DNA of 56,355 nucleotides from Bacillota bacterium. Its GTDB lineage: Bacteria; Bacillota; Dethiobacteria; Dethiobacterales; Dethiobacteraceae. The position numbers and the translations under genes are program-made. Shown here one piece after another: positions 1 through 56,355 of the stretch. The DNA lies in contig JAAYSO010000135.1 in assembly GCA_012523945.1 (NCBI GenBank), positions 1-56,355 on the forward strand, in the 5' to 3' direction. The notes beneath the pieces are model-generated. The model had not been told where the DNA came from, did no database searches, and worked only from the letters and a program-made list of their open reading frames with translations. Each line of letters starts with the position of its first letter. The first letter of the stretch is position 1.

Positions 1-664
1 CAGGACGGTTAAAGAAGGACGTGAAGTAACTTTACTTGTTAGCACCGGACCGGAATTGATTAATGTGGACAATGTGGTTGGCATGCAAAGACGACCCGCA
101 GAGTTAAAACTTGAGGACAGCGGCTTTAAAGTGGATGTAGTGGAGGAATACAGTGATGAGCCGCCGGGAATTGTCATTTCTCAAGATCCCGGCCCTGACC
201 ATAAAATTGCCAAAGGCTCCACGGTAAAAATACGCGTCAGTATCGGGAGCAAACCGATAGAATTGGTTGATTTGACCGGGCGTACCTTGGAGGATGCGGA
301 AAGTTGGTTACAATACTTTGATCTGATTCCGCGCATGGCGGATGAAGTATATAGTGAAGAGTATCCTGCCGGCATTGTTGTTGATCAGTTTCCCGAGCCG
401 GGAGAAAAATTGCAGGCCGGTGATTATGTAGATCTGGTAATTAGTAAAGGTCCGGAAGAACCGCAGCTAGAAAAACATAACATTACTATAATGACTGCCG
501 ATATACCGCAAGGCGAGCTAATTACTGTGATCATTAATGACGAAATGGGCGACCGTGAGGAAACTTATATCAGTGAAGGCCGGCCAATTGAAACTGTCGG
601 CTGGGGCAGTGGCACAGTAGAAGTTCGGTGGGGAAGTCATGTGGAGGTAAAAGCATTTCCTTAA
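1..664 (+). CDS. prkC: Ser/Thr protein kinase PrkC/StkP family, C-terminal PASTA part (5' end outside window)
   Basis: The reading frame is open from base 2 with no start codon needed, so the gene enters from the left and only its C-terminus is present. It shows the end of one PASTA unit, two full PASTA units (xVxxSxGxKP-type ends, 'GIVISQDPGP' and 'GIVVDQFPEPG' cores) and a last beta-rich domain of about 60 residues, as in clostridial PrkC proteins. PASTA repeats lie outside the cell and bind peptidoglycan fragments; the cytoplasmic kinase domain and membrane segment would be upstream. The following rsgA and rpe match the B. subtilis prpC-prkC-cpgA-rpe order, which supports the identity. The kinase domain itself is not visible, so kinase function is inferred. 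Confidence 0.85.
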   Translation, partial: RTVKEGREVTLLVSTGPELINVDNVVGMQRRPAELKLEDSGFKVDVVEEYSDEPPGIVISQDPGPDHKIAKGSTVKIRVSIGSKPIELVDLTGRTLEDAESWLQYFDLIPRMADEVYSEEYPAGIVVDQFPEPGEKLQAGDYVDLVISKGPEEPQLEKHNITIMTADIPQGELITVIINDEMGDREETYISEGRPIETVGWGSGTVEVRWGSHVEVKAFP

Positions 665-684
665 ATCAAGAGGAGGGATATAAT

Positions 685-1554
685 CTGCAGGGAGTAGTGA
701 TCAGGGCAGTAGGAGGTTTTTATGATGTTCGGACCAGGGAGGGCAAGGAGTATCGCTGTCGCGCCCGTGGACGCTTTAAAAAGGACAGGACCAGTATTTA
801 TGTGGGAGACCGCGTAGAATTTACGGTAAACAACGGCGAAGGCGTTCTGGAGACGGTAGAACCGCGGCGAAATTTTTTGCATCGCCCCCCGGTAGCCAAT
901 ATTGACCAGGTTATTATAGTTAGTGCCCTGCAGAATCCGCCTATATCACTCCAGCTTTTAGATCGTTTACTGGTATTGGCTGAAAGCAGACAGCTGCGGG
1001 CGATAATCTGTTTTAATAAAGCAGACTTGCCTCATGATGATGTCGCCGACCCGGTGCGATTTTATGCAGAGGCAGGGTATAAGATATTTTTTACCAGCGC
1101 CAAACTTGGACAAGGCATTGAAGCTTTGCAAAAAGAATTGTGCAGCCGTGTCTCTGTCTTTGCCGGGCCATCAGGAGCCGGGAAATCTTCTTTGCTCAAT
1201 CGCATTAAACCCGGCATAAACTTAAAAACAGGCGCAGTTTCAGACAAAAGCAAAAGAGGCCGTCATACTACCAGACATGTAGAATTGATCCCTCTGGAAG
1301 GGGAAGGGTTTGTGGCCGATACACCCGGTTTTAGCCAACTGGAGCTTTCAGAAATCACTAGCCAACAGCTGCCGTATTATTTTCCCGATTTCTATCCTCA
1401 TGCAGAAAATTGCCGTTTTAATACCTGCATGCATGTCAAGGAACCGGATTGCGGAGTTAAAGCCGCCGTTGAGCAGGGAAAGATTTTAGCTTCACGCTAT
1501 GAAAATTATTTATATTTTTTCGATGAATTGAAACAACAGGAGCGAGAATATTAA
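685..1554 (+). CDS. rsgA: Ribosome small subunit-dependent GTPase A (RsgA/CpgA/YloQ)
   Basis: Circularly permuted GTPase that checks 30S maturation. The order is diagnostic: an OB-fold N-terminus, then G4 (FNKADL), G1 P-loop ([10 protein letters not shown]), G3 (DTPG), and a C-terminal zinc knuckle with Cys/His (CRFNTCMH...C). I place the start at a CTG at 685: the SD AGGAGGG ends at 677, seven bases upstream, and the protein then begins [15 protein letters not shown], which fits the usual RsgA N-terminus. The alternative GTG at 628 would add 19 residues encoded inside the kinase gene and has no good SD. The predicted protein has 289 residues, normal for the family. The stop overlaps the rpe ATG by one base (taATG), so translation is probably coupled. 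Confidence 0.93.
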
Positions 1555-2198
1555 TGCTGAAGATTGCACCGTCATTACTCTCAGCCGATTTTGCCAGGCT
1601 GGGGGAAGAAGTGAAAAAAGTAGAAGCAGCCGGTGCCCACTGGCTTCATTTTGATATTATGGACGGCCATTTTGTTCCTAATTTGACCATGGGGCCGCTG
1701 ATTGTCAGGGCGCTGCGCAAACATTCTTCACTTTTTTTTGATGTCCATTTGATGATAGAAAAGCCTGAACGTTATTTTGAAGCTTTTGCCCAAGCAGGGG
1801 CCGATTTGCTAACTGTATCGGCGGAAGCCTGTACGCATTTACACCGGGTTTTACAGCAGATTCGTGCTCTAGGCGTGAAAGCCGGAGTAGCATTAAATCC
1901 GGCAACGCCTTTATCGGTGTTGGAGTATGTGCTGGATGAGTTGGATCTGGTCCTGATCATGAGTGTAAATCCCGGTTTTGGCGGCCAGGAGTTTATTCCG
2001 GCCGTATTGCCCAAGATCCGTCAACTTAAAAAAATTGTGGGTGATAAAGCAATAGAAATTCAGGTGGACGGCGGGATTAATGCTCAAACGGCACCACTAG
2101 TGAAAGAGGCAGGGGCCACGGTCCTGGTGGCGGGGACTGCCATTTTTGGACAGGATGATGTGCAGGAAGCAATTAGAGTTTTACAAACAGCTAAATAA
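1554..2198 (+). CDS. rpe: Ribulose-phosphate 3-epimerase
   Basis: Interconverts ribulose-5-phosphate and xylulose-5-phosphate in the pentose phosphate pathway; cytosolic TIM barrel of 214 residues, the usual length. Visible motifs are LLSADFA near the N-terminus, the metal-binding [33 protein letters not shown] and the phosphate-binding VDGGI. The ATG overlaps the rsgA stop. In B. subtilis thiN follows; here the riboflavin operon follows instead. Ribulose-5-phosphate is also a substrate of the RibBA encoded downstream, a metabolic link that may be incidental. Confidence 0.96.
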
Positions 2199-2227
2199 TT
2201 GGTTTAAGTAAAATTTTATGTTATAAT
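2199..2227 (+). promoter_or_regulatory. Sigma-A type promoter of the riboflavin operon
   Basis: TTGGTT at 2199-2204, 17-base spacer, perfect TATAAT at 2222-2227. It starts right after the rpe stop, and the FMN riboswitch begins about 8 bases after the -10 box, where transcription would be expected to start. Confidence 0.8.
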
Positions 2228-2235
2228 AATAAAAA

Positions 2236-2357
2236 TTCCTTCAGGGTACGGTGAGAAGATTTATCTTCAATTCCGAACCGGCGGTAAAGCCCGCGAGCCG
2301 TTATGGCAGATCTGGTGAAATTCCAGAGCCGACAGTAAAGTCTGGATGGGAGAAGGA
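2236..2357 (+). ncRNA. FMN riboswitch (RFN element)
   Basis: The conserved RFN blocks are present in order: a 5' P1 strand (TTCCTTCAGGGT), ATTCCGAACCGGCGGTAAAG, CCCGCGAGCCG, CTGGTGAAATTCCAGAGCCG, ACAGTAAAGTCTGGATGGGA and the closing GAAGGAA that pairs with the 5' end. It lies between a promoter and an intrinsic terminator, ahead of ribD. Known RFN elements bind FMN and then favour the terminator, lowering riboflavin gene expression when FMN is abundant. Confidence 0.97.
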
Positions 2358-2376
2358 AGACAGGTATTTATTATCG

Positions 2377-2407
2377 ACCCTGGGAATTTTCCCGGGGTTT
2401 TTCTTTT
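2377..2407 (+). terminator. Riboswitch-controlled intrinsic terminator
   Basis: Stem CCCTGGGA (2378-2385) with TCCCGGGG (2390-2397), one G-U pair, 4-base loop, then a T-rich run to 2407. It lies 20 bases after the RFN element and just before ribD, the usual expression platform for transcription attenuation. Confidence 0.88.
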
Positions 2408-2424
2408 GGGGTGAAAAGTTAAGT

Positions 2425-3531
2425 ATGAATCAGGACATATATTTTATGCAACTTGCTTTGGATTTGGCCCAAAAGGCCAGAGGTTATACCAGCCCTAATC
2501 CCATGGTGGGAGCTATAATTGTTAAAAACGGGAAAGTTATCGGCTCAGGCTTTCACCAGCGAGCCGGTATGCCCCATGCAGAAATTATCGCCCTGCGGCA
2601 GGTAGGAAAAGAAGCGGCAGGTGCCACCATGTATGTCACACTGGAGCCGTGTGCCCATACAGGCAGGACTGCACCTTGTACGGAAAAAATTATTGCCGCC
2701 GGTATTAAAAGAGTGGTTGTAGCCATGACAGACCCCAATCCCCTGGTGAACGGCAAAGGAATTAAACAATTAAAAGCTGCCGGTCTTGAAGTGCAGTGCG
2801 GAGTTTTGGCACAGGAAGCACGGCAACTGAATGAAGCATTTATAAAGTATATAACTTGTAAGAGACCTTTCAGCGCCTTAAAAACAGGCATGACCCTTGA
2901 CGGGAAAATAGCTACACACACCAAAGCTTCCCGTTGGATTACCGGTGCCGCCTCTCGTCGCTACGGGCATCTTTTACGCCACCAGTATGATGCGATTATG
3001 GTTGGTATAGGCACCGTTTTGGCCGATGATCCCCGCTTAAATACACGTCTGCCGGGAGGGGGCAATGATCCGCTGCGCGTGATTATAGACAGTACGGCAA
3101 AAATACCGCTGACAGCACGTGTGATCTCTGAAAACCCCGAAAGAACAATTATAGCCACTACAGAGGCGGCTGACAAAAAGAAAATAGCTGCTTTACGGGC
3201 AAAAGGAGTAGAAATTATTTCCTTACCGCCAACTGCAGAAGGCAAAGTACCTTTAGGGGAAATGATGACAGTCTTGGGGCAAAAAGAAATTACTTCTGTT
3301 TTGGTGGAAGGAGGAAGCACACTTAATTTTGCACTTTTTGCCGCCGGTTTGATTGATAAAGTCCACTTTTTTATTGCCCCGCTGATCTTTGGGGGAACTG
3401 CTGCACCTACACCCGTAGGCGGTAAAGGTGTGGCCACCGTGGAAGAGGCATGGCGCCTGACTAATGTAAACTATGATTTTTATGAAGATGATATTTTAAT
3501 AACCGGATATGTGCAGTATACAAGAAATTAG
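2425..3531 (+). CDS. ribD: Bifunctional diaminohydroxyphosphoribosylaminopyrimidine deaminase / 5-amino-6-(5-phosphoribosylamino)uracil reductase
   Basis: Second and third steps of riboflavin synthesis from GTP. The N-terminal deaminase domain carries the zinc site (HAE near residue 50, then EPCAHTGRTAPC); the C-terminal RibD reductase domain has LKTGMTLDGKIA and VEGGSTLNFALF. The start is ATG 2425 (368 residues). The frame stays open upstream to a GTG at 2251, but that lies inside the riboswitch and terminator and cannot be the true start. The SD (GGGGTG, 2408-2413) is a little far from the ATG. First gene of ribD-ribE-ribBA-ribH and the direct target of the FMN riboswitch. Confidence 0.96.
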   Translation: MNQDIYFMQLALDLAQKARGYTSPNPMVGAIIVKNGKVIGSGFHQRAGMPHAEIIALRQVGKEAAGATMYVTLEPCAHTGRTAPCTEKIIAAGIKRVVVAMTDPNPLVNGKGIKQLKAAGLEVQCGVLAQEARQLNEAFIKYITCKRPFSALKTGMTLDGKIATHTKASRWITGAASRRYGHLLRHQYDAIMVGIGTVLADDPRLNTRLPGGGNDPLRVIIDSTAKIPLTARVISENPERTIIATTEAADKKKIAALRAKGVEIISLPPTAEGKVPLGEMMTVLGQKEITSVLVEGGSTLNFALFAAGLIDKVHFFIAPLIFGGTAAPTPVGGKGVATVEEAWRLTNVNYDFYEDDILITGYVQYTRN

Positions 3532-3537
3532 AAAGGG

Positions 3538-4197
3538 GTGAACAAAATCTTTACCGGTATTATTCAGGAGCTGGGAGTTGTAGTAAAATTGCAGGTACGG
3601 CAGGATGCCGCCCGTCTTACTGTTGGTGCAGAAAAAGTTTTAGCCGGTGTGCAGCTGGGGGACAGTATTGCTGTAAACGGCGTCTGTTTAACTGTTGTAG
3701 ATTTTTCCGAGCGGCACTTTACAGTGGACATAATGCCGGAAACGTTGCGGCGGACAAATTTGGCTGAATTAAAACCGGGTGACATAGTTAATTTGGAACC
3801 GGCGTTAACTTTGGGAGCACGCCTGGGCGGGCATCTTGTAAGCGGACATATTGATGATGTGGGACGGATAGCGGCCAGACACCAGGAAGGCAATGCCATT
3901 ATTCTTCGCATATCCGCGCCGCCTGCGGTGATGAAGTACATTATCCCCAAGGGCAGCATTGCCGTTGACGGTATCTCTCTAACCGTGACTTCTTTAGAAA
4001 AAAGTGCCTTTACCGTCTCTGTGATTCCGCATACGGCGGCGCAGACTAATTTGGGGCAAAGAAAAGTTAATGATCCGGTTAACCTGGAAAATGATCTCAT
4101 CGGTAAGTATGTGGCCAGATTGCTGGCGGGACAGGAAGAAGACGAAAAAAACGGTGACATTTCCCTGGAGATGTTAACTAATTATGGCTTTCTGTAA
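3538..4197 (+). CDS. ribE: Riboflavin synthase, alpha chain
   Basis: Dismutates two 6,7-dimethyl-8-ribityllumazine molecules into riboflavin. It shows the duplicated lumazine-binding fold: barrel one with FTGIIQELG and AVNGVCLTVV, barrel two with GHLVSGHIDDVG and AVDGISLTVTSL. The start is uncertain. The only NTG codon is GTG 3538, but the SD (AAAGGGG, 3532-3538) runs into it. The family normally begins MFTGI, which aligns with ATC at 3547, eight bases after the SD. Either GTG 3538 or a non-standard ATC start is used; I give the conservative coordinate. Six bases separate it from ribD. Confidence 0.94.
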   Translation: MNKIFTGIIQELGVVVKLQVRQDAARLTVGAEKVLAGVQLGDSIAVNGVCLTVVDFSERHFTVDIMPETLRRTNLAELKPGDIVNLEPALTLGARLGGHLVSGHIDDVGRIAARHQEGNAIILRISAPPAVMKYIIPKGSIAVDGISLTVTSLEKSAFTVSVIPHTAAQTNLGQRKVNDPVNLENDLIGKYVARLLAGQEEDEKNGDISLEMLTNYGFL

Positions 4198-4279
4198 AAC
4201 TTTTGCCGGTTTAAACCGTGAAAATTACCTGGTGTAAGCCGAAGGCATTATTTCAAGTAAATTTAAAGGTGGTGAGAAA

Positions 4280-5476
4280 ATGAAATTCAATACTGTGGCA
4301 GAAGCCATAGAAGATTTAAGGGCTGGAAAAATGGTTGTGGTTGTTGACAGTAAAGACCGTGAAAATGAAGGCGATCTGGTGATGGCGGCGGAAAAGGTAA
4401 CACCGGAAGCCATAAATTTCATGGCCAAGTACGGCAGGGGTTTAATTTGTGTACCACTGACGGCAGAGCGGGTTGATGTCCTTGATTTGCCGCAGATGGT
4501 AACGCAAAATACAGACCGGCACGCAACGGCATTTACAGTTTCCGTAGATGCCAAAAGCTGCACCACAGGCATCTCTGCAGTAGAGCGCTGCTGTACCGTC
4601 CGGGCTTTAATTGATCCGGCAACAGTACCCTCAGATTTGCGTCGTCCCGGTCATATCTTTCCCCTGCGAGCCGCTGCAGGCGGGGTGTTAAGACGAGCCG
4701 GACATACGGAAGCAGCCGTAGATTTGGCAACTTTGGCAGGTTTATATCCGGCCGGAGTAATTTGCGAAATCATGAATGAGGACGGCACCATGGCCAGAGT
4801 TCCGCAATTGTTGGAATTTGTACGCAAGCACCGGTTAAAAATAATCACCATTGCCGATTTAATCAGGTACAGAATGAAAAATGACAAATTAATCTTCCGG
4901 GTTGCCGAAGCCAATTTACCCACAATCTATGGCAACTTTAGAATTATTGCTTATGAAAACAGTCTAGATCAACGGGAACATCTGGCACTGGTTAAAGGAG
5001 AAGTTTCCGGCTCAGAACCGGTGCTGGTGCGCGTCCATTCAGAATGTATGACAGGCGATGTTTTTGGCTCAAAACGCTGCGACTGCGGGCAGCAGTTGGC
5101 TGCCGCTTTAAAGCAAATTAATCAAGAAGGCAGGGGAGTTTTGGTCTATATGCGTCAGGAAGGACGCGGCATCGGGCTTGCCAATAAAATTAAGGCTTAC
5201 TCCCTGCAGGATAAAGGTAAAGACACAGTTGAAGCCAATGAAGCTTTAGGCTTTCCCGCCGATTTGCGTGATTACGGTCTGGGGGCGCAAATTCTGGTCG
5301 ATTTAGGTGTACGCAATTTGCGTCTGATGACAAATAATCCGCGCAAAATTAAAGGTTTAGAAGGGTATGGGCTTGCCGTTGTAGAACGAATTCCTTTGGA
5401 AATAGAACCTTCTACTGATAATAAAGCTTATCTTTTAGCTAAAAAACACAAATTAGGGCACTTGTTAGCCCATTAA
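4280..5476 (+). CDS. ribBA: Bifunctional 3,4-dihydroxy-2-butanone 4-phosphate synthase / GTP cyclohydrolase II
   Basis: Makes both precursors of the riboflavin ring. The RibB half (about residues 1-200) has [27 protein letters not shown] and GHTEAAVDL. The RibA half (about 205-398) has [21 protein letters not shown], which includes the zinc cysteines, then RQEGRGIGL and LMTNNPRKI. The length of 398 residues matches other fused RibBA proteins. The ATG follows a good SD (AAAGGTGG). The 82-base gap after ribE holds no feature I can support. It lies in the FMN-regulated operon, between ribE and ribH. Confidence 0.97.
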
Positions 5477-5512
5477 TTTGTTTTTCAGCCATTAAATTGC
5501 AAGGAGGTTACT

Positions 5513-5980
5513 ATGCATAAAGTTTATGAAGGACAACTGGTTGGTCGTAACTATAGATTCGCCATTGTCGTGGGCAGGTTTAATGAATTTATTACCAATA
5601 AACTGCTCAGCGGTTGTTTGGATGCATTAAAACGGCATGATGTGGCTGCCGAAAATATTGAAATAGCCTGGGTACCGGGCGCGTTTGAAATTCCTTTGGC
5701 GGCTAAGAAGCTGGCGGTAAGCAGACGCTATGATGCCATCATCTGTTTAGGTGCAGTAATTCGCGGAGCAACACCTCATTTTGACTTGGTTGCCGGCGAG
5801 GTGGCCAAGGGTGTGGCCAAAGTTAGTTTGGATAGTTCTGTGCCGGTAATTTTCGGTGTTATTACCACCGATACACTTGAACAAGCCATTGAACGTGCAG
5901 GCACAAAAGCAGGCAATAAAGGCTGGGATGCAGCTGTCAGTGCTCTGGAAATGGCAGATCTGCTGCATAAAATTAAGTAA
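5513..5980 (+). CDS. ribH: 6,7-dimethyl-8-ribityllumazine synthase
   Basis: Condenses the pyrimidine and butanone-phosphate intermediates, the step before riboflavin synthase; it normally assembles into an icosahedral shell. 155 residues. Motifs are GRFNEFI near the N-terminus, [24 protein letters not shown] with the catalytic His, and [15 protein letters not shown]. The SD AAGGAGG lies seven bases before the ATG. Only 26 bases separate its stop from the proposed sigma-factor start, and no terminator is visible between them. Confidence 0.97.
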
Positions 5981-6006
5981 CCGCAACAAGAAGGAAGGTG
6001 AGCGTC

Positions 6007-6636
6007 TTGTCTGAGCAGGAAAAACTGCTGGTCAGCCGTTGTCAAAAAGGAGATCTGCATGCATATGACCTTTTAATGCAAAAATATGAAAAAAAAGTTT
6101 ATACATTGTGCTATCGTATGACCGGTAATAAAGAAGATGCGGCAGATTTGGCGCAAGAATCTTTCTTAAAGGCATTTCGGGCGCTGCCTTCTTTCCAGGG
6201 ACAGTCAAGTTTTTCCACCTGGCTGTTTCGCATTGTGACAAATACCTGCCTCGATGAACGCCGGAAACGGCAGAGAAAGCCGCACATATACTCTTTGGAT
6301 AATCCGCTTTCCACTGCAGACGGTGAAATCCAGCTTGAATTTGCCGATGAAGGGCCGGGTCCCCTCCAGATCACTTTAGAGCAAGAACTACAAAAAGAAA
6401 TTCAAGAGCTATTGCACCGGCTTCCCCCCAAGCAGCGTGCCATCATCATTATGCGTGATCTGCAGGGATTTAGCTATGAAGAAATGGCGGAGGCTTTAGA
6501 GATAAGTTTGGGTACAGTAAAATCACGCCTCAGTCGCGCCCGTTCCCGTCTGCGGGAGCTCTATCTGCAAAGAGAGGAACAAAAAGAGTCACAATTACAT
6601 CTAAAAGAAAAAAGGGGGGCGGATTATGAACTGTGA
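6007..6636 (+). CDS. ECF (sigma-70 family, SigW-like) RNA polymerase sigma factor
   Basis: Region 2 is clear (MQKYEKKVYTLCYR, DAADLAQESFLKAFR, FSTWLFRIVTNTCLDERRK), as is region 4 (LPPKQRAIIIMRDLQGFSYEEMAEAL, then the helix-turn-helix SLGTVKSRLSRARSRLRE). About 209 residues, typical of SigW-type ECF factors. TTG 6007 is preferred over GTG 5998 because the SD AAGGAAGG (5991-5998) runs into the GTG but sits eight bases from the TTG. The 3' end overlaps the anti-sigma gene by 11 bases. ECF factors usually drive envelope-stress regulons; the regulon here cannot be read from the sequence. Confidence 0.93.
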   Translation: MSEQEKLLVSRCQKGDLHAYDLLMQKYEKKVYTLCYRMTGNKEDAADLAQESFLKAFRALPSFQGQSSFSTWLFRIVTNTCLDERRKRQRKPHIYSLDNPLSTADGEIQLEFADEGPGPLQITLEQELQKEIQELLHRLPPKQRAIIIMRDLQGFSYEEMAEALEISLGTVKSRLSRARSRLRELYLQREEQKESQLHLKEKRGADYEL

Positions 6637-7261
6637 ACAAAGCAGACAATATATATGTGAATATCTGGACGGCTTACTTAATCCTGAAACACAAGAAGCA
6701 CTGGAAGCCCATCTTGCGCAATGTGTTCAGTGCCGGGCTGAAATCCATGAGCTTAAGGCAAGTATTGCCTGGCTGCAACAGGCAGAAGAAGTTCAGCCAC
6801 CGGCAAATTTGCGGCAAAATGTTTTACTAAAACTGCAAAGTGAAGCAAAAATAAAGCAAGTATTTTTGCCCAAACAAATATTGCAATTTGTGGCAGCTGC
6901 CGCCGTCTTTATTTTACTTGTAGCGGGGAATGTACTGCCACCGGGTGGAAAAAATGAGTTAGCCACCCAGAACGAAATATTTTTAATGGGTGCAAGGGAG
7001 GCGTTTGAAGTTGCGGAAAACGCCGGGGAGAGCCAAGAAATTTTAAGTATTGAGGAGGATATTCCTCTGGATATGAAACAAGTCCAGGAAAATGCAACGG
7101 TGCAAGATTCACCTCCCCAATTTGCATCTGCCCCCGAAAAAGCTGCCGGCGGTTTAAAAGGTCCGTCTTGGCGGGACTGGCTGAATGTAATCGGCATTCC
7201 CGTTTTCCTGATCTTAATTTGGCGATTATATATAGAAAGGAAGCGTTGCCGTGAAGAATAA
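6626..7261 (+). CDS. Membrane anti-sigma factor with zinc-finger (ZAS) domain
   Basis: The N-terminal 50 residues carry the zinc anti-sigma motif (HLAQCVQC, with an earlier Cys at position 3) that binds ECF sigma factors. A hydrophobic segment follows at about residues 75-100 (FVAAAAVFILLVAGNVL), then a roughly 85-residue acidic stretch, and a second hydrophobic segment near the C-terminus (VIGIPVFLILIWRLY). With two membrane spans the middle part would be extracytoplasmic, a possible site for regulated proteolysis like RsiW. The RseP/RasP-type protease at 35333 could act on it; that is inference. It overlaps both neighbours by 11 bases. Confidence 0.85.
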   Translation: MNCEQSRQYICEYLDGLLNPETQEALEAHLAQCVQCRAEIHELKASIAWLQQAEEVQPPANLRQNVLLKLQSEAKIKQVFLPKQILQFVAAAAVFILLVAGNVLPPGGKNELATQNEIFLMGAREAFEVAENAGESQEILSIEEDIPLDMKQVQENATVQDSPPQFASAPEKAAGGLKGPSWRDWLNVIGIPVFLILIWRLYIERKRCREE

Positions 7262-9893
7262 AAAGTTTTTAATTTTAGACGGCAGCAGTCTGCTCTATCG
7301 TGCATTTTTTGCGTTGCCGCTTTTACAAACAAAACAGGGACTATATACCAATGCCGTTTACGGGTTTGCCATGATGCTGTTAAGACTTTTGGAAGATGAA
7401 GCTCCCGGATATGTGGCTGTAGCTTTTGACAAAAGCAGGGAAACATTTCGCCATGAAAAATTTGCCGGCTATAAAGGTAAAAGGGAGAAGACACCGCCTG
7501 AATTGAGCGAGCAAATTGACTATGTACACCGGCTTTTGCAAGCCATGCAAATACCGGTAGTGGAAAAAGACAAATATGAGGCGGACGATTTAATTGGCAC
7601 TTTGGCGACCCAGGCAATTAAAAACGGTTTAGTGCCGGTAATTGTCAGCGGAGATGCCGATATTTTTCAACTGGTGGACTTACCAAGTGAAATTATTTAT
7701 ACACGCCGGGGCATTACCCAAGTAGAACGGTATAATGAAGCCAGGTTACAGGAACGCTACGGCTTGACTGCCAAGCAATTTATTGATTATAAAGCGCTAA
7801 AAGGTGATGCTTCAGATAATATTCCCGGTGTTCCCGGAATCGGTGATAAAACAGCTACAAAATTGCTAAAAGAATACGGTTCTCTTGAGGGTATTTACGA
7901 ACATCTGGATGAATTTAAAGGCAAACTGCGGGAAAATCTGGAGACTTACCGCCAGCAGGCTTTTTTAAGCCGCTGGCTGGCAACTATTTTAAAGGATGTT
8001 CCCCTGGAGTTTAAAACAGACGATTTCCGGCGGCGTGAACCGGAATATCCTGCTTTACGCCGTCTCTTTCAAAGTCTGGAATTTAGTAGTTTGTTGGAAA
8101 AACTGCCTGCTGCGGAAAATAAAACGCCTGCGGAAACCAAAGAAAGCTACTCAGAAATTACCCTGGAACAGTGGGAAGATATAACTAAAACAATTCCTGC
8201 CGGTACCCGCCTGGCAGTAGTGCCTGTCCCGGTTCAGGCCGGCTGGCAGGAGCAAATAAACGGTTTGGCCCTTGCTACGGAAGGGCAAACTTACTATCTG
8301 GATTTAGCCGCAGCCAATGATGCCCGCAGTGCCTTAACAACCTTTTTAGATTCTTCCTGGGAACTCTTACTTTATGATGCAAAAATCTGGAACAATCTCT
8401 GCCGTCAGTTAACGGGTAGAGAACTTGGCGGTACATTTTTTGATACCGTCCTGGCAGCTTATTTGCTGGACCCGTTGGAAAACGGTTACCCTCCGGCTAA
8501 ACTGGCGCAAACTTATTTAAAGCGCCGGCTGCCTGCCGTTCCCGGTAAAAAAGATAAGGATCCTGCCCTCGTTAAGGAATATTCCTGTGCCACGGTACGC
8601 GCATTATATGATTTATACCCGGTACTAAAAGAAAAACTGGAAGAGTTTAATCTAAACCGGCTTTATTCCGAGTTGGAGCTGCCCCTGACACAAGTTTTGG
8701 CTAAAATGGAGCATACAGGAGTTTATGTAGACAAAGACACTTTAAATGATTTGCGCCAAGAATTCCGGGAGCGTATCGCCAAGCTGGAAAACCGTATTTA
8801 TCAACTGGCCGGTGAGCAGTTCAATCTAAATTCACCCAAACAGCTTTCATATATTCTGTTTGAAAAGCTGGGTTTGCCCGTGATTAAAAAAACAAAAACC
8901 GGCTATTCCACAGATGCGCAAGTTTTAGAGGAGTTGGCACCTCAGCATGAGATTGTGGCGGAAATTTTACAGTATCGAACCCTGGTGAAACTTTTGGGTA
9001 CCTATCTGGAAGGCATGGCAAAACTGATCAATCCGCAAACAGGACGTATCCATACTACTTTTCATCAAATTGTTACAGCTACAGGACGCCTCAGCAGCTC
9101 TGACCCAAACTTGCAAAATATTCCTATCCGGCTTGAAGAGGGAAGACGGATACGAAAAGCATTTGTGCCGTCAAAGCCAACACAATTGCTTTTATCCGCC
9201 GATTATTCACAAATTGAATTAAAAGTATTGGCACATATTTCACAGGATAAAGTTTTAATTGACTCTTTCCTGAAAAATGAAGATATTCATACCCGTACGG
9301 CGGCTGAAGTCTTCGATTTGGAGCCGTCAGAAGTTACCAGGGAATTACGCGAGCGGGCTAAAGCAGTAAACTTTGGCATAATCTACGGTATTAGCGATTA
9401 CGGCCTTTCGCGCCAACTGGGCATTACGCGGCAAGAGGCAAAAGGGTATATCGAACGCTATTTTGAACGGCTTTCCGGAGTGGAACAGTATATTAAGCAG
9501 ATTGTGGCGGAAGCCAGGGAAAAAGGCTATGTAACTACTATTTGTAATCGCCGGCGCTATTTGCCCGGAATCAATTCCCGCAATTTTAACCAGCGCAGTT
9601 TTGCTGAACGTACAGCCATGAATACTCCCATTCAAGGTTCTGCCGCAGATATTATTAAAATGGCTATGCTTAATATCAGTGAAAGGTTAAAAACTTTTGA
9701 CAGGCAAGCAAAAATGATCCTGCAGGTACATGATGAACTAGTGTTTGAAGTGGAAGAAAGCATCTTACCGGAAGTGGCAGCAATGGTCCGCTCGGAAATG
9801 GAAGGTGCCATTAAACTCAGTGTGCCGCTTACTGTGGATGTGAAAGCAGGCCCCAATTGGGCTCAGATGCAGCCGCTTACAGATTACTGTTAA
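7251..9893 (+). CDS. polA: DNA polymerase I
   Basis: Repair and Okazaki-fragment polymerase of 880 residues. The N-terminal 5' nuclease (about 1-290) has DGSSLLYRAFFALP, YEADDLIGT, GDADIFQL and the helix-hairpin-helix DNIPGVPGIGDKTA. The middle domain (about 300-480) keeps the exonuclease fold but lacks the DxE metal ligands (LAVVPVPV at the expected site), so proofreading is probably lost, as in many Gram-positive Pol I enzymes. The polymerase domain shows motif A (LSADYSQIEL, about 649), motif B (RAKAVNFGIIYG, about 700) and motif C (QVHDELVFE, about 825). The start is GTG 7251, with SD AAAGGAAG, inside the anti-sigma gene's end. Confidence 0.97.
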   Translation: MKNKKFLILDGSSLLYRAFFALPLLQTKQGLYTNAVYGFAMMLLRLLEDEAPGYVAVAFDKSRETFRHEKFAGYKGKREKTPPELSEQIDYVHRLLQAMQIPVVEKDKYEADDLIGTLATQAIKNGLVPVIVSGDADIFQLVDLPSEIIYTRRGITQVERYNEARLQERYGLTAKQFIDYKALKGDASDNIPGVPGIGDKTATKLLKEYGSLEGIYEHLDEFKGKLRENLETYRQQAFLSRWLATILKDVPLEFKTDDFRRREPEYPALRRLFQSLEFSSLLEKLPAAENKTPAETKESYSEITLEQWEDITKTIPAGTRLAVVPVPVQAGWQEQINGLALATEGQTYYLDLAAANDARSALTTFLDSSWELLLYDAKIWNNLCRQLTGRELGGTFFDTVLAAYLLDPLENGYPPAKLAQTYLKRRLPAVPGKKDKDPALVKEYSCATVRALYDLYPVLKEKLEEFNLNRLYSELELPLTQVLAKMEHTGVYVDKDTLNDLRQEFRERIAKLENRIYQLAGEQFNLNSPKQLSYILFEKLGLPVIKKTKTGYSTDAQVLEELAPQHEIVAEILQYRTLVKLLGTYLEGMAKLINPQTGRIHTTFHQIVTATGRLSSSDPNLQNIPIRLEEGRRIRKAFVPSKPTQLLLSADYSQIELKVLAHISQDKVLIDSFLKNEDIHTRTAAEVFDLEPSEVTRELRERAKAVNFGIIYGISDYGLSRQLGITRQEAKGYIERYFERLSGVEQYIKQIVAEAREKGYVTTICNRRRYLPGINSRNFNQRSFAERTAMNTPIQGSAADIIKMAMLNISERLKTFDRQAKMILQVHDELVFEVEESILPEVAAMVRSEMEGAIKLSVPLTVDVKAGPNWAQMQPLTDYC

Positions 9894-9906
9894 AGAGAGT
9901 GACAGC

Positions 9907-10731
9907 ATGCCTGAACTACCTGAAGTAGAAACAATTAGAAGAGATTTGGAAACTTTACTTGTGGGCAAAAAAATTGCCGGGGTAGAAATTTACTACTCAG
10001 GCTCCGTGAAAATTCCTAGCGCAGCCCGGCTGCGGCAAGAATTACCCGGTCGCAAAATAACAGGTGTCGGCCGGCGCGGCAAATACTTGCAAATTTTTTT
10101 GCACGATGCTTCCGTCCTTATCATCCATTTACGCATGACCGGACAGCTTTTATTTGCCAAAAACGTTTTTCAGCCCGATAAACATACCCATGTAATTTTT
10201 ATTTTTAGTGATTCTTCATCTTTGGCTTTTCATGATGTGCGTAAATTTGGCACAATTTACTGGTTACCCAGTCATTCTTTACAGCTGATTAAAGGTCTTG
10301 CTTCCCTGGGACCGGAGCCTTTTGCCGCTGAGTTTAACGAAAGTTATCTCTTTGAGCGGGCTAAAAACAGAAAAACCAGTATCAAAGCTTTGCTTCTTAA
10401 CCAGGAAATTGTGGCCGGGCTCGGCAATATTTATGCCGATGAGTCTTTACACCGGGCAGGCATTCGCCCCGACCGGCCGGCGGCAAGTTTAACTCTTAAT
10501 GAATGTAAAATATTATGTCAAAGTATTTGTGAAGTATTAGAGGAAGCTATTTATTGGCGGGGGACCACCATGAGTGATTACCGTGATGCAGCCGGCAGCT
10601 CCGGTGCTTTTCAAAATCACTTACGTGTTTACAAACAAAGCGGCAAAGAGTGCCCCCGGTGCGGGCAGGAGATTTGCCGCATTGTGGTTGCCGGCAGAGG
10701 TACTCATTACTGTCCTGCCTGCCAAAAGTAA
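9907..10731 (+). CDS. mutM: Formamidopyrimidine-DNA glycosylase (Fpg/MutM)
   Basis: Removes 8-oxoguanine and formamidopyrimidines and cuts the abasic site. The mature N-terminus PELPEVETIRRDL carries the catalytic Pro and Glu. The Fpg core (HLRMTGQLLF, HDVRKFGTIYW) and the helix-two-turn-helix region (GLGNIYADESL) are intact, and a C-terminal zinc finger has four cysteines (CPRCGQE...HYCPAC). 274 residues, standard length. It follows polA by 13 bases, a common repair-gene pairing in Firmicutes. The terminator at 10752 closes the unit. Confidence 0.97.
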   Translation: MPELPEVETIRRDLETLLVGKKIAGVEIYYSGSVKIPSAARLRQELPGRKITGVGRRGKYLQIFLHDASVLIIHLRMTGQLLFAKNVFQPDKHTHVIFIFSDSSSLAFHDVRKFGTIYWLPSHSLQLIKGLASLGPEPFAAEFNESYLFERAKNRKTSIKALLLNQEIVAGLGNIYADESLHRAGIRPDRPAASLTLNECKILCQSICEVLEEAIYWRGTTMSDYRDAAGSSGAFQNHLRVYKQSGKECPRCGQEICRIVVAGRGTHYCPACQK

Positions 10732-10751
10732 AAACAAAGAAAACATAAAAG

Positions 10752-10783
10752 AGTGTGGTGTTTTACAGCATCATGCTTTTTTT
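10752..10783 (+). terminator. Intrinsic terminator after mutM
   Basis: Nine-pair stem AGTGTGGTG (10752-10760) with CATCATGCT (10769-10777), containing three G-U pairs, 8-base loop, then seven T's. It is the first clear terminator downstream of the riboswitch terminator, so ribD to mutM could be one transcript. Confidence 0.75.
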
Positions 10784-10876
10784 CTGTAGAAAAATATATC
10801 AACTTATTTTGCTTTCTTTCACCATTTGGCGCTGGCGCCATACTATAAAAGTAGTTGCAGGAGGGAGGGAGCAAAC

Positions 10877-11509
10877 TTGCCGGTCATTTCCGTGATTTTA
10901 CTGGGTATGGCAGTATCAATAGATGGTTTCGGCGTCGGTTTTTCTTATGGTTTGCGCAGGGTACATATTCCCCCGCTCTCACTTTTCATCATCTGTTTAT
11001 CATCCGCCGTCTCTGTATTTATTTCCATGCTGGCGGGCAGTGGCGTGGCAGAAATCTTCGGTACTGAACTTGCTTCACTTTTAGGGGGGATGATGTTAAT
11101 CCTTGTGGGGATTTTTATTATTAAGCAGGCTGTCTTCAGTAAAGGAGTAAATTCTGCTCAACCAACTCCTGAAAAACCTGGCTTGGCATTACTGTCAGCC
11201 ATTTTACAAGCACCGGAAAAAGCCGATTTTGATCATTCCGGAGAAATCAATGCTGTTGAAGCAGTTGTTTTAGGTGTGGCGCTTGCCCTTGATGCTTTCG
11301 GCACAGGTTTCGGTGCGGCTTTAATGGGCTTTACCCCTTTATCTGTCTCCCTGGCAGTAGGCATTGCTAAATTTATTTTTCTGACGACAGGTACAGTTTT
11401 GGGAAGGCAGTATGCACAGAAATTTAAAGAAGGCAATGCGGCTGTAATTGCCGGTATTGTTTTAATGCTCCTTGGGATCAAACATGTTTTCAGTAAAACT
11501 TACTTCTGA
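10877..11509 (+). CDS. ytaF: Sporulation membrane protein YtaF (MntP-like)
   Basis: Polytopic membrane protein with two homologous halves, each with an LD/SIDxFGxGF core (MAVSIDGFGVGFSYG at about 11-25; ALALDAFGTGFGAAL in the second half), typical of YtaF/MntP-like proteins. A DFDHSGEINAVEAVVLG loop lies between the halves. TTG 10877 (210 residues) is chosen because a strong purine-rich SD (GAGGGAGGGAG) lies six bases before it; the longer form from 10826 has no SD. In B. subtilis ytaF sits near mutM and polA and is linked to sporulation; its transported substrate is unknown to me. A CATACTAT box at 10839 resembles sporulation-sigma -10 elements, but I see no matching -35. Confidence 0.88.
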   Translation: MPVISVILLGMAVSIDGFGVGFSYGLRRVHIPPLSLFIICLSSAVSVFISMLAGSGVAEIFGTELASLLGGMMLILVGIFIIKQAVFSKGVNSAQPTPEKPGLALLSAILQAPEKADFDHSGEINAVEAVVLGVALALDAFGTGFGAALMGFTPLSVSLAVGIAKFIFLTTGTVLGRQYAQKFKEGNAAVIAGIVLMLLGIKHVFSKTYF

Positions 11510-11546
11510 TGGTGCATTTTACCAAGCTTGATTTTGGTTGCCAATC

Positions 11547-11579
11547 AACGGCTTTTACAGGAAGCCGTTTTTTCTTTTT
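11547..11579 (+). terminator. Intrinsic terminator after ytaF
   Basis: Perfect eight-pair stem AACGGCTT (11547-11554) with AAGCCGTT (11562-11569), 7-base loop, followed by TTTTCTTTTT. It separates ytaF from the peptide transporter operon. Confidence 0.9.
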
Positions 11580-11680
11580 CTAAACTTGGCCGAAAAAGCC
11601 TTTGTTCTTTTTCTGGGGACTTGTACATATATTATTAAACGAAACATTAAACACCGTTACCGGGAAGAGGAGGTGGTACC

Positions 11681-13285
11681 ATGCGTCGTTTGCTACCGCT
11701 TTTATGCCTGTTAATTTTAATATTAAGCGGCTGTCACGGCTATAAAGAGCATGGTGCCGGTCAGGAATCAGAATTGCATGTGGCCGCCATTGCCGGTCCT
11801 GTTACTTTAAACCCAATTTTTGTCCGTGACAGTGCCTCGGCGGAAGTGGCAAGCTTACTGCATGCCTCACTATTAATCACGGATCCAGACACATTAGAGC
11901 CCATGCCCCATTTGGTGTCTTCATGGGATGTTTTGGGGGACAATCTTACTTATATATTTACTTTGCAGGAAAATGCATACTGGACGGACGGAGTTTCCAT
12001 TACGGCAGAAGATGCAGCCTTTACCATGCGTGTTATCTGTCATCCTGACTATACAGGCTGGTTGTTCCTGCCTTTGCGGTATGTGGCCGGTGCACAGGAG
12101 TATAAAGAAAATCATCAATCTTTATTTGCCGATGGTTTGATTGAGGGAATAGAGGTTCTTGGGGAAAAGACATTTTCCGTTACTTTAAAAGAGCCTTATG
12201 CACCGTTTTTGTCTTTGTTGACTTTTCCGCTGCTACCGGCTCATCTTTTAAGCGCAGTTGAAGTAGGGCAACTGGAAGCCCATGAATACTCACTTAAACT
12301 GCCGGTCAGTTCAGGACCGTATTTATTGGCAGAATGGGATGCGGATGAATACGTACATGTAAAAGCCAATCCTGACTTTTTTTTAGGTAAACCGGAAATT
12401 GATCATATTTATTACCGTTTTATCCCTAATGTGGAAACACAAGTTATTGAATTGTTGGCAGGTAAATTAGATCTTATTCCCACAGCGGTAAAAGTTGAAG
12501 ATGTAAAACTCCTGCAAACCGACCCGCAAATAAAAATCTATACAAACCCGCGCCTTGTCTACGATTATATTGCCATCAATACAAACAAAGATTCTCCTTT
12601 ACAGGACAGGCGGGTGCGGCAGGCTTTGGCAACCCTCGTCAACCGGCGCGAAATCGTGGACAATGTGCTCCTGGGCTATGCAGACCCCCTTTACGGACCG
12701 CTTTTACCTTTGCATTTTGCCTACGACGAATCACTGCAGGCAGAGACCGTTGATTTGGCTGCAGCAAGGGAGCTTTTAGTGGCTGCCGGATACAACAATT
12801 TACAGTTAAATTTAATTTTCAATGCCGGCAATCTTGTTCGGGAGAATGTTGCCCTCTTGCTGAAAGAACAGGCGGCAAAAATAGGTATTGAGATACAATT
12901 ATCGCTTTTGGAATGGGAAGCATTCCTGGCTGCCGTCAATGAAGGTGATTATGAACTGGCCATTTTGGGACGAGGAGTAGAGGCAGATCCTGATTTATCT
13001 TACCACTGGCATTCAGAAAGTCTGGGCAATGCCCTGGGCTATAAAAATGAAGAAGTTGATCTGTTATTGGAACAAGCATCGAGATTAACCACGCAAAGGG
13101 AGAGAACCTTCCTTTATCGCCAAGCACAGAAAAAAATTCTTGAAGATATTCCTGCCATTTGGCTTTACTCACGGCAGGCCATCCATGCTGCCACAGCCAC
13201 TTTGGAAAAGTTCCGTCCTCATCCTGAATCTGTTTTCTTTAATGTACATGAATGGACCCTCAAGGGCGGGGAGGGAAGTCAGTGA
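11681..13285 (+). CDS. Peptide ABC transporter, substrate-binding lipoprotein (OppA/DppA family)
   Basis: Captures substrate outside the membrane for the permease encoded next. A lipoprotein signal peptide (RR start, hydrophobic core, LSGC with Cys18) is followed by a family-5 binding fold: LNPIFVRDSASAEV, EPMPHLVSSWDV, FTLQENAYWTDGVSITAEDAAFTM, then the dipeptide-binding C-terminal lobe. 534 residues, normal. The ATG follows SD AGAGGAGGTGG. First gene of a five-gene operon; its stop overlaps the permease GTG by four bases. Substrate could be oligopeptide, dipeptide or nickel chelate; oligopeptide is most likely from the family, but the sequence does not prove it. Confidence 0.92.
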   Translation: MRRLLPLLCLLILILSGCHGYKEHGAGQESELHVAAIAGPVTLNPIFVRDSASAEVASLLHASLLITDPDTLEPMPHLVSSWDVLGDNLTYIFTLQENAYWTDGVSITAEDAAFTMRVICHPDYTGWLFLPLRYVAGAQEYKENHQSLFADGLIEGIEVLGEKTFSVTLKEPYAPFLSLLTFPLLPAHLLSAVEVGQLEAHEYSLKLPVSSGPYLLAEWDADEYVHVKANPDFFLGKPEIDHIYYRFIPNVETQVIELLAGKLDLIPTAVKVEDVKLLQTDPQIKIYTNPRLVYDYIAINTNKDSPLQDRRVRQALATLVNRREIVDNVLLGYADPLYGPLLPLHFAYDESLQAETVDLAAARELLVAAGYNNLQLNLIFNAGNLVRENVALLLKEQAAKIGIEIQLSLLEWEAFLAAVNEGDYELAILGRGVEADPDLSYHWHSESLGNALGYKNEEVDLLLEQASRLTTQRERTFLYRQAQKKILEDIPAIWLYSRQAIHAATATLEKFRPHPESVFFNVHEWTLKGGEGSQ

Positions 13286-14232
13286 TTTTTCAACTGGTAC
13301 GGAGATTTACGCAAACCCTGTTGGTTTTATTTGGTGTATCTGTGGCTACTTTCTTAACCATGCACTGGGCACCGGGGCATCCTTTGCAGGCTAATCCGGA
13401 ATTGCGCCTGGACCCTACTGCAGTGGAAAGATGGCTACAGCTGAGAAATCTTGATCAGCCTCTACCGGCACAATATCTTTCCTGGTTGAGCAGAATGCTG
13501 CGGGGGGATTTTGGTCAATCACTGCTTTATAACCGGCCGGTTATAGAGTTAATTAGGGAACGTCTGCCTTCCACCTTACTTTTAACTGTAACCGCCTTTT
13601 TGATCGGTTTGTTTTTAGCCTTAGTGGTAGGTATTTATGTGGCTAAAAAGCAAAACTCCTGGGTTGATCGCATGGTGCAGGTTTATTCTTTGGCCGGGAT
13701 TTCCGTGCCCGGTTATTGGTTGGGAATAGTGTTGATTATTTGTTTTGCTTACCGTTTTCCGCTTTTCTCCGCAGTAGGCATGCGGACACCGGGAGACGGC
13801 AGCCTGCCTGATATCCTGCAACATATGGTACTGCCTCTCATTGTAATGGTTTTCCATAATTTTGCCTACTATGTACGCCATGTCCGCAGCGCCGTCTTAA
13901 ATGTGCTTAATTTGGATTTTGTGCGCGCCGCCAAAGCACGCGGTCTTACTGACAAGCAGGTAATGTTATGGCATGTTTTACCTAACAGTGCCATACCCAT
14001 TGTTACTATTGCCGCTCTGTCCCTGCCCGTGCTGTTTACAGGAGCCATGATGGCGGAACAAGTTTTTGCCTGGCCGGGGATTGGCCGTTTTATTGTCACC
14101 TCCACTATGGCCAGGGACTACCCGGTGATTATGACAGTTAATTTATACACGGCTGCACTGGTGGCTATAGCCAACTTTCTGGCTGATGTGCTTTACCTAT
14201 TTATCGATCCGCGTTTAAGAGTAAAAGCATAA
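13282..14232 (+). CDS. Peptide ABC transporter, permease (OppB/DppB family)
   Basis: Integral membrane subunit, 316 residues from GTG 13282, with about six spans. The N-terminus RRFTQTLLVLFGVSVATFLTM is typical of OppB/DppB. The EAA loop that contacts the ATPase is visible (VRAAKARGLTDKQVMLWHVLPN). The GTG overlaps the binding-protein stop (GTGA) and has SD GGGAGGGAAG just upstream; the longer frame to 13252 would lie inside the upstream gene. OppC follows after 15 bases. Confidence 0.94.
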   Translation: MIFQLVRRFTQTLLVLFGVSVATFLTMHWAPGHPLQANPELRLDPTAVERWLQLRNLDQPLPAQYLSWLSRMLRGDFGQSLLYNRPVIELIRERLPSTLLLTVTAFLIGLFLALVVGIYVAKKQNSWVDRMVQVYSLAGISVPGYWLGIVLIICFAYRFPLFSAVGMRTPGDGSLPDILQHMVLPLIVMVFHNFAYYVRHVRSAVLNVLNLDFVRAAKARGLTDKQVMLWHVLPNSAIPIVTIAALSLPVLFTGAMMAEQVFAWPGIGRFIVTSTMARDYPVIMTVNLYTAALVAIANFLADVLYLFIDPRLRVKA

Positions 14233-14247
14233 CCGGGGGGAAAAGCA

Positions 14248-15078
14248 GTGGAAGCAAAAAACGCAGGAAATACGGAGTTTCTCATCGGTATCAGTCTAAT
14301 CATCATTTTATCTGCCCTGGCCCTTTTGGCACCACTGCTGGCAGCACATGATCCATACGAAACAGACGCGCAAAACTGGCTGCAGCCGCCCTGTAAAGAG
14401 CATCCATTTGGCACGGACAGACTGGGGCGGGATATTTTCAGCCGCGTACTTTACGGTGCTCGTGTTTCTTTGGCTGTAGGCACACTGTCCATGCTCATGT
14501 CTGTAGCAATTGGTTTTTTACTTGGCATGGCTGCCGGATATTTTGGCGGAGTACTTGATGGCCTCATTATGCGTTTTACCGACATTGTGCTTGTTTTTCC
14601 CTCCATGCTGCTGGTGCTGACCCTAGTGGCAATTTTCGAGCCGGCCTTATGGTTGGTGATTTTTGTCATTGGGGGCACAGGCTGGCCCGGTGTGGCCAGG
14701 CTGGTGCGCGGTGAAGTATTACAGCTGCGGACCAAAGAATTTATCCAGTCAGCCCGGATGTTGGGAGCCAATCATTTCCGTATTATGTTATATCACTTAT
14801 TGCCAAATGCTTTAGGTCCGGTTTTAGTGGCGGCAACATTAAGTGTACCGGCTGCAGTAATGACGGAAGCCGGCGTCAGTTATTTCGGTTTGGGGATTCA
14901 ACCGCCTATACCCACATGGGGAAATATGCTGCGCGGCGCCCAGCTTTATTTGCGGCATGCCTGGTGGTATGCTTTCTTTCCCGGCTTATTTATTTTTCTG
15001 ACTGTCTTTGCTTTTCACCTGACAGGGGAAGGACTGCGCAAACAGCTGGGTTTAACCAGAGTCAGACGGAGGGGTTAA
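14248..15078 (+). CDS. Peptide ABC transporter, permease (OppC/DppC family)
   Basis: Second membrane subunit, 276 residues. The N-terminal span and the conserved periplasmic-facing motif PFGTDRLGRDIFSRVLYGARVSL define OppC/DppC. The EAA loop reads QSARMLGANHFRIMLYHLLPN, and a C-terminal FGLGIQPPIPTWGNML motif is present. GTG start with SD CGGGGGGAAAA. It pairs with the OppB-type permease; the ATPase gene begins four bases after its stop. Confidence 0.95.
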   Translation: MEAKNAGNTEFLIGISLIIILSALALLAPLLAAHDPYETDAQNWLQPPCKEHPFGTDRLGRDIFSRVLYGARVSLAVGTLSMLMSVAIGFLLGMAAGYFGGVLDGLIMRFTDIVLVFPSMLLVLTLVAIFEPALWLVIFVIGGTGWPGVARLVRGEVLQLRTKEFIQSARMLGANHFRIMLYHLLPNALGPVLVAATLSVPAAVMTEAGVSYFGLGIQPPIPTWGNMLRGAQLYLRHAWWYAFFPGLFIFLTVFAFHLTGEGLRKQLGLTRVRRRG

Positions 15079-15082
15079 GCGG

Positions 15083-16018
15083 GTGCTTGCCGTAAAAGAT
15101 TTAGAAATTACTTTTAGCGAAAAAAACAGTATTTTTAAAGCGGTTCGCAAAGTCTCATTTTCCGTACAGGCAGGGGAAATTCTGGGGATTGTAGGGGAAT
15201 CCGGCAGCGGCAAAAGTATGACGGCTTTAGCACTTACAGGATTGCTGCCGCCGGAAGCTAAAGTTTGTGGTTCTATGAGTTTTGCCGGTAAAACAATGCA
15301 TTTTGAGGACAATAGTCAATGGCAAGGCTTACGGGGCAGTAAAATCGGCATTGTTTTTCAGGATCCGGCTGCATGCTTAAATCCCTTAAAAACTGTAGGC
15401 AAGCAGGTGGCGGAGCCTTTAATTTTACATAAAGGTTTGACACCAAAAGAAGCCGAGGTGGAAACCATCCGCCTTTTTTCAGCTTTGGGCATTGAGCCGG
15501 CTGTACAGCGCATTCATCACTACCCGCACCAGTTAAGCGGTGGTCAACAACAACGAGTAATGCTGGCAGCCGCTATAGCTTGTAAGCCAATGCTTTTAAT
15601 TGCTGATGAACCGACGACAGCTTTGGATGTAACAGTGCAGGCGCAAATTTTACGACTTTTGCATGAATATGTGCACAACCACAGTGCTGCACTGTTATTG
15701 ATTTCACATGATCTAGGTGTGATTGCACAATTGGCAGATGAGGTGCTAGTGATGTGCGGCGGCACAATTGTGGAAAAAGGTTCAGTCTATCAAATTATGC
15801 AAAAGCCTTTACACCCATATACAAAACTACTCTTGGCCTCATTGCCACGGCTTGATGCGCCGCTGAAGCTACCTTTGGTTGCAAATGAAGGTTTGACTGC
15901 GGAAGGCGGTTGCGTGTTTGCCGCCAGGTGTCCCCATTATAGAGCTATCTGTTTGGAAAAAGAGCCGCCCACCAAGCTTTTGGCGGAAGGACGGCAAACG
16001 GCCTGCCACATTCTTTAG
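15083..16018 (+). CDS. Peptide ABC transporter, ATP-binding protein (OppD/DppD family)
   Basis: ATPase subunit of 311 residues. Walker A GESGSGKSM (about residue 38), Q-loop VFQDPAACLNPL, signature LSGGQQQRV, Walker B LLIADEPTTALDVT and switch His (LISHDLGV) are all intact. The C-terminal oligopeptide-transporter extension carries the cysteine cluster (CVFAARCPHYRAIC...C), which in OppD/DppD relatives can hold an iron-sulfur cluster. GTG start; SD GGAGGGG at the end of the permease gene. Confidence 0.95.
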   Translation: MLAVKDLEITFSEKNSIFKAVRKVSFSVQAGEILGIVGESGSGKSMTALALTGLLPPEAKVCGSMSFAGKTMHFEDNSQWQGLRGSKIGIVFQDPAACLNPLKTVGKQVAEPLILHKGLTPKEAEVETIRLFSALGIEPAVQRIHHYPHQLSGGQQQRVMLAAAIACKPMLLIADEPTTALDVTVQAQILRLLHEYVHNHSAALLLISHDLGVIAQLADEVLVMCGGTIVEKGSVYQIMQKPLHPYTKLLLASLPRLDAPLKLPLVANEGLTAEGGCVFAARCPHYRAICLEKEPPTKLLAEGRQTACHIL

Positions 16019-16073
16019 AATTGTTATTACCGGTTTTGGCACGAGTAATAATTTGCAGTTAAAGAGGTTATCA

Positions 16074-17006
16074 ATGGCAAAATTATTAAAGGTAAAAAAT
16101 GTGGCGTATTACTATACAGCGGAAGGTACCCGGATTCGGGCAGTTGACGGGGTTTCTTTATCTTTGCCTGCCGGTAAGGCTTTGGGTTTGGTGGGAGAAT
16201 CCGGGTCAGGAAAAAGTACTTTGGGAAAATTGATCGCCGGCCTGCTCAAGCCTCAACGCGGTTGCATTTATTTTGCCGGCGAACGGATTGAAGGCAAGAT
16301 GTTACCATCCATTCAGTATGTTTTTCAAAATAGTACTGCAGCCTTAAATCCACGAATGCGTGTTAAAAATTTAATTGAAGAAGGATTAATTATTCAGGGA
16401 AAATACCGGCGGCAACAAAGAATTAACAGGGTACTCACAGCCCTAAAGGCTGTAGGTTTGCCGGAAACTTTACTCTACCGCTTTCCACATGAATTAAGCG
16501 GCGGTCAAAAGCAAAGGGTTGCCATAGCCAGAGCACTGATTATGGACCCGCGCCTGCTTATTCTGGATGAGCCGGTGTCTTCTTTAGATGTAACGGCAGG
16601 TGCCCGTTTACTGGCTTTACTGAAAAGTTTACGCCAAGAAAAACATCTTGCCTATATTTTAATTTCACATGATCTTGCTGTTGTCAGGCAAGTTTGTGAC
16701 TATGTTGCCGTCATGTACGCAGGAAAAATTGTAGAAAGGGGAAAAGTAGAGCAAATTTTTAGCTCCCCAGGGCACTATTATACAAAAATGCTTTTGTCGG
16801 CACATCCTTCACCGGATCCAAAGCGGCGCTGTTTACCCAAAATTATAGGCGAGCCGGTTGATCCCAGCCACATTCCTGCAGGTTGCCGCTTCCATCCGCG
16901 CTGTCCCCAAGCTACCTTTGCCTGCAGTCACCGTCCCCCGGCATTTTTTGAAATAACTCCCGGACATTTAGTCGCTTGTCACCGGACTCAAACTCAAATA
17001 TTTTAA
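16074..17006 (+). CDS. Peptide ABC transporter, ATP-binding protein (OppF/DppF family)
   Basis: Second ATPase, 310 residues from ATG 16074 with SD AAAGAGG seven bases upstream; a longer frame from 15918 would overlap the previous gene heavily and is rejected. Walker A GESGSGKSTLGK, Q-loop VFQNSTAALNPR, signature LSGGQKQRVAIARAL, Walker B LLILDEPVSSLD and the switch His are present. The C-terminal cysteine motif (CRFHPRCPQATFAC...C) matches the partner. Last gene of the transporter operon. No clear terminator follows; the icd promoter is in the next 76 bases. Confidence 0.95.
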   Translation: MAKLLKVKNVAYYYTAEGTRIRAVDGVSLSLPAGKALGLVGESGSGKSTLGKLIAGLLKPQRGCIYFAGERIEGKMLPSIQYVFQNSTAALNPRMRVKNLIEEGLIIQGKYRRQQRINRVLTALKAVGLPETLLYRFPHELSGGQKQRVAIARALIMDPRLLILDEPVSSLDVTAGARLLALLKSLRQEKHLAYILISHDLAVVRQVCDYVAVMYAGKIVERGKVEQIFSSPGHYYTKMLLSAHPSPDPKRRCLPKIIGEPVDPSHIPAGCRFHPRCPQATFACSHRPPAFFEITPGHLVACHRTQTQIF

Positions 17007-17013
17007 ACGACCA

Positions 17014-17042
17014 TTTACAGTAAACCTTCTGCTTGTTATAAT
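17014..17042 (+). promoter_or_regulatory. Sigma-A type promoter for icd
   Basis: TTTACA at 17014-17019, 17-base spacer, TATAAT at 17037-17042, 40 bases before the isocitrate dehydrogenase ATG. Confidence 0.8.
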
Positions 17043-17082
17043 AATTAACATATGCCGATTAGTTAGTTAGAGGGAGGAAACA

Positions 17083-18084
17083 ATGTATAAAATAACACTT
17101 CTGCCTGGAGACGGGATTGGTCCGGAGATTACAGCAGCAACAACAAAGATTTTGGCTGCTACAGGTGTACCTATTGATTGGGAAGAACACCAGGCCGGCC
17201 AATTTGCCATTCCTGAATACGGGACACCTTTGCCGGAGCATGTGCTTGAGTCCATTAAAAAAAATAAAATAGCCCTTAAAGGACCTTTTACCACACCGGT
17301 AGGAACCGGATTCCGCAGTATAAACGTAGCTTTACGCAAAATCTTTGATACTTACGCCAATATTCGTCCGGCACGTACATATCCGGGCATCCGTACGCGT
17401 TACGATAATATTGACCTGGTTATGATTCGGGAAAACACAGAAGACCTTTACGCCGGTATAGAGCATATGGTAGGGGAAGATGCAGCTGAAAGCATAAAAA
17501 TTATTACCCGTAAAGGATCTGAGCGGATCTGCCGTTTTGCCTTTGAATACGCCATAAAGAATAACCGCCGTAAAGTTACGGCGGTGCATAAAGCAAATAT
17601 TATGAAATGTACTGACGGCTTGTTTTTGGAGGTAGCACGGGAGGTAGCAAAAGATTATCCGCAAATTGAGTTTAACGATCGCATTGTTGATAATATGTGC
17701 ATGCAGCTGGTAATGAGGCCGGAAGAATATGATGTAATGGTGGCGCCAAATCTGTATGGTGATATTGTTTCCGATCTGTGCGCCGGTTTAGTTGGCGGCC
17801 TCGGTGTTGTGCCGGGAGCTAATATCGGCGACGGGATTGCTATTTTTGAACCTGTACATGGCAGTGCACCAGAAATTGCCGGGCAGGATATTGCCAACCC
17901 CACAGCCTTAATTTTAACGGCAGTAATGATGTTACAGTTTTTAGGAGAAAAACGTGCTGCTGCTCAGGTGGAAAATGCACTTGCAGCCGTGATTAAGGAA
18001 GGGAAAACTGTTACCCCAGACCTGGGCGGAACGGCCAAATGCATGGAGATGGCGGATGCCATCATTGACAAAATGCATCAATAG
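17083..18084 (+). CDS. icd: Isocitrate dehydrogenase, NAD-dependent type (isocitrate/isopropylmalate dehydrogenase family)
   Basis: Oxidative decarboxylation of isocitrate to 2-oxoglutarate. 333 residues, the short NAD-type length. Motifs are LLPGDGIGPEI, the substrate loop GTGFRSINVALRKIFDTYANIRP, IRENTEDLYAGIEHM, the metal-binding DNMCMQL and NLYGDIVSDLCAG, and HGSAPEIAGQDIANP. The coenzyme segment has acidic/aliphatic residues rather than the Lys-Tyr of E. coli NADP enzymes, favouring NAD. The FRSINVALRK loop argues for isocitrate over isopropylmalate; a homoisocitrate activity cannot be excluded. Strong SD GAGGGAGG. It sits alone behind its own promoter and overlaps the convergent SASP gene by seven bases. 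Confidence 0.88.
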   Translation: MYKITLLPGDGIGPEITAATTKILAATGVPIDWEEHQAGQFAIPEYGTPLPEHVLESIKKNKIALKGPFTTPVGTGFRSINVALRKIFDTYANIRPARTYPGIRTRYDNIDLVMIRENTEDLYAGIEHMVGEDAAESIKIITRKGSERICRFAFEYAIKNNRRKVTAVHKANIMKCTDGLFLEVAREVAKDYPQIEFNDRIVDNMCMQLVMRPEEYDVMVAPNLYGDIVSDLCAGLVGGLGVVPGANIGDGIAIFEPVHGSAPEIAGQDIANPTALILTAVMMLQFLGEKRAAAQVENALAAVIKEGKTVTPDLGGTAKCMEMADAIIDKMHQ

Positions 18085-18395
18085 TTTTTTTGTGCCAATT
18101 CTTTTTCAGCCATTTCAATCATGCGTTTAACCATATTGCCGCCGATCCGGCCGCCAATGCGCCCGCCTACGGAACCGCAAAGGGCGGAAGGCACGTTTTG
18201 CCACCCTTTTTGCCGGATGTAAGTATCTATACCCAGCTCTGAAGCGATTTCATGCTTGTATTGCTCCAGTGCGGTCTCCCAGGAATTTGCTGAATTGGTA
18301 ATGCCTAGTTCTTGAGCTATTTCCATTTTAAATTTTTCCAGCGCCTGTTCCACACCCGGAACCAGGCGTTTTTTCTTACGTCCACCGTTTGCCAT
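18078..18395 (-). CDS. Small acid-soluble spore protein, alpha/beta type, with duplicated protease motif
   Basis: DNA-binding protein that coats and protects forespore DNA. 105 residues, longer than the usual 60-75. The C-terminal family signature is clear (GSVGGRIGGRIGGNMVKRMIEMAEKEL). The germination-protease motif E-[IV]-A-x-E-[LF]-G appears twice, in ALEKFKMEIAQELGI and ALEQYKHEIASELGI, two 15-residue segments identical at 11 positions; this looks like an internal duplication. A strong SD (AAGGAGGTG in the minus sense) precedes the ATG. The stop overlaps icd, with no terminator seen between the convergent genes. Forespore (sigma-G) expression is expected from the family; a convincing promoter was not found. 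Confidence 0.9.
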   Translation of the reverse strand: MANGGRKKKRLVPGVEQALEKFKMEIAQELGITNSANSWETALEQYKHEIASELGIDTYIRQKGWQNVPSALCGSVGGRIGGRIGGNMVKRMIEMAEKELAQKNY

Positions 18396-18430
18396 TTTAA
18401 CACCTCCTTGTTCCTATTGTTCATCAGCAA

Positions 18431-18447
18431 TCTGGAAGTTATCCAGA
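18431..18447. repeat. Short inverted repeat in the divergent SASP / YflT-like intergenic region
   Basis: TCTGG (18431-18435) and CCAGA (18443-18447) around a 7-base centre, in the 134-base gap between the divergently read genes at 18395 and 18530. It could be an operator or a weak leader hairpin. Nothing else in the gap is supported. Confidence 0.4.
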
Positions 18448-18529
18448 CAAAATTAACTTACTTTGTGAAATGCTGCGAGCATAGGAAACTGTTTTTCCAG
18501 GCAAGCTAGAAAAAAAGGAGTTGATGAAA

Positions 18530-18838
18530 ATGGCAAAAACATTCTTAACTTATTTTGACAATGGCAATGCCGCCCAGGAAGTAAAAAGACGCTTGCAAAC
18601 AGAAATTTTTGTAGTAGCAGTTAAACAATATGCAACCGATATGCCGGACAGTAATTTAAGTGTTTCCGCTTTAATGGTCGGATCCATGCCTAATTTGGCC
18701 CAGGGAATTTTCGGAACCGGAGCAACAGGGCAAAAAGGAGCTTATCTTTTAATTGTTCTGGATGAAGACGGTCATGAAGAGACCATTAAGAAAATGACGG
18801 AACAATACGGCGGCACTGTCATTAAAACTGAAAATTAG
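18530..18838 (+). CDS. Small protein resembling the YflT/17M general-stress domain
   Basis: 102 residues from ATG 18530, chosen because SD AAAGGAG ends nine bases upstream; ATG 18524 and TTG 18521 are too close. No catalytic motif is visible. The pattern is beta-alpha-beta at the N-terminus (FLTYFDNGNAAQEVKRRLQT), a Gly/Ala-containing middle (FGTGATGQKGAY), then LLIVLDEDGHEETIKKMTEQYGGTVIK. The ends resemble those of the larger stress protein at 51877, suggesting the same fold. The final codons overlap the convergent deacetylase gene. Function unknown; a spore or stress role is only a guess from its neighbours. Confidence 0.65.
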   Translation: MAKTFLTYFDNGNAAQEVKRRLQTEIFVVAVKQYATDMPDSNLSVSALMVGSMPNLAQGIFGTGATGQKGAYLLIVLDEDGHEETIKKMTEQYGGTVIKTEN

Positions 18839-19938
18839 TAATCATCAGAGTTATAAAGGCGGATTTTTTTTCCACCGGTGGCAGTCTCCGCCAATTTGTC
18901 GGCAAATTCTTCCGGAAAGGTAATAGTTTCAGGATCCCCGTCACTAAAATATCGTAAATGTGGATGTTGCCGAAAATACTCAAGCCACTTGGGCAGTTCC
19001 TGTCCATCGGCACGTACACGCGGTAAACGCAGGGGATCAAAATTTTTCGCGTAAGGAGAGGGAGCCGGGTTTGCCCCTACCAACAAAATTGCTTCGTTTT
19101 TATAGGTAATATCCTCCCAGATTCCGGCAAGCAGATGGTCGTCTTCCCGCGGGCGTGCACCGTATGGCAACGCCAAACTTCTAACCTGGTAATCGGGCAA
19201 ATATTTTAAAGTCGACTGCACATTTTTTGCCAGTGCTTTAATAGCTTCCTCCCGAGAGATTTTTGCTAAGTTCTCATGGTTATAGGCATGATTGCCAATT
19301 TCAAAACCCCACTCTACCAGTGCTTTTAGCTTCTTTTCCACATAGGCTTGCTGGCGGAAGGGCACGGGGTAATAGATATAAAAAGTTCCGGCTACTGAAA
19401 AATCATCATACTTTTCCGCCATTTCCAAGAGGATGGCCACCGCACAGTCCGGATCCAGGACTGTTTTATTCTCTTCATCTTCCAGATAACGAAACTGGCC
19501 TAATGTTCCGTCATCAAAGGTTAAAACAAAAGGTGTGGTGCCCGGAGGCACGTTTATATTGCCTGACAATAAATCCATTAAATTGACGGGACGATAACCT
19601 TCCAGGTAGAGAGTTTCCAGATCAGAGCGAAAGTTTTCCACGGTTCTTCTCCAGGAACCTTCCTCGCCGCCGATTTCGTGGTACATCAGAATCATTACCT
19701 GGCCCAATTCATTTGGATGCAGGTGCAGAATGTCCTCTACAGTATTTTCTGCTTCTTCAGGCCCGGCATTTTCTGTTTCTTCACCGGGCGGTGCAATCTC
19801 ATTTTCGGTGGGCAAAGGAGTTTCTATACTTGGTTCATTACTGTTTTCCGGCGGAAGATTCCGCGCCGTTGTTTGCCGGCATCCGGTGCCGGTAAGTGAA
19901 AACAATAAGATTAGCAATAATATTAGTGCTTTTATCAG
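18835..19938 (-). CDS. Polysaccharide deacetylase, probable lipoprotein
   Basis: NodB-fold deacetylase of cell-wall polymers. A hydrophobic signal with a lipobox-like LTGTGC (Cys20 from the proposed start) is followed by a low-complexity Pro/Glu/Asn linker (about 25-75), then the catalytic domain: MILMYHEI, the metal/base motif LTFDDG, EIGNHAYNHENL with HxxxH, and LPYGARP. Catalytic residues look intact, unlike the deacetylase-fold genes near 48-50 kb. The SD (AGGAGG, minus strand, complement of 19944-19949) points to CTG at 19938, which gives a normal-length signal peptide; the longest frame begins at TTG 20022. 367 residues. It could act on peptidoglycan or spore cortex. It is convergent with the gene at 18530. 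Confidence 0.85.
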   Translation of the reverse strand: MIKALILLLILLFSLTGTGCRQTTARNLPPENSNEPSIETPLPTENEIAPPGEETENAGPEEAENTVEDILHLHPNELGQVMILMYHEIGGEEGSWRRTVENFRSDLETLYLEGYRPVNLMDLLSGNINVPPGTTPFVLTFDDGTLGQFRYLEDEENKTVLDPDCAVAILLEMAEKYDDFSVAGTFYIYYPVPFRQQAYVEKKLKALVEWGFEIGNHAYNHENLAKISREEAIKALAKNVQSTLKYLPDYQVRSLALPYGARPREDDHLLAGIWEDITYKNEAILLVGANPAPSPYAKNFDPLRLPRVRADGQELPKWLEYFRQHPHLRYFSDGDPETITFPEEFADKLAETATGGKKIRLYNSDDY

Positions 19939-19980
19939 TACCACCTCCTGAGTTAACTTTATCACAGATCCGTCTTCTTG

Positions 19981-19994
19981 TAACTTTAAAGTTA
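19981..19994. repeat. Perfect 14-bp palindrome upstream of the deacetylase
   Basis: TAACTTTAAAGTTA reads the same on both strands. It lies 43 bases upstream of the proposed deacetylase start, in the divergent region shared with dprA, where a dimeric regulator could bind. No regulator is identified. Confidence 0.45.
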
Positions 19995-20040
19995 ATAACC
20001 GGAACTTTATTACCGATTCCAAATGTTATCTTAAGAACGG

Positions 20041-20069
20041 TTGTTCGCCGGAGTTGTTTATGATATAAT
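20041..20069 (+). promoter_or_regulatory. Sigma-A type promoter for dprA-topA
   Basis: TTGTTC at 20041-20046, 17-base spacer, TATAAT at 20064-20069. The leader to the dprA ATG would be about 155 bases and contains the hairpin at 20086. Confidence 0.72.
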
Positions 20070-20085
20070 ACAAATCAACGTAGTA

Positions 20086-20109
20086 CAAGCCGGGCAGAAG
20101 TCCGGCTTG
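20086..20109 (+). promoter_or_regulatory. Leader hairpin upstream of dprA
   Basis: Perfect eight-pair stem CAAGCCGG (20086-20093) with CCGGCTTG (20102-20109), 8-base loop, followed by CTTTATAT. The T-tract is too poor for a confident terminator. It may be a 5' leader structure or a weak attenuator. The remaining leader to 20231 shows nothing else I can support. Confidence 0.5.
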
Positions 20110-20231
20110 CTTTATATAGACTAAATGAAAAATATTTAGCGTAATACCCATGCTTTTGAAATTATACAGCAGGGCAGGAAACAACCGGTAAGTGTAGAAT
20201 CTAAGGCGATAAGCCAAAAGGAGTTAGGCTG

Positions 20232-21305
20232 ATGCATGACTTGCCATTTTGGTTGGCTTTGAATTGCATTTCTGTCTTGGGAGCCCGGCGGATACAGAAG
20301 CTGTTGCAGTATTGTCAAGGCAATGCACAAGCTGCTTTTACCCTGAGAGCAGGCCAATTGACGGAAGCCGGCCTACCGCCAAAGGTTGTAGACACGATTC
20401 TCAGAGAGAGGGAAAAAATAGACCCCTTTCGGGAGCTGGAGCGCTGCCACAGTTTGGGTGTGCAGGTACTAACGTTAAAAGATGCAACTTACCCTGCTTT
20501 ATTAAAAGAAATTCACGATCCGCCACCGGTACTTTATTATCGCGGTCAGATTGAGGTGCTAAACAGTTTTGCCGTGGCTGTGGTCGGTTCCCGCAAAGCA
20601 ACTGCCTATGGGAAGACAACGGCAGAAAAAATTAGTTATGACCTGGCACACTCTGAAGTGGTAATAGTCAGCGGTATGGCACGAGGTATTGATACTTATG
20701 CACATATAGGTGCCTTGAAAGGAAAAGGAAAAACAATTGCCGTTTTAGGCTGTGGTTTGGATATCTGTTATCCCCCGGAAAATAAGGGTTTGAGGGAAAA
20801 AATTGTCCGGCAGGGAGCCGTTATCAGTGAATTTCCTTTAGGAACACCGCCCAAACCGGCTCATTTCCCTATGCGCAACCGGATTATAAGCGGTCTGTCC
20901 CGGGCCGTTATCGTGGTGGAAGCGGCGGAAAGAAGCGGTGCTTTAATTACTGCCGATTGTGCCCTTGAACAGGGGCGTGACGTTTTTGCCGTGCCGGGAA
21001 GCATTAAAAGCCCCTACAGCAAAGGATGTCATAAATTAATTAAAGAAGGGGCGGCTGTGGCTGAAAGTGCAGATGATATTTTATTGGAACTGGGCAGAGA
21101 ACCGGTGGCAAAGGCAGAAAACTCCGGCAAGATTTCCGCTCAAGCCGCCGCGGTTTTGGCAAGTATGGAATATGAACCTGTCCATTTTGATACAATAGTT
21201 ACTGCCTGCGGCCTCTCTGCGGCCGAATTAGCCGTCATTTTAACTGAATTGGAATTAAACGGCATGATCAAAAAAATGGCCGGTAACTTCTATTTACGTG
21301 TGTAG
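20232..21305 (+). CDS. dprA: DNA-processing protein DprA (Smf)
   Basis: Loads RecA on incoming single-stranded DNA during transformation; widespread even in bacteria not known to be competent. 357 residues. An N-terminal helix-hairpin-helix-like region is followed by the Rossmann domain with VGSRKATAYGK, VSGMARGIDTYAH, AVLGCGLDICYPPEN, EFPLGTPPKPAHFPMRNRIISGLS and ALEQGRDVFAVPGS. A C-terminal winged-helix-like segment (about 300-357) is present. ATG with SD AAAGGAG eight bases upstream. First gene of the dprA-topA-trmFO-xerC-hslVU-codY series, the same order as in B. subtilis. Confidence 0.96.
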   Translation: MHDLPFWLALNCISVLGARRIQKLLQYCQGNAQAAFTLRAGQLTEAGLPPKVVDTILREREKIDPFRELERCHSLGVQVLTLKDATYPALLKEIHDPPPVLYYRGQIEVLNSFAVAVVGSRKATAYGKTTAEKISYDLAHSEVVIVSGMARGIDTYAHIGALKGKGKTIAVLGCGLDICYPPENKGLREKIVRQGAVISEFPLGTPPKPAHFPMRNRIISGLSRAVIVVEAAERSGALITADCALEQGRDVFAVPGSIKSPYSKGCHKLIKEGAAVAESADDILLELGREPVAKAENSGKISAQAAAVLASMEYEPVHFDTIVTACGLSAAELAVILTELELNGMIKKMAGNFYLRV

Positions 21306-21363
21306 GAAAAAACTGTGGTCTAATCTAGTAGTAATAGAGTATGCAGCCTATTGGGGGTGCCAT

Positions 21364-23496
21364 ATGTCTAATTATTTAGTTATTGTTGAATCACCGACGA
21401 AAGCAAAAACAATCAAAAAGTTTTTAGGTAAAAGGTATAATGTTGTTGCCTCATTAGGTCATGTCATCGATCTGCCTAAAAGCCAGTTTGGGATTGATAT
21501 TGAAAACAATTTTCAGCCCAAATATATTACTATACGCGGTAAGGGCAAAATCTTAAATGAATTGAAAAAAGCCAGTAAAAATGCAAAAAAGGTTTATCTG
21601 GCAGCCGACCCGGACCGGGAAGGTGAAGCAATTTCCTGGCATTTATCCCGGGCACTGGGAATTAATGAAGAGGACCCGTGCCGGGTTGAATTTAATGAGA
21701 TTACGAAAAATGCAGTAAAGGAAGCCTTTAAAAAACCCCGTCCCATCGATCAGAACCGGGTAAATGCACAACAAGCACGACGTATTCTTGATCGTTTTGT
21801 CGGTTACAAAATTTCCCCCTTACTGTGGAAGAAAGTAAAAAAGGGACTGTCTGCAGGTCGTGTTCAATCTGTTGCTTTACGTTTAATCGTGGAACGGGAA
21901 GAAGAAATTGGAAATTTTATCCCGCAGGAGTACTGGTCATTAGATGCAGTTTTAAAGGGCAAAGAAGGGATTTTTACCGCCCGCTATTATGGTAAAAAAG
22001 GGAAAAAGCATATTCCTGCCACCCAGGCGGAAACGGAAGAAATTTTAAAGGCAATTAAAGAGCAAGATTTTATTGTCGCGGAAGTTAACAAAAGGGAACG
22101 TAAAAGAAAACCTGCACCTCCTTTTACCACCAGCAGTCTCCAGCAGGAGGCTTCCAGGAAACTTGGTTTTACCACCAGAAAAACCATGATGATTGCTCAG
22201 CAATTGTATGAAGGTTTGAATATCGGTAAAGAAGGTGTGGTAGGTCTAATTACTTATATACGTACCGATGCTACCCGCATTTCCACCGCTGCCCAAGCGG
22301 AAGCACGGGCATATATAGAAAGTGCCTATGGCAAAACTTATGTCCCGGGCGTACCGCCTGTTTATACAGCTAAAAAAGGTGCCCAGGAAGCGCATGAAGC
22401 TATCCGTCCCACTTCTGTAATCCGGACCCCAAAGGAGCTAAAGGATTTTTTGACGCGGGATCAACTACGTTTATACAAGCTGGTCTGGGAGCGTTTTGTG
22501 GCCAGTCAGATGAGCCCCGCCGTCTATGATACGGTCACGGCCAAAATCCATGCCGGGCCTTATGAGTTTCGTGCCTCTGGTTCACAAATTAAGTTTGACG
22601 GGTTTATGCGTTTATATATTGAAGGTCAGGACGATGAAGAAAAAGAAGAAAGCGGCCTGCTGCCGCCTTTGGCAAAAGACGAAAAACTGGAGCCGCTGGA
22701 GTTTAAACCGGAACAACATTTTACACAGCCGCCGCCGCGCTTTAGTGAGGCTATGCTGGTACGTATGCTTGAGGAAAAAGGTATTGGGCGACCCAGTACT
22801 TATGCTCCCATTATTAATACCCTGCAAGCCCGCGGCTATGTCACCCGGGAGAAAAAAGTTTTCTACGCTACGGAATTAGGCAAAGTGGTTTTAGAGCAGC
22901 TTCTTGATTTTTTCCCCGATATTTTTGACGTTGATTTTACCGCCCAAATGGAGGAAAAACTTGATCAAGTTGCTACCGGCAATTTGGATTGGCTAGATGT
23001 TATTCGTGACTTTTATGAAAATTTTTCTGCTCGTTTAAAAGTGGCTGAAGAACAGATGCAAGAAGTAGTGCTGGAACCGGAAGAAAGTGATGAAGAATGC
23101 CCTAATTGCGGGCGACGTTTAGTTTATAAAATGGGACGTTATGGCAGATTTCTTGCCTGTCCCGGCTTTCCCGAATGTCGCTTTGCCAAGCCCATTGTGA
23201 AGGAAATAAATGTTGATTGTCCTAAATGCGGAAAACCCATCGTGGAACGCAGAACTAAAAAAGGGCGCAAATTTTATGGCTGCAGCGGCTATCCGGACTG
23301 CGACTTTACCTCGTGGGAGTTGCCACAAAAAGAAAAATGTCCCCATTGCGGTTATATCACTGTCCAAAAAGGCAAAAAACTTGTGTGTGCCAATGCCGAT
23401 TGCGCCGAAGTGATTAAGGAGCTTGCAGCAAACAGCAGCAAAAAGAAGACAAGGGCGGCATCTGGCGCAGCCGCCGGGAGGAAACCAAATGAGTAA
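21364..23496 (+). CDS. topA: DNA topoisomerase I
   Basis: Type IA topoisomerase that relaxes negative supercoils. 710 residues from ATG 21364 (SD GGGGGTG four to five bases upstream); the longer frame from 21298 overlaps dprA and is unlikely. TOPRIM domain: [11 protein letters not shown] and [15 protein letters not shown]. The active-site Tyr298 lies in [14 protein letters not shown]. Three C-terminal four-cysteine zinc ribbons are visible (CPNCGRRLV..., CPKCGKPIV..., CPHCGYITV...), followed by a basic tail. The 3' end overlaps trmFO by eight bases. Confidence 0.97.
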
Positions 23497-24802
23497 GATA
23501 ATCGTTGTGGGAGGAGGCCTGGCGGGGGCTGAAGCAGCTTGGCAGGCTGCCGAAGCAGGTTTTCCCGTCTGGTTATACGAAATGCGCCCGGCAAAAATGA
23601 CGCCGGCCCACCGCACTGATAAGCTGGCTGAATTGGTGTGCAGTAATTCTCTACGCGCCGCAGCAATTGAAAACGCCGTTGGTCTGTTGAAAGAAGAAAT
23701 GCGTCGCCTGAATTCATTAATTATGGCCCAAGCTGATTTGCATGCCGTACCGGCCGGCGGGGCTTTGGCCGTGGATAGGGAAGCCTTTGCCGCCGGGGTT
23801 ACTGCTGCCGTTAAGTCACATCCCGCCATCCGCGTCATCAATGAAGAAATACGTGAAATACCGGACTGTAAAAACAACCCTGTGATTATTGCCACCGGTC
23901 CTTTAACTTCAGACACTTTGGCGGAGGAAATCGCCAAATTAACCGGCCAGGACTCACTCTTTTTCTATGATGCGGCGGCCCCCATAGTAACGGCAGATTC
24001 CATTGCCGAAGAGCGTGTCTTCAGAGCTTCCCGCTATGGCAAAGGAAGTGCAGACTATATTAACTGCCCCATGGATAAGGAGGAGTATACCCGTTTTTAC
24101 GAGGCGTTACTTGCAGCTGACGTGCATTATGGACATTTAAGTGAAGAGGACAGGTATTTCGAAGGCTGCATGCCTATAGAAGTATTGGCGGCCCGCGGTT
24201 ATGACACTTTACGTTATGGACCACTGAAGCCGGTTGGACTGGCAGATCCCAAAACCGGTAAAACACCTTTTGCCGTGGTACAGTTGCGGCAAGATAATGC
24301 GGCGGGAACTCTTTACAATCTGGTGGGCTTTCAGACTCGCTTGCGCCAGCCGGAACAAAAAAGAGTTTTCCGGCTGATTCCCGGTTTAGAGCAGGCTGAA
24401 TTTGTCCGCTACGGTATGATACATCGTAATACCTATATTAATTCACCGACTCTTTTACTTCCTACATTGCAGTTTCACAGTAAACCGGGACTTTTTTTTG
24501 CCGGACAAATGACAGGGGTAGAAGGTTATGTAGAATCAGCAGGCATGGGTTTAATTGCCGGCCTGAATGCTGCCAGGCTTGTAGCCGGTAAAACCCCTCT
24601 TGTCTGGCCTCCTGAGACTGCTCTGGGGGCATTGACTCGCTATATCACCACTCCCCAAAAAGCAGATTTTCAACCTATGAATGTTAATTTTGGTCTCTTC
24701 CCGCCGCTGGACAAACGCGTGCCTAAAAAAGAGCGTAAACGGGAGCTTGCCAGGCGCGCTCTGGCGGCAGTGGAGAATTTTAGCAAAGAAAAGCTGTTTT
24801 AG
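23489..24802 (+). CDS. trmFO: Folate-dependent tRNA (uracil-54-C5)-methyltransferase TrmFO (Gid)
   Basis: FAD protein that makes ribothymidine at tRNA position 54 using methylenetetrahydrofolate. 437 residues from ATG 23489 (SD GGGAGG). The FAD-binding N-terminus is [16 protein letters not shown]; the conserved cysteine motifs LVCSNSLRA and [11 protein letters not shown] are present; the C-terminal [19 protein letters not shown]-like stretch is intact. A longer frame from 23423 lies inside topA and is not used. Sits between topA and xerC as in B. subtilis. Confidence 0.97.
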
Positions 24803-24833
24803 CCTGTCTTTACCAGATATTTTTAAATCCGAC

Positions 24834-24863
24834 TTGCATAAAGAGCTTTTATTATGTTAAAAT
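24834..24863 (+). promoter_or_regulatory. Promoter for xerC-hslVU-codY
   Basis: TTGCAT at 24834-24839, 18-base spacer, TAAAAT at 24858-24863. Transcription would begin near 24870, after the ATG at 24854, which is why the xerC start is placed at 24890. Confidence 0.65.
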
Positions 24864-24889
24864 ATTTTGAAAAAGGAGACTGCCGTCGG

Positions 24890-25789
24890 ATGTTGGGTTT
24901 TGTTGACGGTTTTATTTCTTATCTGGAAGCTGAAAAAAAAGCTTCTTTTCATACTCTTAGAAGCTATGCTTTAGATTTAATGCAATTCATCGCTTTCTTA
25001 GAACAGCAAAAGTTTTACTCTTTGGCTGAAGTTGATTACCGTACGCTTCGCCATTATTTATCTGTTTTAAAAGAAGAAGCTTATGAACGCCGCACAATTG
25101 CACGCAAATTATCGGCTATTCGCTCCTTTTTACGGTATCTCAACAGGGAGGAACTGCTAAAAGACAAAACTTGGCTGGCTGTTTCCACCCCGCGTATTGG
25201 TAAAAGACTGCCATCATTTCTTTATGTGGAGGAAATGCTGCAGCTTTTATCTGCCCCTGAGACCAGAACCCCGCTGGGGATGCGGGACCAGGCAATCCTG
25301 GAAACTTTGTATGCTTCAGGGATTAGGGTAAGTGAACTGGTGGCCATGGATGTTGATGCCATAGATTTTTCTTTGCAGCAATTCATTGTTATGGGTAAGG
25401 GGGGAAGAGAGCGGCTGGTACCACTGGGCCGCTTTGCTCTACGCGCATTACAATCTTACCTGAATACTGCACGCCGGCAGTTGTTACGTAAAAACCCCAC
25501 AGGTGAAACAGAAAAAGCACTCTGGCTGAACAGGTTTGGCACAAGACTTTCAGACCGGAGCGTTCGACGCCTTGTGGACAAATATGTAAGGCAGGCTGGC
25601 TTAAATGCAGGTATCAGTCCCCACAGCATCCGGCATAGTTTTGCCACCCATTTATTAAATGCCGGAGCAGATTTACGTTCTGTACAGGAACTATTAGGCC
25701 ATGTGAATTTGTCTACTACGCAGATTTACACCCACATTACGCAAGACCATTTAAAAGAAATATATATCTTGGCCCATCCGCGGGCGTAA
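24890..25789 (+). CDS. xerC: Tyrosine recombinase XerC (CodV)
   Basis: Resolves chromosome dimers at dif together with XerD. 299 residues from ATG 24890 (SD AAAGGAG 11 bases upstream). The N-terminal SAM-like DNA-binding domain contains [13 protein letters not shown] and the [13 protein letters not shown] helix. The catalytic set is complete: Arg in [12 protein letters not shown], Lys in [40 protein letters not shown] with Tyr280. The short distance to hslV (10 bases) and conserved order identify it as the codV/xerC copy rather than a phage integrase. Confidence 0.95.
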
Positions 25790-25799
25790 GGAGACCGAT

Positions 25800-26330
25800 A
25801 TGTTTCAGGGAACAACAATTGTAGCAGTTTTAAAAGACGGCCGCTGTGCGCTGGCCGGTGACGGTCAGGTTACTTTTGGGGACAAAACAATTATGAAAAG
25901 TAATGCCATCAAAGTCCGGCGCATCTATCAAGGACGTGTTTTGGCAGGGTTTGCCGGATCTGTTGCCGATGCCATAACTTTGTTTGAAAAATATGAAGAA
26001 CAACTGGAAAAGTATCAGGGAAATTTGCGCAGAGCAGCGGTGGAATTAGCAAAAGAATGGCGTACTGATAGAATCCTGCGCCGCCTGGAGGCGCTGCTCA
26101 TTGTCGGCGACCCCGAGAACCTGCTTGTTATCTCCGGAAACGGTGAGATTTTAGAGCCTGATGACGGCATTACTGCCATCGGGTCAGGCGGAGCTTACGC
26201 CTTAGCGGCCGCCAGGGCCTTATCTCGCTACACTGCATTAACTGCAGGTGAAATAGCAAAAGCTGCTTTAGAAATAGCCGGTGAGATCTGTATTTATACA
26301 AATGATCAAATTGTTCTGGAAGTATTATAG
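25800..26330 (+). CDS. hslV: ATP-dependent protease subunit HslV (ClpQ)
   Basis: Proteasome-like peptidase that forms a dodecamer with HslU. 176 residues. The N-terminus [10 protein letters not shown] has the nucleophilic Thr at position 5, so a short propeptide must be removed; [32 protein letters not shown] and the C-terminal [11 protein letters not shown] segment are typical. SD AAGGAG overlaps the xerC stop. hslU follows after about 26 bases. Confidence 0.97.
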
Positions 26331-26356
26331 CATCCAGTGGTAGCGGAGGCGATATG

Positions 26357-27766
26357 ATGCAAAAAGAAGAGCTAACTCCGAGGCAGGTAGTAGCCGAATT
26401 AGATAAATATATAGTCGGGCAAAAAGAAGCAAAAAAATGTGTGGCTGTTGCTTTACGCAATAGGTACCGCAGAAAGCTACTGGCTGAGGATATGCGTGAC
26501 GAGGTCTTTCCCAAGAATATTATAATGATCGGGCCTACCGGAGTAGGTAAGACGGAAATTGCCCGCCGGCTGGCCAAACTGGTGAATGCGCCCTTCGTGA
26601 AAGTGGAAGCCACTAAATTTACGGAGGTAGGCTATGTGGGGCGCGATGTGGAAACCATGGTCCGGGACTTGGTGGAAACGGCAGTCCGGATTGTCCAGGC
26701 GGAAAAAATGAACGAAGTAGCGGAAAAAGCCGAAGCTTTAGCTAATGAACGCTTGTTGGACCTGCTGATGTCACGCCCCGGAAAAGAGCGCAAAACCCAG
26801 AATCCACTGACTTTATTATTTAGTGCGGACTATAAAACTGAAGAACAGAAACTGCATGAAAAAGAGCAAGAAGAGTTAAGAAAGAGTGATAGTGAAACGA
26901 GAGAACAATTGGCAAAGCAGCTGCAAGCCGGTCTGCTGGAAGAACGGCCGGTTGAAATAGAAGTGGATGAAAAGCCTCCCATGATGGAGATCCTGCCGGG
27001 TATGGGTTTTGAGGAAATGGGCTTTAATTTTCAAGATATAATGAGCCAGTTTCTTCCCAGAAGAAAAAAACTACGCAAAGTTCCTGTCAAGCAAGCCCGC
27101 AAGATACTGCAGCAGGAAGAAGCAGAAAAACTAATTGATATGGATGAGGTTTATGCAGAAGCCGTAATGCGGGCAGAGCAATCAGGAATTATTTTTTTAG
27201 ACGAAATAGATAAAATTGCCGGCAAGGACTACACGGGAGGACCGGATGTTTCACGGGAAGGCGTGCAGCGGGACATCCTGCCCATTGTGGAAGGTTGTAC
27301 CGTCATGACCAAGTACGGTCCTGTAAAAACCGATTATATTTTGTTTATTGCCGCAGGAGCTTTTCATGTTGCCAAACCATCCGATTTGATTCCGGAATTG
27401 CAGGGGCGTTTTCCCATTCGTGTCGAACTTGACAGTTTAACACAAGAAGATTTCTATCGCATATTAACGGAACCTGCCAATGCTTTGCTGAAACAATATA
27501 CAGAACTTTTGCGGACGGAAAATGTTATCGTTAAGTTTGAAGAGGAAGCGATAACGGAAATCGCCCGTACCGCCCTTACTTTGAATCAGGAAATGGAAAA
27601 TATCGGTGCACGCCGACTGCATACAATTTTAGAAAAAGTTTTAGAAGAATTATCTTTTGCCGCTCCTGAAATTTCCGGCCAGGAAGTAACGATCACAGCT
27701 CAATATGTAAGGGATAAATTACAAGAAATTGTACAAAATAGAGATTTAAGCAGGTATATTCTGTAA
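26357..27766 (+). CDS. hslU: ATP-dependent protease ATPase subunit HslU (ClpY)
   Basis: AAA+ unfoldase partner of HslV. Walker [10 protein letters not shown] (about residue 59), the [14 protein letters not shown] pore-loop region, a roughly 130-residue charged insertion (I domain), Walker [12 protein letters not shown] and sensor region [11 protein letters not shown] are intact. 469 residues. Two adjacent ATGs (26354, 26357) are possible; the second has better spacing (7) from SD GGAGG. The C-terminus ends SRYIL, consistent with the tail that docks into HslV. Confidence 0.97.
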
Positions 27767-27795
27767 AATACTATGAAAAGAGAGGATGATGGCCA

Positions 27796-28593
27796 GTGGT
27801 TATAAATGAATTATTAGAAAAATCACGCCGTATTAATAAATTACTACAAAAGACGGCAGGACAGCATGTAGATTTTAAGCAGGTTGCTAATGTTCTAAAA
27901 AGTGTCATTCATGCTAACATTTATATTGCTGACCGAAGCGGAAAAATTCTGGGATATGCTCTGGTTGATGAATTTGAGTGTGAACTCATGGTTAATCAGG
28001 TACTCAAAAACGGTGCTTTTCCGGCAGACTACAATGCTCAACTCTTAAATGCCGATGAGTCAAAAGTTAATTTAAAACAAAAACGCAACAATTGTGTCTT
28101 CATTGATGATACTGAATGTCTCTTTACCAATAAGATTACGACAATTGTTCCCATCCTGGGCGGCGGCAAACGTTTAGGTACTTTACTTTTAGCACGTTTC
28201 AATGAAGAATTCACCCCTCAGGATCTGATCTTGGCTGAATACGGCGCCACTGTGATCGGCATGGAAATTTTACGCAACCGCGCTGACAAAATTGAAGAGG
28301 AAGCCAGAAATAAAGCTGTTGTGCAAATGGCTATAGGCACCCTTTCCTACTCTGAATTAGAAGCTGTGGAAAACATTTTTGCCGAACTTAACGGCGATGA
28401 GGGCATACTGGTAGCCAGCAAAATAGCTGATCAGCTTGGCATCACCCGTTCCGTAATCGTCAATGCCCTGCGTAAATTTGAAAGTGCCGGAGTAATTCAA
28501 TCTCGCTCACTGGGCATGAAGGGGACTTATATTAAAGTGAAAAACCCCTACCTCTTGGAGCAACTGGAAAAACGCAGGGTTGTCAATATGTAA
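27796..28593 (+). CDS. codY: GTP-sensing pleiotropic transcriptional regulator CodY
   Basis: Represses or activates nutrient-acquisition genes in response to GTP and branched-chain amino acids. 265 residues: N-terminal GAF domain ([20 protein letters not shown]... to about 155), linker, and C-terminal winged helix-turn-helix ([27 protein letters not shown]-type, with GMKGTYIKV). GTG start after SD AGAGAGG. In B. subtilis the flagellar operon follows; here a terminator and an unrelated gene follow. The peptide transporter at 11.7-17 kb is a plausible target, but no clear CodY box was seen there. Confidence 0.96.
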
Positions 28594-28600
28594 AACCTAG

Positions 28601-28632
28601 ACGCCCGGCCATTTGTGGCGGGGCGTTTCTAT
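28601..28632 (+). terminator. Terminator after codY
   Basis: Ten-base stem ACGCCCGGCC (28601-28610) with GGCGGGGCGT (28617-28626), one G-G mismatch, 6-base loop, then TTCTATTT. The T-tract is weak but the stem is GC-rich. Confidence 0.65.
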
Positions 28633-28701
28633 TTAAATAAACCGTCATAAACAATCTCCCAATGCGTTATAATATACTGCTGAAATAATGTATTTGGAGA
28701 G

Positions 28702-29241
28702 ATGGATTTGCCTGCATCTACAAAATTCCTGTCACTGGATAGAAAATCCTTTTTGTTAGGTTTTGGCGGAGGATTTCTGTCTTTATTGCTACTGTTCATT
28801 ATTTTTCTCATATATTTGTGGCCCCAAGGTGTCACTGTACCCCTTGACAGTGAAATGATGGCATATCTGCTACAGGAACAATTTGTCGCCCTGGCGAAAG
28901 AACAATTGCCCACAGTGGTGGAAAAAGCAAAAGCCGAAGTACCGCAGGTTGTACAAAAAAGGATGCAAAACCAGCTTCCCGCCCGCATGGAAATAGCAGG
29001 TTTTGTTTTTCGCATGCCGGATGAGCTGTTGCAGCAGCTGGAAAGCAATCTGCAAAACAATGTGCAAAAAACTACGGAAATGATTTTAGACGGCATTGAT
29101 ACATCTCAATTGGCGGTTGAGTTTGGCGACAGTGTCTATGAAATGGTAAAGGAAACCATGAAAAAAGAGCTGGACGGACAGGATTTTCAAATTTTGCTCT
29201 TTAATCGCCTGCCGCTGAAAATTTGGCTTAAAGTGCACTAA
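28702..29241 (+). CDS. Unrecognised single-span membrane protein
   Basis: I do not recognise the family. 179 residues; ATG after SD GGAGAG. A short basic/charged N-terminus is followed by one strong hydrophobic span (about residues 18-43, rich in Gly/Leu/Phe/Ile), then an alpha-helical outer or cytoplasmic part with many Gln/Glu/Lys (EQLPTVVEKAKAEVPQVV), an MPDELLQQLE stretch and VYEMVKETMKK, and a C-terminus ending in a basic-hydrophobic LPLKIWLKVH. It stands alone between codY and rpsB, behind a TATAAT at 28668-28673 without a clear -35. The composition suggests an anchored helical or coiled-coil protein; no function is claimed. Confidence 0.7.
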   Translation: MDLPASTKFLSLDRKSFLLGFGGGFLSLLLLFIIFLIYLWPQGVTVPLDSEMMAYLLQEQFVALAKEQLPTVVEKAKAEVPQVVQKRMQNQLPARMEIAGFVFRMPDELLQQLESNLQNNVQKTTEMILDGIDTSQLAVEFGDSVYEMVKETMKKELDGQDFQILLFNRLPLKIWLKVH

Positions 29242-29263
29242 AAACCGAAATTGATGTTTTTTG

Positions 29264-29292
29264 TTGCCATTGGAGTCAATCTGTGTTATACT
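29264..29292 (+). promoter_or_regulatory. Sigma-A type promoter for rpsB
   Basis: TTGCCA at 29264-29269, 17-base spacer, TATACT at 29287-29292. It leaves a leader of about 100 bases before rpsB. Confidence 0.8.
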
Positions 29293-29327
29293 ACAAGACG
29301 GTTCCAAATTACACACGTATCCTGATT

Positions 29328-29360
29328 ATTGCAGTTGTGCCGGACAAGCGGTGCTGCAAT
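29328..29360 (+). promoter_or_regulatory. Structured leader hairpin upstream of rpsB
   Basis: ATTGCAG (29328-29334) pairs with CTGCAAT (29354-29360); inside, TGCCG can pair with CGGTG around a GACAAG loop. It lies in the transcribed leader about 45 bases before the rpsB ATG, a typical place for ribosomal-protein autoregulation. Assignment to S2 binding is inference. Confidence 0.55.
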
Positions 29361-29403
29361 AAAATGAAGGAGGCGGAGGTTAAACAGAGAGGAGGTGCAG
29401 GAG

Positions 29404-30213
29404 ATGGCTGTCGTTACCATGAAGCAACTGCTTGAAGCCGGTGTACATTTCGGCCATCAAACACGTCGCTGGAATCCGAAAATGAAACCGTATATTTTTA
29501 CGGAAAGAAACGGAATTTATATTATTGACTTGCAAAAAACCGTCCGCATGATGGAGGAAGCATACAATTTTGTACGTGACCTGGTTAGGGACGGCGGCAA
29601 AATTCTTTTTGTCGGCACAAAAAAGCAAGCACAGGAATCTATCCAGCTGGAAGCCGAACGTTGTGGCATGTTTTATGTTAATCAGCGTTGGCTGGGCGGT
29701 ATGCTTACCAACTTCAAAACTATTCGCACACGGGTTAAACGCCTGATTGAGTTGGAAAAAATGGAGGAAGACGGTGTATTCGAGGTCCTGCCGAAAAAAG
29801 AAGTGATTAAGCTGCGTCATGAGTATGAAAAGCTTAATAAATTTCTTTCAGGCGTACGCAATATGCAGACACTGCCGGATGCACTGTTCATAGTAGATCC
29901 TCGTAAAGAAAGAATTGCCGTTGCCGAAGCACGTAAGTTAGGTATTCCTATCATTGCCATTGTGGATACTAACTGTGATCCGGATGAAATAGACTATATT
30001 ATTCCGGGCAACGACGATGCAATCCGTGCTGTCAAGCTTATCTCGGGACGTATGGCTGATGCGGTTCTGGAAGGGCTGGAAGGCCGTCAAGACCAAATGC
30101 CCATTGACGCAACAGAAGAAGCAGTCAAAGATGAAACGGTAGAGCCCGCTGAAGTTGAAAATGAGACCGGTGAAGCAGACGCTCCCGCTGAAGCCGTAGA
30201 AGAAGAAGTGTAA
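29404..30213 (+). CDS. rpsB: 30S ribosomal protein S2
   Basis: Structural protein of the 30S subunit. 269 residues from ATG 29404; SD AGAGGAGGTG seven bases upstream excludes the GTG at 29395. Family motifs are [58 protein letters not shown] and [24 protein letters not shown]. The last 35 residues form an acidic Glu-rich tail. Followed by tsf, as in nearly all bacteria, but with a terminator in between. Confidence 0.98.
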
Positions 30214-30228
30214 AATTACTGGAAATGC

Positions 30229-30254
30229 AGCCGGGCGCTCTGCCCGGCTTTTTT
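30229..30254 (+). terminator. Intrinsic terminator between rpsB and tsf
   Basis: Perfect eight-pair GC-rich stem AGCCGGGC (30229-30236) with GCCCGGCT (30242-30249), 5-base loop, then six T's. It is strong on paper, so tsf expression must depend on read-through or on a promoter I cannot identify. Confidence 0.9.
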
Positions 30255-30293
30255 AACAAAATCTTAGTACATTTTAGTATTGGAGGGTATGCG

Positions 30294-30941
30294 ATGATTC
30301 CCGCATCGGTTGTTAAAGAGCTACGTGATAAAACAGGTGCCGGTATGATGGATTGTAAAAAAGCCCTTACCGAGACCGGAGGCGATGTAGAAAAAGCTGT
30401 CGAGTTATTGCGTGAAAAAGGCTTGGCTGCCGCCGCCAAAAAAGCCGGTCGTGTTGCTGCTGAAGGTATTGTGGATTCCTATATTCACCTCGGCGGTCGC
30501 ATCGGTGTCTTGGTAGAAGTAAACTGTGAAACTGATTTTGTTGCCAGAACAGACGAATTCCGCGCCTTTGTCCGCGATATTGCCATGCAAATTGCAGCCA
30601 GCAATCCCAAATACCTATCCCGTGAGGACGTGCCGGCTGAAGTCATTGAAAAAGAACGCGAAATTTTAGCAGCCCAAGCTAAAAATGAAGGAAAACCTGA
30701 AAAAGTTATTGAAAAAATTGTTTCAGGCCGTATTGAAAAATTCTATACAGAAAATTGTTTGTTGGATCAACCCTTTATTAAGGATCCGGATATTACCGTT
30801 ACTGACTTAGTCAAGGAAAAAATCGCTCAAATCGGTGAAAACATTTCTATCCGCCGTTTTGCCCGCTATGAAATGGGCGAAGGGCTGGAGAAAAAGGCTT
30901 GCAATTTAGCCGATGAAGTGGCAGAAATGACAAAGTCATAA
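30294..30941 (+). CDS. tsf: Translation elongation factor Ts
   Basis: Nucleotide-exchange factor for EF-Tu. 215 residues from ATG 30294 (SD TGGAGGG); the frame extends to 30225 but that part covers the terminator. UBA-like N-terminus [20 protein letters not shown], then [29 protein letters not shown] with the TDFVAR signature, and a single compact dimerisation region. The short length is the form common in clostridia and bacilli relatives rather than the 280-residue E. coli form. Confidence 0.97.
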
Positions 30942-31763
<822 letters not shown>

Positions 31764-31775
31764 GGGGGAATTATA

Positions 31776-32333
31776 ATGCCGAAAGCAATATTTCGTGATG
31801 CTGAGGAAAGAATGCAAAAAGCTGTCTCTGTCTTAAAACAGGACTTGGGATCACTACGAGCCGGTCGTGCTACTCCTGCTTTATTGGACAAGATTATGGT
31901 AGATTATTACGGTTCATCTATGCCCATCAATCAATTGGCCAATATTTCCGTGCCCGAGCCGAGACTGCTTGTAATACAGCCTTGGGATAAAAATGCTGTG
32001 CCGGAAATTGAACGGGCTATTTTAAAATCTGATCTGGGTTTGACTCCCAACACAGACGGTTCCGTTATCCGTCTGGCTATACCGCAGTTGACAGAAGAAC
32101 GTCGCAAAGAGCTGGTTAAAGTATGCAGGAAAAAGGCAGAAGAGGGAAGGGTTGCTATCCGCAATATTCGCCGTGATGCCAACGAAGAATTGAAACAGAT
32201 GGAAAAGGCCGGTGAGATTACTGAAGATGAATACCACCGGGCAATGGACGAGGTACAAAAAATAACAGACAAAATGATTGAAAATGTGGACAAAGTTTTA
32301 GCAGACAAAGAAAAAGAGATTATGGAGGTTTAA
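31776..32333 (+). CDS. frr: Ribosome recycling factor
   Basis: Splits post-termination ribosomes with EF-G; tRNA-shaped protein of 185 residues. Conserved blocks are [60 protein letters not shown] and [22 protein letters not shown] eight bases before ATG, twelve bases after pyrH. The next small gene begins three bases after its stop. Confidence 0.98.
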
Positions 32334-32336
32334 CCG

Positions 32337-32543
32337 GTGCAGGCACATGAACTTCCTGATGTTCTGGCTTACTCCCTTGAGGACGCTGTATTAATCCTGG
32401 AAAAGGCCGGCATCAAGTATACCGTGCAAAAAACAAATCCCCCAAAACACAAGGCAAATACAGCAAGAGTCAGAGTGGTCAGACAGCGTTTCCGGCCTGG
32501 AGAAAATATGCTTCAGCTGACAGTAATGCCTGAAATTTGGTAA
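32337..32543 (+). CDS. Free-standing single-PASTA-domain mini-protein
   Basis: 68 residues, GTG start; SD GGAGG overlaps the end of frr, so translation is probably coupled. The sequence follows one PASTA unit: ELPDVLAYSLEDAVLILEKAGIKYTV matches the opening 'P-D-V-x-G-x-x-x-x-x-A-x-x-x-L-x-x-x-G' pattern, and the end (VRVVRQRFRPGENMLQLTVMPE) matches the 'V-x-x-Q-x-P-x-P-G' strand region. There is no signal peptide or membrane span, so it should be cytosolic, unlike PASTA parts of PrkC or PBPs. Its position between frr and uppS, at the start of undecaprenyl synthesis, is suggestive; no function is known to me. Confidence 0.75.
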   Translation: MQAHELPDVLAYSLEDAVLILEKAGIKYTVQKTNPPKHKANTARVRVVRQRFRPGENMLQLTVMPEIW

Positions 32544-32558
32544 AAATAAAAATAACAG

Positions 32559-32581
32559 CCCCCTCAAAAGGGGGTTCTTCT
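32559..32581 (+). terminator. Weak terminator-like hairpin before uppS
   Basis: Six-pair GC stem CCCCCT (32559-32564) with AGGGGG (32569-32574), CAAA loop, then TTCTTCT. It ends next to the uppS SD, so it could also limit uppS translation. The T-tract is imperfect. Confidence 0.5.
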
Positions 32582-32598
32582 CTAAAGGGGTGGATGCG

Positions 32599-33363
32599 TT
32601 GCTTTTCTCTTTACGCCGCTTGCTGCCCGCTAAAAAGCCGCAAAAAACTTCCCACCACAATGAAGTCCCCCGGCATGTGGCCATTATTATGGACGGGAAC
32701 GGGCGTTGGGCCGCAGAGCGAGGTCTGCCACGAACGGCCGGTCACCATGCAGGAATGGGCGCGTTGCGACGTACCATCCGGGCTGCCGGCGAACTAGGAA
32801 TAGAAGTGTTAACCGTCTTTGCTTTTTCCACAGAAAACTGGAAACGCCCAAAAGCGGAAGTTGATTTTTTAATGCGTTTACCGCAGGAATTTCTCAAAAC
32901 TGATTTACCGGAATTAATGGAGAAAAACGTCCGGGTCAGGATGTCGGGAAACCGTGAAGGCCTGCCTTTGCACACGTTACAGGCAGTTGATACCGCCATT
33001 GAAAAAACAAAAACCAATACAGGCATGATCCTTAATTTTGCTTTAAATTACGGCAGTAGGGCAGAAATAGTGGCAGCCGTCCGTAAAATTGCTTTTTTAG
33101 CGGCTAAAGGTAAGCTTGATCCACAAACCATTGATGAAAATAGATTTAACCAATATCTTTTTACTGCTGATTTGCCCGATCCGGATTTACTGATTCGCTG
33201 CAGCGGAGAAATCCGCCTGAGTAATTTTTTACTTTGGCAATTGGCATATGCCGAACTTTGGTTTACAGATGTTTATTGGCCTGATTTTAAAGGCGAGCAT
33301 TTACTGGCTGCTATTGAAGCCTTCCGCAGGCGGGACAGACGTTTTGGCGGTATTAATCTCTAA
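32599..33363 (+). CDS. uppS: Isoprenyl transferase / undecaprenyl diphosphate synthase
   Basis: cis-Prenyltransferase that makes the undecaprenyl carrier lipid for peptidoglycan. Conserved blocks are HVAIIMDGNGRWA (catalytic Asp32), FAFSTENWKRP, LNFALNYGSRAEI and DPDLLIRCSGEIRLSNFLLWQLAYAE-type C-terminus. TTG 32599 (254 residues) is preferred over GTG 32590, because SD AAAGGGG (32584-32590) overlaps the GTG but lies eight bases from the TTG. cdsA follows after 14 bases, the usual order. Confidence 0.95.
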   Translation: MLFSLRRLLPAKKPQKTSHHNEVPRHVAIIMDGNGRWAAERGLPRTAGHHAGMGALRRTIRAAGELGIEVLTVFAFSTENWKRPKAEVDFLMRLPQEFLKTDLPELMEKNVRVRMSGNREGLPLHTLQAVDTAIEKTKTNTGMILNFALNYGSRAEIVAAVRKIAFLAAKGKLDPQTIDENRFNQYLFTADLPDPDLLIRCSGEIRLSNFLLWQLAYAELWFTDVYWPDFKGEHLLAAIEAFRRRDRRFGGINL

Positions 33364-33377
33364 CAGGAGTGACAGAG

Positions 33378-34154
33378 ATGTTTAAACAACGCGTAGTAAG
33401 CGCACTAATCAGTATACCGCTTGTACTGGGCGCTGTATGGGTTGGGAATTATTTTTTCTTCCTTGTACTCTTAATCATCAATTTGCTTGCCTTGCGGGAG
33501 TGGTTTGGCATCTTTACGTTGCAGGAAAAAAACTTAAAAGTCCTGACTTATATAGGTTGTATACTGATTAATATTTTAGCGTATTATTATCAGCTTGACG
33601 GAATTTTGCCGGCTCTGGTTTGCTTTTTTCTCTTGCTAAACCTGTTCTGGGTGCTTCATTTCCCCTTTGATTTTCAGGCTGTGCTACTGGCCTTTTGGGG
33701 ACAAATCCATATTTCCTTTTTATTATCTTTTTTTCTTTTATTACGCAATCAGCCTGATGGTTTGCTGCTGGTTTTAAGCGTTCTTTTCAGTGTCTGGGCT
33801 TCTGATACAGGGGCATATTTATGCGGCATTGCCTTTGGACGGCATAAACTGCTGCCGGCGGTCAGTCCCAAAAAGTCCCTTGAGGGAGCCTTGGGCGGAA
33901 TTGTTTTTGCCGGACTGATCATGGGCATCTTTGCCCCCTACCTAAATTTAGAACGTTTAGTTGCCGTTTTGCTGGGCATATTATTTTCTTTTGCCGGGCA
34001 AGCAGGTGATCTGGCGGAATCCGCCGTCAAGCGACAGGCCAAGGTGAAAGATTCGGGACGTTTTCTGCCGGGACACGGCGGTCTTTTTGACCGGCTGGAC
34101 AGCCTTTTATTTGCGGCACCTGTAGCTTATTTTATCTATACTTTTTTACTTTAA
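33378..34154 (+). CDS. cdsA: Phosphatidate cytidylyltransferase
   Basis: Makes CDP-diacylglycerol for phospholipid synthesis. Polytopic membrane protein, 258 residues, with at least six hydrophobic segments. The C-terminal signature is complete (SAVKRQAKVKDSGRFLPGHG, then GLFDRLDSLLF). ATG 33378 sits after SD CAGGAG with better spacing than GTG 33369. Part of uppS-cdsA-dxr-rseP, a lipid and envelope series. Confidence 0.96.
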   Translation: MFKQRVVSALISIPLVLGAVWVGNYFFFLVLLIINLLALREWFGIFTLQEKNLKVLTYIGCILINILAYYYQLDGILPALVCFFLLLNLFWVLHFPFDFQAVLLAFWGQIHISFLLSFFLLLRNQPDGLLLVLSVLFSVWASDTGAYLCGIAFGRHKLLPAVSPKKSLEGALGGIVFAGLIMGIFAPYLNLERLVAVLLGILFSFAGQAGDLAESAVKRQAKVKDSGRFLPGHGGLFDRLDSLLFAAPVAYFIYTFLL

Positions 34155-34169
34155 TCTGGAGGCACAGCT

Positions 34170-35339
34170 GTGAAGTGGATTACAATTTTAGGTTCAACCG
34201 GTTCCATCGGAACTCAAGCTTTGGAAGTAATTGCTGTCTATCCTGACCTGTTCCGTATATATGCACTGACAGCCGGGCGGAACGTTTCAGTTTTAATCCG
34301 GCAGGCAAGACGGTTTAAACCGCAAAAAGTTGTCATTGCCGATGAAAGCAAGTATGCTGAATTAAAAACAGCTTTAGCCGGCTTGCCGGTGGAGGTTTTG
34401 GCCGGCAGTAACGCAATTTCTCAGCTGGCGGCAGAAGCACAACCTGATTTAGTTTTAAATGCCCTTGTAGGTTTTGCCGGATTAAAACCGACACTTTCCG
34501 CCTTACATGCAGGGAAAAATGTGGCTCTGGCCAATAAAGAGACCCTGGTAGCGGGAGGCCATTTAGTAATGCCTCTGGCTCAAAAAGCAAAAAAGACGGT
34601 GATACCGGTTGACAGCGAACATTCAGCCATCTTTCAATGCCTGCAAGGACAGGAAAATACGGCTGTGGAAAATATTATTTTAACGGCTTCCGGCGGTCCC
34701 TTTTTCGGCTATACACTGGGACAATTACGTACAGTTAATGTTGAGGATGCTTTAAAGCACCCCAACTGGACGATGGGGAAAAAAATTACCATTGATTCTG
34801 CTACCATGATGAATAAAGGCTTGGAAGTAATAGAAGCCCACTGGCTTTTTGGCCTTGATTACGATAAGATAAAAGTAGTTATTCACCGTCAAAGTATCAT
34901 TCATTCCATGGTTACTTTTCAGGACGGAGCCGTTTTGGCACAACTGGGTGCCCCGGACATGCGGTTACCGATCCAATATGCTCTAACTTATCCGCAGCGT
35001 CTAAAATTAGATGTTCCCCGCCTGCAATGGGAAGAAATCACTGAACTAAATTTTTCCGCCCCCGATCATGAAAACTTTCCTTGTTTGAAATTGGCCTATG
35101 AAGCCGGCAGAATCGGCGGCACCATGCCGGCTGTTTTAAATGCAGCCAATGAGGAAGCTGTCAGCCTTTTTCTGCAGGGCAAAATCAGCTTTTTAGCGGT
35201 GGCCCGTATAATTGAAGCAGTGATGAATAAACATAAAGTAGTCACTGCTCCTGACTACGAAACCTTGACGGCCACTGACCGGCAAGCACGTCTTCTGGCA
35301 AGACAGTTTGCTTTAGAGGAAAGGGTGAGAAAATGCTGA
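34170..35339 (+). CDS. dxr: 1-deoxy-D-xylulose 5-phosphate reductoisomerase
   Basis: First committed step of the MEP isoprenoid pathway, NADPH-dependent. 389 residues. NADPH site GSTGSIGTQAL; active-site blocks VDSEHSAIFQCLQ, LTASGGPFFG, HPNWTMGKKITIDSATMMNKGLEVIEA, and HRQSIIHSMVTFQDGAVLAQLGAPDMRLPIQYAL. GTG start with SD CTGGAGG. Its 3' end overlaps rseP by seven bases. With ispG in the same operon it shows that the organism uses the MEP route to isoprenoids. Confidence 0.97.
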   Translation: MKWITILGSTGSIGTQALEVIAVYPDLFRIYALTAGRNVSVLIRQARRFKPQKVVIADESKYAELKTALAGLPVEVLAGSNAISQLAAEAQPDLVLNALVGFAGLKPTLSALHAGKNVALANKETLVAGGHLVMPLAQKAKKTVIPVDSEHSAIFQCLQGQENTAVENIILTASGGPFFGYTLGQLRTVNVEDALKHPNWTMGKKITIDSATMMNKGLEVIEAHWLFGLDYDKIKVVIHRQSIIHSMVTFQDGAVLAQLGAPDMRLPIQYALTYPQRLKLDVPRLQWEEITELNFSAPDHENFPCLKLAYEAGRIGGTMPAVLNAANEEAVSLFLQGKISFLAVARIIEAVMNKHKVVTAPDYETLTATDRQARLLARQFALEERVRKC

Positions 35340-36352
35340 CACTTATCGCCTCCGTCGTAATTTTCGGCCTTTTAGTTTTTTTTCATGAACTTGGCCATTA
35401 TCTGGCGGCAAAAAACGCCGGTATTGGTGTCATTGAGTTTGCCCTTGGTTTTGGTCCGAAACTTTTAAGCAAGGAAAAAGACGGAACAATCTATTCACTA
35501 CGTGCCTTTCCTTTAGGCGGATTTGTCCGGCTTGTGGGCGAGGATCCTGAAGACGATGAACAGGAAAACAGTTTTCAAAAACAACCTGTGTGGAAACGAT
35601 TCACTGCTATTGCTGCAGGCCCGCTCATGAACTTTGTTTTAGCCATTCTCTTATTTTCCCTGATTTATTTTGCTTTTTTAGGTGTACCGGATTATAATTC
35701 CACAGTGATTGGCAAGGTTTTGCCTGACGGCCAGGCAGAAGCAGTTGGTTTACAGGAAGGTGACCGCATTCTTTCCGTGGCCGGGCAAGAAGTATCCCGG
35801 TGGGAAGATGTGGTGACAATTATTCATGCCCACCCTGAACGTGAAATTGAGATTATTTTTTCCCGCAATGACTCAATTCAGCAACTAGCCGTCACTCCGA
35901 TACGCGACGAGCAAACCGGGAACGGTCTCATTGGTATCCAGGCCAAAACTTATTTGTATAGGCCCTTTGCCTCACTGCGTTTAGGGGTTGAACACTGTAT
36001 TTGGGTTGTCCGCTACCTGCTTATCGGCTTGGTACAAATGATCACAGGTCGCGCGGCCCCGGAGATCGTGGGACCTGTAGGCATTATTCACCTTGTAGGC
36101 GAAGTGGCCCGCACAGGTTTGATGAACCTTATTTCTTTGGCAGCCATCATCAGTCTCAATTTAGGTGTCATTAATTTGCTGCCAATACCGGCTTTAGACG
36201 GCAGCCGTCTCTTATTTTTAGTAGTTGAGGGCTTACGTGGACGTCCTATTGATCCACATAAAGAATCATTCGTTCATTTTATCGGTTTTACTTTATTAAT
36301 TGTCTTAATGATTGTCATAGCTTACCGTGACATCATGAATATTTTTTATTAA
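35333..36352 (+). CDS. rseP: Site-2 zinc metalloprotease RseP/RasP
   Basis: Intramembrane protease that cleaves anti-sigma factors and leftover signal peptides. 339 residues. The zinc motif HELGH is at residues 18-22 inside the first membrane span, followed by the GFGPKL loop; one PDZ domain occupies about 110-200 (DGQAEAVGLQEGDRILSVAG); the second active-site motif NLLPIPALDGSR lies in a later span. It is a candidate to act on the ECF anti-sigma factor encoded at 6626; that link is inference. Confidence 0.96.
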   Translation: MLTLIASVVIFGLLVFFHELGHYLAAKNAGIGVIEFALGFGPKLLSKEKDGTIYSLRAFPLGGFVRLVGEDPEDDEQENSFQKQPVWKRFTAIAAGPLMNFVLAILLFSLIYFAFLGVPDYNSTVIGKVLPDGQAEAVGLQEGDRILSVAGQEVSRWEDVVTIIHAHPEREIEIIFSRNDSIQQLAVTPIRDEQTGNGLIGIQAKTYLYRPFASLRLGVEHCIWVVRYLLIGLVQMITGRAAPEIVGPVGIIHLVGEVARTGLMNLISLAAIISLNLGVINLLPIPALDGSRLLFLVVEGLRGRPIDPHKESFVHFIGFTLLIVLMIVIAYRDIMNIFY

Positions 36353-36363
36353 GAGGGGAAAAG

Positions 36364-37443
36364 ATGATTACCCGCAATGCAACCAGAAAAGTACGGGTAG
36401 GAAAATTAACTATCGGCGGCGGTGCCCCTGTGGTGATACAATCCATGACCAATACGCAGACTGCCGATACTGCAGTAACTCTGGCCCAAATTCGGGCATT
36501 AGAAGCTGCAGGCTGTGAACTGGTACGTGTGGCAGTACCGGACAAGCAAGCCGCTGCGGCTCTGCCTGAACTTGTGGCCCAATCGCCACTGCCGCTTGTA
36601 GCCGACATTCATTTTGATTACCGTTTAGCTTTGACGGCCCTGGATGCCGGGGTGGCCAAATTACGCATTAATCCCGGTAACATTGGCGGTCAGTCACGTT
36701 TAGCTCAAGTTGTGGAAAAAGCCGGAGAAAAAAATGTCGCTTTGCGCATAGGAGTCAATGCCGGCTCCTTGGAAAAACGCCTATTGGAAAAATACGGGGA
36801 AATTACGGCTGAAGCTTTAGTGGAATCAGCCCTGGATCATATCCGCATGGTAGAAGCGTGCGGTTTTACGCAAATTGTTGTTTCTTTAAAAGCCTCATCC
36901 GTACCGTTAATGGTGGCGGCACATCGCCTTTTGGCACAAACTGTTGCTTATCCACAGCATCTCGGTGTAACGGAAGCTGGTTCAGCTTTCAGCGGCACCG
37001 TCCATTCCGCCGTTGGTATCGGCACCTTGCTTTTGGACGGGCTAGGTGATACGTTGCGTGTTTCCTTAACAGCTTCACCCCTGGAGGAAGTGCGTGTGGC
37101 TAAAGAAATTCTCACGGCAGCCGGTGTTCGCCGCTTTGGCCCGCGTGTAATTTCTTGCCCCACTTGCGGCCGCACACAAATAAACTTGCAGAGAATAGCA
37201 CAAGAAATTGAAGAACGTGTCAAAGGTATTGCTAAACCTCTGACATTGGCAGTGATGGGTTGTGCCGTCAACGGCCCCGGTGAAGCCCGGGAAGCCGATC
37301 TGGGCATAGCGGGAGGAAAAAAAGAAGGATTGATTTTTTGCCGGGGTAAAATTCTGAAAAAAGTTCCCCAGGACAAAATTGTGGACGAATTTATGGAGAC
37401 GCTACAACAGTTTTTGCAAAATGAGGAGCCAGAAGCACAGTAG
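36364..37443 (+). CDS. ispG: (E)-4-hydroxy-3-methylbut-2-enyl diphosphate synthase (IspG/GcpE)
   Basis: Iron-sulfur enzyme of the MEP pathway. 359 residues. N-terminal TIM barrel (PVVIQSMTNTQTAD, LVADIHFDYRLAL, LRINPGNIG) and C-terminal cluster domain with CPTCGRT and VMGCAVNGPGEA, which supply the three [4Fe-4S] cysteines and a conserved Glu. ATG after SD AGAGGGG. In many relatives proS and polC follow; here a promoter and rimP follow directly. Confidence 0.97.
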   Translation: MITRNATRKVRVGKLTIGGGAPVVIQSMTNTQTADTAVTLAQIRALEAAGCELVRVAVPDKQAAAALPELVAQSPLPLVADIHFDYRLALTALDAGVAKLRINPGNIGGQSRLAQVVEKAGEKNVALRIGVNAGSLEKRLLEKYGEITAEALVESALDHIRMVEACGFTQIVVSLKASSVPLMVAAHRLLAQTVAYPQHLGVTEAGSAFSGTVHSAVGIGTLLLDGLGDTLRVSLTASPLEEVRVAKEILTAAGVRRFGPRVISCPTCGRTQINLQRIAQEIEERVKGIAKPLTLAVMGCAVNGPGEAREADLGIAGGKKEGLIFCRGKILKKVPQDKIVDEFMETLQQFLQNEEPEAQ

Positions 37444-37455
37444 TTCCCCTGCTGC

Positions 37456-37484
37456 TTGAAAGTTCTTGCCAGATGTGGTAAAAT
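37456..37484 (+). promoter_or_regulatory. Sigma-A type promoter of the rimP-nusA-infB operon
   Basis: TTGAAA at 37456-37461, 17-base spacer, TAAAAT at 37479-37484. Transcription from here would give a leader of roughly 130 bases before rimP. Confidence 0.85.
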
Positions 37485-37510
37485 AATAAGGAATAGAAAT
37501 GCATGGATGA

Positions 37511-37532
37511 AAGAGTGGGCTTGCCCACTCTT
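37511..37532 (+). promoter_or_regulatory. Leader hairpin of the rimP-nusA operon
   Basis: Perfect nine-pair stem AAGAGTGGG (37511-37519) with CCCACTCTT (37524-37532), 4-base loop, followed by ATGTTTTGC. It lies about 27 bases after the promoter -10. It may act as an attenuator or a protein-binding leader; the T-tract is weak. The leader from 37533 to 37619 shows no further feature I can support. Confidence 0.6.
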
Positions 37533-37619
37533 ATGTTTTGCAGCATGAATATTGCAAACAAGGCTGTTTGGGCACAATAAGGATAATCTGAAATAAAATT
37601 AACATGTGGAGGTTTGGCT

Positions 37620-38072
37620 GTGGCAAAACTGACAGATACTTTGTATACTATGGCGGAACCTTTGGCACAAAAGGCCGGCTTAGAGTTGGTGGATGTGGAG
37701 CTGACAACAGAAGCAGGCCGCCGTGTTTTACGGTTTCTCATTGATAAAGAGGGTGGTGTCACACTGGATGATTGTGAGGCTTTCAGCCGCCTCGTGGACC
37801 CGGAATTAGACAGACTTGACCCTATTGCCGGTAGTTACGACTTGCAAGTTTCCTCACCAGGCGTTGAACGCCCCCTAAAGAAGGAATCAGATTACCAGCG
37901 CTTCAGCGGTCGGCCGGTGTGCATTAAACTTTTTGCGCCACTGGCAGGGAAAAAAGTGTACGAGGGAATTTTGCGCGGCTTGGAAGAGGAGAACATTCTT
38001 TTAGAAACAGAAGCAGAAATTATTCGCATTCCTTTGGATAAAGTAGCTAAAGCAAATTTGGTATTCCAGTAG
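37620..38072 (+). CDS. rimP: Ribosome maturation factor RimP
   Basis: Helps 30S assembly. 150 residues from GTG 37620, seven bases after SD TGGAGG; TTG 37614 is too close. Motifs are GLELVDVELTTEAGRRVLRFLID, LDDCEAFSRLVDPELD and SYDLQVSSPGVERPLKKESDYQRF. The RimP-nusA-ylxR-ylxQ-infB order is one of the most conserved in Firmicutes. Confidence 0.96.
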   Translation: MAKLTDTLYTMAEPLAQKAGLELVDVELTTEAGRRVLRFLIDKEGGVTLDDCEAFSRLVDPELDRLDPIAGSYDLQVSSPGVERPLKKESDYQRFSGRPVCIKLFAPLAGKKVYEGILRGLEEENILLETEAEIIRIPLDKVAKANLVFQ

Positions 38073-38094
38073 AGACCGGAAAGGAGGCTTTTTC

Positions 38095-39216
38095 ATGAAT
38101 GAAGAGTTTTTAGCTGCACTGGCTGAAATTGAACGAGATAAAGGAATTACAAAAGATGTACTTTTTGAAGCCATTGAAGCCGCATTAGTTTCCGCTTATA
38201 AAAGAAATTTTAATACTGCAGCCAATGTGCGCGTTCATATTAACCGGGATACCGGCGGCATTAAAGTATACACCCGTTTGCAGGTTGTGGATGAAGTAAC
38301 ACAGCCGCAACTGGAAATATCCCTTGATGAAGCCCGCCGGCTTGATGACCGCTATGAAGTGGGAGACGTAGTGGAACGTGAAGTCACACCAAAAAATTTC
38401 GGCAGAATTGCGGCCCAAACGGCCAAACAGGTTGTGATCCAACGCATTCGCGAAGCAGAGCGGGAAATGGTCTTTGATGAATTTGTTGACCGGGAAAACG
38501 ATATTATAACCGGTATCGTGCAGCGTTTAGAACAGAAAAATGTCATTGTAGATTTAGGCAGAACCGAGGCAGTGCTGCTGCCCACTGAGCAAATGCCAAA
38601 CGATAACTATCAACAGGGAGAAAGAATTAAGACGTATATCACAGAAGTAAGGCGCACAACTAAAGGACCGCAAATTCTTATCTCCAGAACACATCCCGGG
38701 TTATTAAAACGTCTTTTTGAGTTGGAAGTGCCGGAAATCTATGACGGTACCGTGGAAATTAAATCTGTAGCCAGGGAAGCCGGTTACCGTTCTAAACTGG
38801 CTGTTTATTCGGCCAACCAGGACGTAGATCCGGTAGGAGCTTGTGTGGGACCTAAAGGTGCCCGGGTCCAAGCTATTGTTAATGAGTTGCGTGGTGAAAA
38901 AATTGATATTGTTAAATGGGATGAAGATCCCATGGTCTTTGTAGCCAATGCACTTTCACCGGCGAAAGTTATTTCCGTCCGGCTACAACCTGAGCAAAAG
39001 GTAGCCAATGTCATAGTACCCGACTATCAACTTTCTTTGGCCATCGGTAAAGAAGGACAGAATGCCCGTTTAGCAGCAAAATTAACAGGTTGGAAAATTG
39101 ATATTACCAGTGAAAGTGAAGCAAGCCAGGAGTTTGAGGAAATACAGGAAACAGAGCCGGATGAAATAGATGCTGCAGATTCCGGCAAGGGGGCTGAGGA
39201 GCTTGAGGAAGCGTAA
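38095..39216 (+). CDS. nusA: Transcription termination/antitermination protein NusA
   Basis: RNA polymerase-binding factor for pausing, termination and antitermination. 373 residues: N-terminal RNAP-binding domain (1-130), S1 domain (ITGIVQRLEQKNVIVDLGRTEAVLLP), KH1 (VGACVGPKGARVQAIVNELRG) and KH2 (LAIGKEGQNARLAAKLTGWKI), then a short acidic tail. It lacks the C-terminal repeats of E. coli NusA, as is normal in Gram-positives. SD AAAGGAGG. ylxR overlaps its end. Confidence 0.97.
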   Translation: MNEEFLAALAEIERDKGITKDVLFEAIEAALVSAYKRNFNTAANVRVHINRDTGGIKVYTRLQVVDEVTQPQLEISLDEARRLDDRYEVGDVVEREVTPKNFGRIAAQTAKQVVIQRIREAEREMVFDEFVDRENDIITGIVQRLEQKNVIVDLGRTEAVLLPTEQMPNDNYQQGERIKTYITEVRRTTKGPQILISRTHPGLLKRLFELEVPEIYDGTVEIKSVAREAGYRSKLAVYSANQDVDPVGACVGPKGARVQAIVNELRGEKIDIVKWDEDPMVFVANALSPAKVISVRLQPEQKVANVIVPDYQLSLAIGKEGQNARLAAKLTGWKIDITSESEASQEFEEIQETEPDEIDAADSGKGAEELEEA

Positions 39217-39481
39217 AATACCTTTACGTACCTGTGTCGGTTGCGGGGAACAAAAACCCAAAAGAGAGTTAGTGCGTATTGTGCGCACACCTGAAGGACA
39301 TGTAGAAATAGATCCTACCGGAAAAAAATCAGGTCGCGGTACTTATCTCTGTCCCAAACGTAGCTGTCTGGAAAAAGCAAGAAAAGGAAAAAAAATCGAG
39401 CGGAGTTTAAAACATGAGATTTCACCTGACGTGCTGGATAAATTAGCAGAGCAACTTCCTGCTGATGTGGATGATGAATAA
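39203..39481 (+). CDS. ylxR: YlxR family RNA-binding protein (RnpM)
   Basis: Small basic protein with the YlxR fold; I recall family members recently described as RNase P modulators. The typical core is present: KRKIPLRTCVGCGEQKPKRELVRIVR, GRGTYLCPKRSCLEKARK. TTG 39203 (92 residues) is chosen because SD AAGGGGG (39187-39193) lies nine bases before it and the protein then starts MRKRKIPLRTC, as in homologues. It overlaps nusA by 14 bases and ylxQ begins inside its last codons, so the three genes are probably translationally coupled. Confidence 0.9.
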   Translation: MRKRKIPLRTCVGCGEQKPKRELVRIVRTPEGHVEIDPTGKKSGRGTYLCPKRSCLEKARKGKKIERSLKHEISPDVLDKLAEQLPADVDDE

Positions 39482-39770
39482 GGTCCTTTCTTTGTTGGGG
39501 CTGGCCCGTCGTGCCGGAAAGTTGTGTTTTCATGAGGCGGAAAACTTGCGGGTAATCCGTTCAGGTGCCGCCAAACTAGTGATTCTTGCCAGTGACGCCG
39601 GTCAGGCTACTGCGAAAAAATACCGGGATAAAAGCAGTTATTTTGGAGTGCCACTCGTTGTGGCGGCATTAAAAAAAGAGCTTGGCCGGGCATTAGGCAC
39701 ATCACCGCGTACGGCAGTGGTTATTTTAGATGAAGAATTTGCACTGCGTGTAAAAAAACTACTGGAATGA
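39471..39770 (+). CDS. ylxQ: YlxQ, ribosomal protein L7Ae family
   Basis: L7Ae/L30e/S12e/Gadd45-fold RNA-binding protein of about 99 residues. Core motifs are SLLGLARRAGKLCFHEAENLRVIRSGAAKLVILASDAG, KKYRDKSSYFGVPLV and ALGTSPRTAVVILDEEF. These proteins bind kink-turn RNA; the exact target is not settled. The start is uncertain: ATGs at 39465, 39471 and 39474 lie in the end of ylxR, and none has a strong SD, consistent with coupled translation. Confidence 0.9.
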   Translation: MMNKVLSLLGLARRAGKLCFHEAENLRVIRSGAAKLVILASDAGQATAKKYRDKSSYFGVPLVVAALKKELGRALGTSPRTAVVILDEEFALRVKKLLE

Positions 39771-39808
39771 GCACTGTTTAAGGAGGAAAAAAAATGGAGG
39801 TGTAGTTC

Positions 39809-42028
39809 ATGGCTAAAATTCGGGTTTATCAGTTAGCAAAAGAGTTAGAGGTTTCCAGCAGACGTATTATTGATCTGCTGGAAAATAGCGGATACAGTGT
39901 AAAGAACCATATGAGTATGGTTGACGAGGAAGCAGCACAAAGAATTCGTTACCAATTAACCGGCAAAGGGGAAGCACCTGCTTCATCTAGCCAGACAACG
40001 GCACAAAAGGAAAAAGATCAAACTGAACAAAAGGTCCAAAAACCTGCCGCCAAGGCGCGCTCTAAAGCACAAGGTCGGAGCAGGCAAGGCAAGCCTACCG
40101 CCGCCTCAAAACAGTATAAAAAAGAAGCAAAAGGTGTAAGTGCAGCCGGCGCTGACAAACCGGCAGGAAAAAAGAAAACTAAACAGAAAAAACAGGCTGA
40201 AAAAAAGAAACGTATGGGTAAAAAGGAAAGAAAAGCACGGCGTGAAGCACGCTTACTTGACGAGCAGCAGCGCCAGGAAAGTACAGTAATTTTAGAAAGT
40301 CGCATTACCGTGGGTGAACTTGCCGACAAACTTGGTGTCAGCGCCACGGAAATAATCAGTAAACTTATTGATTTGGGTGTCATGGCCGCCATTAACCAGG
40401 CCATCGATACAGATATAGCTCAGATGCTGGCAGAGGAATATGGTTTTAAAGTAGAAATTAAAGTTGATGAGCTGGAAGCTGAATTGATTGAAGCCGTGGA
40501 AGACCGCGAAGAAGATTTACAACCGCGGCCGCCGGTAGTCACAGTCCTGGGCCATGTTGACCACGGTAAAACATCTTTGCTGGATGCCATTCGGCAGGCA
40601 AATGTAACTTCATCTGAAGCCGGCGGGATCACCCAGCATATAGGCGCTTACCAAGCCACCTACCAGGGAAAAAAGATTGTATTTCTTGATACGCCCGGTC
40701 ACGAGGCTTTCACGGCTATGCGTGCCCGCGGGGCGCAAGTAACTGATATTGCCATTATTGTAGTGGCAGCAGATGACGGCGTGATGCCGCAAACAGTGGA
40801 AGCCATCAACCACGTAAAAGCCGCCGGAGTGCCCATTATTATTGCCATCAATAAAATTGATAAGCCTACCGCCAATCCCAGCCGGGTAAGACAGCAGCTG
40901 ACTGAATATGAGCTTGTGGCGGAGGAGTGGGGCGGCGATACGGTAATGGTAGAAGTTTCAGCCCTGAAAAAAACCGGTATTGATAATTTGCTGGAAATGA
41001 TTCTTTTAGTAGCTGAGATGTCTGAATTAAAAGCAAATCCCGACAAGCCTGCCATCGGCACAGTTGTGGAAGCCAAACTGGATAAAGGCCGGGGACCTGT
41101 GGCAACAGTTCTGGTTCAGGACGGTACCCTTAATGTGGGCGATTCCATTATTTGTGGCACCATTTACGGGAAAGTCCGGGCCATGATTGATGATAAAGGA
41201 AAACGAGTCAAGAAAGCCGGTCCCTCTACACCGGTGGAAATTTTAGGATTATCTGATGTGCCGGAAGCCGGAGACGACCTGCAGGCCGTCAGCGATGATA
41301 AAATCGCCCGCCAGGTAGCGGAAAAACGGGCGGAAAAGCGCCGTGAAGTGGAATTAAATAAGACTGCAAAGATTTCCCTGGACGACCTTTTTAACCAGAT
41401 CCAGCAGGGAGAAGTGAAAGAACTTAATATTATTATAAAAGCAGACGTACAAGGATCTGTGGAGGCTTTAAGAGAATCTTTACTGAAGCTCTCCTCAGAT
41501 GAAGTACGTATTCAGATCATCCATAGCGCCGTAGGTGCGGTAGCTGAATCTGACGTGATGCTGGCGTCGGCATCCAATGCGCTCATTATAGGTTTTAATG
41601 TGCGCCCGGAACAAAATGTACGTAAACTGGCAGAAAAAGAAAATGTGGAAATTCGCCTCTACCGTGTCATCTATGAAGCTTTGGAAGATATAGAAAATGC
41701 CATGAAAGGCATGTTGGCACCTCAATACAAAGAAGTTATTCTTGGTCAGGCGGAAGTCCGTCATCTCTTTAAAGCTTCCCGTTTAGGCACCATCGCCGGT
41801 TCGCATGTGATAGAAGGCAAAATTACCCGTAATGCAGAAATTCGCGTAATTCGAGACGGTGTCGTTGTACATGAAGGAAAGATTAATAGTTTAAAACGTT
41901 TTAAAGACGATGTACGCGAAGTGATGGCCGGTTATGACTGCGGTATTTTGCTGGAAAGATTCAACGATATTAAAGAAGGCGACATTCTGGAAGCTTACAT
42001 CATGGAAGCAACTTCCGATAATCTCTAA
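39809..42028 (+). CDS. infB: Translation initiation factor IF-2
   Basis: GTPase that recruits initiator tRNA. 739 residues. An N-terminal IF2_N domain ([25 protein letters not shown]) is followed by a long Lys/Ala/Gln-rich linker (about 55-150), a second IF2_N unit ([25 protein letters not shown]), then the G domain: [10 protein letters not shown] (about 247), [19 protein letters not shown] and INKIDKP. Domains II-IV are complete ([16 protein letters not shown]). ATG with SD TGGAGGTG. No internal start for a shorter isoform was assessed. Confidence 0.98.
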
Positions 42029-42061
42029 CTAAAAGATTTCGTGCCGGACGGAGGGATACAA

Positions 42062-42421
42062 ATGTCACAACAACGTGCGCAGCGAGTCAGCCAAGAGCTA
42101 AAAAAGGAAATTAGTGATATTTTGCGCAATGAAGTTAAGGATCCACGGATTACAGGTTTAATCAGTGTGACAAGTGTGGATGTTACAAAGGATTTATCCC
42201 ACGCAAAAATTTTTGTGAGCGTTTTTGGCAGCGAAGAAGAACAGGAAGCTACACTGGCAGCTTTAAAAAAGGCAACAGGATTTGTTCGTTCACTGGTAGG
42301 TAGCAGGATCCGTTTAAGACATGTGCCGGAACTCTCATTCCAACTGGATCATTCCATTGCTTACGGCGCCCATATTAATCAAGTTTTGCGTGAAATTCGG
42401 CAGGAAGATGACGATGAGTAA
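42062..42421 (+). CDS. rbfA: Ribosome-binding factor A
   Basis: 30S maturation factor with a KH-like fold. 119 residues from ATG 42062 (SD GGAGGG six bases upstream). Motifs are RVSQELKKEISDILRNEVKDPRI, SVTSVDVTKDLSHAKIFVSV and LRHVPELSFQLDHSIAYGAHIN. nrnA begins eight bases before its stop. Confidence 0.97.
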   Translation: MSQQRAQRVSQELKKEISDILRNEVKDPRITGLISVTSVDVTKDLSHAKIFVSVFGSEEEQEATLAALKKATGFVRSLVGSRIRLRHVPELSFQLDHSIAYGAHINQVLREIRQEDDDE

Positions 42422-43370
42422 TCTGCAAATAATTGCGCAACACTTGATAAATAGCCAAAAGATTTTGGTGGTGTCACATATTCTGCCGGACGGTGATGCC
42501 ATTGGCTCAATTATTGCCCTGGGCCTGGCTCTGGAGAAGCTGGGAAAATCAGTCACCATGTATTCAGCCGACGGTGTTCCGGCTAAATATGAATTTCTCC
42601 ACGGGTCAGAAAAAATCATAACCTCCCTCCCAGCCGAAAAATTTGATTGTGTTGCGGTTTTAGATTGTGCCGCTCAGGATCGTATCCAGCCAATTTGGGC
42701 GGAAATTAAAGATTTCTTCATTCTTAATCTTGACCATCACCCTACCAATTCACTGTTCGGCCGGATAAATTATGTGGAACCTACAGCGGCGGCAACGGGC
42801 GAAATTGTTTTCGCACTGTTGGAATTGCTTGGCGTCACCATAACACCGGAGATTGCCACCGCTTTGTATGTTGCCATCACTACTGATACCGGTTCTTTCA
42901 GGTATGAAAATACGTCTGAAAAAACTCATTTAATCACAGCTAAATTGTTGGCGGCAGGGGTAAAGCCGGAAATAATAGCCTCCCGTGTTTTTGATTTAAG
43001 AACAGTGCCGGCTGTTTTGGCTTTACGTCTGGCTTTATCCTCACTAACATTTAGCGAAGATAAGCATATAGCCTGGATGACTTTAAAAAACGACGATTTA
43101 GTGAGGATAAAAGCCGGTAGTGATGACTTGGACGGTATAGTAAATTATGCCAAAAACATAGAAGGCGTAGAAGTTGGCTTGCTTTTTCGCGAACAAGCAG
43201 ACGGTACAGTAAAAGTGGGCTTACGTTCCTTTAATGTTGATGTAGCAAAAATTGCTGCCGCTTTCGGTGGAGGAGGGCATGCAAGAGCCGCCGGTTGTTC
43301 ACTGCACACAGATATACAGACGGCAGTAAACCGGGTTTTGACGGCTGTAGCAAGGGAGATTAAGCAATGA
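42414..43370 (+). CDS. nrnA: Bifunctional oligoribonuclease / PAP phosphatase NrnA (DHH family)
   Basis: Degrades nanoRNA and dephosphorylates 3'-phosphoadenosine-5'-phosphate. 318 residues from ATG 42414. DHH motifs are HILPDGDAIGS, VAVLDCAAQDR, DHHPTNSLFG and TTDTGSF; the DHHA1 domain ends with FGGGGHARAAGC. The start overlaps rbfA and the stop overlaps truB (ATGA). Same place as ytqI/nrnA relatives in many clostridial infB operons. Confidence 0.95.
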   Translation: MSNLQIIAQHLINSQKILVVSHILPDGDAIGSIIALGLALEKLGKSVTMYSADGVPAKYEFLHGSEKIITSLPAEKFDCVAVLDCAAQDRIQPIWAEIKDFFILNLDHHPTNSLFGRINYVEPTAAATGEIVFALLELLGVTITPEIATALYVAITTDTGSFRYENTSEKTHLITAKLLAAGVKPEIIASRVFDLRTVPAVLALRLALSSLTFSEDKHIAWMTLKNDDLVRIKAGSDDLDGIVNYAKNIEGVEVGLLFREQADGTVKVGLRSFNVDVAKIAAAFGGGGHARAAGCSLHTDIQTAVNRVLTAVAREIKQ

Positions 43371-44248
43371 AAGGAATTTTAAACATTTTAAAACCGGCAG
43401 GGATGACCTCCCATGATGTTGTTACTTTTGTCCGGCGGCTGACAGGAATACGTAAATGTGGCCATACAGGTACCCTTGATCCTGGTGCTGCCGGTGTTTT
43501 ACCGGTTTGTATTGGACAAGCCACCCGGGTTGCAGAATATGTCCTGGAGACGGATAAGAGCTATCGTGCCGAAATCACACTGGGTACAGCCACAGACACG
43601 GAAGACGCCTCGGGCATGGTTGTTGCCCAAAAAGATGCCGGCCGCTATACTGAAGAACAAGTGCTGGCTGTCCTAAAAGATTTCCTGGGACCACGCCTGC
43701 AAACTCCCCCTATGTACTCGGCTGTTAAAATTAACGGGCAAAAACTTTACGAACGAGCTCGCAGGGGGGAAACAGTTTCGCGTCCCGCCAGATCTATATT
43801 TATACATCAGCTTGATTTGCTTTTTTACCGGGAAAACAAGATTATGTTTGATGTTACCTGTTCCCGTGGCACTTATGTTCGTACTCTTTGCCGTGAAATA
43901 GCCGAAACTTTAGGGACGGTGGGGCATATGTCTTTTTTACTGCGGACAAATGTCGGCCCCTTTACACTGCACCAAGCTTTCACCTTGGAAGAATTACAGC
44001 AATTGCACAAAGCAAACAAGTTAAAAGAGGCCCTTTTACCTTTGGACACGGCACTGTCCCATCTACCTGTCATAAAAATTGACACGAAAGCAGCCACGGC
44101 CATCAAAAACGGCAATGCAGTACACCTGGACATCAAGTCTGCCGGCAATACATTATGGCGTGTTTACGGACCAGGTGAGGAACTTCTTGCCATTGCTAAA
44201 GTTAAAAAAAATATGCTTTTGCCACAAAAAGTCTTTTCTAACAGGTGA
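43367..44248 (+). CDS. truB: tRNA pseudouridine(55) synthase TruB
   Basis: Forms pseudouridine 55 in the T loop of tRNAs. 293 residues. Motifs are LNILKPAGMTSHDVV, GHTGTLDPGAAGVLPVCIG with the catalytic Asp, KSYRAEITLGTATDTEDASG, QTPPMYSAVKINGQKLYERAR and VTCSRGTYVRTLCREI. A C-terminal PUA-like part follows. The ATG overlaps the nrnA stop by four bases. Confidence 0.97.
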   Translation: MKGILNILKPAGMTSHDVVTFVRRLTGIRKCGHTGTLDPGAAGVLPVCIGQATRVAEYVLETDKSYRAEITLGTATDTEDASGMVVAQKDAGRYTEEQVLAVLKDFLGPRLQTPPMYSAVKINGQKLYERARRGETVSRPARSIFIHQLDLLFYRENKIMFDVTCSRGTYVRTLCREIAETLGTVGHMSFLLRTNVGPFTLHQAFTLEELQQLHKANKLKEALLPLDTALSHLPVIKIDTKAATAIKNGNAVHLDIKSAGNTLWRVYGPGEELLAIAKVKKNMLLPQKVFSNR

Positions 44249-44253
44249 AATAT

Positions 44254-45222
44254 ATGCAAATCATTGAGGGAATTGCAGCACTTAAAAAGTATCATCAGGA
44301 TCAAATTTGTCTTGCTTTGGGAAATTTCGACGGTGTTCATCTGGGACACAAAAAAATTCTTCAGGCTACTGTGGCTTTAGCCAAAGCAAAAGAGATTAAA
44401 AGTGCCGTTTTACTATTTGTGCCTCATCCTTTAACAGTACTTTTCCCGGAATCTTCACCAAAACTATTACTGTCTTTAGAAGACCGCATTGCTCTTTTAG
44501 GTAAGACAGGTATTGATTTTGTCATTATTCATCCATTTTCCAAAGAATTTGCCCTGATCTCACCGGAAGCTTTTGTGCACCGGATTCTGGTGGAGGAACT
44601 TAATGTGGCGGCAGTAGTAGTGGGCTTCGATTATTCTTTCGGCAACCAGGGACAAGGTACGCCTGCAGATTTAGTTGGGATGAGTGAAAAATATGATTTT
44701 TGTGTGCAAGTCATTGAACCGGTTAAAGTTAATAGTGAAGTGGTGGGCAGTAGTGCGATCAGGGATTACCTGGCAAAAGGGCAGGTGCAGGACGTACAGC
44801 GCCTTTTGGGCTATGCTTTTTTCCTGCGCGGCATTGTAGTCCACGGTGACGGGCGCGGCAGGCGGCTTGGTTTTCCCACAGCCAACTTAAGTGTAAAGGA
44901 AAACATCATGCTGCCGGCGCACGGCGTGTATCTAACCCGGGTCGTGGCAGGTGAGATGCAGGCCTGGGCTTTGACTAATATAGGTCGGCGGCCCACTTTT
45001 CAGAAAAAAGATACCACCATAGAAATCCATCTTTTAGATCAGAGCGAAAATCTTTATCAAAAAGAATTAATCGTGCATTTTTTACACAAAATGAGAGATG
45101 AAAAGACTTTTCGTAATGCCCAGGACCTGGTGAAGCAAATAAATCGAGATGTACAGGATGCACATCATTTAATTCGTACTGTTTACGCAACTGACAAACA
45201 TTTTACGCCGTTTTCTTGCTAA
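44254..45222 (+). CDS. ribF: Bifunctional riboflavin kinase / FAD synthetase
   Basis: Makes FMN and then FAD from riboflavin. 322 residues from ATG 44254 (eight bases after the AACAGG box that ends truB). N-terminal nucleotidyltransferase domain: LGNFDGVHLGHKKIL, VVVGFDYSFGNQGQGTPADL, VGSSAIRDYLAKG; C-terminal riboflavin kinase domain: VVHGDGRGRRLGFPTANL, NIGRRPTF, EIHLLD. Its FMN product would be the ligand of the riboswitch at 2236. No riboswitch precedes ribF itself. Confidence 0.97.
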   Translation: MQIIEGIAALKKYHQDQICLALGNFDGVHLGHKKILQATVALAKAKEIKSAVLLFVPHPLTVLFPESSPKLLLSLEDRIALLGKTGIDFVIIHPFSKEFALISPEAFVHRILVEELNVAAVVVGFDYSFGNQGQGTPADLVGMSEKYDFCVQVIEPVKVNSEVVGSSAIRDYLAKGQVQDVQRLLGYAFFLRGIVVHGDGRGRRLGFPTANLSVKENIMLPAHGVYLTRVVAGEMQAWALTNIGRRPTFQKKDTTIEIHLLDQSENLYQKELIVHFLHKMRDEKTFRNAQDLVKQINRDVQDAHHLIRTVYATDKHFTPFSC

Positions 45223-45244
45223 TCCATTTGTGTTATGGTAAAAT
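45216..45244 (+). promoter_or_regulatory. Sigma-A type promoter for rpsO
   Basis: TTGCTA at 45216-45221, 17-base spacer, TAAAAT at 45239-45244. The -35 box overlaps the last codons of ribF. Confidence 0.8.
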
Positions 45245-45256
45245 CTACTTTGTTAA

Positions 45257-45303
45257 CCTTAAGCGCGGGTAATCGAGGCTCCGACGTTTACCTTGGCTTA
45301 AGG
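45257..45303 (+). promoter_or_regulatory. rpsO leader structure, candidate S15 autoregulatory site
   Basis: Perfect arms CCTTAAGC (45257-45264) and GCTTAAGG (45296-45303) enclose a second helix GGTAA (45268-45272) / TTACC (45288-45292) and a short TCG/CGA closing stem. It lies right after the promoter and before the rpsO SD. S15 is known to repress its own mRNA through leader structures in several bacteria; binding here is inferred. Confidence 0.65.
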
Positions 45304-45330
45304 GGATAAAAGATAAAAGGAGGTGTCGCT

Positions 45331-45600
45331 GTGGGTTTAGATCCGGAACGTAAGCAAGCTCTGATTAACCAGTTTCGCTTACATGAAAATGATACAGGTT
45401 CACCGGAAGTGCAAATTGCCCTGCTGACAGAAAGAATTAATTATCTCACAGAGCATTTGAAAGAGCACAAAAAAGATCATCATTCCAGACGCGGCCTGCT
45501 AAAAATGGTCGGTCAACGTCGAGGCTTATTAAACTATTTGAAAAAAATTGATGCAGAGCGTTACCGTACTATTCTAGAAAAGCTTCAGCTTCGTAGATAG
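45331..45600 (+). CDS. rpsO: 30S ribosomal protein S15
   Basis: 89 residues; binds 16S rRNA early in 30S assembly. Motifs are [55 protein letters not shown] and the [13 protein letters not shown] end. GTG start with a strong SD AAAGGAGGTG. It has its own promoter and structured leader, and a terminator separates it from pnp. Confidence 0.98.
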
Positions 45601-45620
45601 TTTCCCAATATGGACGGTAA

Positions 45621-45643
45621 AGCGGGGGAAACCCCGCTTTTTT
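45621..45643 (+). terminator. Intrinsic terminator between rpsO and pnp
   Basis: Seven-pair stem AGCGGGG (45621-45627) with CCCCGCT (45632-45638), GAAA loop, six T's. Read-through or processing would be needed for pnp unless it has its own promoter. Confidence 0.9.
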
Positions 45644-45672
45644 GCCTTACAATTTTAGAGAGGATGTATGTA

Positions 45673-47853
45673 ATGAAGGTTTATAAAATGCAGTTAGCCG
45701 GCAGAGAATTTAGCATTGAAACCGGCCGTGTAGCCCGCCAAGCCAGCGGCGCAGTACTGGTACGCTATGGCGATACCGTGGTGCTAACCACGGCAACTGC
45801 ATCAGCGGAACCCAGGGAAGGAGTCGACTTTTTCCCACTCACGGTGGATTACGAAGAACGCCTTTATGCGGTGGGTAAAATTCCCGGCGGCTTTATTAAA
45901 CGGGAAGGCAGACCGACGGAAAAAGCCATTTTGGCTGCCCGCCTGACGGACAGGCCATGCAGACCGCTTTTCCCCAAAGGGTTTCGTAATGCAGTACATA
46001 TCGTAACTACTGTACTCTCAGTGGATCAAGACTGCCCGCCTGACGTGCTTTCCATTTGTGGTGCTTCAGCAGCATTGTCAATCTCCCACATACCTTTTGA
46101 GGGACCCATTGGTGCTGTGGTGGTAGGTTGGATTGATGGCAAGCCTGTCATTAATCCCACGCAGGAAGAAGCCGAAAGCTCACGCCTTCACCTTGTGGTT
46201 GCCAGCACCAAAGATGCCATTATGATGGTGGAAGCAGGTGCCCATGAATTAACTGAAGAGGAAATTCTTGAAGCAATCATGTTTGGTCACGAAGCTAATC
46301 AGGATATTATTGCTCTGCAGGAAGAGATGATAGCAGAAGTAGGGCTGCCGAAAATGGAATTCACTCCCTTTAAACCGGATGAAACCATTGCCGCCCAGGT
46401 ACAAGAATTTAGCCAAGCGGCCATTAACCAGGCTGTCAGAACCGTGGAAAAACAAGAACGTGAAGCTGCCATTGAAGCAGCACGCCAGGAAGCACTAGAA
46501 CATTTTCTTGAGCTTTATCCGGATAACGAAGAAGATATTTTAGTCAGTTTGGACGATCTGGTTAAGAAAACCATGAGAAACATGATTCTCACGGAGAACC
46601 TGCGTCCTGACGGGAGAAAGCAAGATGAGATCCGTCCTATAGAAGTGGAGGTAGGTGTACTGCCGCGTACGCACGGCTCAGGTTTATTCAGGCGCGGACA
46701 AACTCAAGTTCTGAACGTCTGTACGCTGGGGGCACCGGGGGACGTGCAGCGTCTGGACGGCCTGGGCCTTGAAGAGTACAAACGGTACATGCATCATTAT
46801 AATTTCCCGCCCTATAGTGTGGGTGAAGCCGGTTTCATGCGCGGAGCAAGCCGTCGTGATATCGGGCACGGTGCTTTGGCAGAAAGGGCTTTACTGCCTG
46901 TTATCCCGTCGCAGGAGGATTTCCCTTATACAATCCGGCTGGTCTCGGAAGTGCTCGAATCAAACGGTTCCACTTCCATGGGTGCAGTTTGCAGCTCCAC
47001 TCTTTCCTTAATGGATGCCGGTGTGCCCATCAAAAAACCTGTAGCCGGCATTGCCATGGGATTAATTAAAGAAGATGACAAGATTGCCATTTTGACGGAT
47101 ATCCAGGGCATGGAAGACTTCTTGGGAGATATGGACTTTAAAGTTGCCGGTACCAAGGACGGGATTACGGCATTACAGATGGATATTAAAATTAAAGGTT
47201 TGGCTAAAGAAATTCTGGCCCGGGCACTGGCCCAGGCTAAAGAAGCCTACATGTACATTATGGGGAAAATGACAGAAGTTATAGCTGAACCGCGTCCGGA
47301 GTTATCACCATACGCCCCGCGGATTCTGACCATGGAAATTGATCCCGACAAAATTCGCGATGTTATTGGACCGGGCGGTAAAATGATTAATAAAATTGTC
47401 ACGGAAACTGAAACTGAAATTGAAATTGAACCGGATGGCAAAATTTATATTGCCGCCGTCAATCCGGAAAGTGGCAAACAGGCTATGAAAATGATTGAGG
47501 CATTGACAAAAGATGTTGAAGTGGGAGAGACCTACATCGGTAAAGTTACCCGGGTGGAAAAATACGGAGCCTTTGCTGAAATACTCCCGGGTAAGGAAGG
47601 TTTAATCCACATTTCTCGTTTAGCCCATGGCAGAGTGGAAAAAACTGAAGATGTGGTTAAGCTGGGAGATGAAATCCCGGTGAAAGTAATTGGCATTGAT
47701 GAACGTGGCCGCATTGATTTGTCACGCAGAGCCGCCATACCAAACGAAAAAGGTGAAATGATTGATGAAACAACACCTCCCAGACGGGATGAACGGCGTG
47801 ACAGGCGCGGCAGCGGTACAGGCAGCAGGGAAAGACGCCCAAGAAGAACATAA
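45673..47853 (+). CDS. pnp: Polyribonucleotide nucleotidyltransferase (PNPase)
   Basis: Phosphorolytic 3'-5' exoribonuclease. 726 residues from ATG 45673, nine bases after SD AGAGAGG; an in-frame ATG at 45610 would start inside the terminator and is rejected. First RNase PH domain ([37 protein letters not shown]), helical linker, second RNase PH domain ([39 protein letters not shown]), KH ([13 protein letters not shown]) and S1 ([26 protein letters not shown]), then a short Arg-rich tail. The stop codon lies inside the terminator stem. Confidence 0.98.
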
Positions 47854-47878
47854 ACAAACAAGTTTATGTTCTTTTTTT
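47846..47878 (+). terminator. Intrinsic terminator of pnp overlapping its stop codon
   Basis: Perfect ten-pair stem GAACATAAAC (47846-47855) with GTTTATGTTC (47862-47871), 6-base loop, then seven T's. The TAA stop (47851-47853) is part of the 5' arm. Confidence 0.92.
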
Positions 47879-47879
47879 A

Positions 47880-48082
47880 TGCTTTTTTCCAGTTATCCTT
47901 CAGGAGTTCACCCCTCGGCGACCTTCTGTCCAGAACACTCCGGAAACTTAAAGGTGCCTCCTCCTTATGTACCCCCACCGGTTACCCGACAAAATTAGTA
48001 TAGCAAAGCGGCAAAAAGGCATGAAAGTTTTTACAACGGCATAGTAATTAGAAGGTAAATTTGCCGGAAAAGAGGTGGGTTT
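47880..48082. other. 203-base intergenic region with inverted repeats, unassigned
   Basis: No ORF with an SD is present. GGAGT and ACTCC arms (within 47900-47945) enclose a TTCTG-TC-CAGAA repeat, and an ACCGGTT palindrome lies near 47980. A long stretch of GC-rich sequence (about 47898-47995) contrasts with AT-rich flanks. It could encode a structured RNA on either strand; it does not match a riboswitch class I can name. A clear promoter for the next gene was not found. Confidence 0.35.
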
Positions 48083-48853
48083 TTGGATAGGCAGAGTAGA
48101 CTTAAACAACGGAAAAATCGCTATTTATTGGCCTTGCTTCTGCTTTTGCTGATTCTCTCCTTTTTCCTGCATCAACAGATTACAGAACCGGTTTACTCGC
48201 CTTTACCGGAAGGGGCATATTATCGTGTGGAAACTGATGATAAAGTCTGCACTTTCACTTTTGAAACAGTGTGGGGAGAACAACAGACCGGTGAGATCCT
48301 GGATATTTTAGACCGGTATCAGATTAACGCCACATTTTTTGTGGACGGAGCTTGGCTGCGCCAACATGCTGACCTGGCACGTGAAATTGTCATGCGCGGA
48401 CATGAAATAGGTTTACATGGTTATGAACACAAACTGATGACGGAAATGGATGATGAAGAATTGGCGGCGGATTTTACCAAAGCAGTAAATGCATTGCAAA
48501 CAGAATTAGACATCAGCACCAATTTATTTCGGCCACCCTTTGGTGAGCTGGACGAGCGCGTGTTTAATTTTGCCCACAGCCAGGGGTTTACCACAGTACT
48601 TTGGAGTATTAATGTCCAGGATTGGCTAAATTTAACACGCGATGAATTAATAAATAAAGTTATGAAAAATATCCATCCCGGCGCAATTATTCTTATGCAT
48701 ACCCATTCCGCCCGCCTTACAAAAGCTCTCCCCATCATCATTCAAAGTTTACAGCATCAAGATTATGAAATTATTCCTTTTAGTGAACTTTGCAGGCATG
48801 AGCTTGCAGTTAAGGAGGAGGAGCATGCGGCACCGTATCTTTGGTACCCTTAA
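48083..48853 (+). CDS. Polysaccharide deacetylase-family protein, membrane-anchored, altered active site
   Basis: 256 residues; TTG start seven to eight bases after SD AAGAGGTGG. A basic N-terminus and one hydrophobic span (LLALLLLLLILSFFL, about 18-32) anchor it outside the membrane. NodB fold: the first motif reads TFETVWGEQQTG instead of TFDDGP, so the usual two aspartates are Glu and Thr; the HxxxH metal site (GLHGYEHKLM), RPPFGE and ILMHTHS are kept. Activity is therefore uncertain. It sits where B. subtilis has the ylxY region after pnp, and overlaps the next gene by 29 bases. Confidence 0.85.
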   Translation: MDRQSRLKQRKNRYLLALLLLLLILSFFLHQQITEPVYSPLPEGAYYRVETDDKVCTFTFETVWGEQQTGEILDILDRYQINATFFVDGAWLRQHADLAREIVMRGHEIGLHGYEHKLMTEMDDEELAADFTKAVNALQTELDISTNLFRPPFGELDERVFNFAHSQGFTTVLWSINVQDWLNLTRDELINKVMKNIHPGAIILMHTHSARLTKALPIIIQSLQHQDYEIIPFSELCRHELAVKEEEHAAPYLWYP

Positions 48854-49832
48854 CGGCCGGAAATTATTATGTATTTTAATTCTCATCATGTTTTTGCCCC
48901 TGGCACTCAATTATGCTGCCAAAAAAAGTTTGCGCAGAGAGCCGGTCATTGCTGAGGGAGTGGAACTTTTAGGTAAGCCTTTAGGCGGGCTTACGCCGGC
49001 CGCAGCGGAGACAGTGCTTGAACAAATAGCCGCAGTTCATCATTTCCCTCCCGTTAATGCTGTCATTGATGAAAAAACTAAAGGAGTAATCCCTGAAATT
49101 AACGGCTTACAACTTGATGTAGATGCAACAATGACAAAAATACTGCAGGCACAAAAAGGAGAAACTGTTACACCGCATTACCGGCAGGTAGCTGCCCCTG
49201 TCACTCTGAAAGATTTTCCTGATTATCCCGTTTATCAAGGGAACCCGGCCAAAAAACAAGTTGTTTTCCTAATTAATGTGGCGTGGGGAAATGAATATCT
49301 TCCTGATTTACTGGTCGCTTTAAAGGAGGCAGATGCCCAGGGCTCATTCTTTTTAGTAGGACGTTGGGTAGAAGGCAATCAAAAAGAAGCGGAAATGATT
49401 GCAGAAGCAGGCTTTGAAATCGCCAGCCATGGTTATTCCGACGCTATCAGTCTGCAAAACGCCGACAAAGAAACAATATCCGCAGATCTGCGTAAAGCCA
49501 CACAGGTTATTGAATCAGCCTGCAAAGTAAAACCGCAATTTTTCAGTCCCCACCGGGGCGAATTATCTCCCCTTGTCTTACAAGCGGCAGCGGAGCAAAA
49601 CCTACGTGTAATTATGTGGACACTTGACACGGTTGATTGGCAGCTCCCCGGCGTAGAGAAGATGTTAGAAAAAATTTTAGGCAATGTTAAAGGGGGAGAT
49701 TTAATTTTAATGCACCCTACAGAACAGACGCCTGAATTTTTGCGTTTAGTAATCCCTGAGTTAAGAAATCGGGGCTTGGAACCGGTAACATTATCTGAAC
49801 TTTTGAATCCGGCTAGGCAGGTAAAGGAGTGA
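48825..49832 (+). CDS. YlxY-like deacetylase-fold protein with N-terminal VanW-type domain
   Basis: 335 residues from ATG 48825 (SD AAGGAGGAGGAG). After a signal/anchor span (LLCILILIMFLPLALNYA) comes an approximately 90-residue domain (GVELLGKPLGGLTPAAAE... PVNAVIDEKTKGVIPEINGLQLDVDATM) that aligns with the N-terminal part of the next gene, then a NodB-like domain: LINVAWGNEYLPDLL, SHGYSDAISL, FFSPHRGEL, WTLDTVDWQ, ILMHPTEQTP. The catalytic Asp position is Asn and the second metal His is Asp, so it is probably not a working deacetylase; I recall similar changes in YlxY. A wall- or spore-related structural role is possible. Confidence 0.82.
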   Translation: MRHRIFGTLNGRKLLCILILIMFLPLALNYAAKKSLRREPVIAEGVELLGKPLGGLTPAAAETVLEQIAAVHHFPPVNAVIDEKTKGVIPEINGLQLDVDATMTKILQAQKGETVTPHYRQVAAPVTLKDFPDYPVYQGNPAKKQVVFLINVAWGNEYLPDLLVALKEADAQGSFFLVGRWVEGNQKEAEMIAEAGFEIASHGYSDAISLQNADKETISADLRKATQVIESACKVKPQFFSPHRGELSPLVLQAAAEQNLRVIMWTLDTVDWQLPGVEKMLEKILGNVKGGDLILMHPTEQTPEFLRLVIPELRNRGLEPVTLSELLNPARQVKE

Positions 49833-49838
49833 GCCGGC

Positions 49839-50672
49839 TTGCGCATAAAATTGAATTTATTTAATGTCATAAAATTAACTTCCGTGCTTTTAATTATCTT
49901 ACTGCTCACGGCAATAGCCTTTACCTTTAATTTAGGCGCACGTATTTATCGCCATTTTTATGGCGTCAAAGCCGGAGTCACTTTGGAGGGAGTCCCTGTA
50001 GAAAATTTGTTACCCACGGAAGTCCGGGCTGAAGTGGAAAAGATGGCAAAAGCCATTAACAGAGCCCCCGTCAATGCCCGTTTTGACAAAGAAAACATGG
50101 AAATAATCCCGGAAGAAAACGGGCTGACTGTGGATGTTACCGCCACTGTGGAAGCAGTAATGTCTGCACAGCCCCAGGAAAAAGTAAAATTAAAGATCAT
50201 CATTTTGGAACCTGAAATTACAGCCGAAATTTTTCGCTCTATTGATAAAAAAATAGCTGAATTTAGCACCAGTGGCGGCGGCAGCCAAGGCAGAACCGAT
50301 AATTTGTATGTAGCGGCTAAATATATGAACGGAACTGTACTTGCTCCGGGCGATGTATTTTCTTTTAATAAAGTTACCGGTCCGAGAACTTTTGAGAGAG
50401 GATACAGTATGGCACCTGTGGTTGGCGGTATGGGTATCGGCGGTGGCGTCTGCCAGGTAGCCACAACCATTTATAATGCCGCGATGATAGCCGGCATGGA
50501 AATCGTGGAAAGGCACCCGCACAGTATACGCGTGTACTATGTGCCTCCGGGCCGGGATGCTACCATTACCAATTACATTGATTTTAAGTTTCGGAACTCC
50601 AGCGACAAATTTATTCAAATCCGTTCCGGTGCCGGCGGAGGCTATGTCTGGGTACAGATTTGGAGCCAGTAA
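49839..50672 (+). CDS. VanW family protein with N-terminal peptidoglycan-binding-like domain
   Basis: 277 residues, TTG start with SD AAAGGAG. One N-terminal span (about 8-30), then a PG_binding_4-like domain (GVTLEGVPVENLLPTEV... PVNARFDKENMEIIPEENGLTVDVTATV), then the VanW domain with FSTSGGGSQGRTDNLYVAAKYMNG-type start, APGDVFSFNKVTGPRTFERGY, GGGVCQVATTIYNAAM and VPPGRDATI. VanW proteins are linked to the cell wall; their biochemical role is unknown. The same N-terminal domain occurs in the preceding protein, so the pair probably share a partner or ligand. Confidence 0.88.
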   Translation: MRIKLNLFNVIKLTSVLLIILLLTAIAFTFNLGARIYRHFYGVKAGVTLEGVPVENLLPTEVRAEVEKMAKAINRAPVNARFDKENMEIIPEENGLTVDVTATVEAVMSAQPQEKVKLKIIILEPEITAEIFRSIDKKIAEFSTSGGGSQGRTDNLYVAAKYMNGTVLAPGDVFSFNKVTGPRTFERGYSMAPVVGGMGIGGGVCQVATTIYNAAMIAGMEIVERHPHSIRVYYVPPGRDATITNYIDFKFRNSSDKFIQIRSGAGGGYVWVQIWSQ

Positions 50673-50735
50673 TATTGACAAATACGGCATAAGCGGGTAA
50701 TCTAGGAACGACTACGCCAAAAAGGAGAATTAAGG

Positions 50736-51179
50736 ATGTGCAAAATTTTTGTGCGTAAGCTTCCCCATGCCCAGGGATTGCCTTTACCTCGCTATATGAC
50801 GGCAGAAGCTGCCGGGATGGACCTGATCGCTGCCACTGGGGAGCCCATCGTCATCCTGCCGGGCAAAAGAGAACTTATACCTACCGGCTTGCAAATAGCT
50901 TTACCGCCGGGTTATGAAGCACAAATCAGGCCTCGCAGCGGTTTGGCACTAAAAAATGGCATCACTGTTTTAAACAGCCCGGGGACAATTGACTCAGATT
51001 ACCGGGGTGAAGTTAAAGTCATTTTGTTTAATCAGGGCAGTGAACCTTTTATCGTTTGCCGTGGTGACCGCATTGCCCAGCTGGTAACGGCAAAGGTGGT
51101 CAGGGCGGAACTTATGGAGTGTGAACATTTACCCGGAACAGCCCGGGGTGAGAAAGGATTTGGTCATACCGGCAAATAA
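50736..51179 (+). CDS. dut: dUTP diphosphatase
   Basis: Hydrolyses dUTP to dUMP; trimeric. 147 residues with all five motifs: [39 protein letters not shown] and [13 protein letters not shown] with SD AAAGGAG nine bases upstream. It lies after the wall genes with a 63-base gap that contains no promoter I can support. Confidence 0.97.
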
Positions 51180-51185
51180 AAACCG

Positions 51186-51527
51186 GTGAGAAGGGAGGGA
51201 AAAGGCATCCTTGTAGTTTTTCTTTTACTTTTACTGATTGTTTTATCCCTACTGATCAGGATGGAAAACCGGCGGCGCAGTCAAACTTTTGATCTGCCTG
51301 ACAGCGCCAAACCTTCTCCCTTTTCCGAAGCTTTACAGGAACTGATAGCACACGCCGGTGGCATTTACCTGGCTCTCGTCTTGCTTGTTTCATTTCTACA
51401 GATCGAATTGCCCCAGCGGTGGAAAGTTGTTTTCTTTGAAATGGAGCCACTGGCTTTTCTCTCCATTGCCATTGCCATCGTACAACCCTTTGTTTTGCAA
51501 TTATATCGTACTGTAAAAGGGAGATGA
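51186..51527 (+). CDS. Small membrane protein, unrecognised
   Basis: 113 residues as drawn, about three hydrophobic segments: ILVVFLLLLLIVLSLLI near the N-terminus, IYLALVLLVSFL in the middle, and FLSIAIAIVQPFVLQLY near the end, with a basic/Pro loop between the first two. No family recognised. The start is unclear: GTG 51186 has no SD, while a strong SD GGGAGGG (51193-51199) sits seven bases before an ATC at 51207. It lies six bases after dut and four before ylmC, so it is in the same transcript. Confidence 0.6.
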   Translation: MRREGKGILVVFLLLLLIVLSLLIRMENRRRSQTFDLPDSAKPSPFSEALQELIAHAGGIYLALVLLVSFLQIELPQRWKVVFFEMEPLAFLSIAIAIVQPFVLQLYRTVKGR

Positions 51528-51531
51528 AGAG

Positions 51532-51801
51532 ATGGAATTATCACAATTGTCACGCAAAGAAATTATTAATTTATATGACGGTTCACGTTTGGGCTATGTA
51601 GGAGAGTCTGATTTAGTCATTGATGACAAAAGCGGCCGTATTCTGGCCATGGTTATTTACCCTAAAGGTTTAAGCGCGAAAGTAAGAAATACACGGGAAC
51701 TTGTGATTCCCTGGCAAGCCGTGAAAAAAATCGGTGAAGAAATTATGGTGGTGGAAATAGTTCCTGAGCGCAGCTCGCACAAATTTTCTTTTCATGAATA
51801 A
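51532..51801 (+). CDS. ylmC: YlmC/YmxH family PRC-barrel sporulation protein
   Basis: 89 residues, small PRC-barrel fold (LYDGSRLGYVGESDLVIDDKSGRILAMVIYPKG... VIPWQAVKKIGEEIMVVEI). The family is widespread in spore formers and, as ymxH, lies just upstream of spoVFAB (dpaAB) in B. subtilis; the same order holds here with one gene inserted. The molecular role is not known. ATG preceded by the purine-rich end of the previous gene (GGGAGATGAAGAG). Confidence 0.9.
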   Translation: MELSQLSRKEIINLYDGSRLGYVGESDLVIDDKSGRILAMVIYPKGLSAKVRNTRELVIPWQAVKKIGEEIMVVEIVPERSSHKFSFHE

Positions 51802-51806
51802 TGAAC

Positions 51807-51870
51807 CTTTTTCAGTCGATACTAAAGCTACTACTAAATCTTGCATAGAATGCAGCGACTGAAAAGGAGG
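51807..51870 (+). promoter_or_regulatory. SD-occluding hairpin upstream of the stress-protein gene
   Basis: CCTTTTTCAGTCG (51807-51819) can pair with CGACTGAAAAGG (51856-51867), 12 pairs with one bulged T. The 3' arm includes the first bases of the SD AAGGAGG (51864-51870) for the ATG at 51877. The 36-base loop holds an inner GCAT/ATGC pairing. Such a structure would limit translation until it opens. Confidence 0.6.
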
Positions 51871-51876
51871 ATTTTG

Positions 51877-52368
51877 ATGTCACAAACAGTTGTGGGACTG
51901 TTTCATGCGCAGGAGCAGGCAGAGGAGGCTATACGAGAATTAAGAGCACGCGATTTTGAAGATATTGATATTTCCCTTATTGCCCGCGACCAGGCTGATG
52001 GCAGTTATGAAACCGGTGAGGGCGAGTTAAGTTATGATCACCAGAATTTGGCTGACGGCACGGCAACCGGCGGCGTCATTGGAGGCATTGCCGGTTTACT
52101 TGCCGGAGCAGGTGCTTTATTAATTCCCGGAATTGGCCCCATTATTGCCGCCGGCCCCTTGGCGGGAGCATTAACAGGTGCCATTACCGGCGGTATTGCC
52201 GGAGGTTTAATCGATTATGGCATACCTGAGGAAGAAGGAGAGCATTACGAGCAGGAAATCCAACAAGGCAGTATTTTGGTGGCATTGGAGTCGGAAGATG
52301 AAAATATTGCTGAAGAAGTAATGGCGGTATTTAGGGAAAACGGCGCCTTTGAGGTAAAAGCACACTAA
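51877..52368 (+). CDS. General stress protein (YflT/17M-like) with glycine-rich hydrophobic segment
   Basis: 163 residues from ATG 51877. N-terminal beta-alpha-beta (VVGLFHAQEQAEEAIRELRARDFEDIDISLIARD), a long Gly/Ala/Ile-rich middle (about 67-120, GGVIGGIAGLLAGAGALLIPG and GALTGAITGGIAGG) like glycine-zipper membrane-inserting segments, then a C-terminal half (GSILVALESEDENIAEEVMAVFRENGA). The terminal parts resemble the gene at 18530. Function is not defined in the family. An SD-covering hairpin lies upstream and a terminator downstream, so expression may be controlled by translation. Confidence 0.82.
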   Translation: MSQTVVGLFHAQEQAEEAIRELRARDFEDIDISLIARDQADGSYETGEGELSYDHQNLADGTATGGVIGGIAGLLAGAGALLIPGIGPIIAAGPLAGALTGAITGGIAGGLIDYGIPEEEGEHYEQEIQQGSILVALESEDENIAEEVMAVFRENGAFEVKAH

Positions 52369-52382
52369 AAGAGTATAAGCAG

Positions 52383-52411
52383 CCACAGCGTAAAAGCTGT
52401 GGTTTTTTTTT
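52383..52411 (+). terminator. Intrinsic terminator after the stress-protein gene
   Basis: Perfect seven-pair stem CCACAGC (52383-52389) with GCTGTGG (52396-52402), 6-base loop, nine T's. It isolates the dpa operon from the upstream genes. Confidence 0.93.
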
Positions 52412-52490
52412 GCTCCTAATTAGAACAGGCAAAAAAGATGTACCTGCTTTTACCGGTCATCTTTTCAAGTATTGTGGGCTTGCGACTGTC

Positions 52491-52519
52491 ACCCTTTTGC
52501 CGGCTTAAAACATATAGTA
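52491..52519 (+). promoter_or_regulatory. Candidate sigma-K promoter of the dpaAB operon
   Basis: ACC at 52491-52493, 17-base spacer, CATATAGTA at 52511-52519, which fits the sigma-K -10 pattern CATAnnnTA exactly and the AC-type -35. spoVFA/spoVFB are known sigma-K genes in B. subtilis. No sigma-A -10 was seen in this gap. The rest of the gap (52412-52490) holds nothing I can support. Confidence 0.65.
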
Positions 52520-52549
52520 AATAAAACGGATGTTAAAGGAGTCAGAGCA

Positions 52550-53437
52550 ATGCCCGCTTTGAACTTATCTGGATTACAAGTTGTTATTGCTAGTGGTGAT
52601 AAGCGGCATCTTATCCTGGCACAAGAGTTACAAGCAATGGGAGCAGAAGTTTTTCTCTATGGTTTTTCCGCTGCTTCGGGCAAGCTTTACGGTTTGTTTA
52701 AGGAAGGTTTGCCGCTAAAGGCGGATGTCATTATCCTGCCGTTAACAGGTGTTGCTGCCGACGGTACAATTCCTGCCAGGGCTGAAACAAGAAAAATTAA
52801 TTTCATAGATTTAAAAGCTTTACTTAAGCCGGGGGTACTCATCATCGGCGGTAATTTGCCGCCAAAGTACCGCCATGAGTTACACAACCTTCAAGTTAAA
52901 TACCTTCCCGCCAATGAAATTGCTGAATTGGCAATTTTAAATGCTATTCCTACGGCGGAAGGAGCCCTGGCCTTTGCCATCGACAATGCAGGCATCACTA
53001 TTTTTGACAGTGAGGTCGTAATTACCGGTTATGGACGTTGCGCCCGGCCCCTGGCCAGATGTATGAAAGCTTTGGGAGCAAAAGTAACAATTATTGCCCG
53101 CAAAAGAGAAGCTTTAGCCGCCGCTAAGACAGAAGGCTTTAAAACCGGCACCTTTCAGGAACTGCAAACTTATGTCAAAAGAGCCGACTTTATTTTTAAT
53201 ACAGTACCCGCTTTAGTTTTAGGGCAAACCGTTTTAAGCGCAGCACGCCCTGATGTATTAATTGTAGATATCGCCTCAGCCCCTGGCGGCACAGACTTTG
53301 CAGCGGCAAAAGATTTAGGACTTAAAGCATATTTATTGCCAGGAATTCCGGGTAAAACGGCACCGGAAACGGCAGGGAAAATCTTAGCCGGAGTATACGC
53401 GGAATATTTAAGCTTACACAAAAAGGGAGGAATCTAA
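52550..53437 (+). CDS. dpaA: Dipicolinate synthase subunit A
   Basis: With DpaB, oxidises dihydrodipicolinate to dipicolinic acid in the mother cell, for uptake into the spore core. 295 residues from ATG 52550 (SD AAAGGAG nine bases upstream); the longer frame from 52472 covers the promoter. Rossmann dehydrogenase fold: a first half (VVIASGDKRHLILAQELQAMGAEVFLYGF), then an NAD-binding core (VVITGYGRCARPLARCMKALGAKVTIIARK) and VLIVDIASAPGGTDF. dpaB follows immediately. Confidence 0.95.
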   Translation: MPALNLSGLQVVIASGDKRHLILAQELQAMGAEVFLYGFSAASGKLYGLFKEGLPLKADVIILPLTGVAADGTIPARAETRKINFIDLKALLKPGVLIIGGNLPPKYRHELHNLQVKYLPANEIAELAILNAIPTAEGALAFAIDNAGITIFDSEVVITGYGRCARPLARCMKALGAKVTIIARKREALAAAKTEGFKTGTFQELQTYVKRADFIFNTVPALVLGQTVLSAARPDVLIVDIASAPGGTDFAAAKDLGLKAYLLPGIPGKTAPETAGKILAGVYAEYLSLHKKGGI

Positions 53438-54049
53438 ATGCTTTTGGCAGGGAAAAAAATTGGCTTTGCGTTAACCGGCTCGCATTGTACACTGGAAGAA
53501 ATTTTCCCTGAAATAGAAAAATTGATCAATGAAGGCGCTGAGATTTACCCCATAATTTCCCCTTCCGTCGATCATACAGATACCAGGTACGGCGAAGCCA
53601 CTGAATGGAAAACAAAACTTGTCAAACTGGCAGGCAAAAGAATCATTAACAGTATTACCGGCGCTGAACCACTGGGACCAAAAAAAGTTTTAGATGCCTG
53701 TGTTATTGCTCCCTGTACCGGCAACACTTTAGCCAAACTGGCAAACGGGATCACAGATACACCGGTGCTGATGGCAGCAAAAGCACAGTTGAGAAATTTA
53801 AGACCTGTAATCTTAGCCATCTCCACCAATGACGGTTTGGGTCTGAATGCAAAAAATATAGGCATTTTAATAAATACAAAAAATATTTACCTGGTACCTT
53901 TTGGTCAGGATAGTCCCTATACAAAGCCAAACTCGCTGGTGGCTAAAATGCAGCTGATTTGCCAAACAGTTTGTGCCGCTTTGGAAGGTAAACAACTGCA
54001 ACCGATGCTGCTTAATATAGCAAAAGAGGAGTTTGAATTTTCCCGGTAA
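53438..54049 (+). CDS. dpaB: Dipicolinate synthase subunit B (flavoprotein)
   Basis: 203 residues, flavoprotein fold of the HFCD type: GKKIGFALTGSHCTLEEIFPEIEKL, PIISPSVDHTDTRYG, VIAPCTGNTLAKLANGITDTPVLMAAKAQLR and RPVILAISTNDGLG. The ATG is directly next to the dpaA stop, with SD GGGAGG inside dpaA. In B. subtilis asd follows; here the aspartokinase gene follows after 13 bases. Confidence 0.95.
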   Translation: MLLAGKKIGFALTGSHCTLEEIFPEIEKLINEGAEIYPIISPSVDHTDTRYGEATEWKTKLVKLAGKRIINSITGAEPLGPKKVLDACVIAPCTGNTLAKLANGITDTPVLMAAKAQLRNLRPVILAISTNDGLGLNAKNIGILINTKNIYLVPFGQDSPYTKPNSLVAKMQLICQTVCAALEGKQLQPMLLNIAKEEFEFSR

Positions 54050-54062
54050 AGAAGGTGATTAA

Positions 54063-55283
54063 TTGCGCCTGATAATTCAAAAATTCGGCGGTTCATCGCT
54101 GGCAAACCCCAGTTTACGTCAAAAAGTTATTCAGCATGTCAAACAAGCAGTAAATAAGGGGTATTTTCTGGTAGTGGTGGTTTCGGCTTTAGGACGCAAA
54201 GGCGACCCTTATGCCACAGATACTTTACAGGACTTCCTGGCTCAAACTGTGCCTGCTCCCCCATTAAGGGAGACTGATTTGCTTCTTTCATGTGGCGAAA
54301 GTATTGCTGCTGCGGTAGTTGCGGCTGAACTGCAGCAAGCAGGCTGTAATGCCGTGGCGCTGACAGGTTGGCAGGCCGGCATTATCACTGACGGGTACTT
54401 TGGCCGGGCGGAAATTAAGCGCATTAATAAAGAAAATCTTTTGCGCCTGCTGCAAAATGGTAAAATTGCGGTAGTTGCAGGTTTTCAAGGTATCTCTGAA
54501 GAAGGGGAAGTTACAACTTTAGGACGCGGCGGCTCGGATATTACGGCAGTAGCGCTGGGTGCCGCTTTAGAGGCAGAATTTGTTGAGATTTACTCTGATG
54601 TGGCGGCAGTAATGACGGCCGACCCGAACCTGGTACCGGAGGCTAAGCCGATCTTGCATCTGGGTTACCAGGAAGTTTTACAAATGGCACAGGGGGGAGC
54701 GAAAGTTATTCACCCGCGGGCTGTAGATATAGCACTACAATATAACTTACCACTAGTACTGAAAAAAACCGGAGAAGATGAGGAGGGAACAGTAGTTTCA
54801 CACCAAGTGCAGCGGGAAAACTTTTCTTTTCTTGACCGCACCAAAATTGTCACCGGGATCACACACGTCACAGGTCTGGCGCAAGTGCAAATTCTGACAG
54901 ATCTTTCCGAGGTACAAACAGAAGAAGTTTTGAAAGTGCTCTCCAATGCGGGGATCAGTATTGATCTCATCAGCTTATCTCCTCAGGAAAAAATGTTTAC
55001 CATTGATGCCCGGGAAGGTAAAAAAGCCGCACAACTTATGCAGAATTTGGGGATTGAGGCTAAAATAGAGACCGGTTTTGCCAAAGTAACCATTGTCGGC
55101 TCAGGTATGCGCGGTATTCCCGGAGTCATGGTCCGCATTGTTTCCGCTTTAAATAAAGCCAAAACACAAATTAGGCAAACGGCTGATTCGCACGTAAATA
55201 TTTCCTGCCTGGTACGAGAAGAAAATGTTGCTGCTGCCGTACGTGCCCTGCATACTGAATTTGGTCTGGACGGGGGAAAATGA
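54063..55283 (+). CDS. dapG: Aspartate kinase (DapG/LysC)
   Basis: Phosphorylates aspartate, first step to lysine, diaminopimelate and dipicolinate. 406 residues, TTG start with SD GAAGGTG. Catalytic domain: IQKFGGSSLANPSLR, SCGESIAAAVVAAEL, AVVAGFQGISEEGEVTTLGRGGSDITAVALGAAL and EIYSDVAAVMTADPNLVPEAK. Two C-terminal ACT domains (about 260-406) for end-product control are present. Placement after dpaAB points to the DapG isozyme of B. subtilis. No asd between it and dpaB. Confidence 0.93.
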   Translation: MRLIIQKFGGSSLANPSLRQKVIQHVKQAVNKGYFLVVVVSALGRKGDPYATDTLQDFLAQTVPAPPLRETDLLLSCGESIAAAVVAAELQQAGCNAVALTGWQAGIITDGYFGRAEIKRINKENLLRLLQNGKIAVVAGFQGISEEGEVTTLGRGGSDITAVALGAALEAEFVEIYSDVAAVMTADPNLVPEAKPILHLGYQEVLQMAQGGAKVIHPRAVDIALQYNLPLVLKKTGEDEEGTVVSHQVQRENFSFLDRTKIVTGITHVTGLAQVQILTDLSEVQTEEVLKVLSNAGISIDLISLSPQEKMFTIDAREGKKAAQLMQNLGIEAKIETGFAKVTIVGSGMRGIPGVMVRIVSALNKAKTQIRQTADSHVNISCLVREENVAAAVRALHTEFGLDGGK

Positions 55284-55288
55284 TTTGT

Positions 55289-55317
55289 TTGAAAAATAAC
55301 TGTCGATTTGTTATAAT
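55289..55317 (+). promoter_or_regulatory. Strong sigma-A type promoter for dapA
   Basis: TTGAAA at 55289-55294, 17-base spacer, perfect TATAAT at 55312-55317, between aspartokinase and dapA. It gives dapA vegetative expression apart from the dpa transcript. Confidence 0.88.
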
Positions 55318-55359
55318 GACTTGAAGTTTATTTTGGAAATTTGTTGGAGGTGACCCCTG

Positions 55360-56247
55360 TTGAACGCACCTTTTGGGGAAGTCTTGACGGCCATGGTTAC
55401 ACCTTTTGATGAAAACGGGGAAGTCAATTATGAAAACGCTGCTGCTTTAGCTACATACCTGGCAGATAACGGCAGTGACGGTATCGTTGTTGCCGGCACA
55501 ACCGGAGAATCACCCACACTCACTGTTGAGGAAAAAGTTGAACTATTTAAAGTAGTTCGCCGGGCAGTAGGAAACAAAGTTAAAGTAATTGCCGGAACCG
55601 GATCTAATTCCACTAAAGCATCCGTGGAGCTGACCCAAAAAGCTGAAGCTTGCGGTGTAGATGGCATTATGTTAGTAGTCCCTTATTACAATAAGCCTTC
55701 GCAGGAAGGTTTATATCAACATTTTGCCGCAATCGCCCGTGCCACGGAACTCCCCGTTATGTTATATAATGTACCGGGGCGCACAGCAATAAATTTATCA
55801 GACCAGACAGTATTAAGGCTGGCCAAAGATTTTAACAATATTGTGTCCATTAAGGAGGCCAGCGGTGATTTAGAACAAATTACTCGTATTGTCGGCAATG
55901 CACCGTCCGGTTTTGCCGTTTACAGCGGTGATGACAGCATGACTTTGCCGGTTTTGGCAGTGGGGGGCTGCGGTATTGTTTCTGTTGCCTCACATATTGC
56001 CGGTAAAGAAATCAAAAATATGATCACGGCTTTTATGAACCGCGATCTGGCAGAAAGCATCAGGATTCATCAACGTTTAATGCCTTTATTTAAAGCTCTT
56101 TTCATTACTTCTAACCCTTCACCGGTTAAAGGTGCTTTGAAAATGTTAGGACATAAAGTAGGACCGCTGCGCCTGCCATTGGTAGAAATTAACGCCCAGG
56201 AGCAGGAAGTAATTAGAAAAGTACTGCAGGAACTAGATTACCTCTAG
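55360..56247 (+). CDS. dapA: 4-hydroxy-tetrahydrodipicolinate synthase
   Basis: Condenses aspartate semialdehyde and pyruvate; branch point to diaminopimelate, lysine and dipicolinate. 295-residue TIM barrel: TAMVTPFDENGEVNYENAA, GIVVAGTTGESPTL, MLVVPYYNKPSQEGLYQHF, MLYNVPGRT with the active Tyr, and IVSIKEASGD with Schiff-base Lys165. TTG start after SD GGAGGTG. It has its own sigma-A promoter and a terminator directly after, so it can be made when the sigma-K unit is silent. Confidence 0.97.
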   Translation: MNAPFGEVLTAMVTPFDENGEVNYENAAALATYLADNGSDGIVVAGTTGESPTLTVEEKVELFKVVRRAVGNKVKVIAGTGSNSTKASVELTQKAEACGVDGIMLVVPYYNKPSQEGLYQHFAAIARATELPVMLYNVPGRTAINLSDQTVLRLAKDFNNIVSIKEASGDLEQITRIVGNAPSGFAVYSGDDSMTLPVLAVGGCGIVSVASHIAGKEIKNMITAFMNRDLAESIRIHQRLMPLFKALFITSNPSPVKGALKMLGHKVGPLRLPLVEINAQEQEVIRKVLQELDYL

Positions 56248-56291
56248 ACAAGAAAGAGGCGAAACCAAGGTTTATAATTACCTCTGAAAAA

Positions 56292-56315
56292 AACCGTGTG
56301 CAGCACGGTTTTTTT
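56292..56315 (+). terminator. Intrinsic terminator after dapA
   Basis: Seven-pair stem AACCGTG (56292-56298) with CACGGTT (56304-56310), 5-base loop, then T's to 56315. The remaining 40 bases contain an SD-like TTGGAGG but no gene long enough to call. Confidence 0.9.
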
Positions 56316-56355
56316 GTTGGAGGAAAAAATAACGTCTTGCTTGTGGTTGAGTGAG

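Follow-up and report, generated by a model that had tools for sequence, protein, structure and literature searches.

Genes and features at the frr-uppS junction

The window (the whole stretch of DNA analysed, 56,355 nt) contains a small gene for a PASTA-like protein, here called mini-PASTA. It lies between frr and uppS and is followed by a GC-rich hairpin with a U-rich tail. The features of this region are:

31776..32333, + strand: frr, ribosome recycling factor (TIGR00496, E=4.6e-73)
32325..32329, + strand: Shine-Dalgarno sequence of mini-PASTA, GGAGG, within the last frr codons (from the sequence; relatives share the arrangement)
32337..32543, + strand: mini-PASTA gene, 68 aa, GTG start, TAA stop (open reading frame with a PF03793 match above cut-off)
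32346..32432, + strand: canonical PASTA-like half of the protein, residues 4-32, HELPDVLAYSLEDAVLILEKAGIKYTVQK (HH alignment and model)
32472..32489, + strand: family-specific strand RVVRQR, residues 46-51 (residue conservation in 147 sequences)
32557..32576, + strand: C5/G5 hairpin, AGCCCCCT-CAAA-AGGGGGTT (folding, -13.1 kcal/mol)
32575..32583, + strand: U-rich hairpin tail, TTCTTCTCT (from the sequence)
32590..33363, + strand: uppS, undecaprenyl pyrophosphate synthase (NF011405, E=8.1e-111)

The frr stop codon is 3 nt ahead of the mini-PASTA start. The first possible start of uppS is the GTG at 32590; judging from the sequence, the true start may be the TTG at 32599, which lies behind AGGGGTGG.

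Ordinary PASTA proteins are also encoded in this genome: PrkC, a PBP with PASTA repeats and a long multi-PASTA protein. The window opens inside the extracytoplasmic PASTA repeats of PrkC (positions 1-660), which are followed by rsgA; the kinase half of PrkC appears to end contig C14 (L089). A 540-aa frame (L084, G000:C141) encodes a protein that crosses the membrane once, with roughly five PASTA repeats and an N-terminal portion in the cytosol; a kinase part was not seen in the frame read.

Mini-PASTA is a remodelled PASTA domain

PASTA domains are taken to be outside sensors of cell-wall precursors. The original prediction described the 68-residue protein as a single PASTA unit and proposed comparison with the PASTA profile as a check. 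The protein matches Pfam PF03793 above the gathering cut-off (E=2e-5; 24.9 bits against 23.2) over profile positions 2-51 of 64. PASTA is matched individually by 43 of 61 diverse family members (Pfam, E<=0.1); every other Pfam family has at most one match among the 61. The PDB sequence search returns weak PknB matches only, while the NCBIfam search returns only a chance match; the family does not have its own NCBIfam model.

The AlphaFold model of mini-PASTA (61 sequences) has a pLDDT of 86.6, with about 95 across residues 11-30. It consists of a helix (residues 14-24) followed by three strands (28-32, 45-53 and 58-65). For both models compared with the PDB using Foldseek, the first nine or ten matches are PASTA-bearing chains of PBP2x, PrkC and PknB; these top matches have probabilities up to 0.98 and TM values of 0.49-0.56 (0.49-0.54 for the top nine with the pLDDT 86.6 model). 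No Foldseek match is at E<0.001.

When compared by HH profile alignment with PASTA repeats from its own genome, mini-PASTA aligns only over residues 4-32, its N-terminal half, with a probability of 94%. The family pattern (alignment A1) is PDVLAY.L.EA...L...G....T.PP....RVVRQR....LEL.VA.E.W. The canonical C-terminal part, PxxG..V..G..V.L.VS, is not found in mini-PASTA; the corresponding region has RVVRQR....EL.VA.E instead. Among 147 sequences, Arg46 is conserved in 94%, Val47 in 89% (Ile in 10%; Val or Ile in 99%) and Arg49 in 80%.

Mini-PASTA is homologous to PASTA domains. It shares with the PF03793 domains of PrkC, PknB and StkP the N-terminal half PDV.G..L.EA...L...G and the helix with three strands. 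Unlike them, it stands alone as one domain, without transmembrane or kinase segments, and the canonical PxxG..V..G loop is replaced by the RVVRQR strand and a short hairpin. The fold is also common to the PASTA domains of PBP2x, PBP1 and PonA2 (Foldseek ranks 1-6 are PBP2x; the isolated PonA2 PASTA domain has a TM of 0.55). In contrast to mini-PASTA, which makes up a whole protein and lacks an export signal, these domains are extracytoplasmic and C-terminal to a transpeptidase. Canonical PASTA proteins have a membrane anchor or signal and a linked catalytic domain; neither is found in mini-PASTA, and the frames in relatives also stand alone. Mini-PASTA is thus a remodelled, free-standing PASTA domain.

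Inspection of the 68-aa sequence agrees with the original prediction that there is no signal peptide or hydrophobic segment. Since both are absent, the protein is probably cytosolic.

Distribution and selection

The original prediction suggested a synteny search, and would have been given up had the PASTA profile match failed or the gene been confined to this genome; neither is the case. Mini-PASTA is found directly behind frr in 146 of 187 genomes read at the locus, a set enriched for positives as many loci were fetched as search matches. In a sample of one genome per family, it is present in 43 of 73 Bacillota families and missing from 30; a few of its representatives had been retrieved earlier, and the sample excludes the window's class.

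Profile search of the window's class finds mini-PASTA in 45 of 98 genomes; in family f1, to which the window belongs, 19 of 20 genomes have it, whereas family f3 has none. Across the phylum, profile search finds it in 100 of 398 genomes at E<=1e-6; this count is too low, since closer reading of the frr-uppS gaps gave further divergent members. A single-protein scan of genome contigs found no relatives, which is explained by the fast divergence of the family. In a sister genome, mini-PASTA has 63% identity, compared with 94% for frr. A single-sequence search of 60 near relatives gives 29 matches, 28 of which are between frr and uppS or at a frr-adjacent contig end. One match (L026) was rejected as a homologue; it lies within a 572-aa frame, and neither frr nor uppS was found around it.

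Pairwise dN/dS of mini-PASTA is 0.14-0.41 in 12 pairs of relatives, and purifying selection has maintained the gene at this one position in more than 40 families. A chance or decaying reading frame would likewise be small and evolve fast; this explanation can be dismissed given the dN/dS values, the retention of the frame in 146 genomes and the conserved Shine-Dalgarno sequence and motif, conservation being sufficient to refute it. Mini-PASTA is a real, old, selected gene that many families either lost or never acquired. Given its fast evolution and the 30 of 73 families without it, it is not essential in general.

Linkage to frr

The start of mini-PASTA is a median 3 nt past the frr stop and is no more than 30 nt past it in 128 of 137 cases. 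The arrangement frr-PASTA-(ferredoxin)-uppS is seen in 143 of 146 genomes; the remainder are two contig ends and one genome in which the operon is split. In this split genome, G139 (L149, L211, L226), frr and mini-PASTA are followed by aspartokinase, and uppS-cdsA is located behind a uvrC-like gene on another contig. The C5/G5 hairpin is absent in G139, both at frr-mini-PASTA and at the relocated uppS. In 40 sampled genomes, frr adjoins uppS with no mini-PASTA between them.

In position, and probably also in expression, mini-PASTA goes with frr rather than with uppS. This is because of the short spacing behind frr, the hairpin and often a ferredoxin gene that intervene before uppS, and the split operon. 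The last of these arguments comes from one genome, G139, and is the weakest step. The same evidence speaks against the predicted functional tie of mini-PASTA to uppS.

A conserved hairpin ahead of uppS

The original prediction had a terminator-like hairpin covering the uppS Shine-Dalgarno region. The hairpin is real (0 of 200 shuffles are as stable as -13.1 kcal/mol) and terminator-like, with the GC-rich stem and U tract close behind a stop codon that define an intrinsic terminator. However, it does not cover the Shine-Dalgarno sequence; its 3' end is about 9 nt upstream.

A CCCCC 5' arm with a GGGGG 3' arm is present in 96 of 133 frr-uppS gaps, compared with a mean of 2.6 and a maximum of 7 in dinucleotide shuffles; the reverse polarity (G5 then C5) is found in 3 of 133. 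The C5/G5 core was the selection criterion and is fixed by construction in the counted hairpins; the stem sequence is considered conserved because of this count and the scarcity of unrelated stems in the same gaps. In the one-per-family sample, the hairpin is present in 47 of 72 families. It is found in 114 of 143 intact frr-PASTA-(ferredoxin)-uppS arrangements, and in 17 of 40 genomes where mini-PASTA is absent; it is therefore not part of the mini-PASTA gene.

The hairpin begins a median 12 nt past the mini-PASTA stop, or 9 nt past the ferredoxin stop. Its distance from the upstream stop codon is nearly constant, while its distance from uppS varies. The outer pairs covary (A-T, G-C, G-T), with the first pair formed in 85 of 95 cases (73.6 expected), and the loop varies in sequence and length. 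The tail has a mean of 5.5 T in 9 nt across the family; this U tract is weaker than those of strong terminators. In family f5 of the class (L013, L018, L056, L112), the tail is nearly invariant, CTATTTATA, which is beyond the needs of a U tract.

The strict pattern CCCCCTC-N(3-8)-GAGGGGG was counted in ten whole genomes and has 0-2 copies per genome; it is present in six of the ten, with one copy at uppS in each. This rarity and location led to rejection of the hairpin as the generic terminator style of these genomes. A looser pattern has about three copies per genome, which is near its reversed control. A second copy of the strict pattern is located between D-alanyl-D-alanine carboxypeptidase-like and spoIIAA-like genes, where it is terminator-like; another is apparently inside a coding region (L217 2001, L218 2001). 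A DNA operator was also rejected, as the spacer length varies widely and the outer pairs covary. There was no Rfam match at E<=1 in positions 28000-37500 of the window, nor at the junction in eight relatives.

From its sequence features, the hairpin is best read as a leaky internal terminator that would lower uppS relative to the translation genes. In B. subtilis, terminators are typically located a few nt behind stop codons (PMC7858274). Clostridial operons adjust gene ratios by means of internal terminators that have longer GC-rich stems and fewer U (PMC9045158). The frr-uppS hairpin shares with the terminators of clostridial ABC-importer operons (PMC9045158) a GC-rich stem, reduced U content and a position directly behind a stop codon within an operon. 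It differs from them in keeping the same stem sequence at a single junction in dozens of families. The fixed C5/G5 stem sequence goes beyond what a generic terminator explains; for this reason, the hairpin may be the more unusual part of the locus.

Alternatively, the hairpin may serve uppS as a binding site or a translational switch instead of terminating transcription. The G-rich 3' arm (GAGGGGGU) resembles a Shine-Dalgarno sequence and the C-rich 5' arm an anti-Shine-Dalgarno sequence; the stem keeps one sequence and one polarity, the hairpin is rarely found at other places in each genome, and some copies are only a few nt from the uppS Shine-Dalgarno. However, spacing is held to the upstream stop codon and not to uppS, a U-rich tail is present, and the hairpin did not accompany the relocated uppS of G139. 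A loop ligand is unlikely because the loop is free in sequence and length. A binding site or switch is accordingly considered unlikely, and the leaky terminator is preferred.

Proposed role of mini-PASTA

In the explanation we favour, mini-PASTA belongs to an old Bacillota family that is widespread and whose members stand alone and are probably cytosolic. Its position suggests that it is produced together with ribosome recycling factor. The hairpin would act as a leaky terminator, stepping transcription down from rpsB-tsf-pyrH-frr-(mini-PASTA)-(ferredoxin) to uppS-cdsA-dxr-rseP-ispG. More weakly, mini-PASTA may be a small adaptor for a putative cytosolic protein partner rather than a muropeptide receptor; the conserved Arg46 and Arg49 and the Thr33-Pro-Pro loop could form its binding face. 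Taken jointly, these claims are somewhat more probable than their negation. The adaptor role is the least assuming proposal and is put forward with low confidence; ribosome binding and lipid sensing are given lower odds.

A broader proposal gives PASTA domains a second role, in the cytosol: mini-PASTA, translated together with ribosome recycling factor, would couple the termination or recycling stage of translation to some other process of the cell, and the phylum-wide hairpin, fixed in sequence, would determine (or be regulated to determine) how strongly translation genes are expressed relative to lipid-carrier genes. This is speculative and we would not expect it to hold in full.

The PASTA domain family is known; what appears new is the stand-alone form, the changed C-terminal half and the fixed place behind frr across the phylum. 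Searches of open-access papers found nothing on the frr-uppS junction, nor on any PASTA protein that is cytosolic or stands alone. If the proposal is true, a widespread stand-alone PASTA domain in the cytosol, travelling with ribosome recycling factor, would show this fold in another role. Mini-PASTA itself is a small, testable protein, and much of the phylum retains it. The C5/G5 hairpin recurs where the translation genes give way to the envelope genes, within one of the best-conserved operons of bacteria. It could serve as a test case for how conserved internal terminators tune gene ratios, and with them the amount of UppS, a drug target.

Alternative roles

Mini-PASTA may instead bind ribosomes or RNA through its arginine strand, as an accessory in ribosome recycling or late translation. 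This would fit the constant place directly behind frr in an operon of translation genes and the conservation of RVVRQR. However, the family has almost no net charge (median 0, quartiles -1 to +1), unlike typical small RNA-binding proteins, and Foldseek gives no significant likeness to ribosomal proteins (probabilities of about 0.1). An accessory of this kind is doubtful; bulk RNA binding in particular was marked down because of the net charge.

PASTA domains of kinases and PBPs bind muropeptides or lipid II. PknB is an example of ligand binding by PASTA domains (PMC3145798). By analogy, mini-PASTA might sense a lipid-linked wall precursor or undecaprenyl phosphate, or bind UppS or an early wall enzyme, and so set lipid-carrier synthesis; this is close to what was originally predicted. 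In 143 genomes, uppS is the next gene or the next but one. Against this, mini-PASTA is joined to frr and insulated from uppS by the hairpin, a ferredoxin gene often intervenes, mini-PASTA stays with frr where uppS has moved, frr and uppS adjoin without it in the 40 sampled genomes, and the second half of the domain is altered from canonical PASTA. Lipid sensing or UppS binding is therefore improbable.

A role as a cytosolic part of PASTA-kinase signalling, e.g. as a PrkC substrate or adaptor, is more improbable still. PrkC and a PASTA-repeat PBP are encoded in the same genome, with the PrkC repeats opening the window before rsgA. However, these repeats are outside the membrane, making like-with-like pairing impossible for a cytosolic protein. 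Furthermore, prkC is nearly universal in Bacillota, which counts against this role. In its favour, PASTA kinases do have small cytosolic targets, ReoM among them (PMC8528326).

A ferredoxin gene at the same junction

A gene for an FdxA-type 2[4Fe-4S] ferredoxin (NF058577; 55-60 aa) is present in the frr-uppS gap of 25 of 73 families. The ferredoxin shares this gap with mini-PASTA but is an unrelated protein; its gene is absent from the window. It is located ahead of the hairpin at L093, L095, L109, L121, L122, L126, L136 and other loci, either behind mini-PASTA or, as in G004/L093, in place of it. The ferredoxin could be the electron donor of IspG, which is encoded in the same operon.
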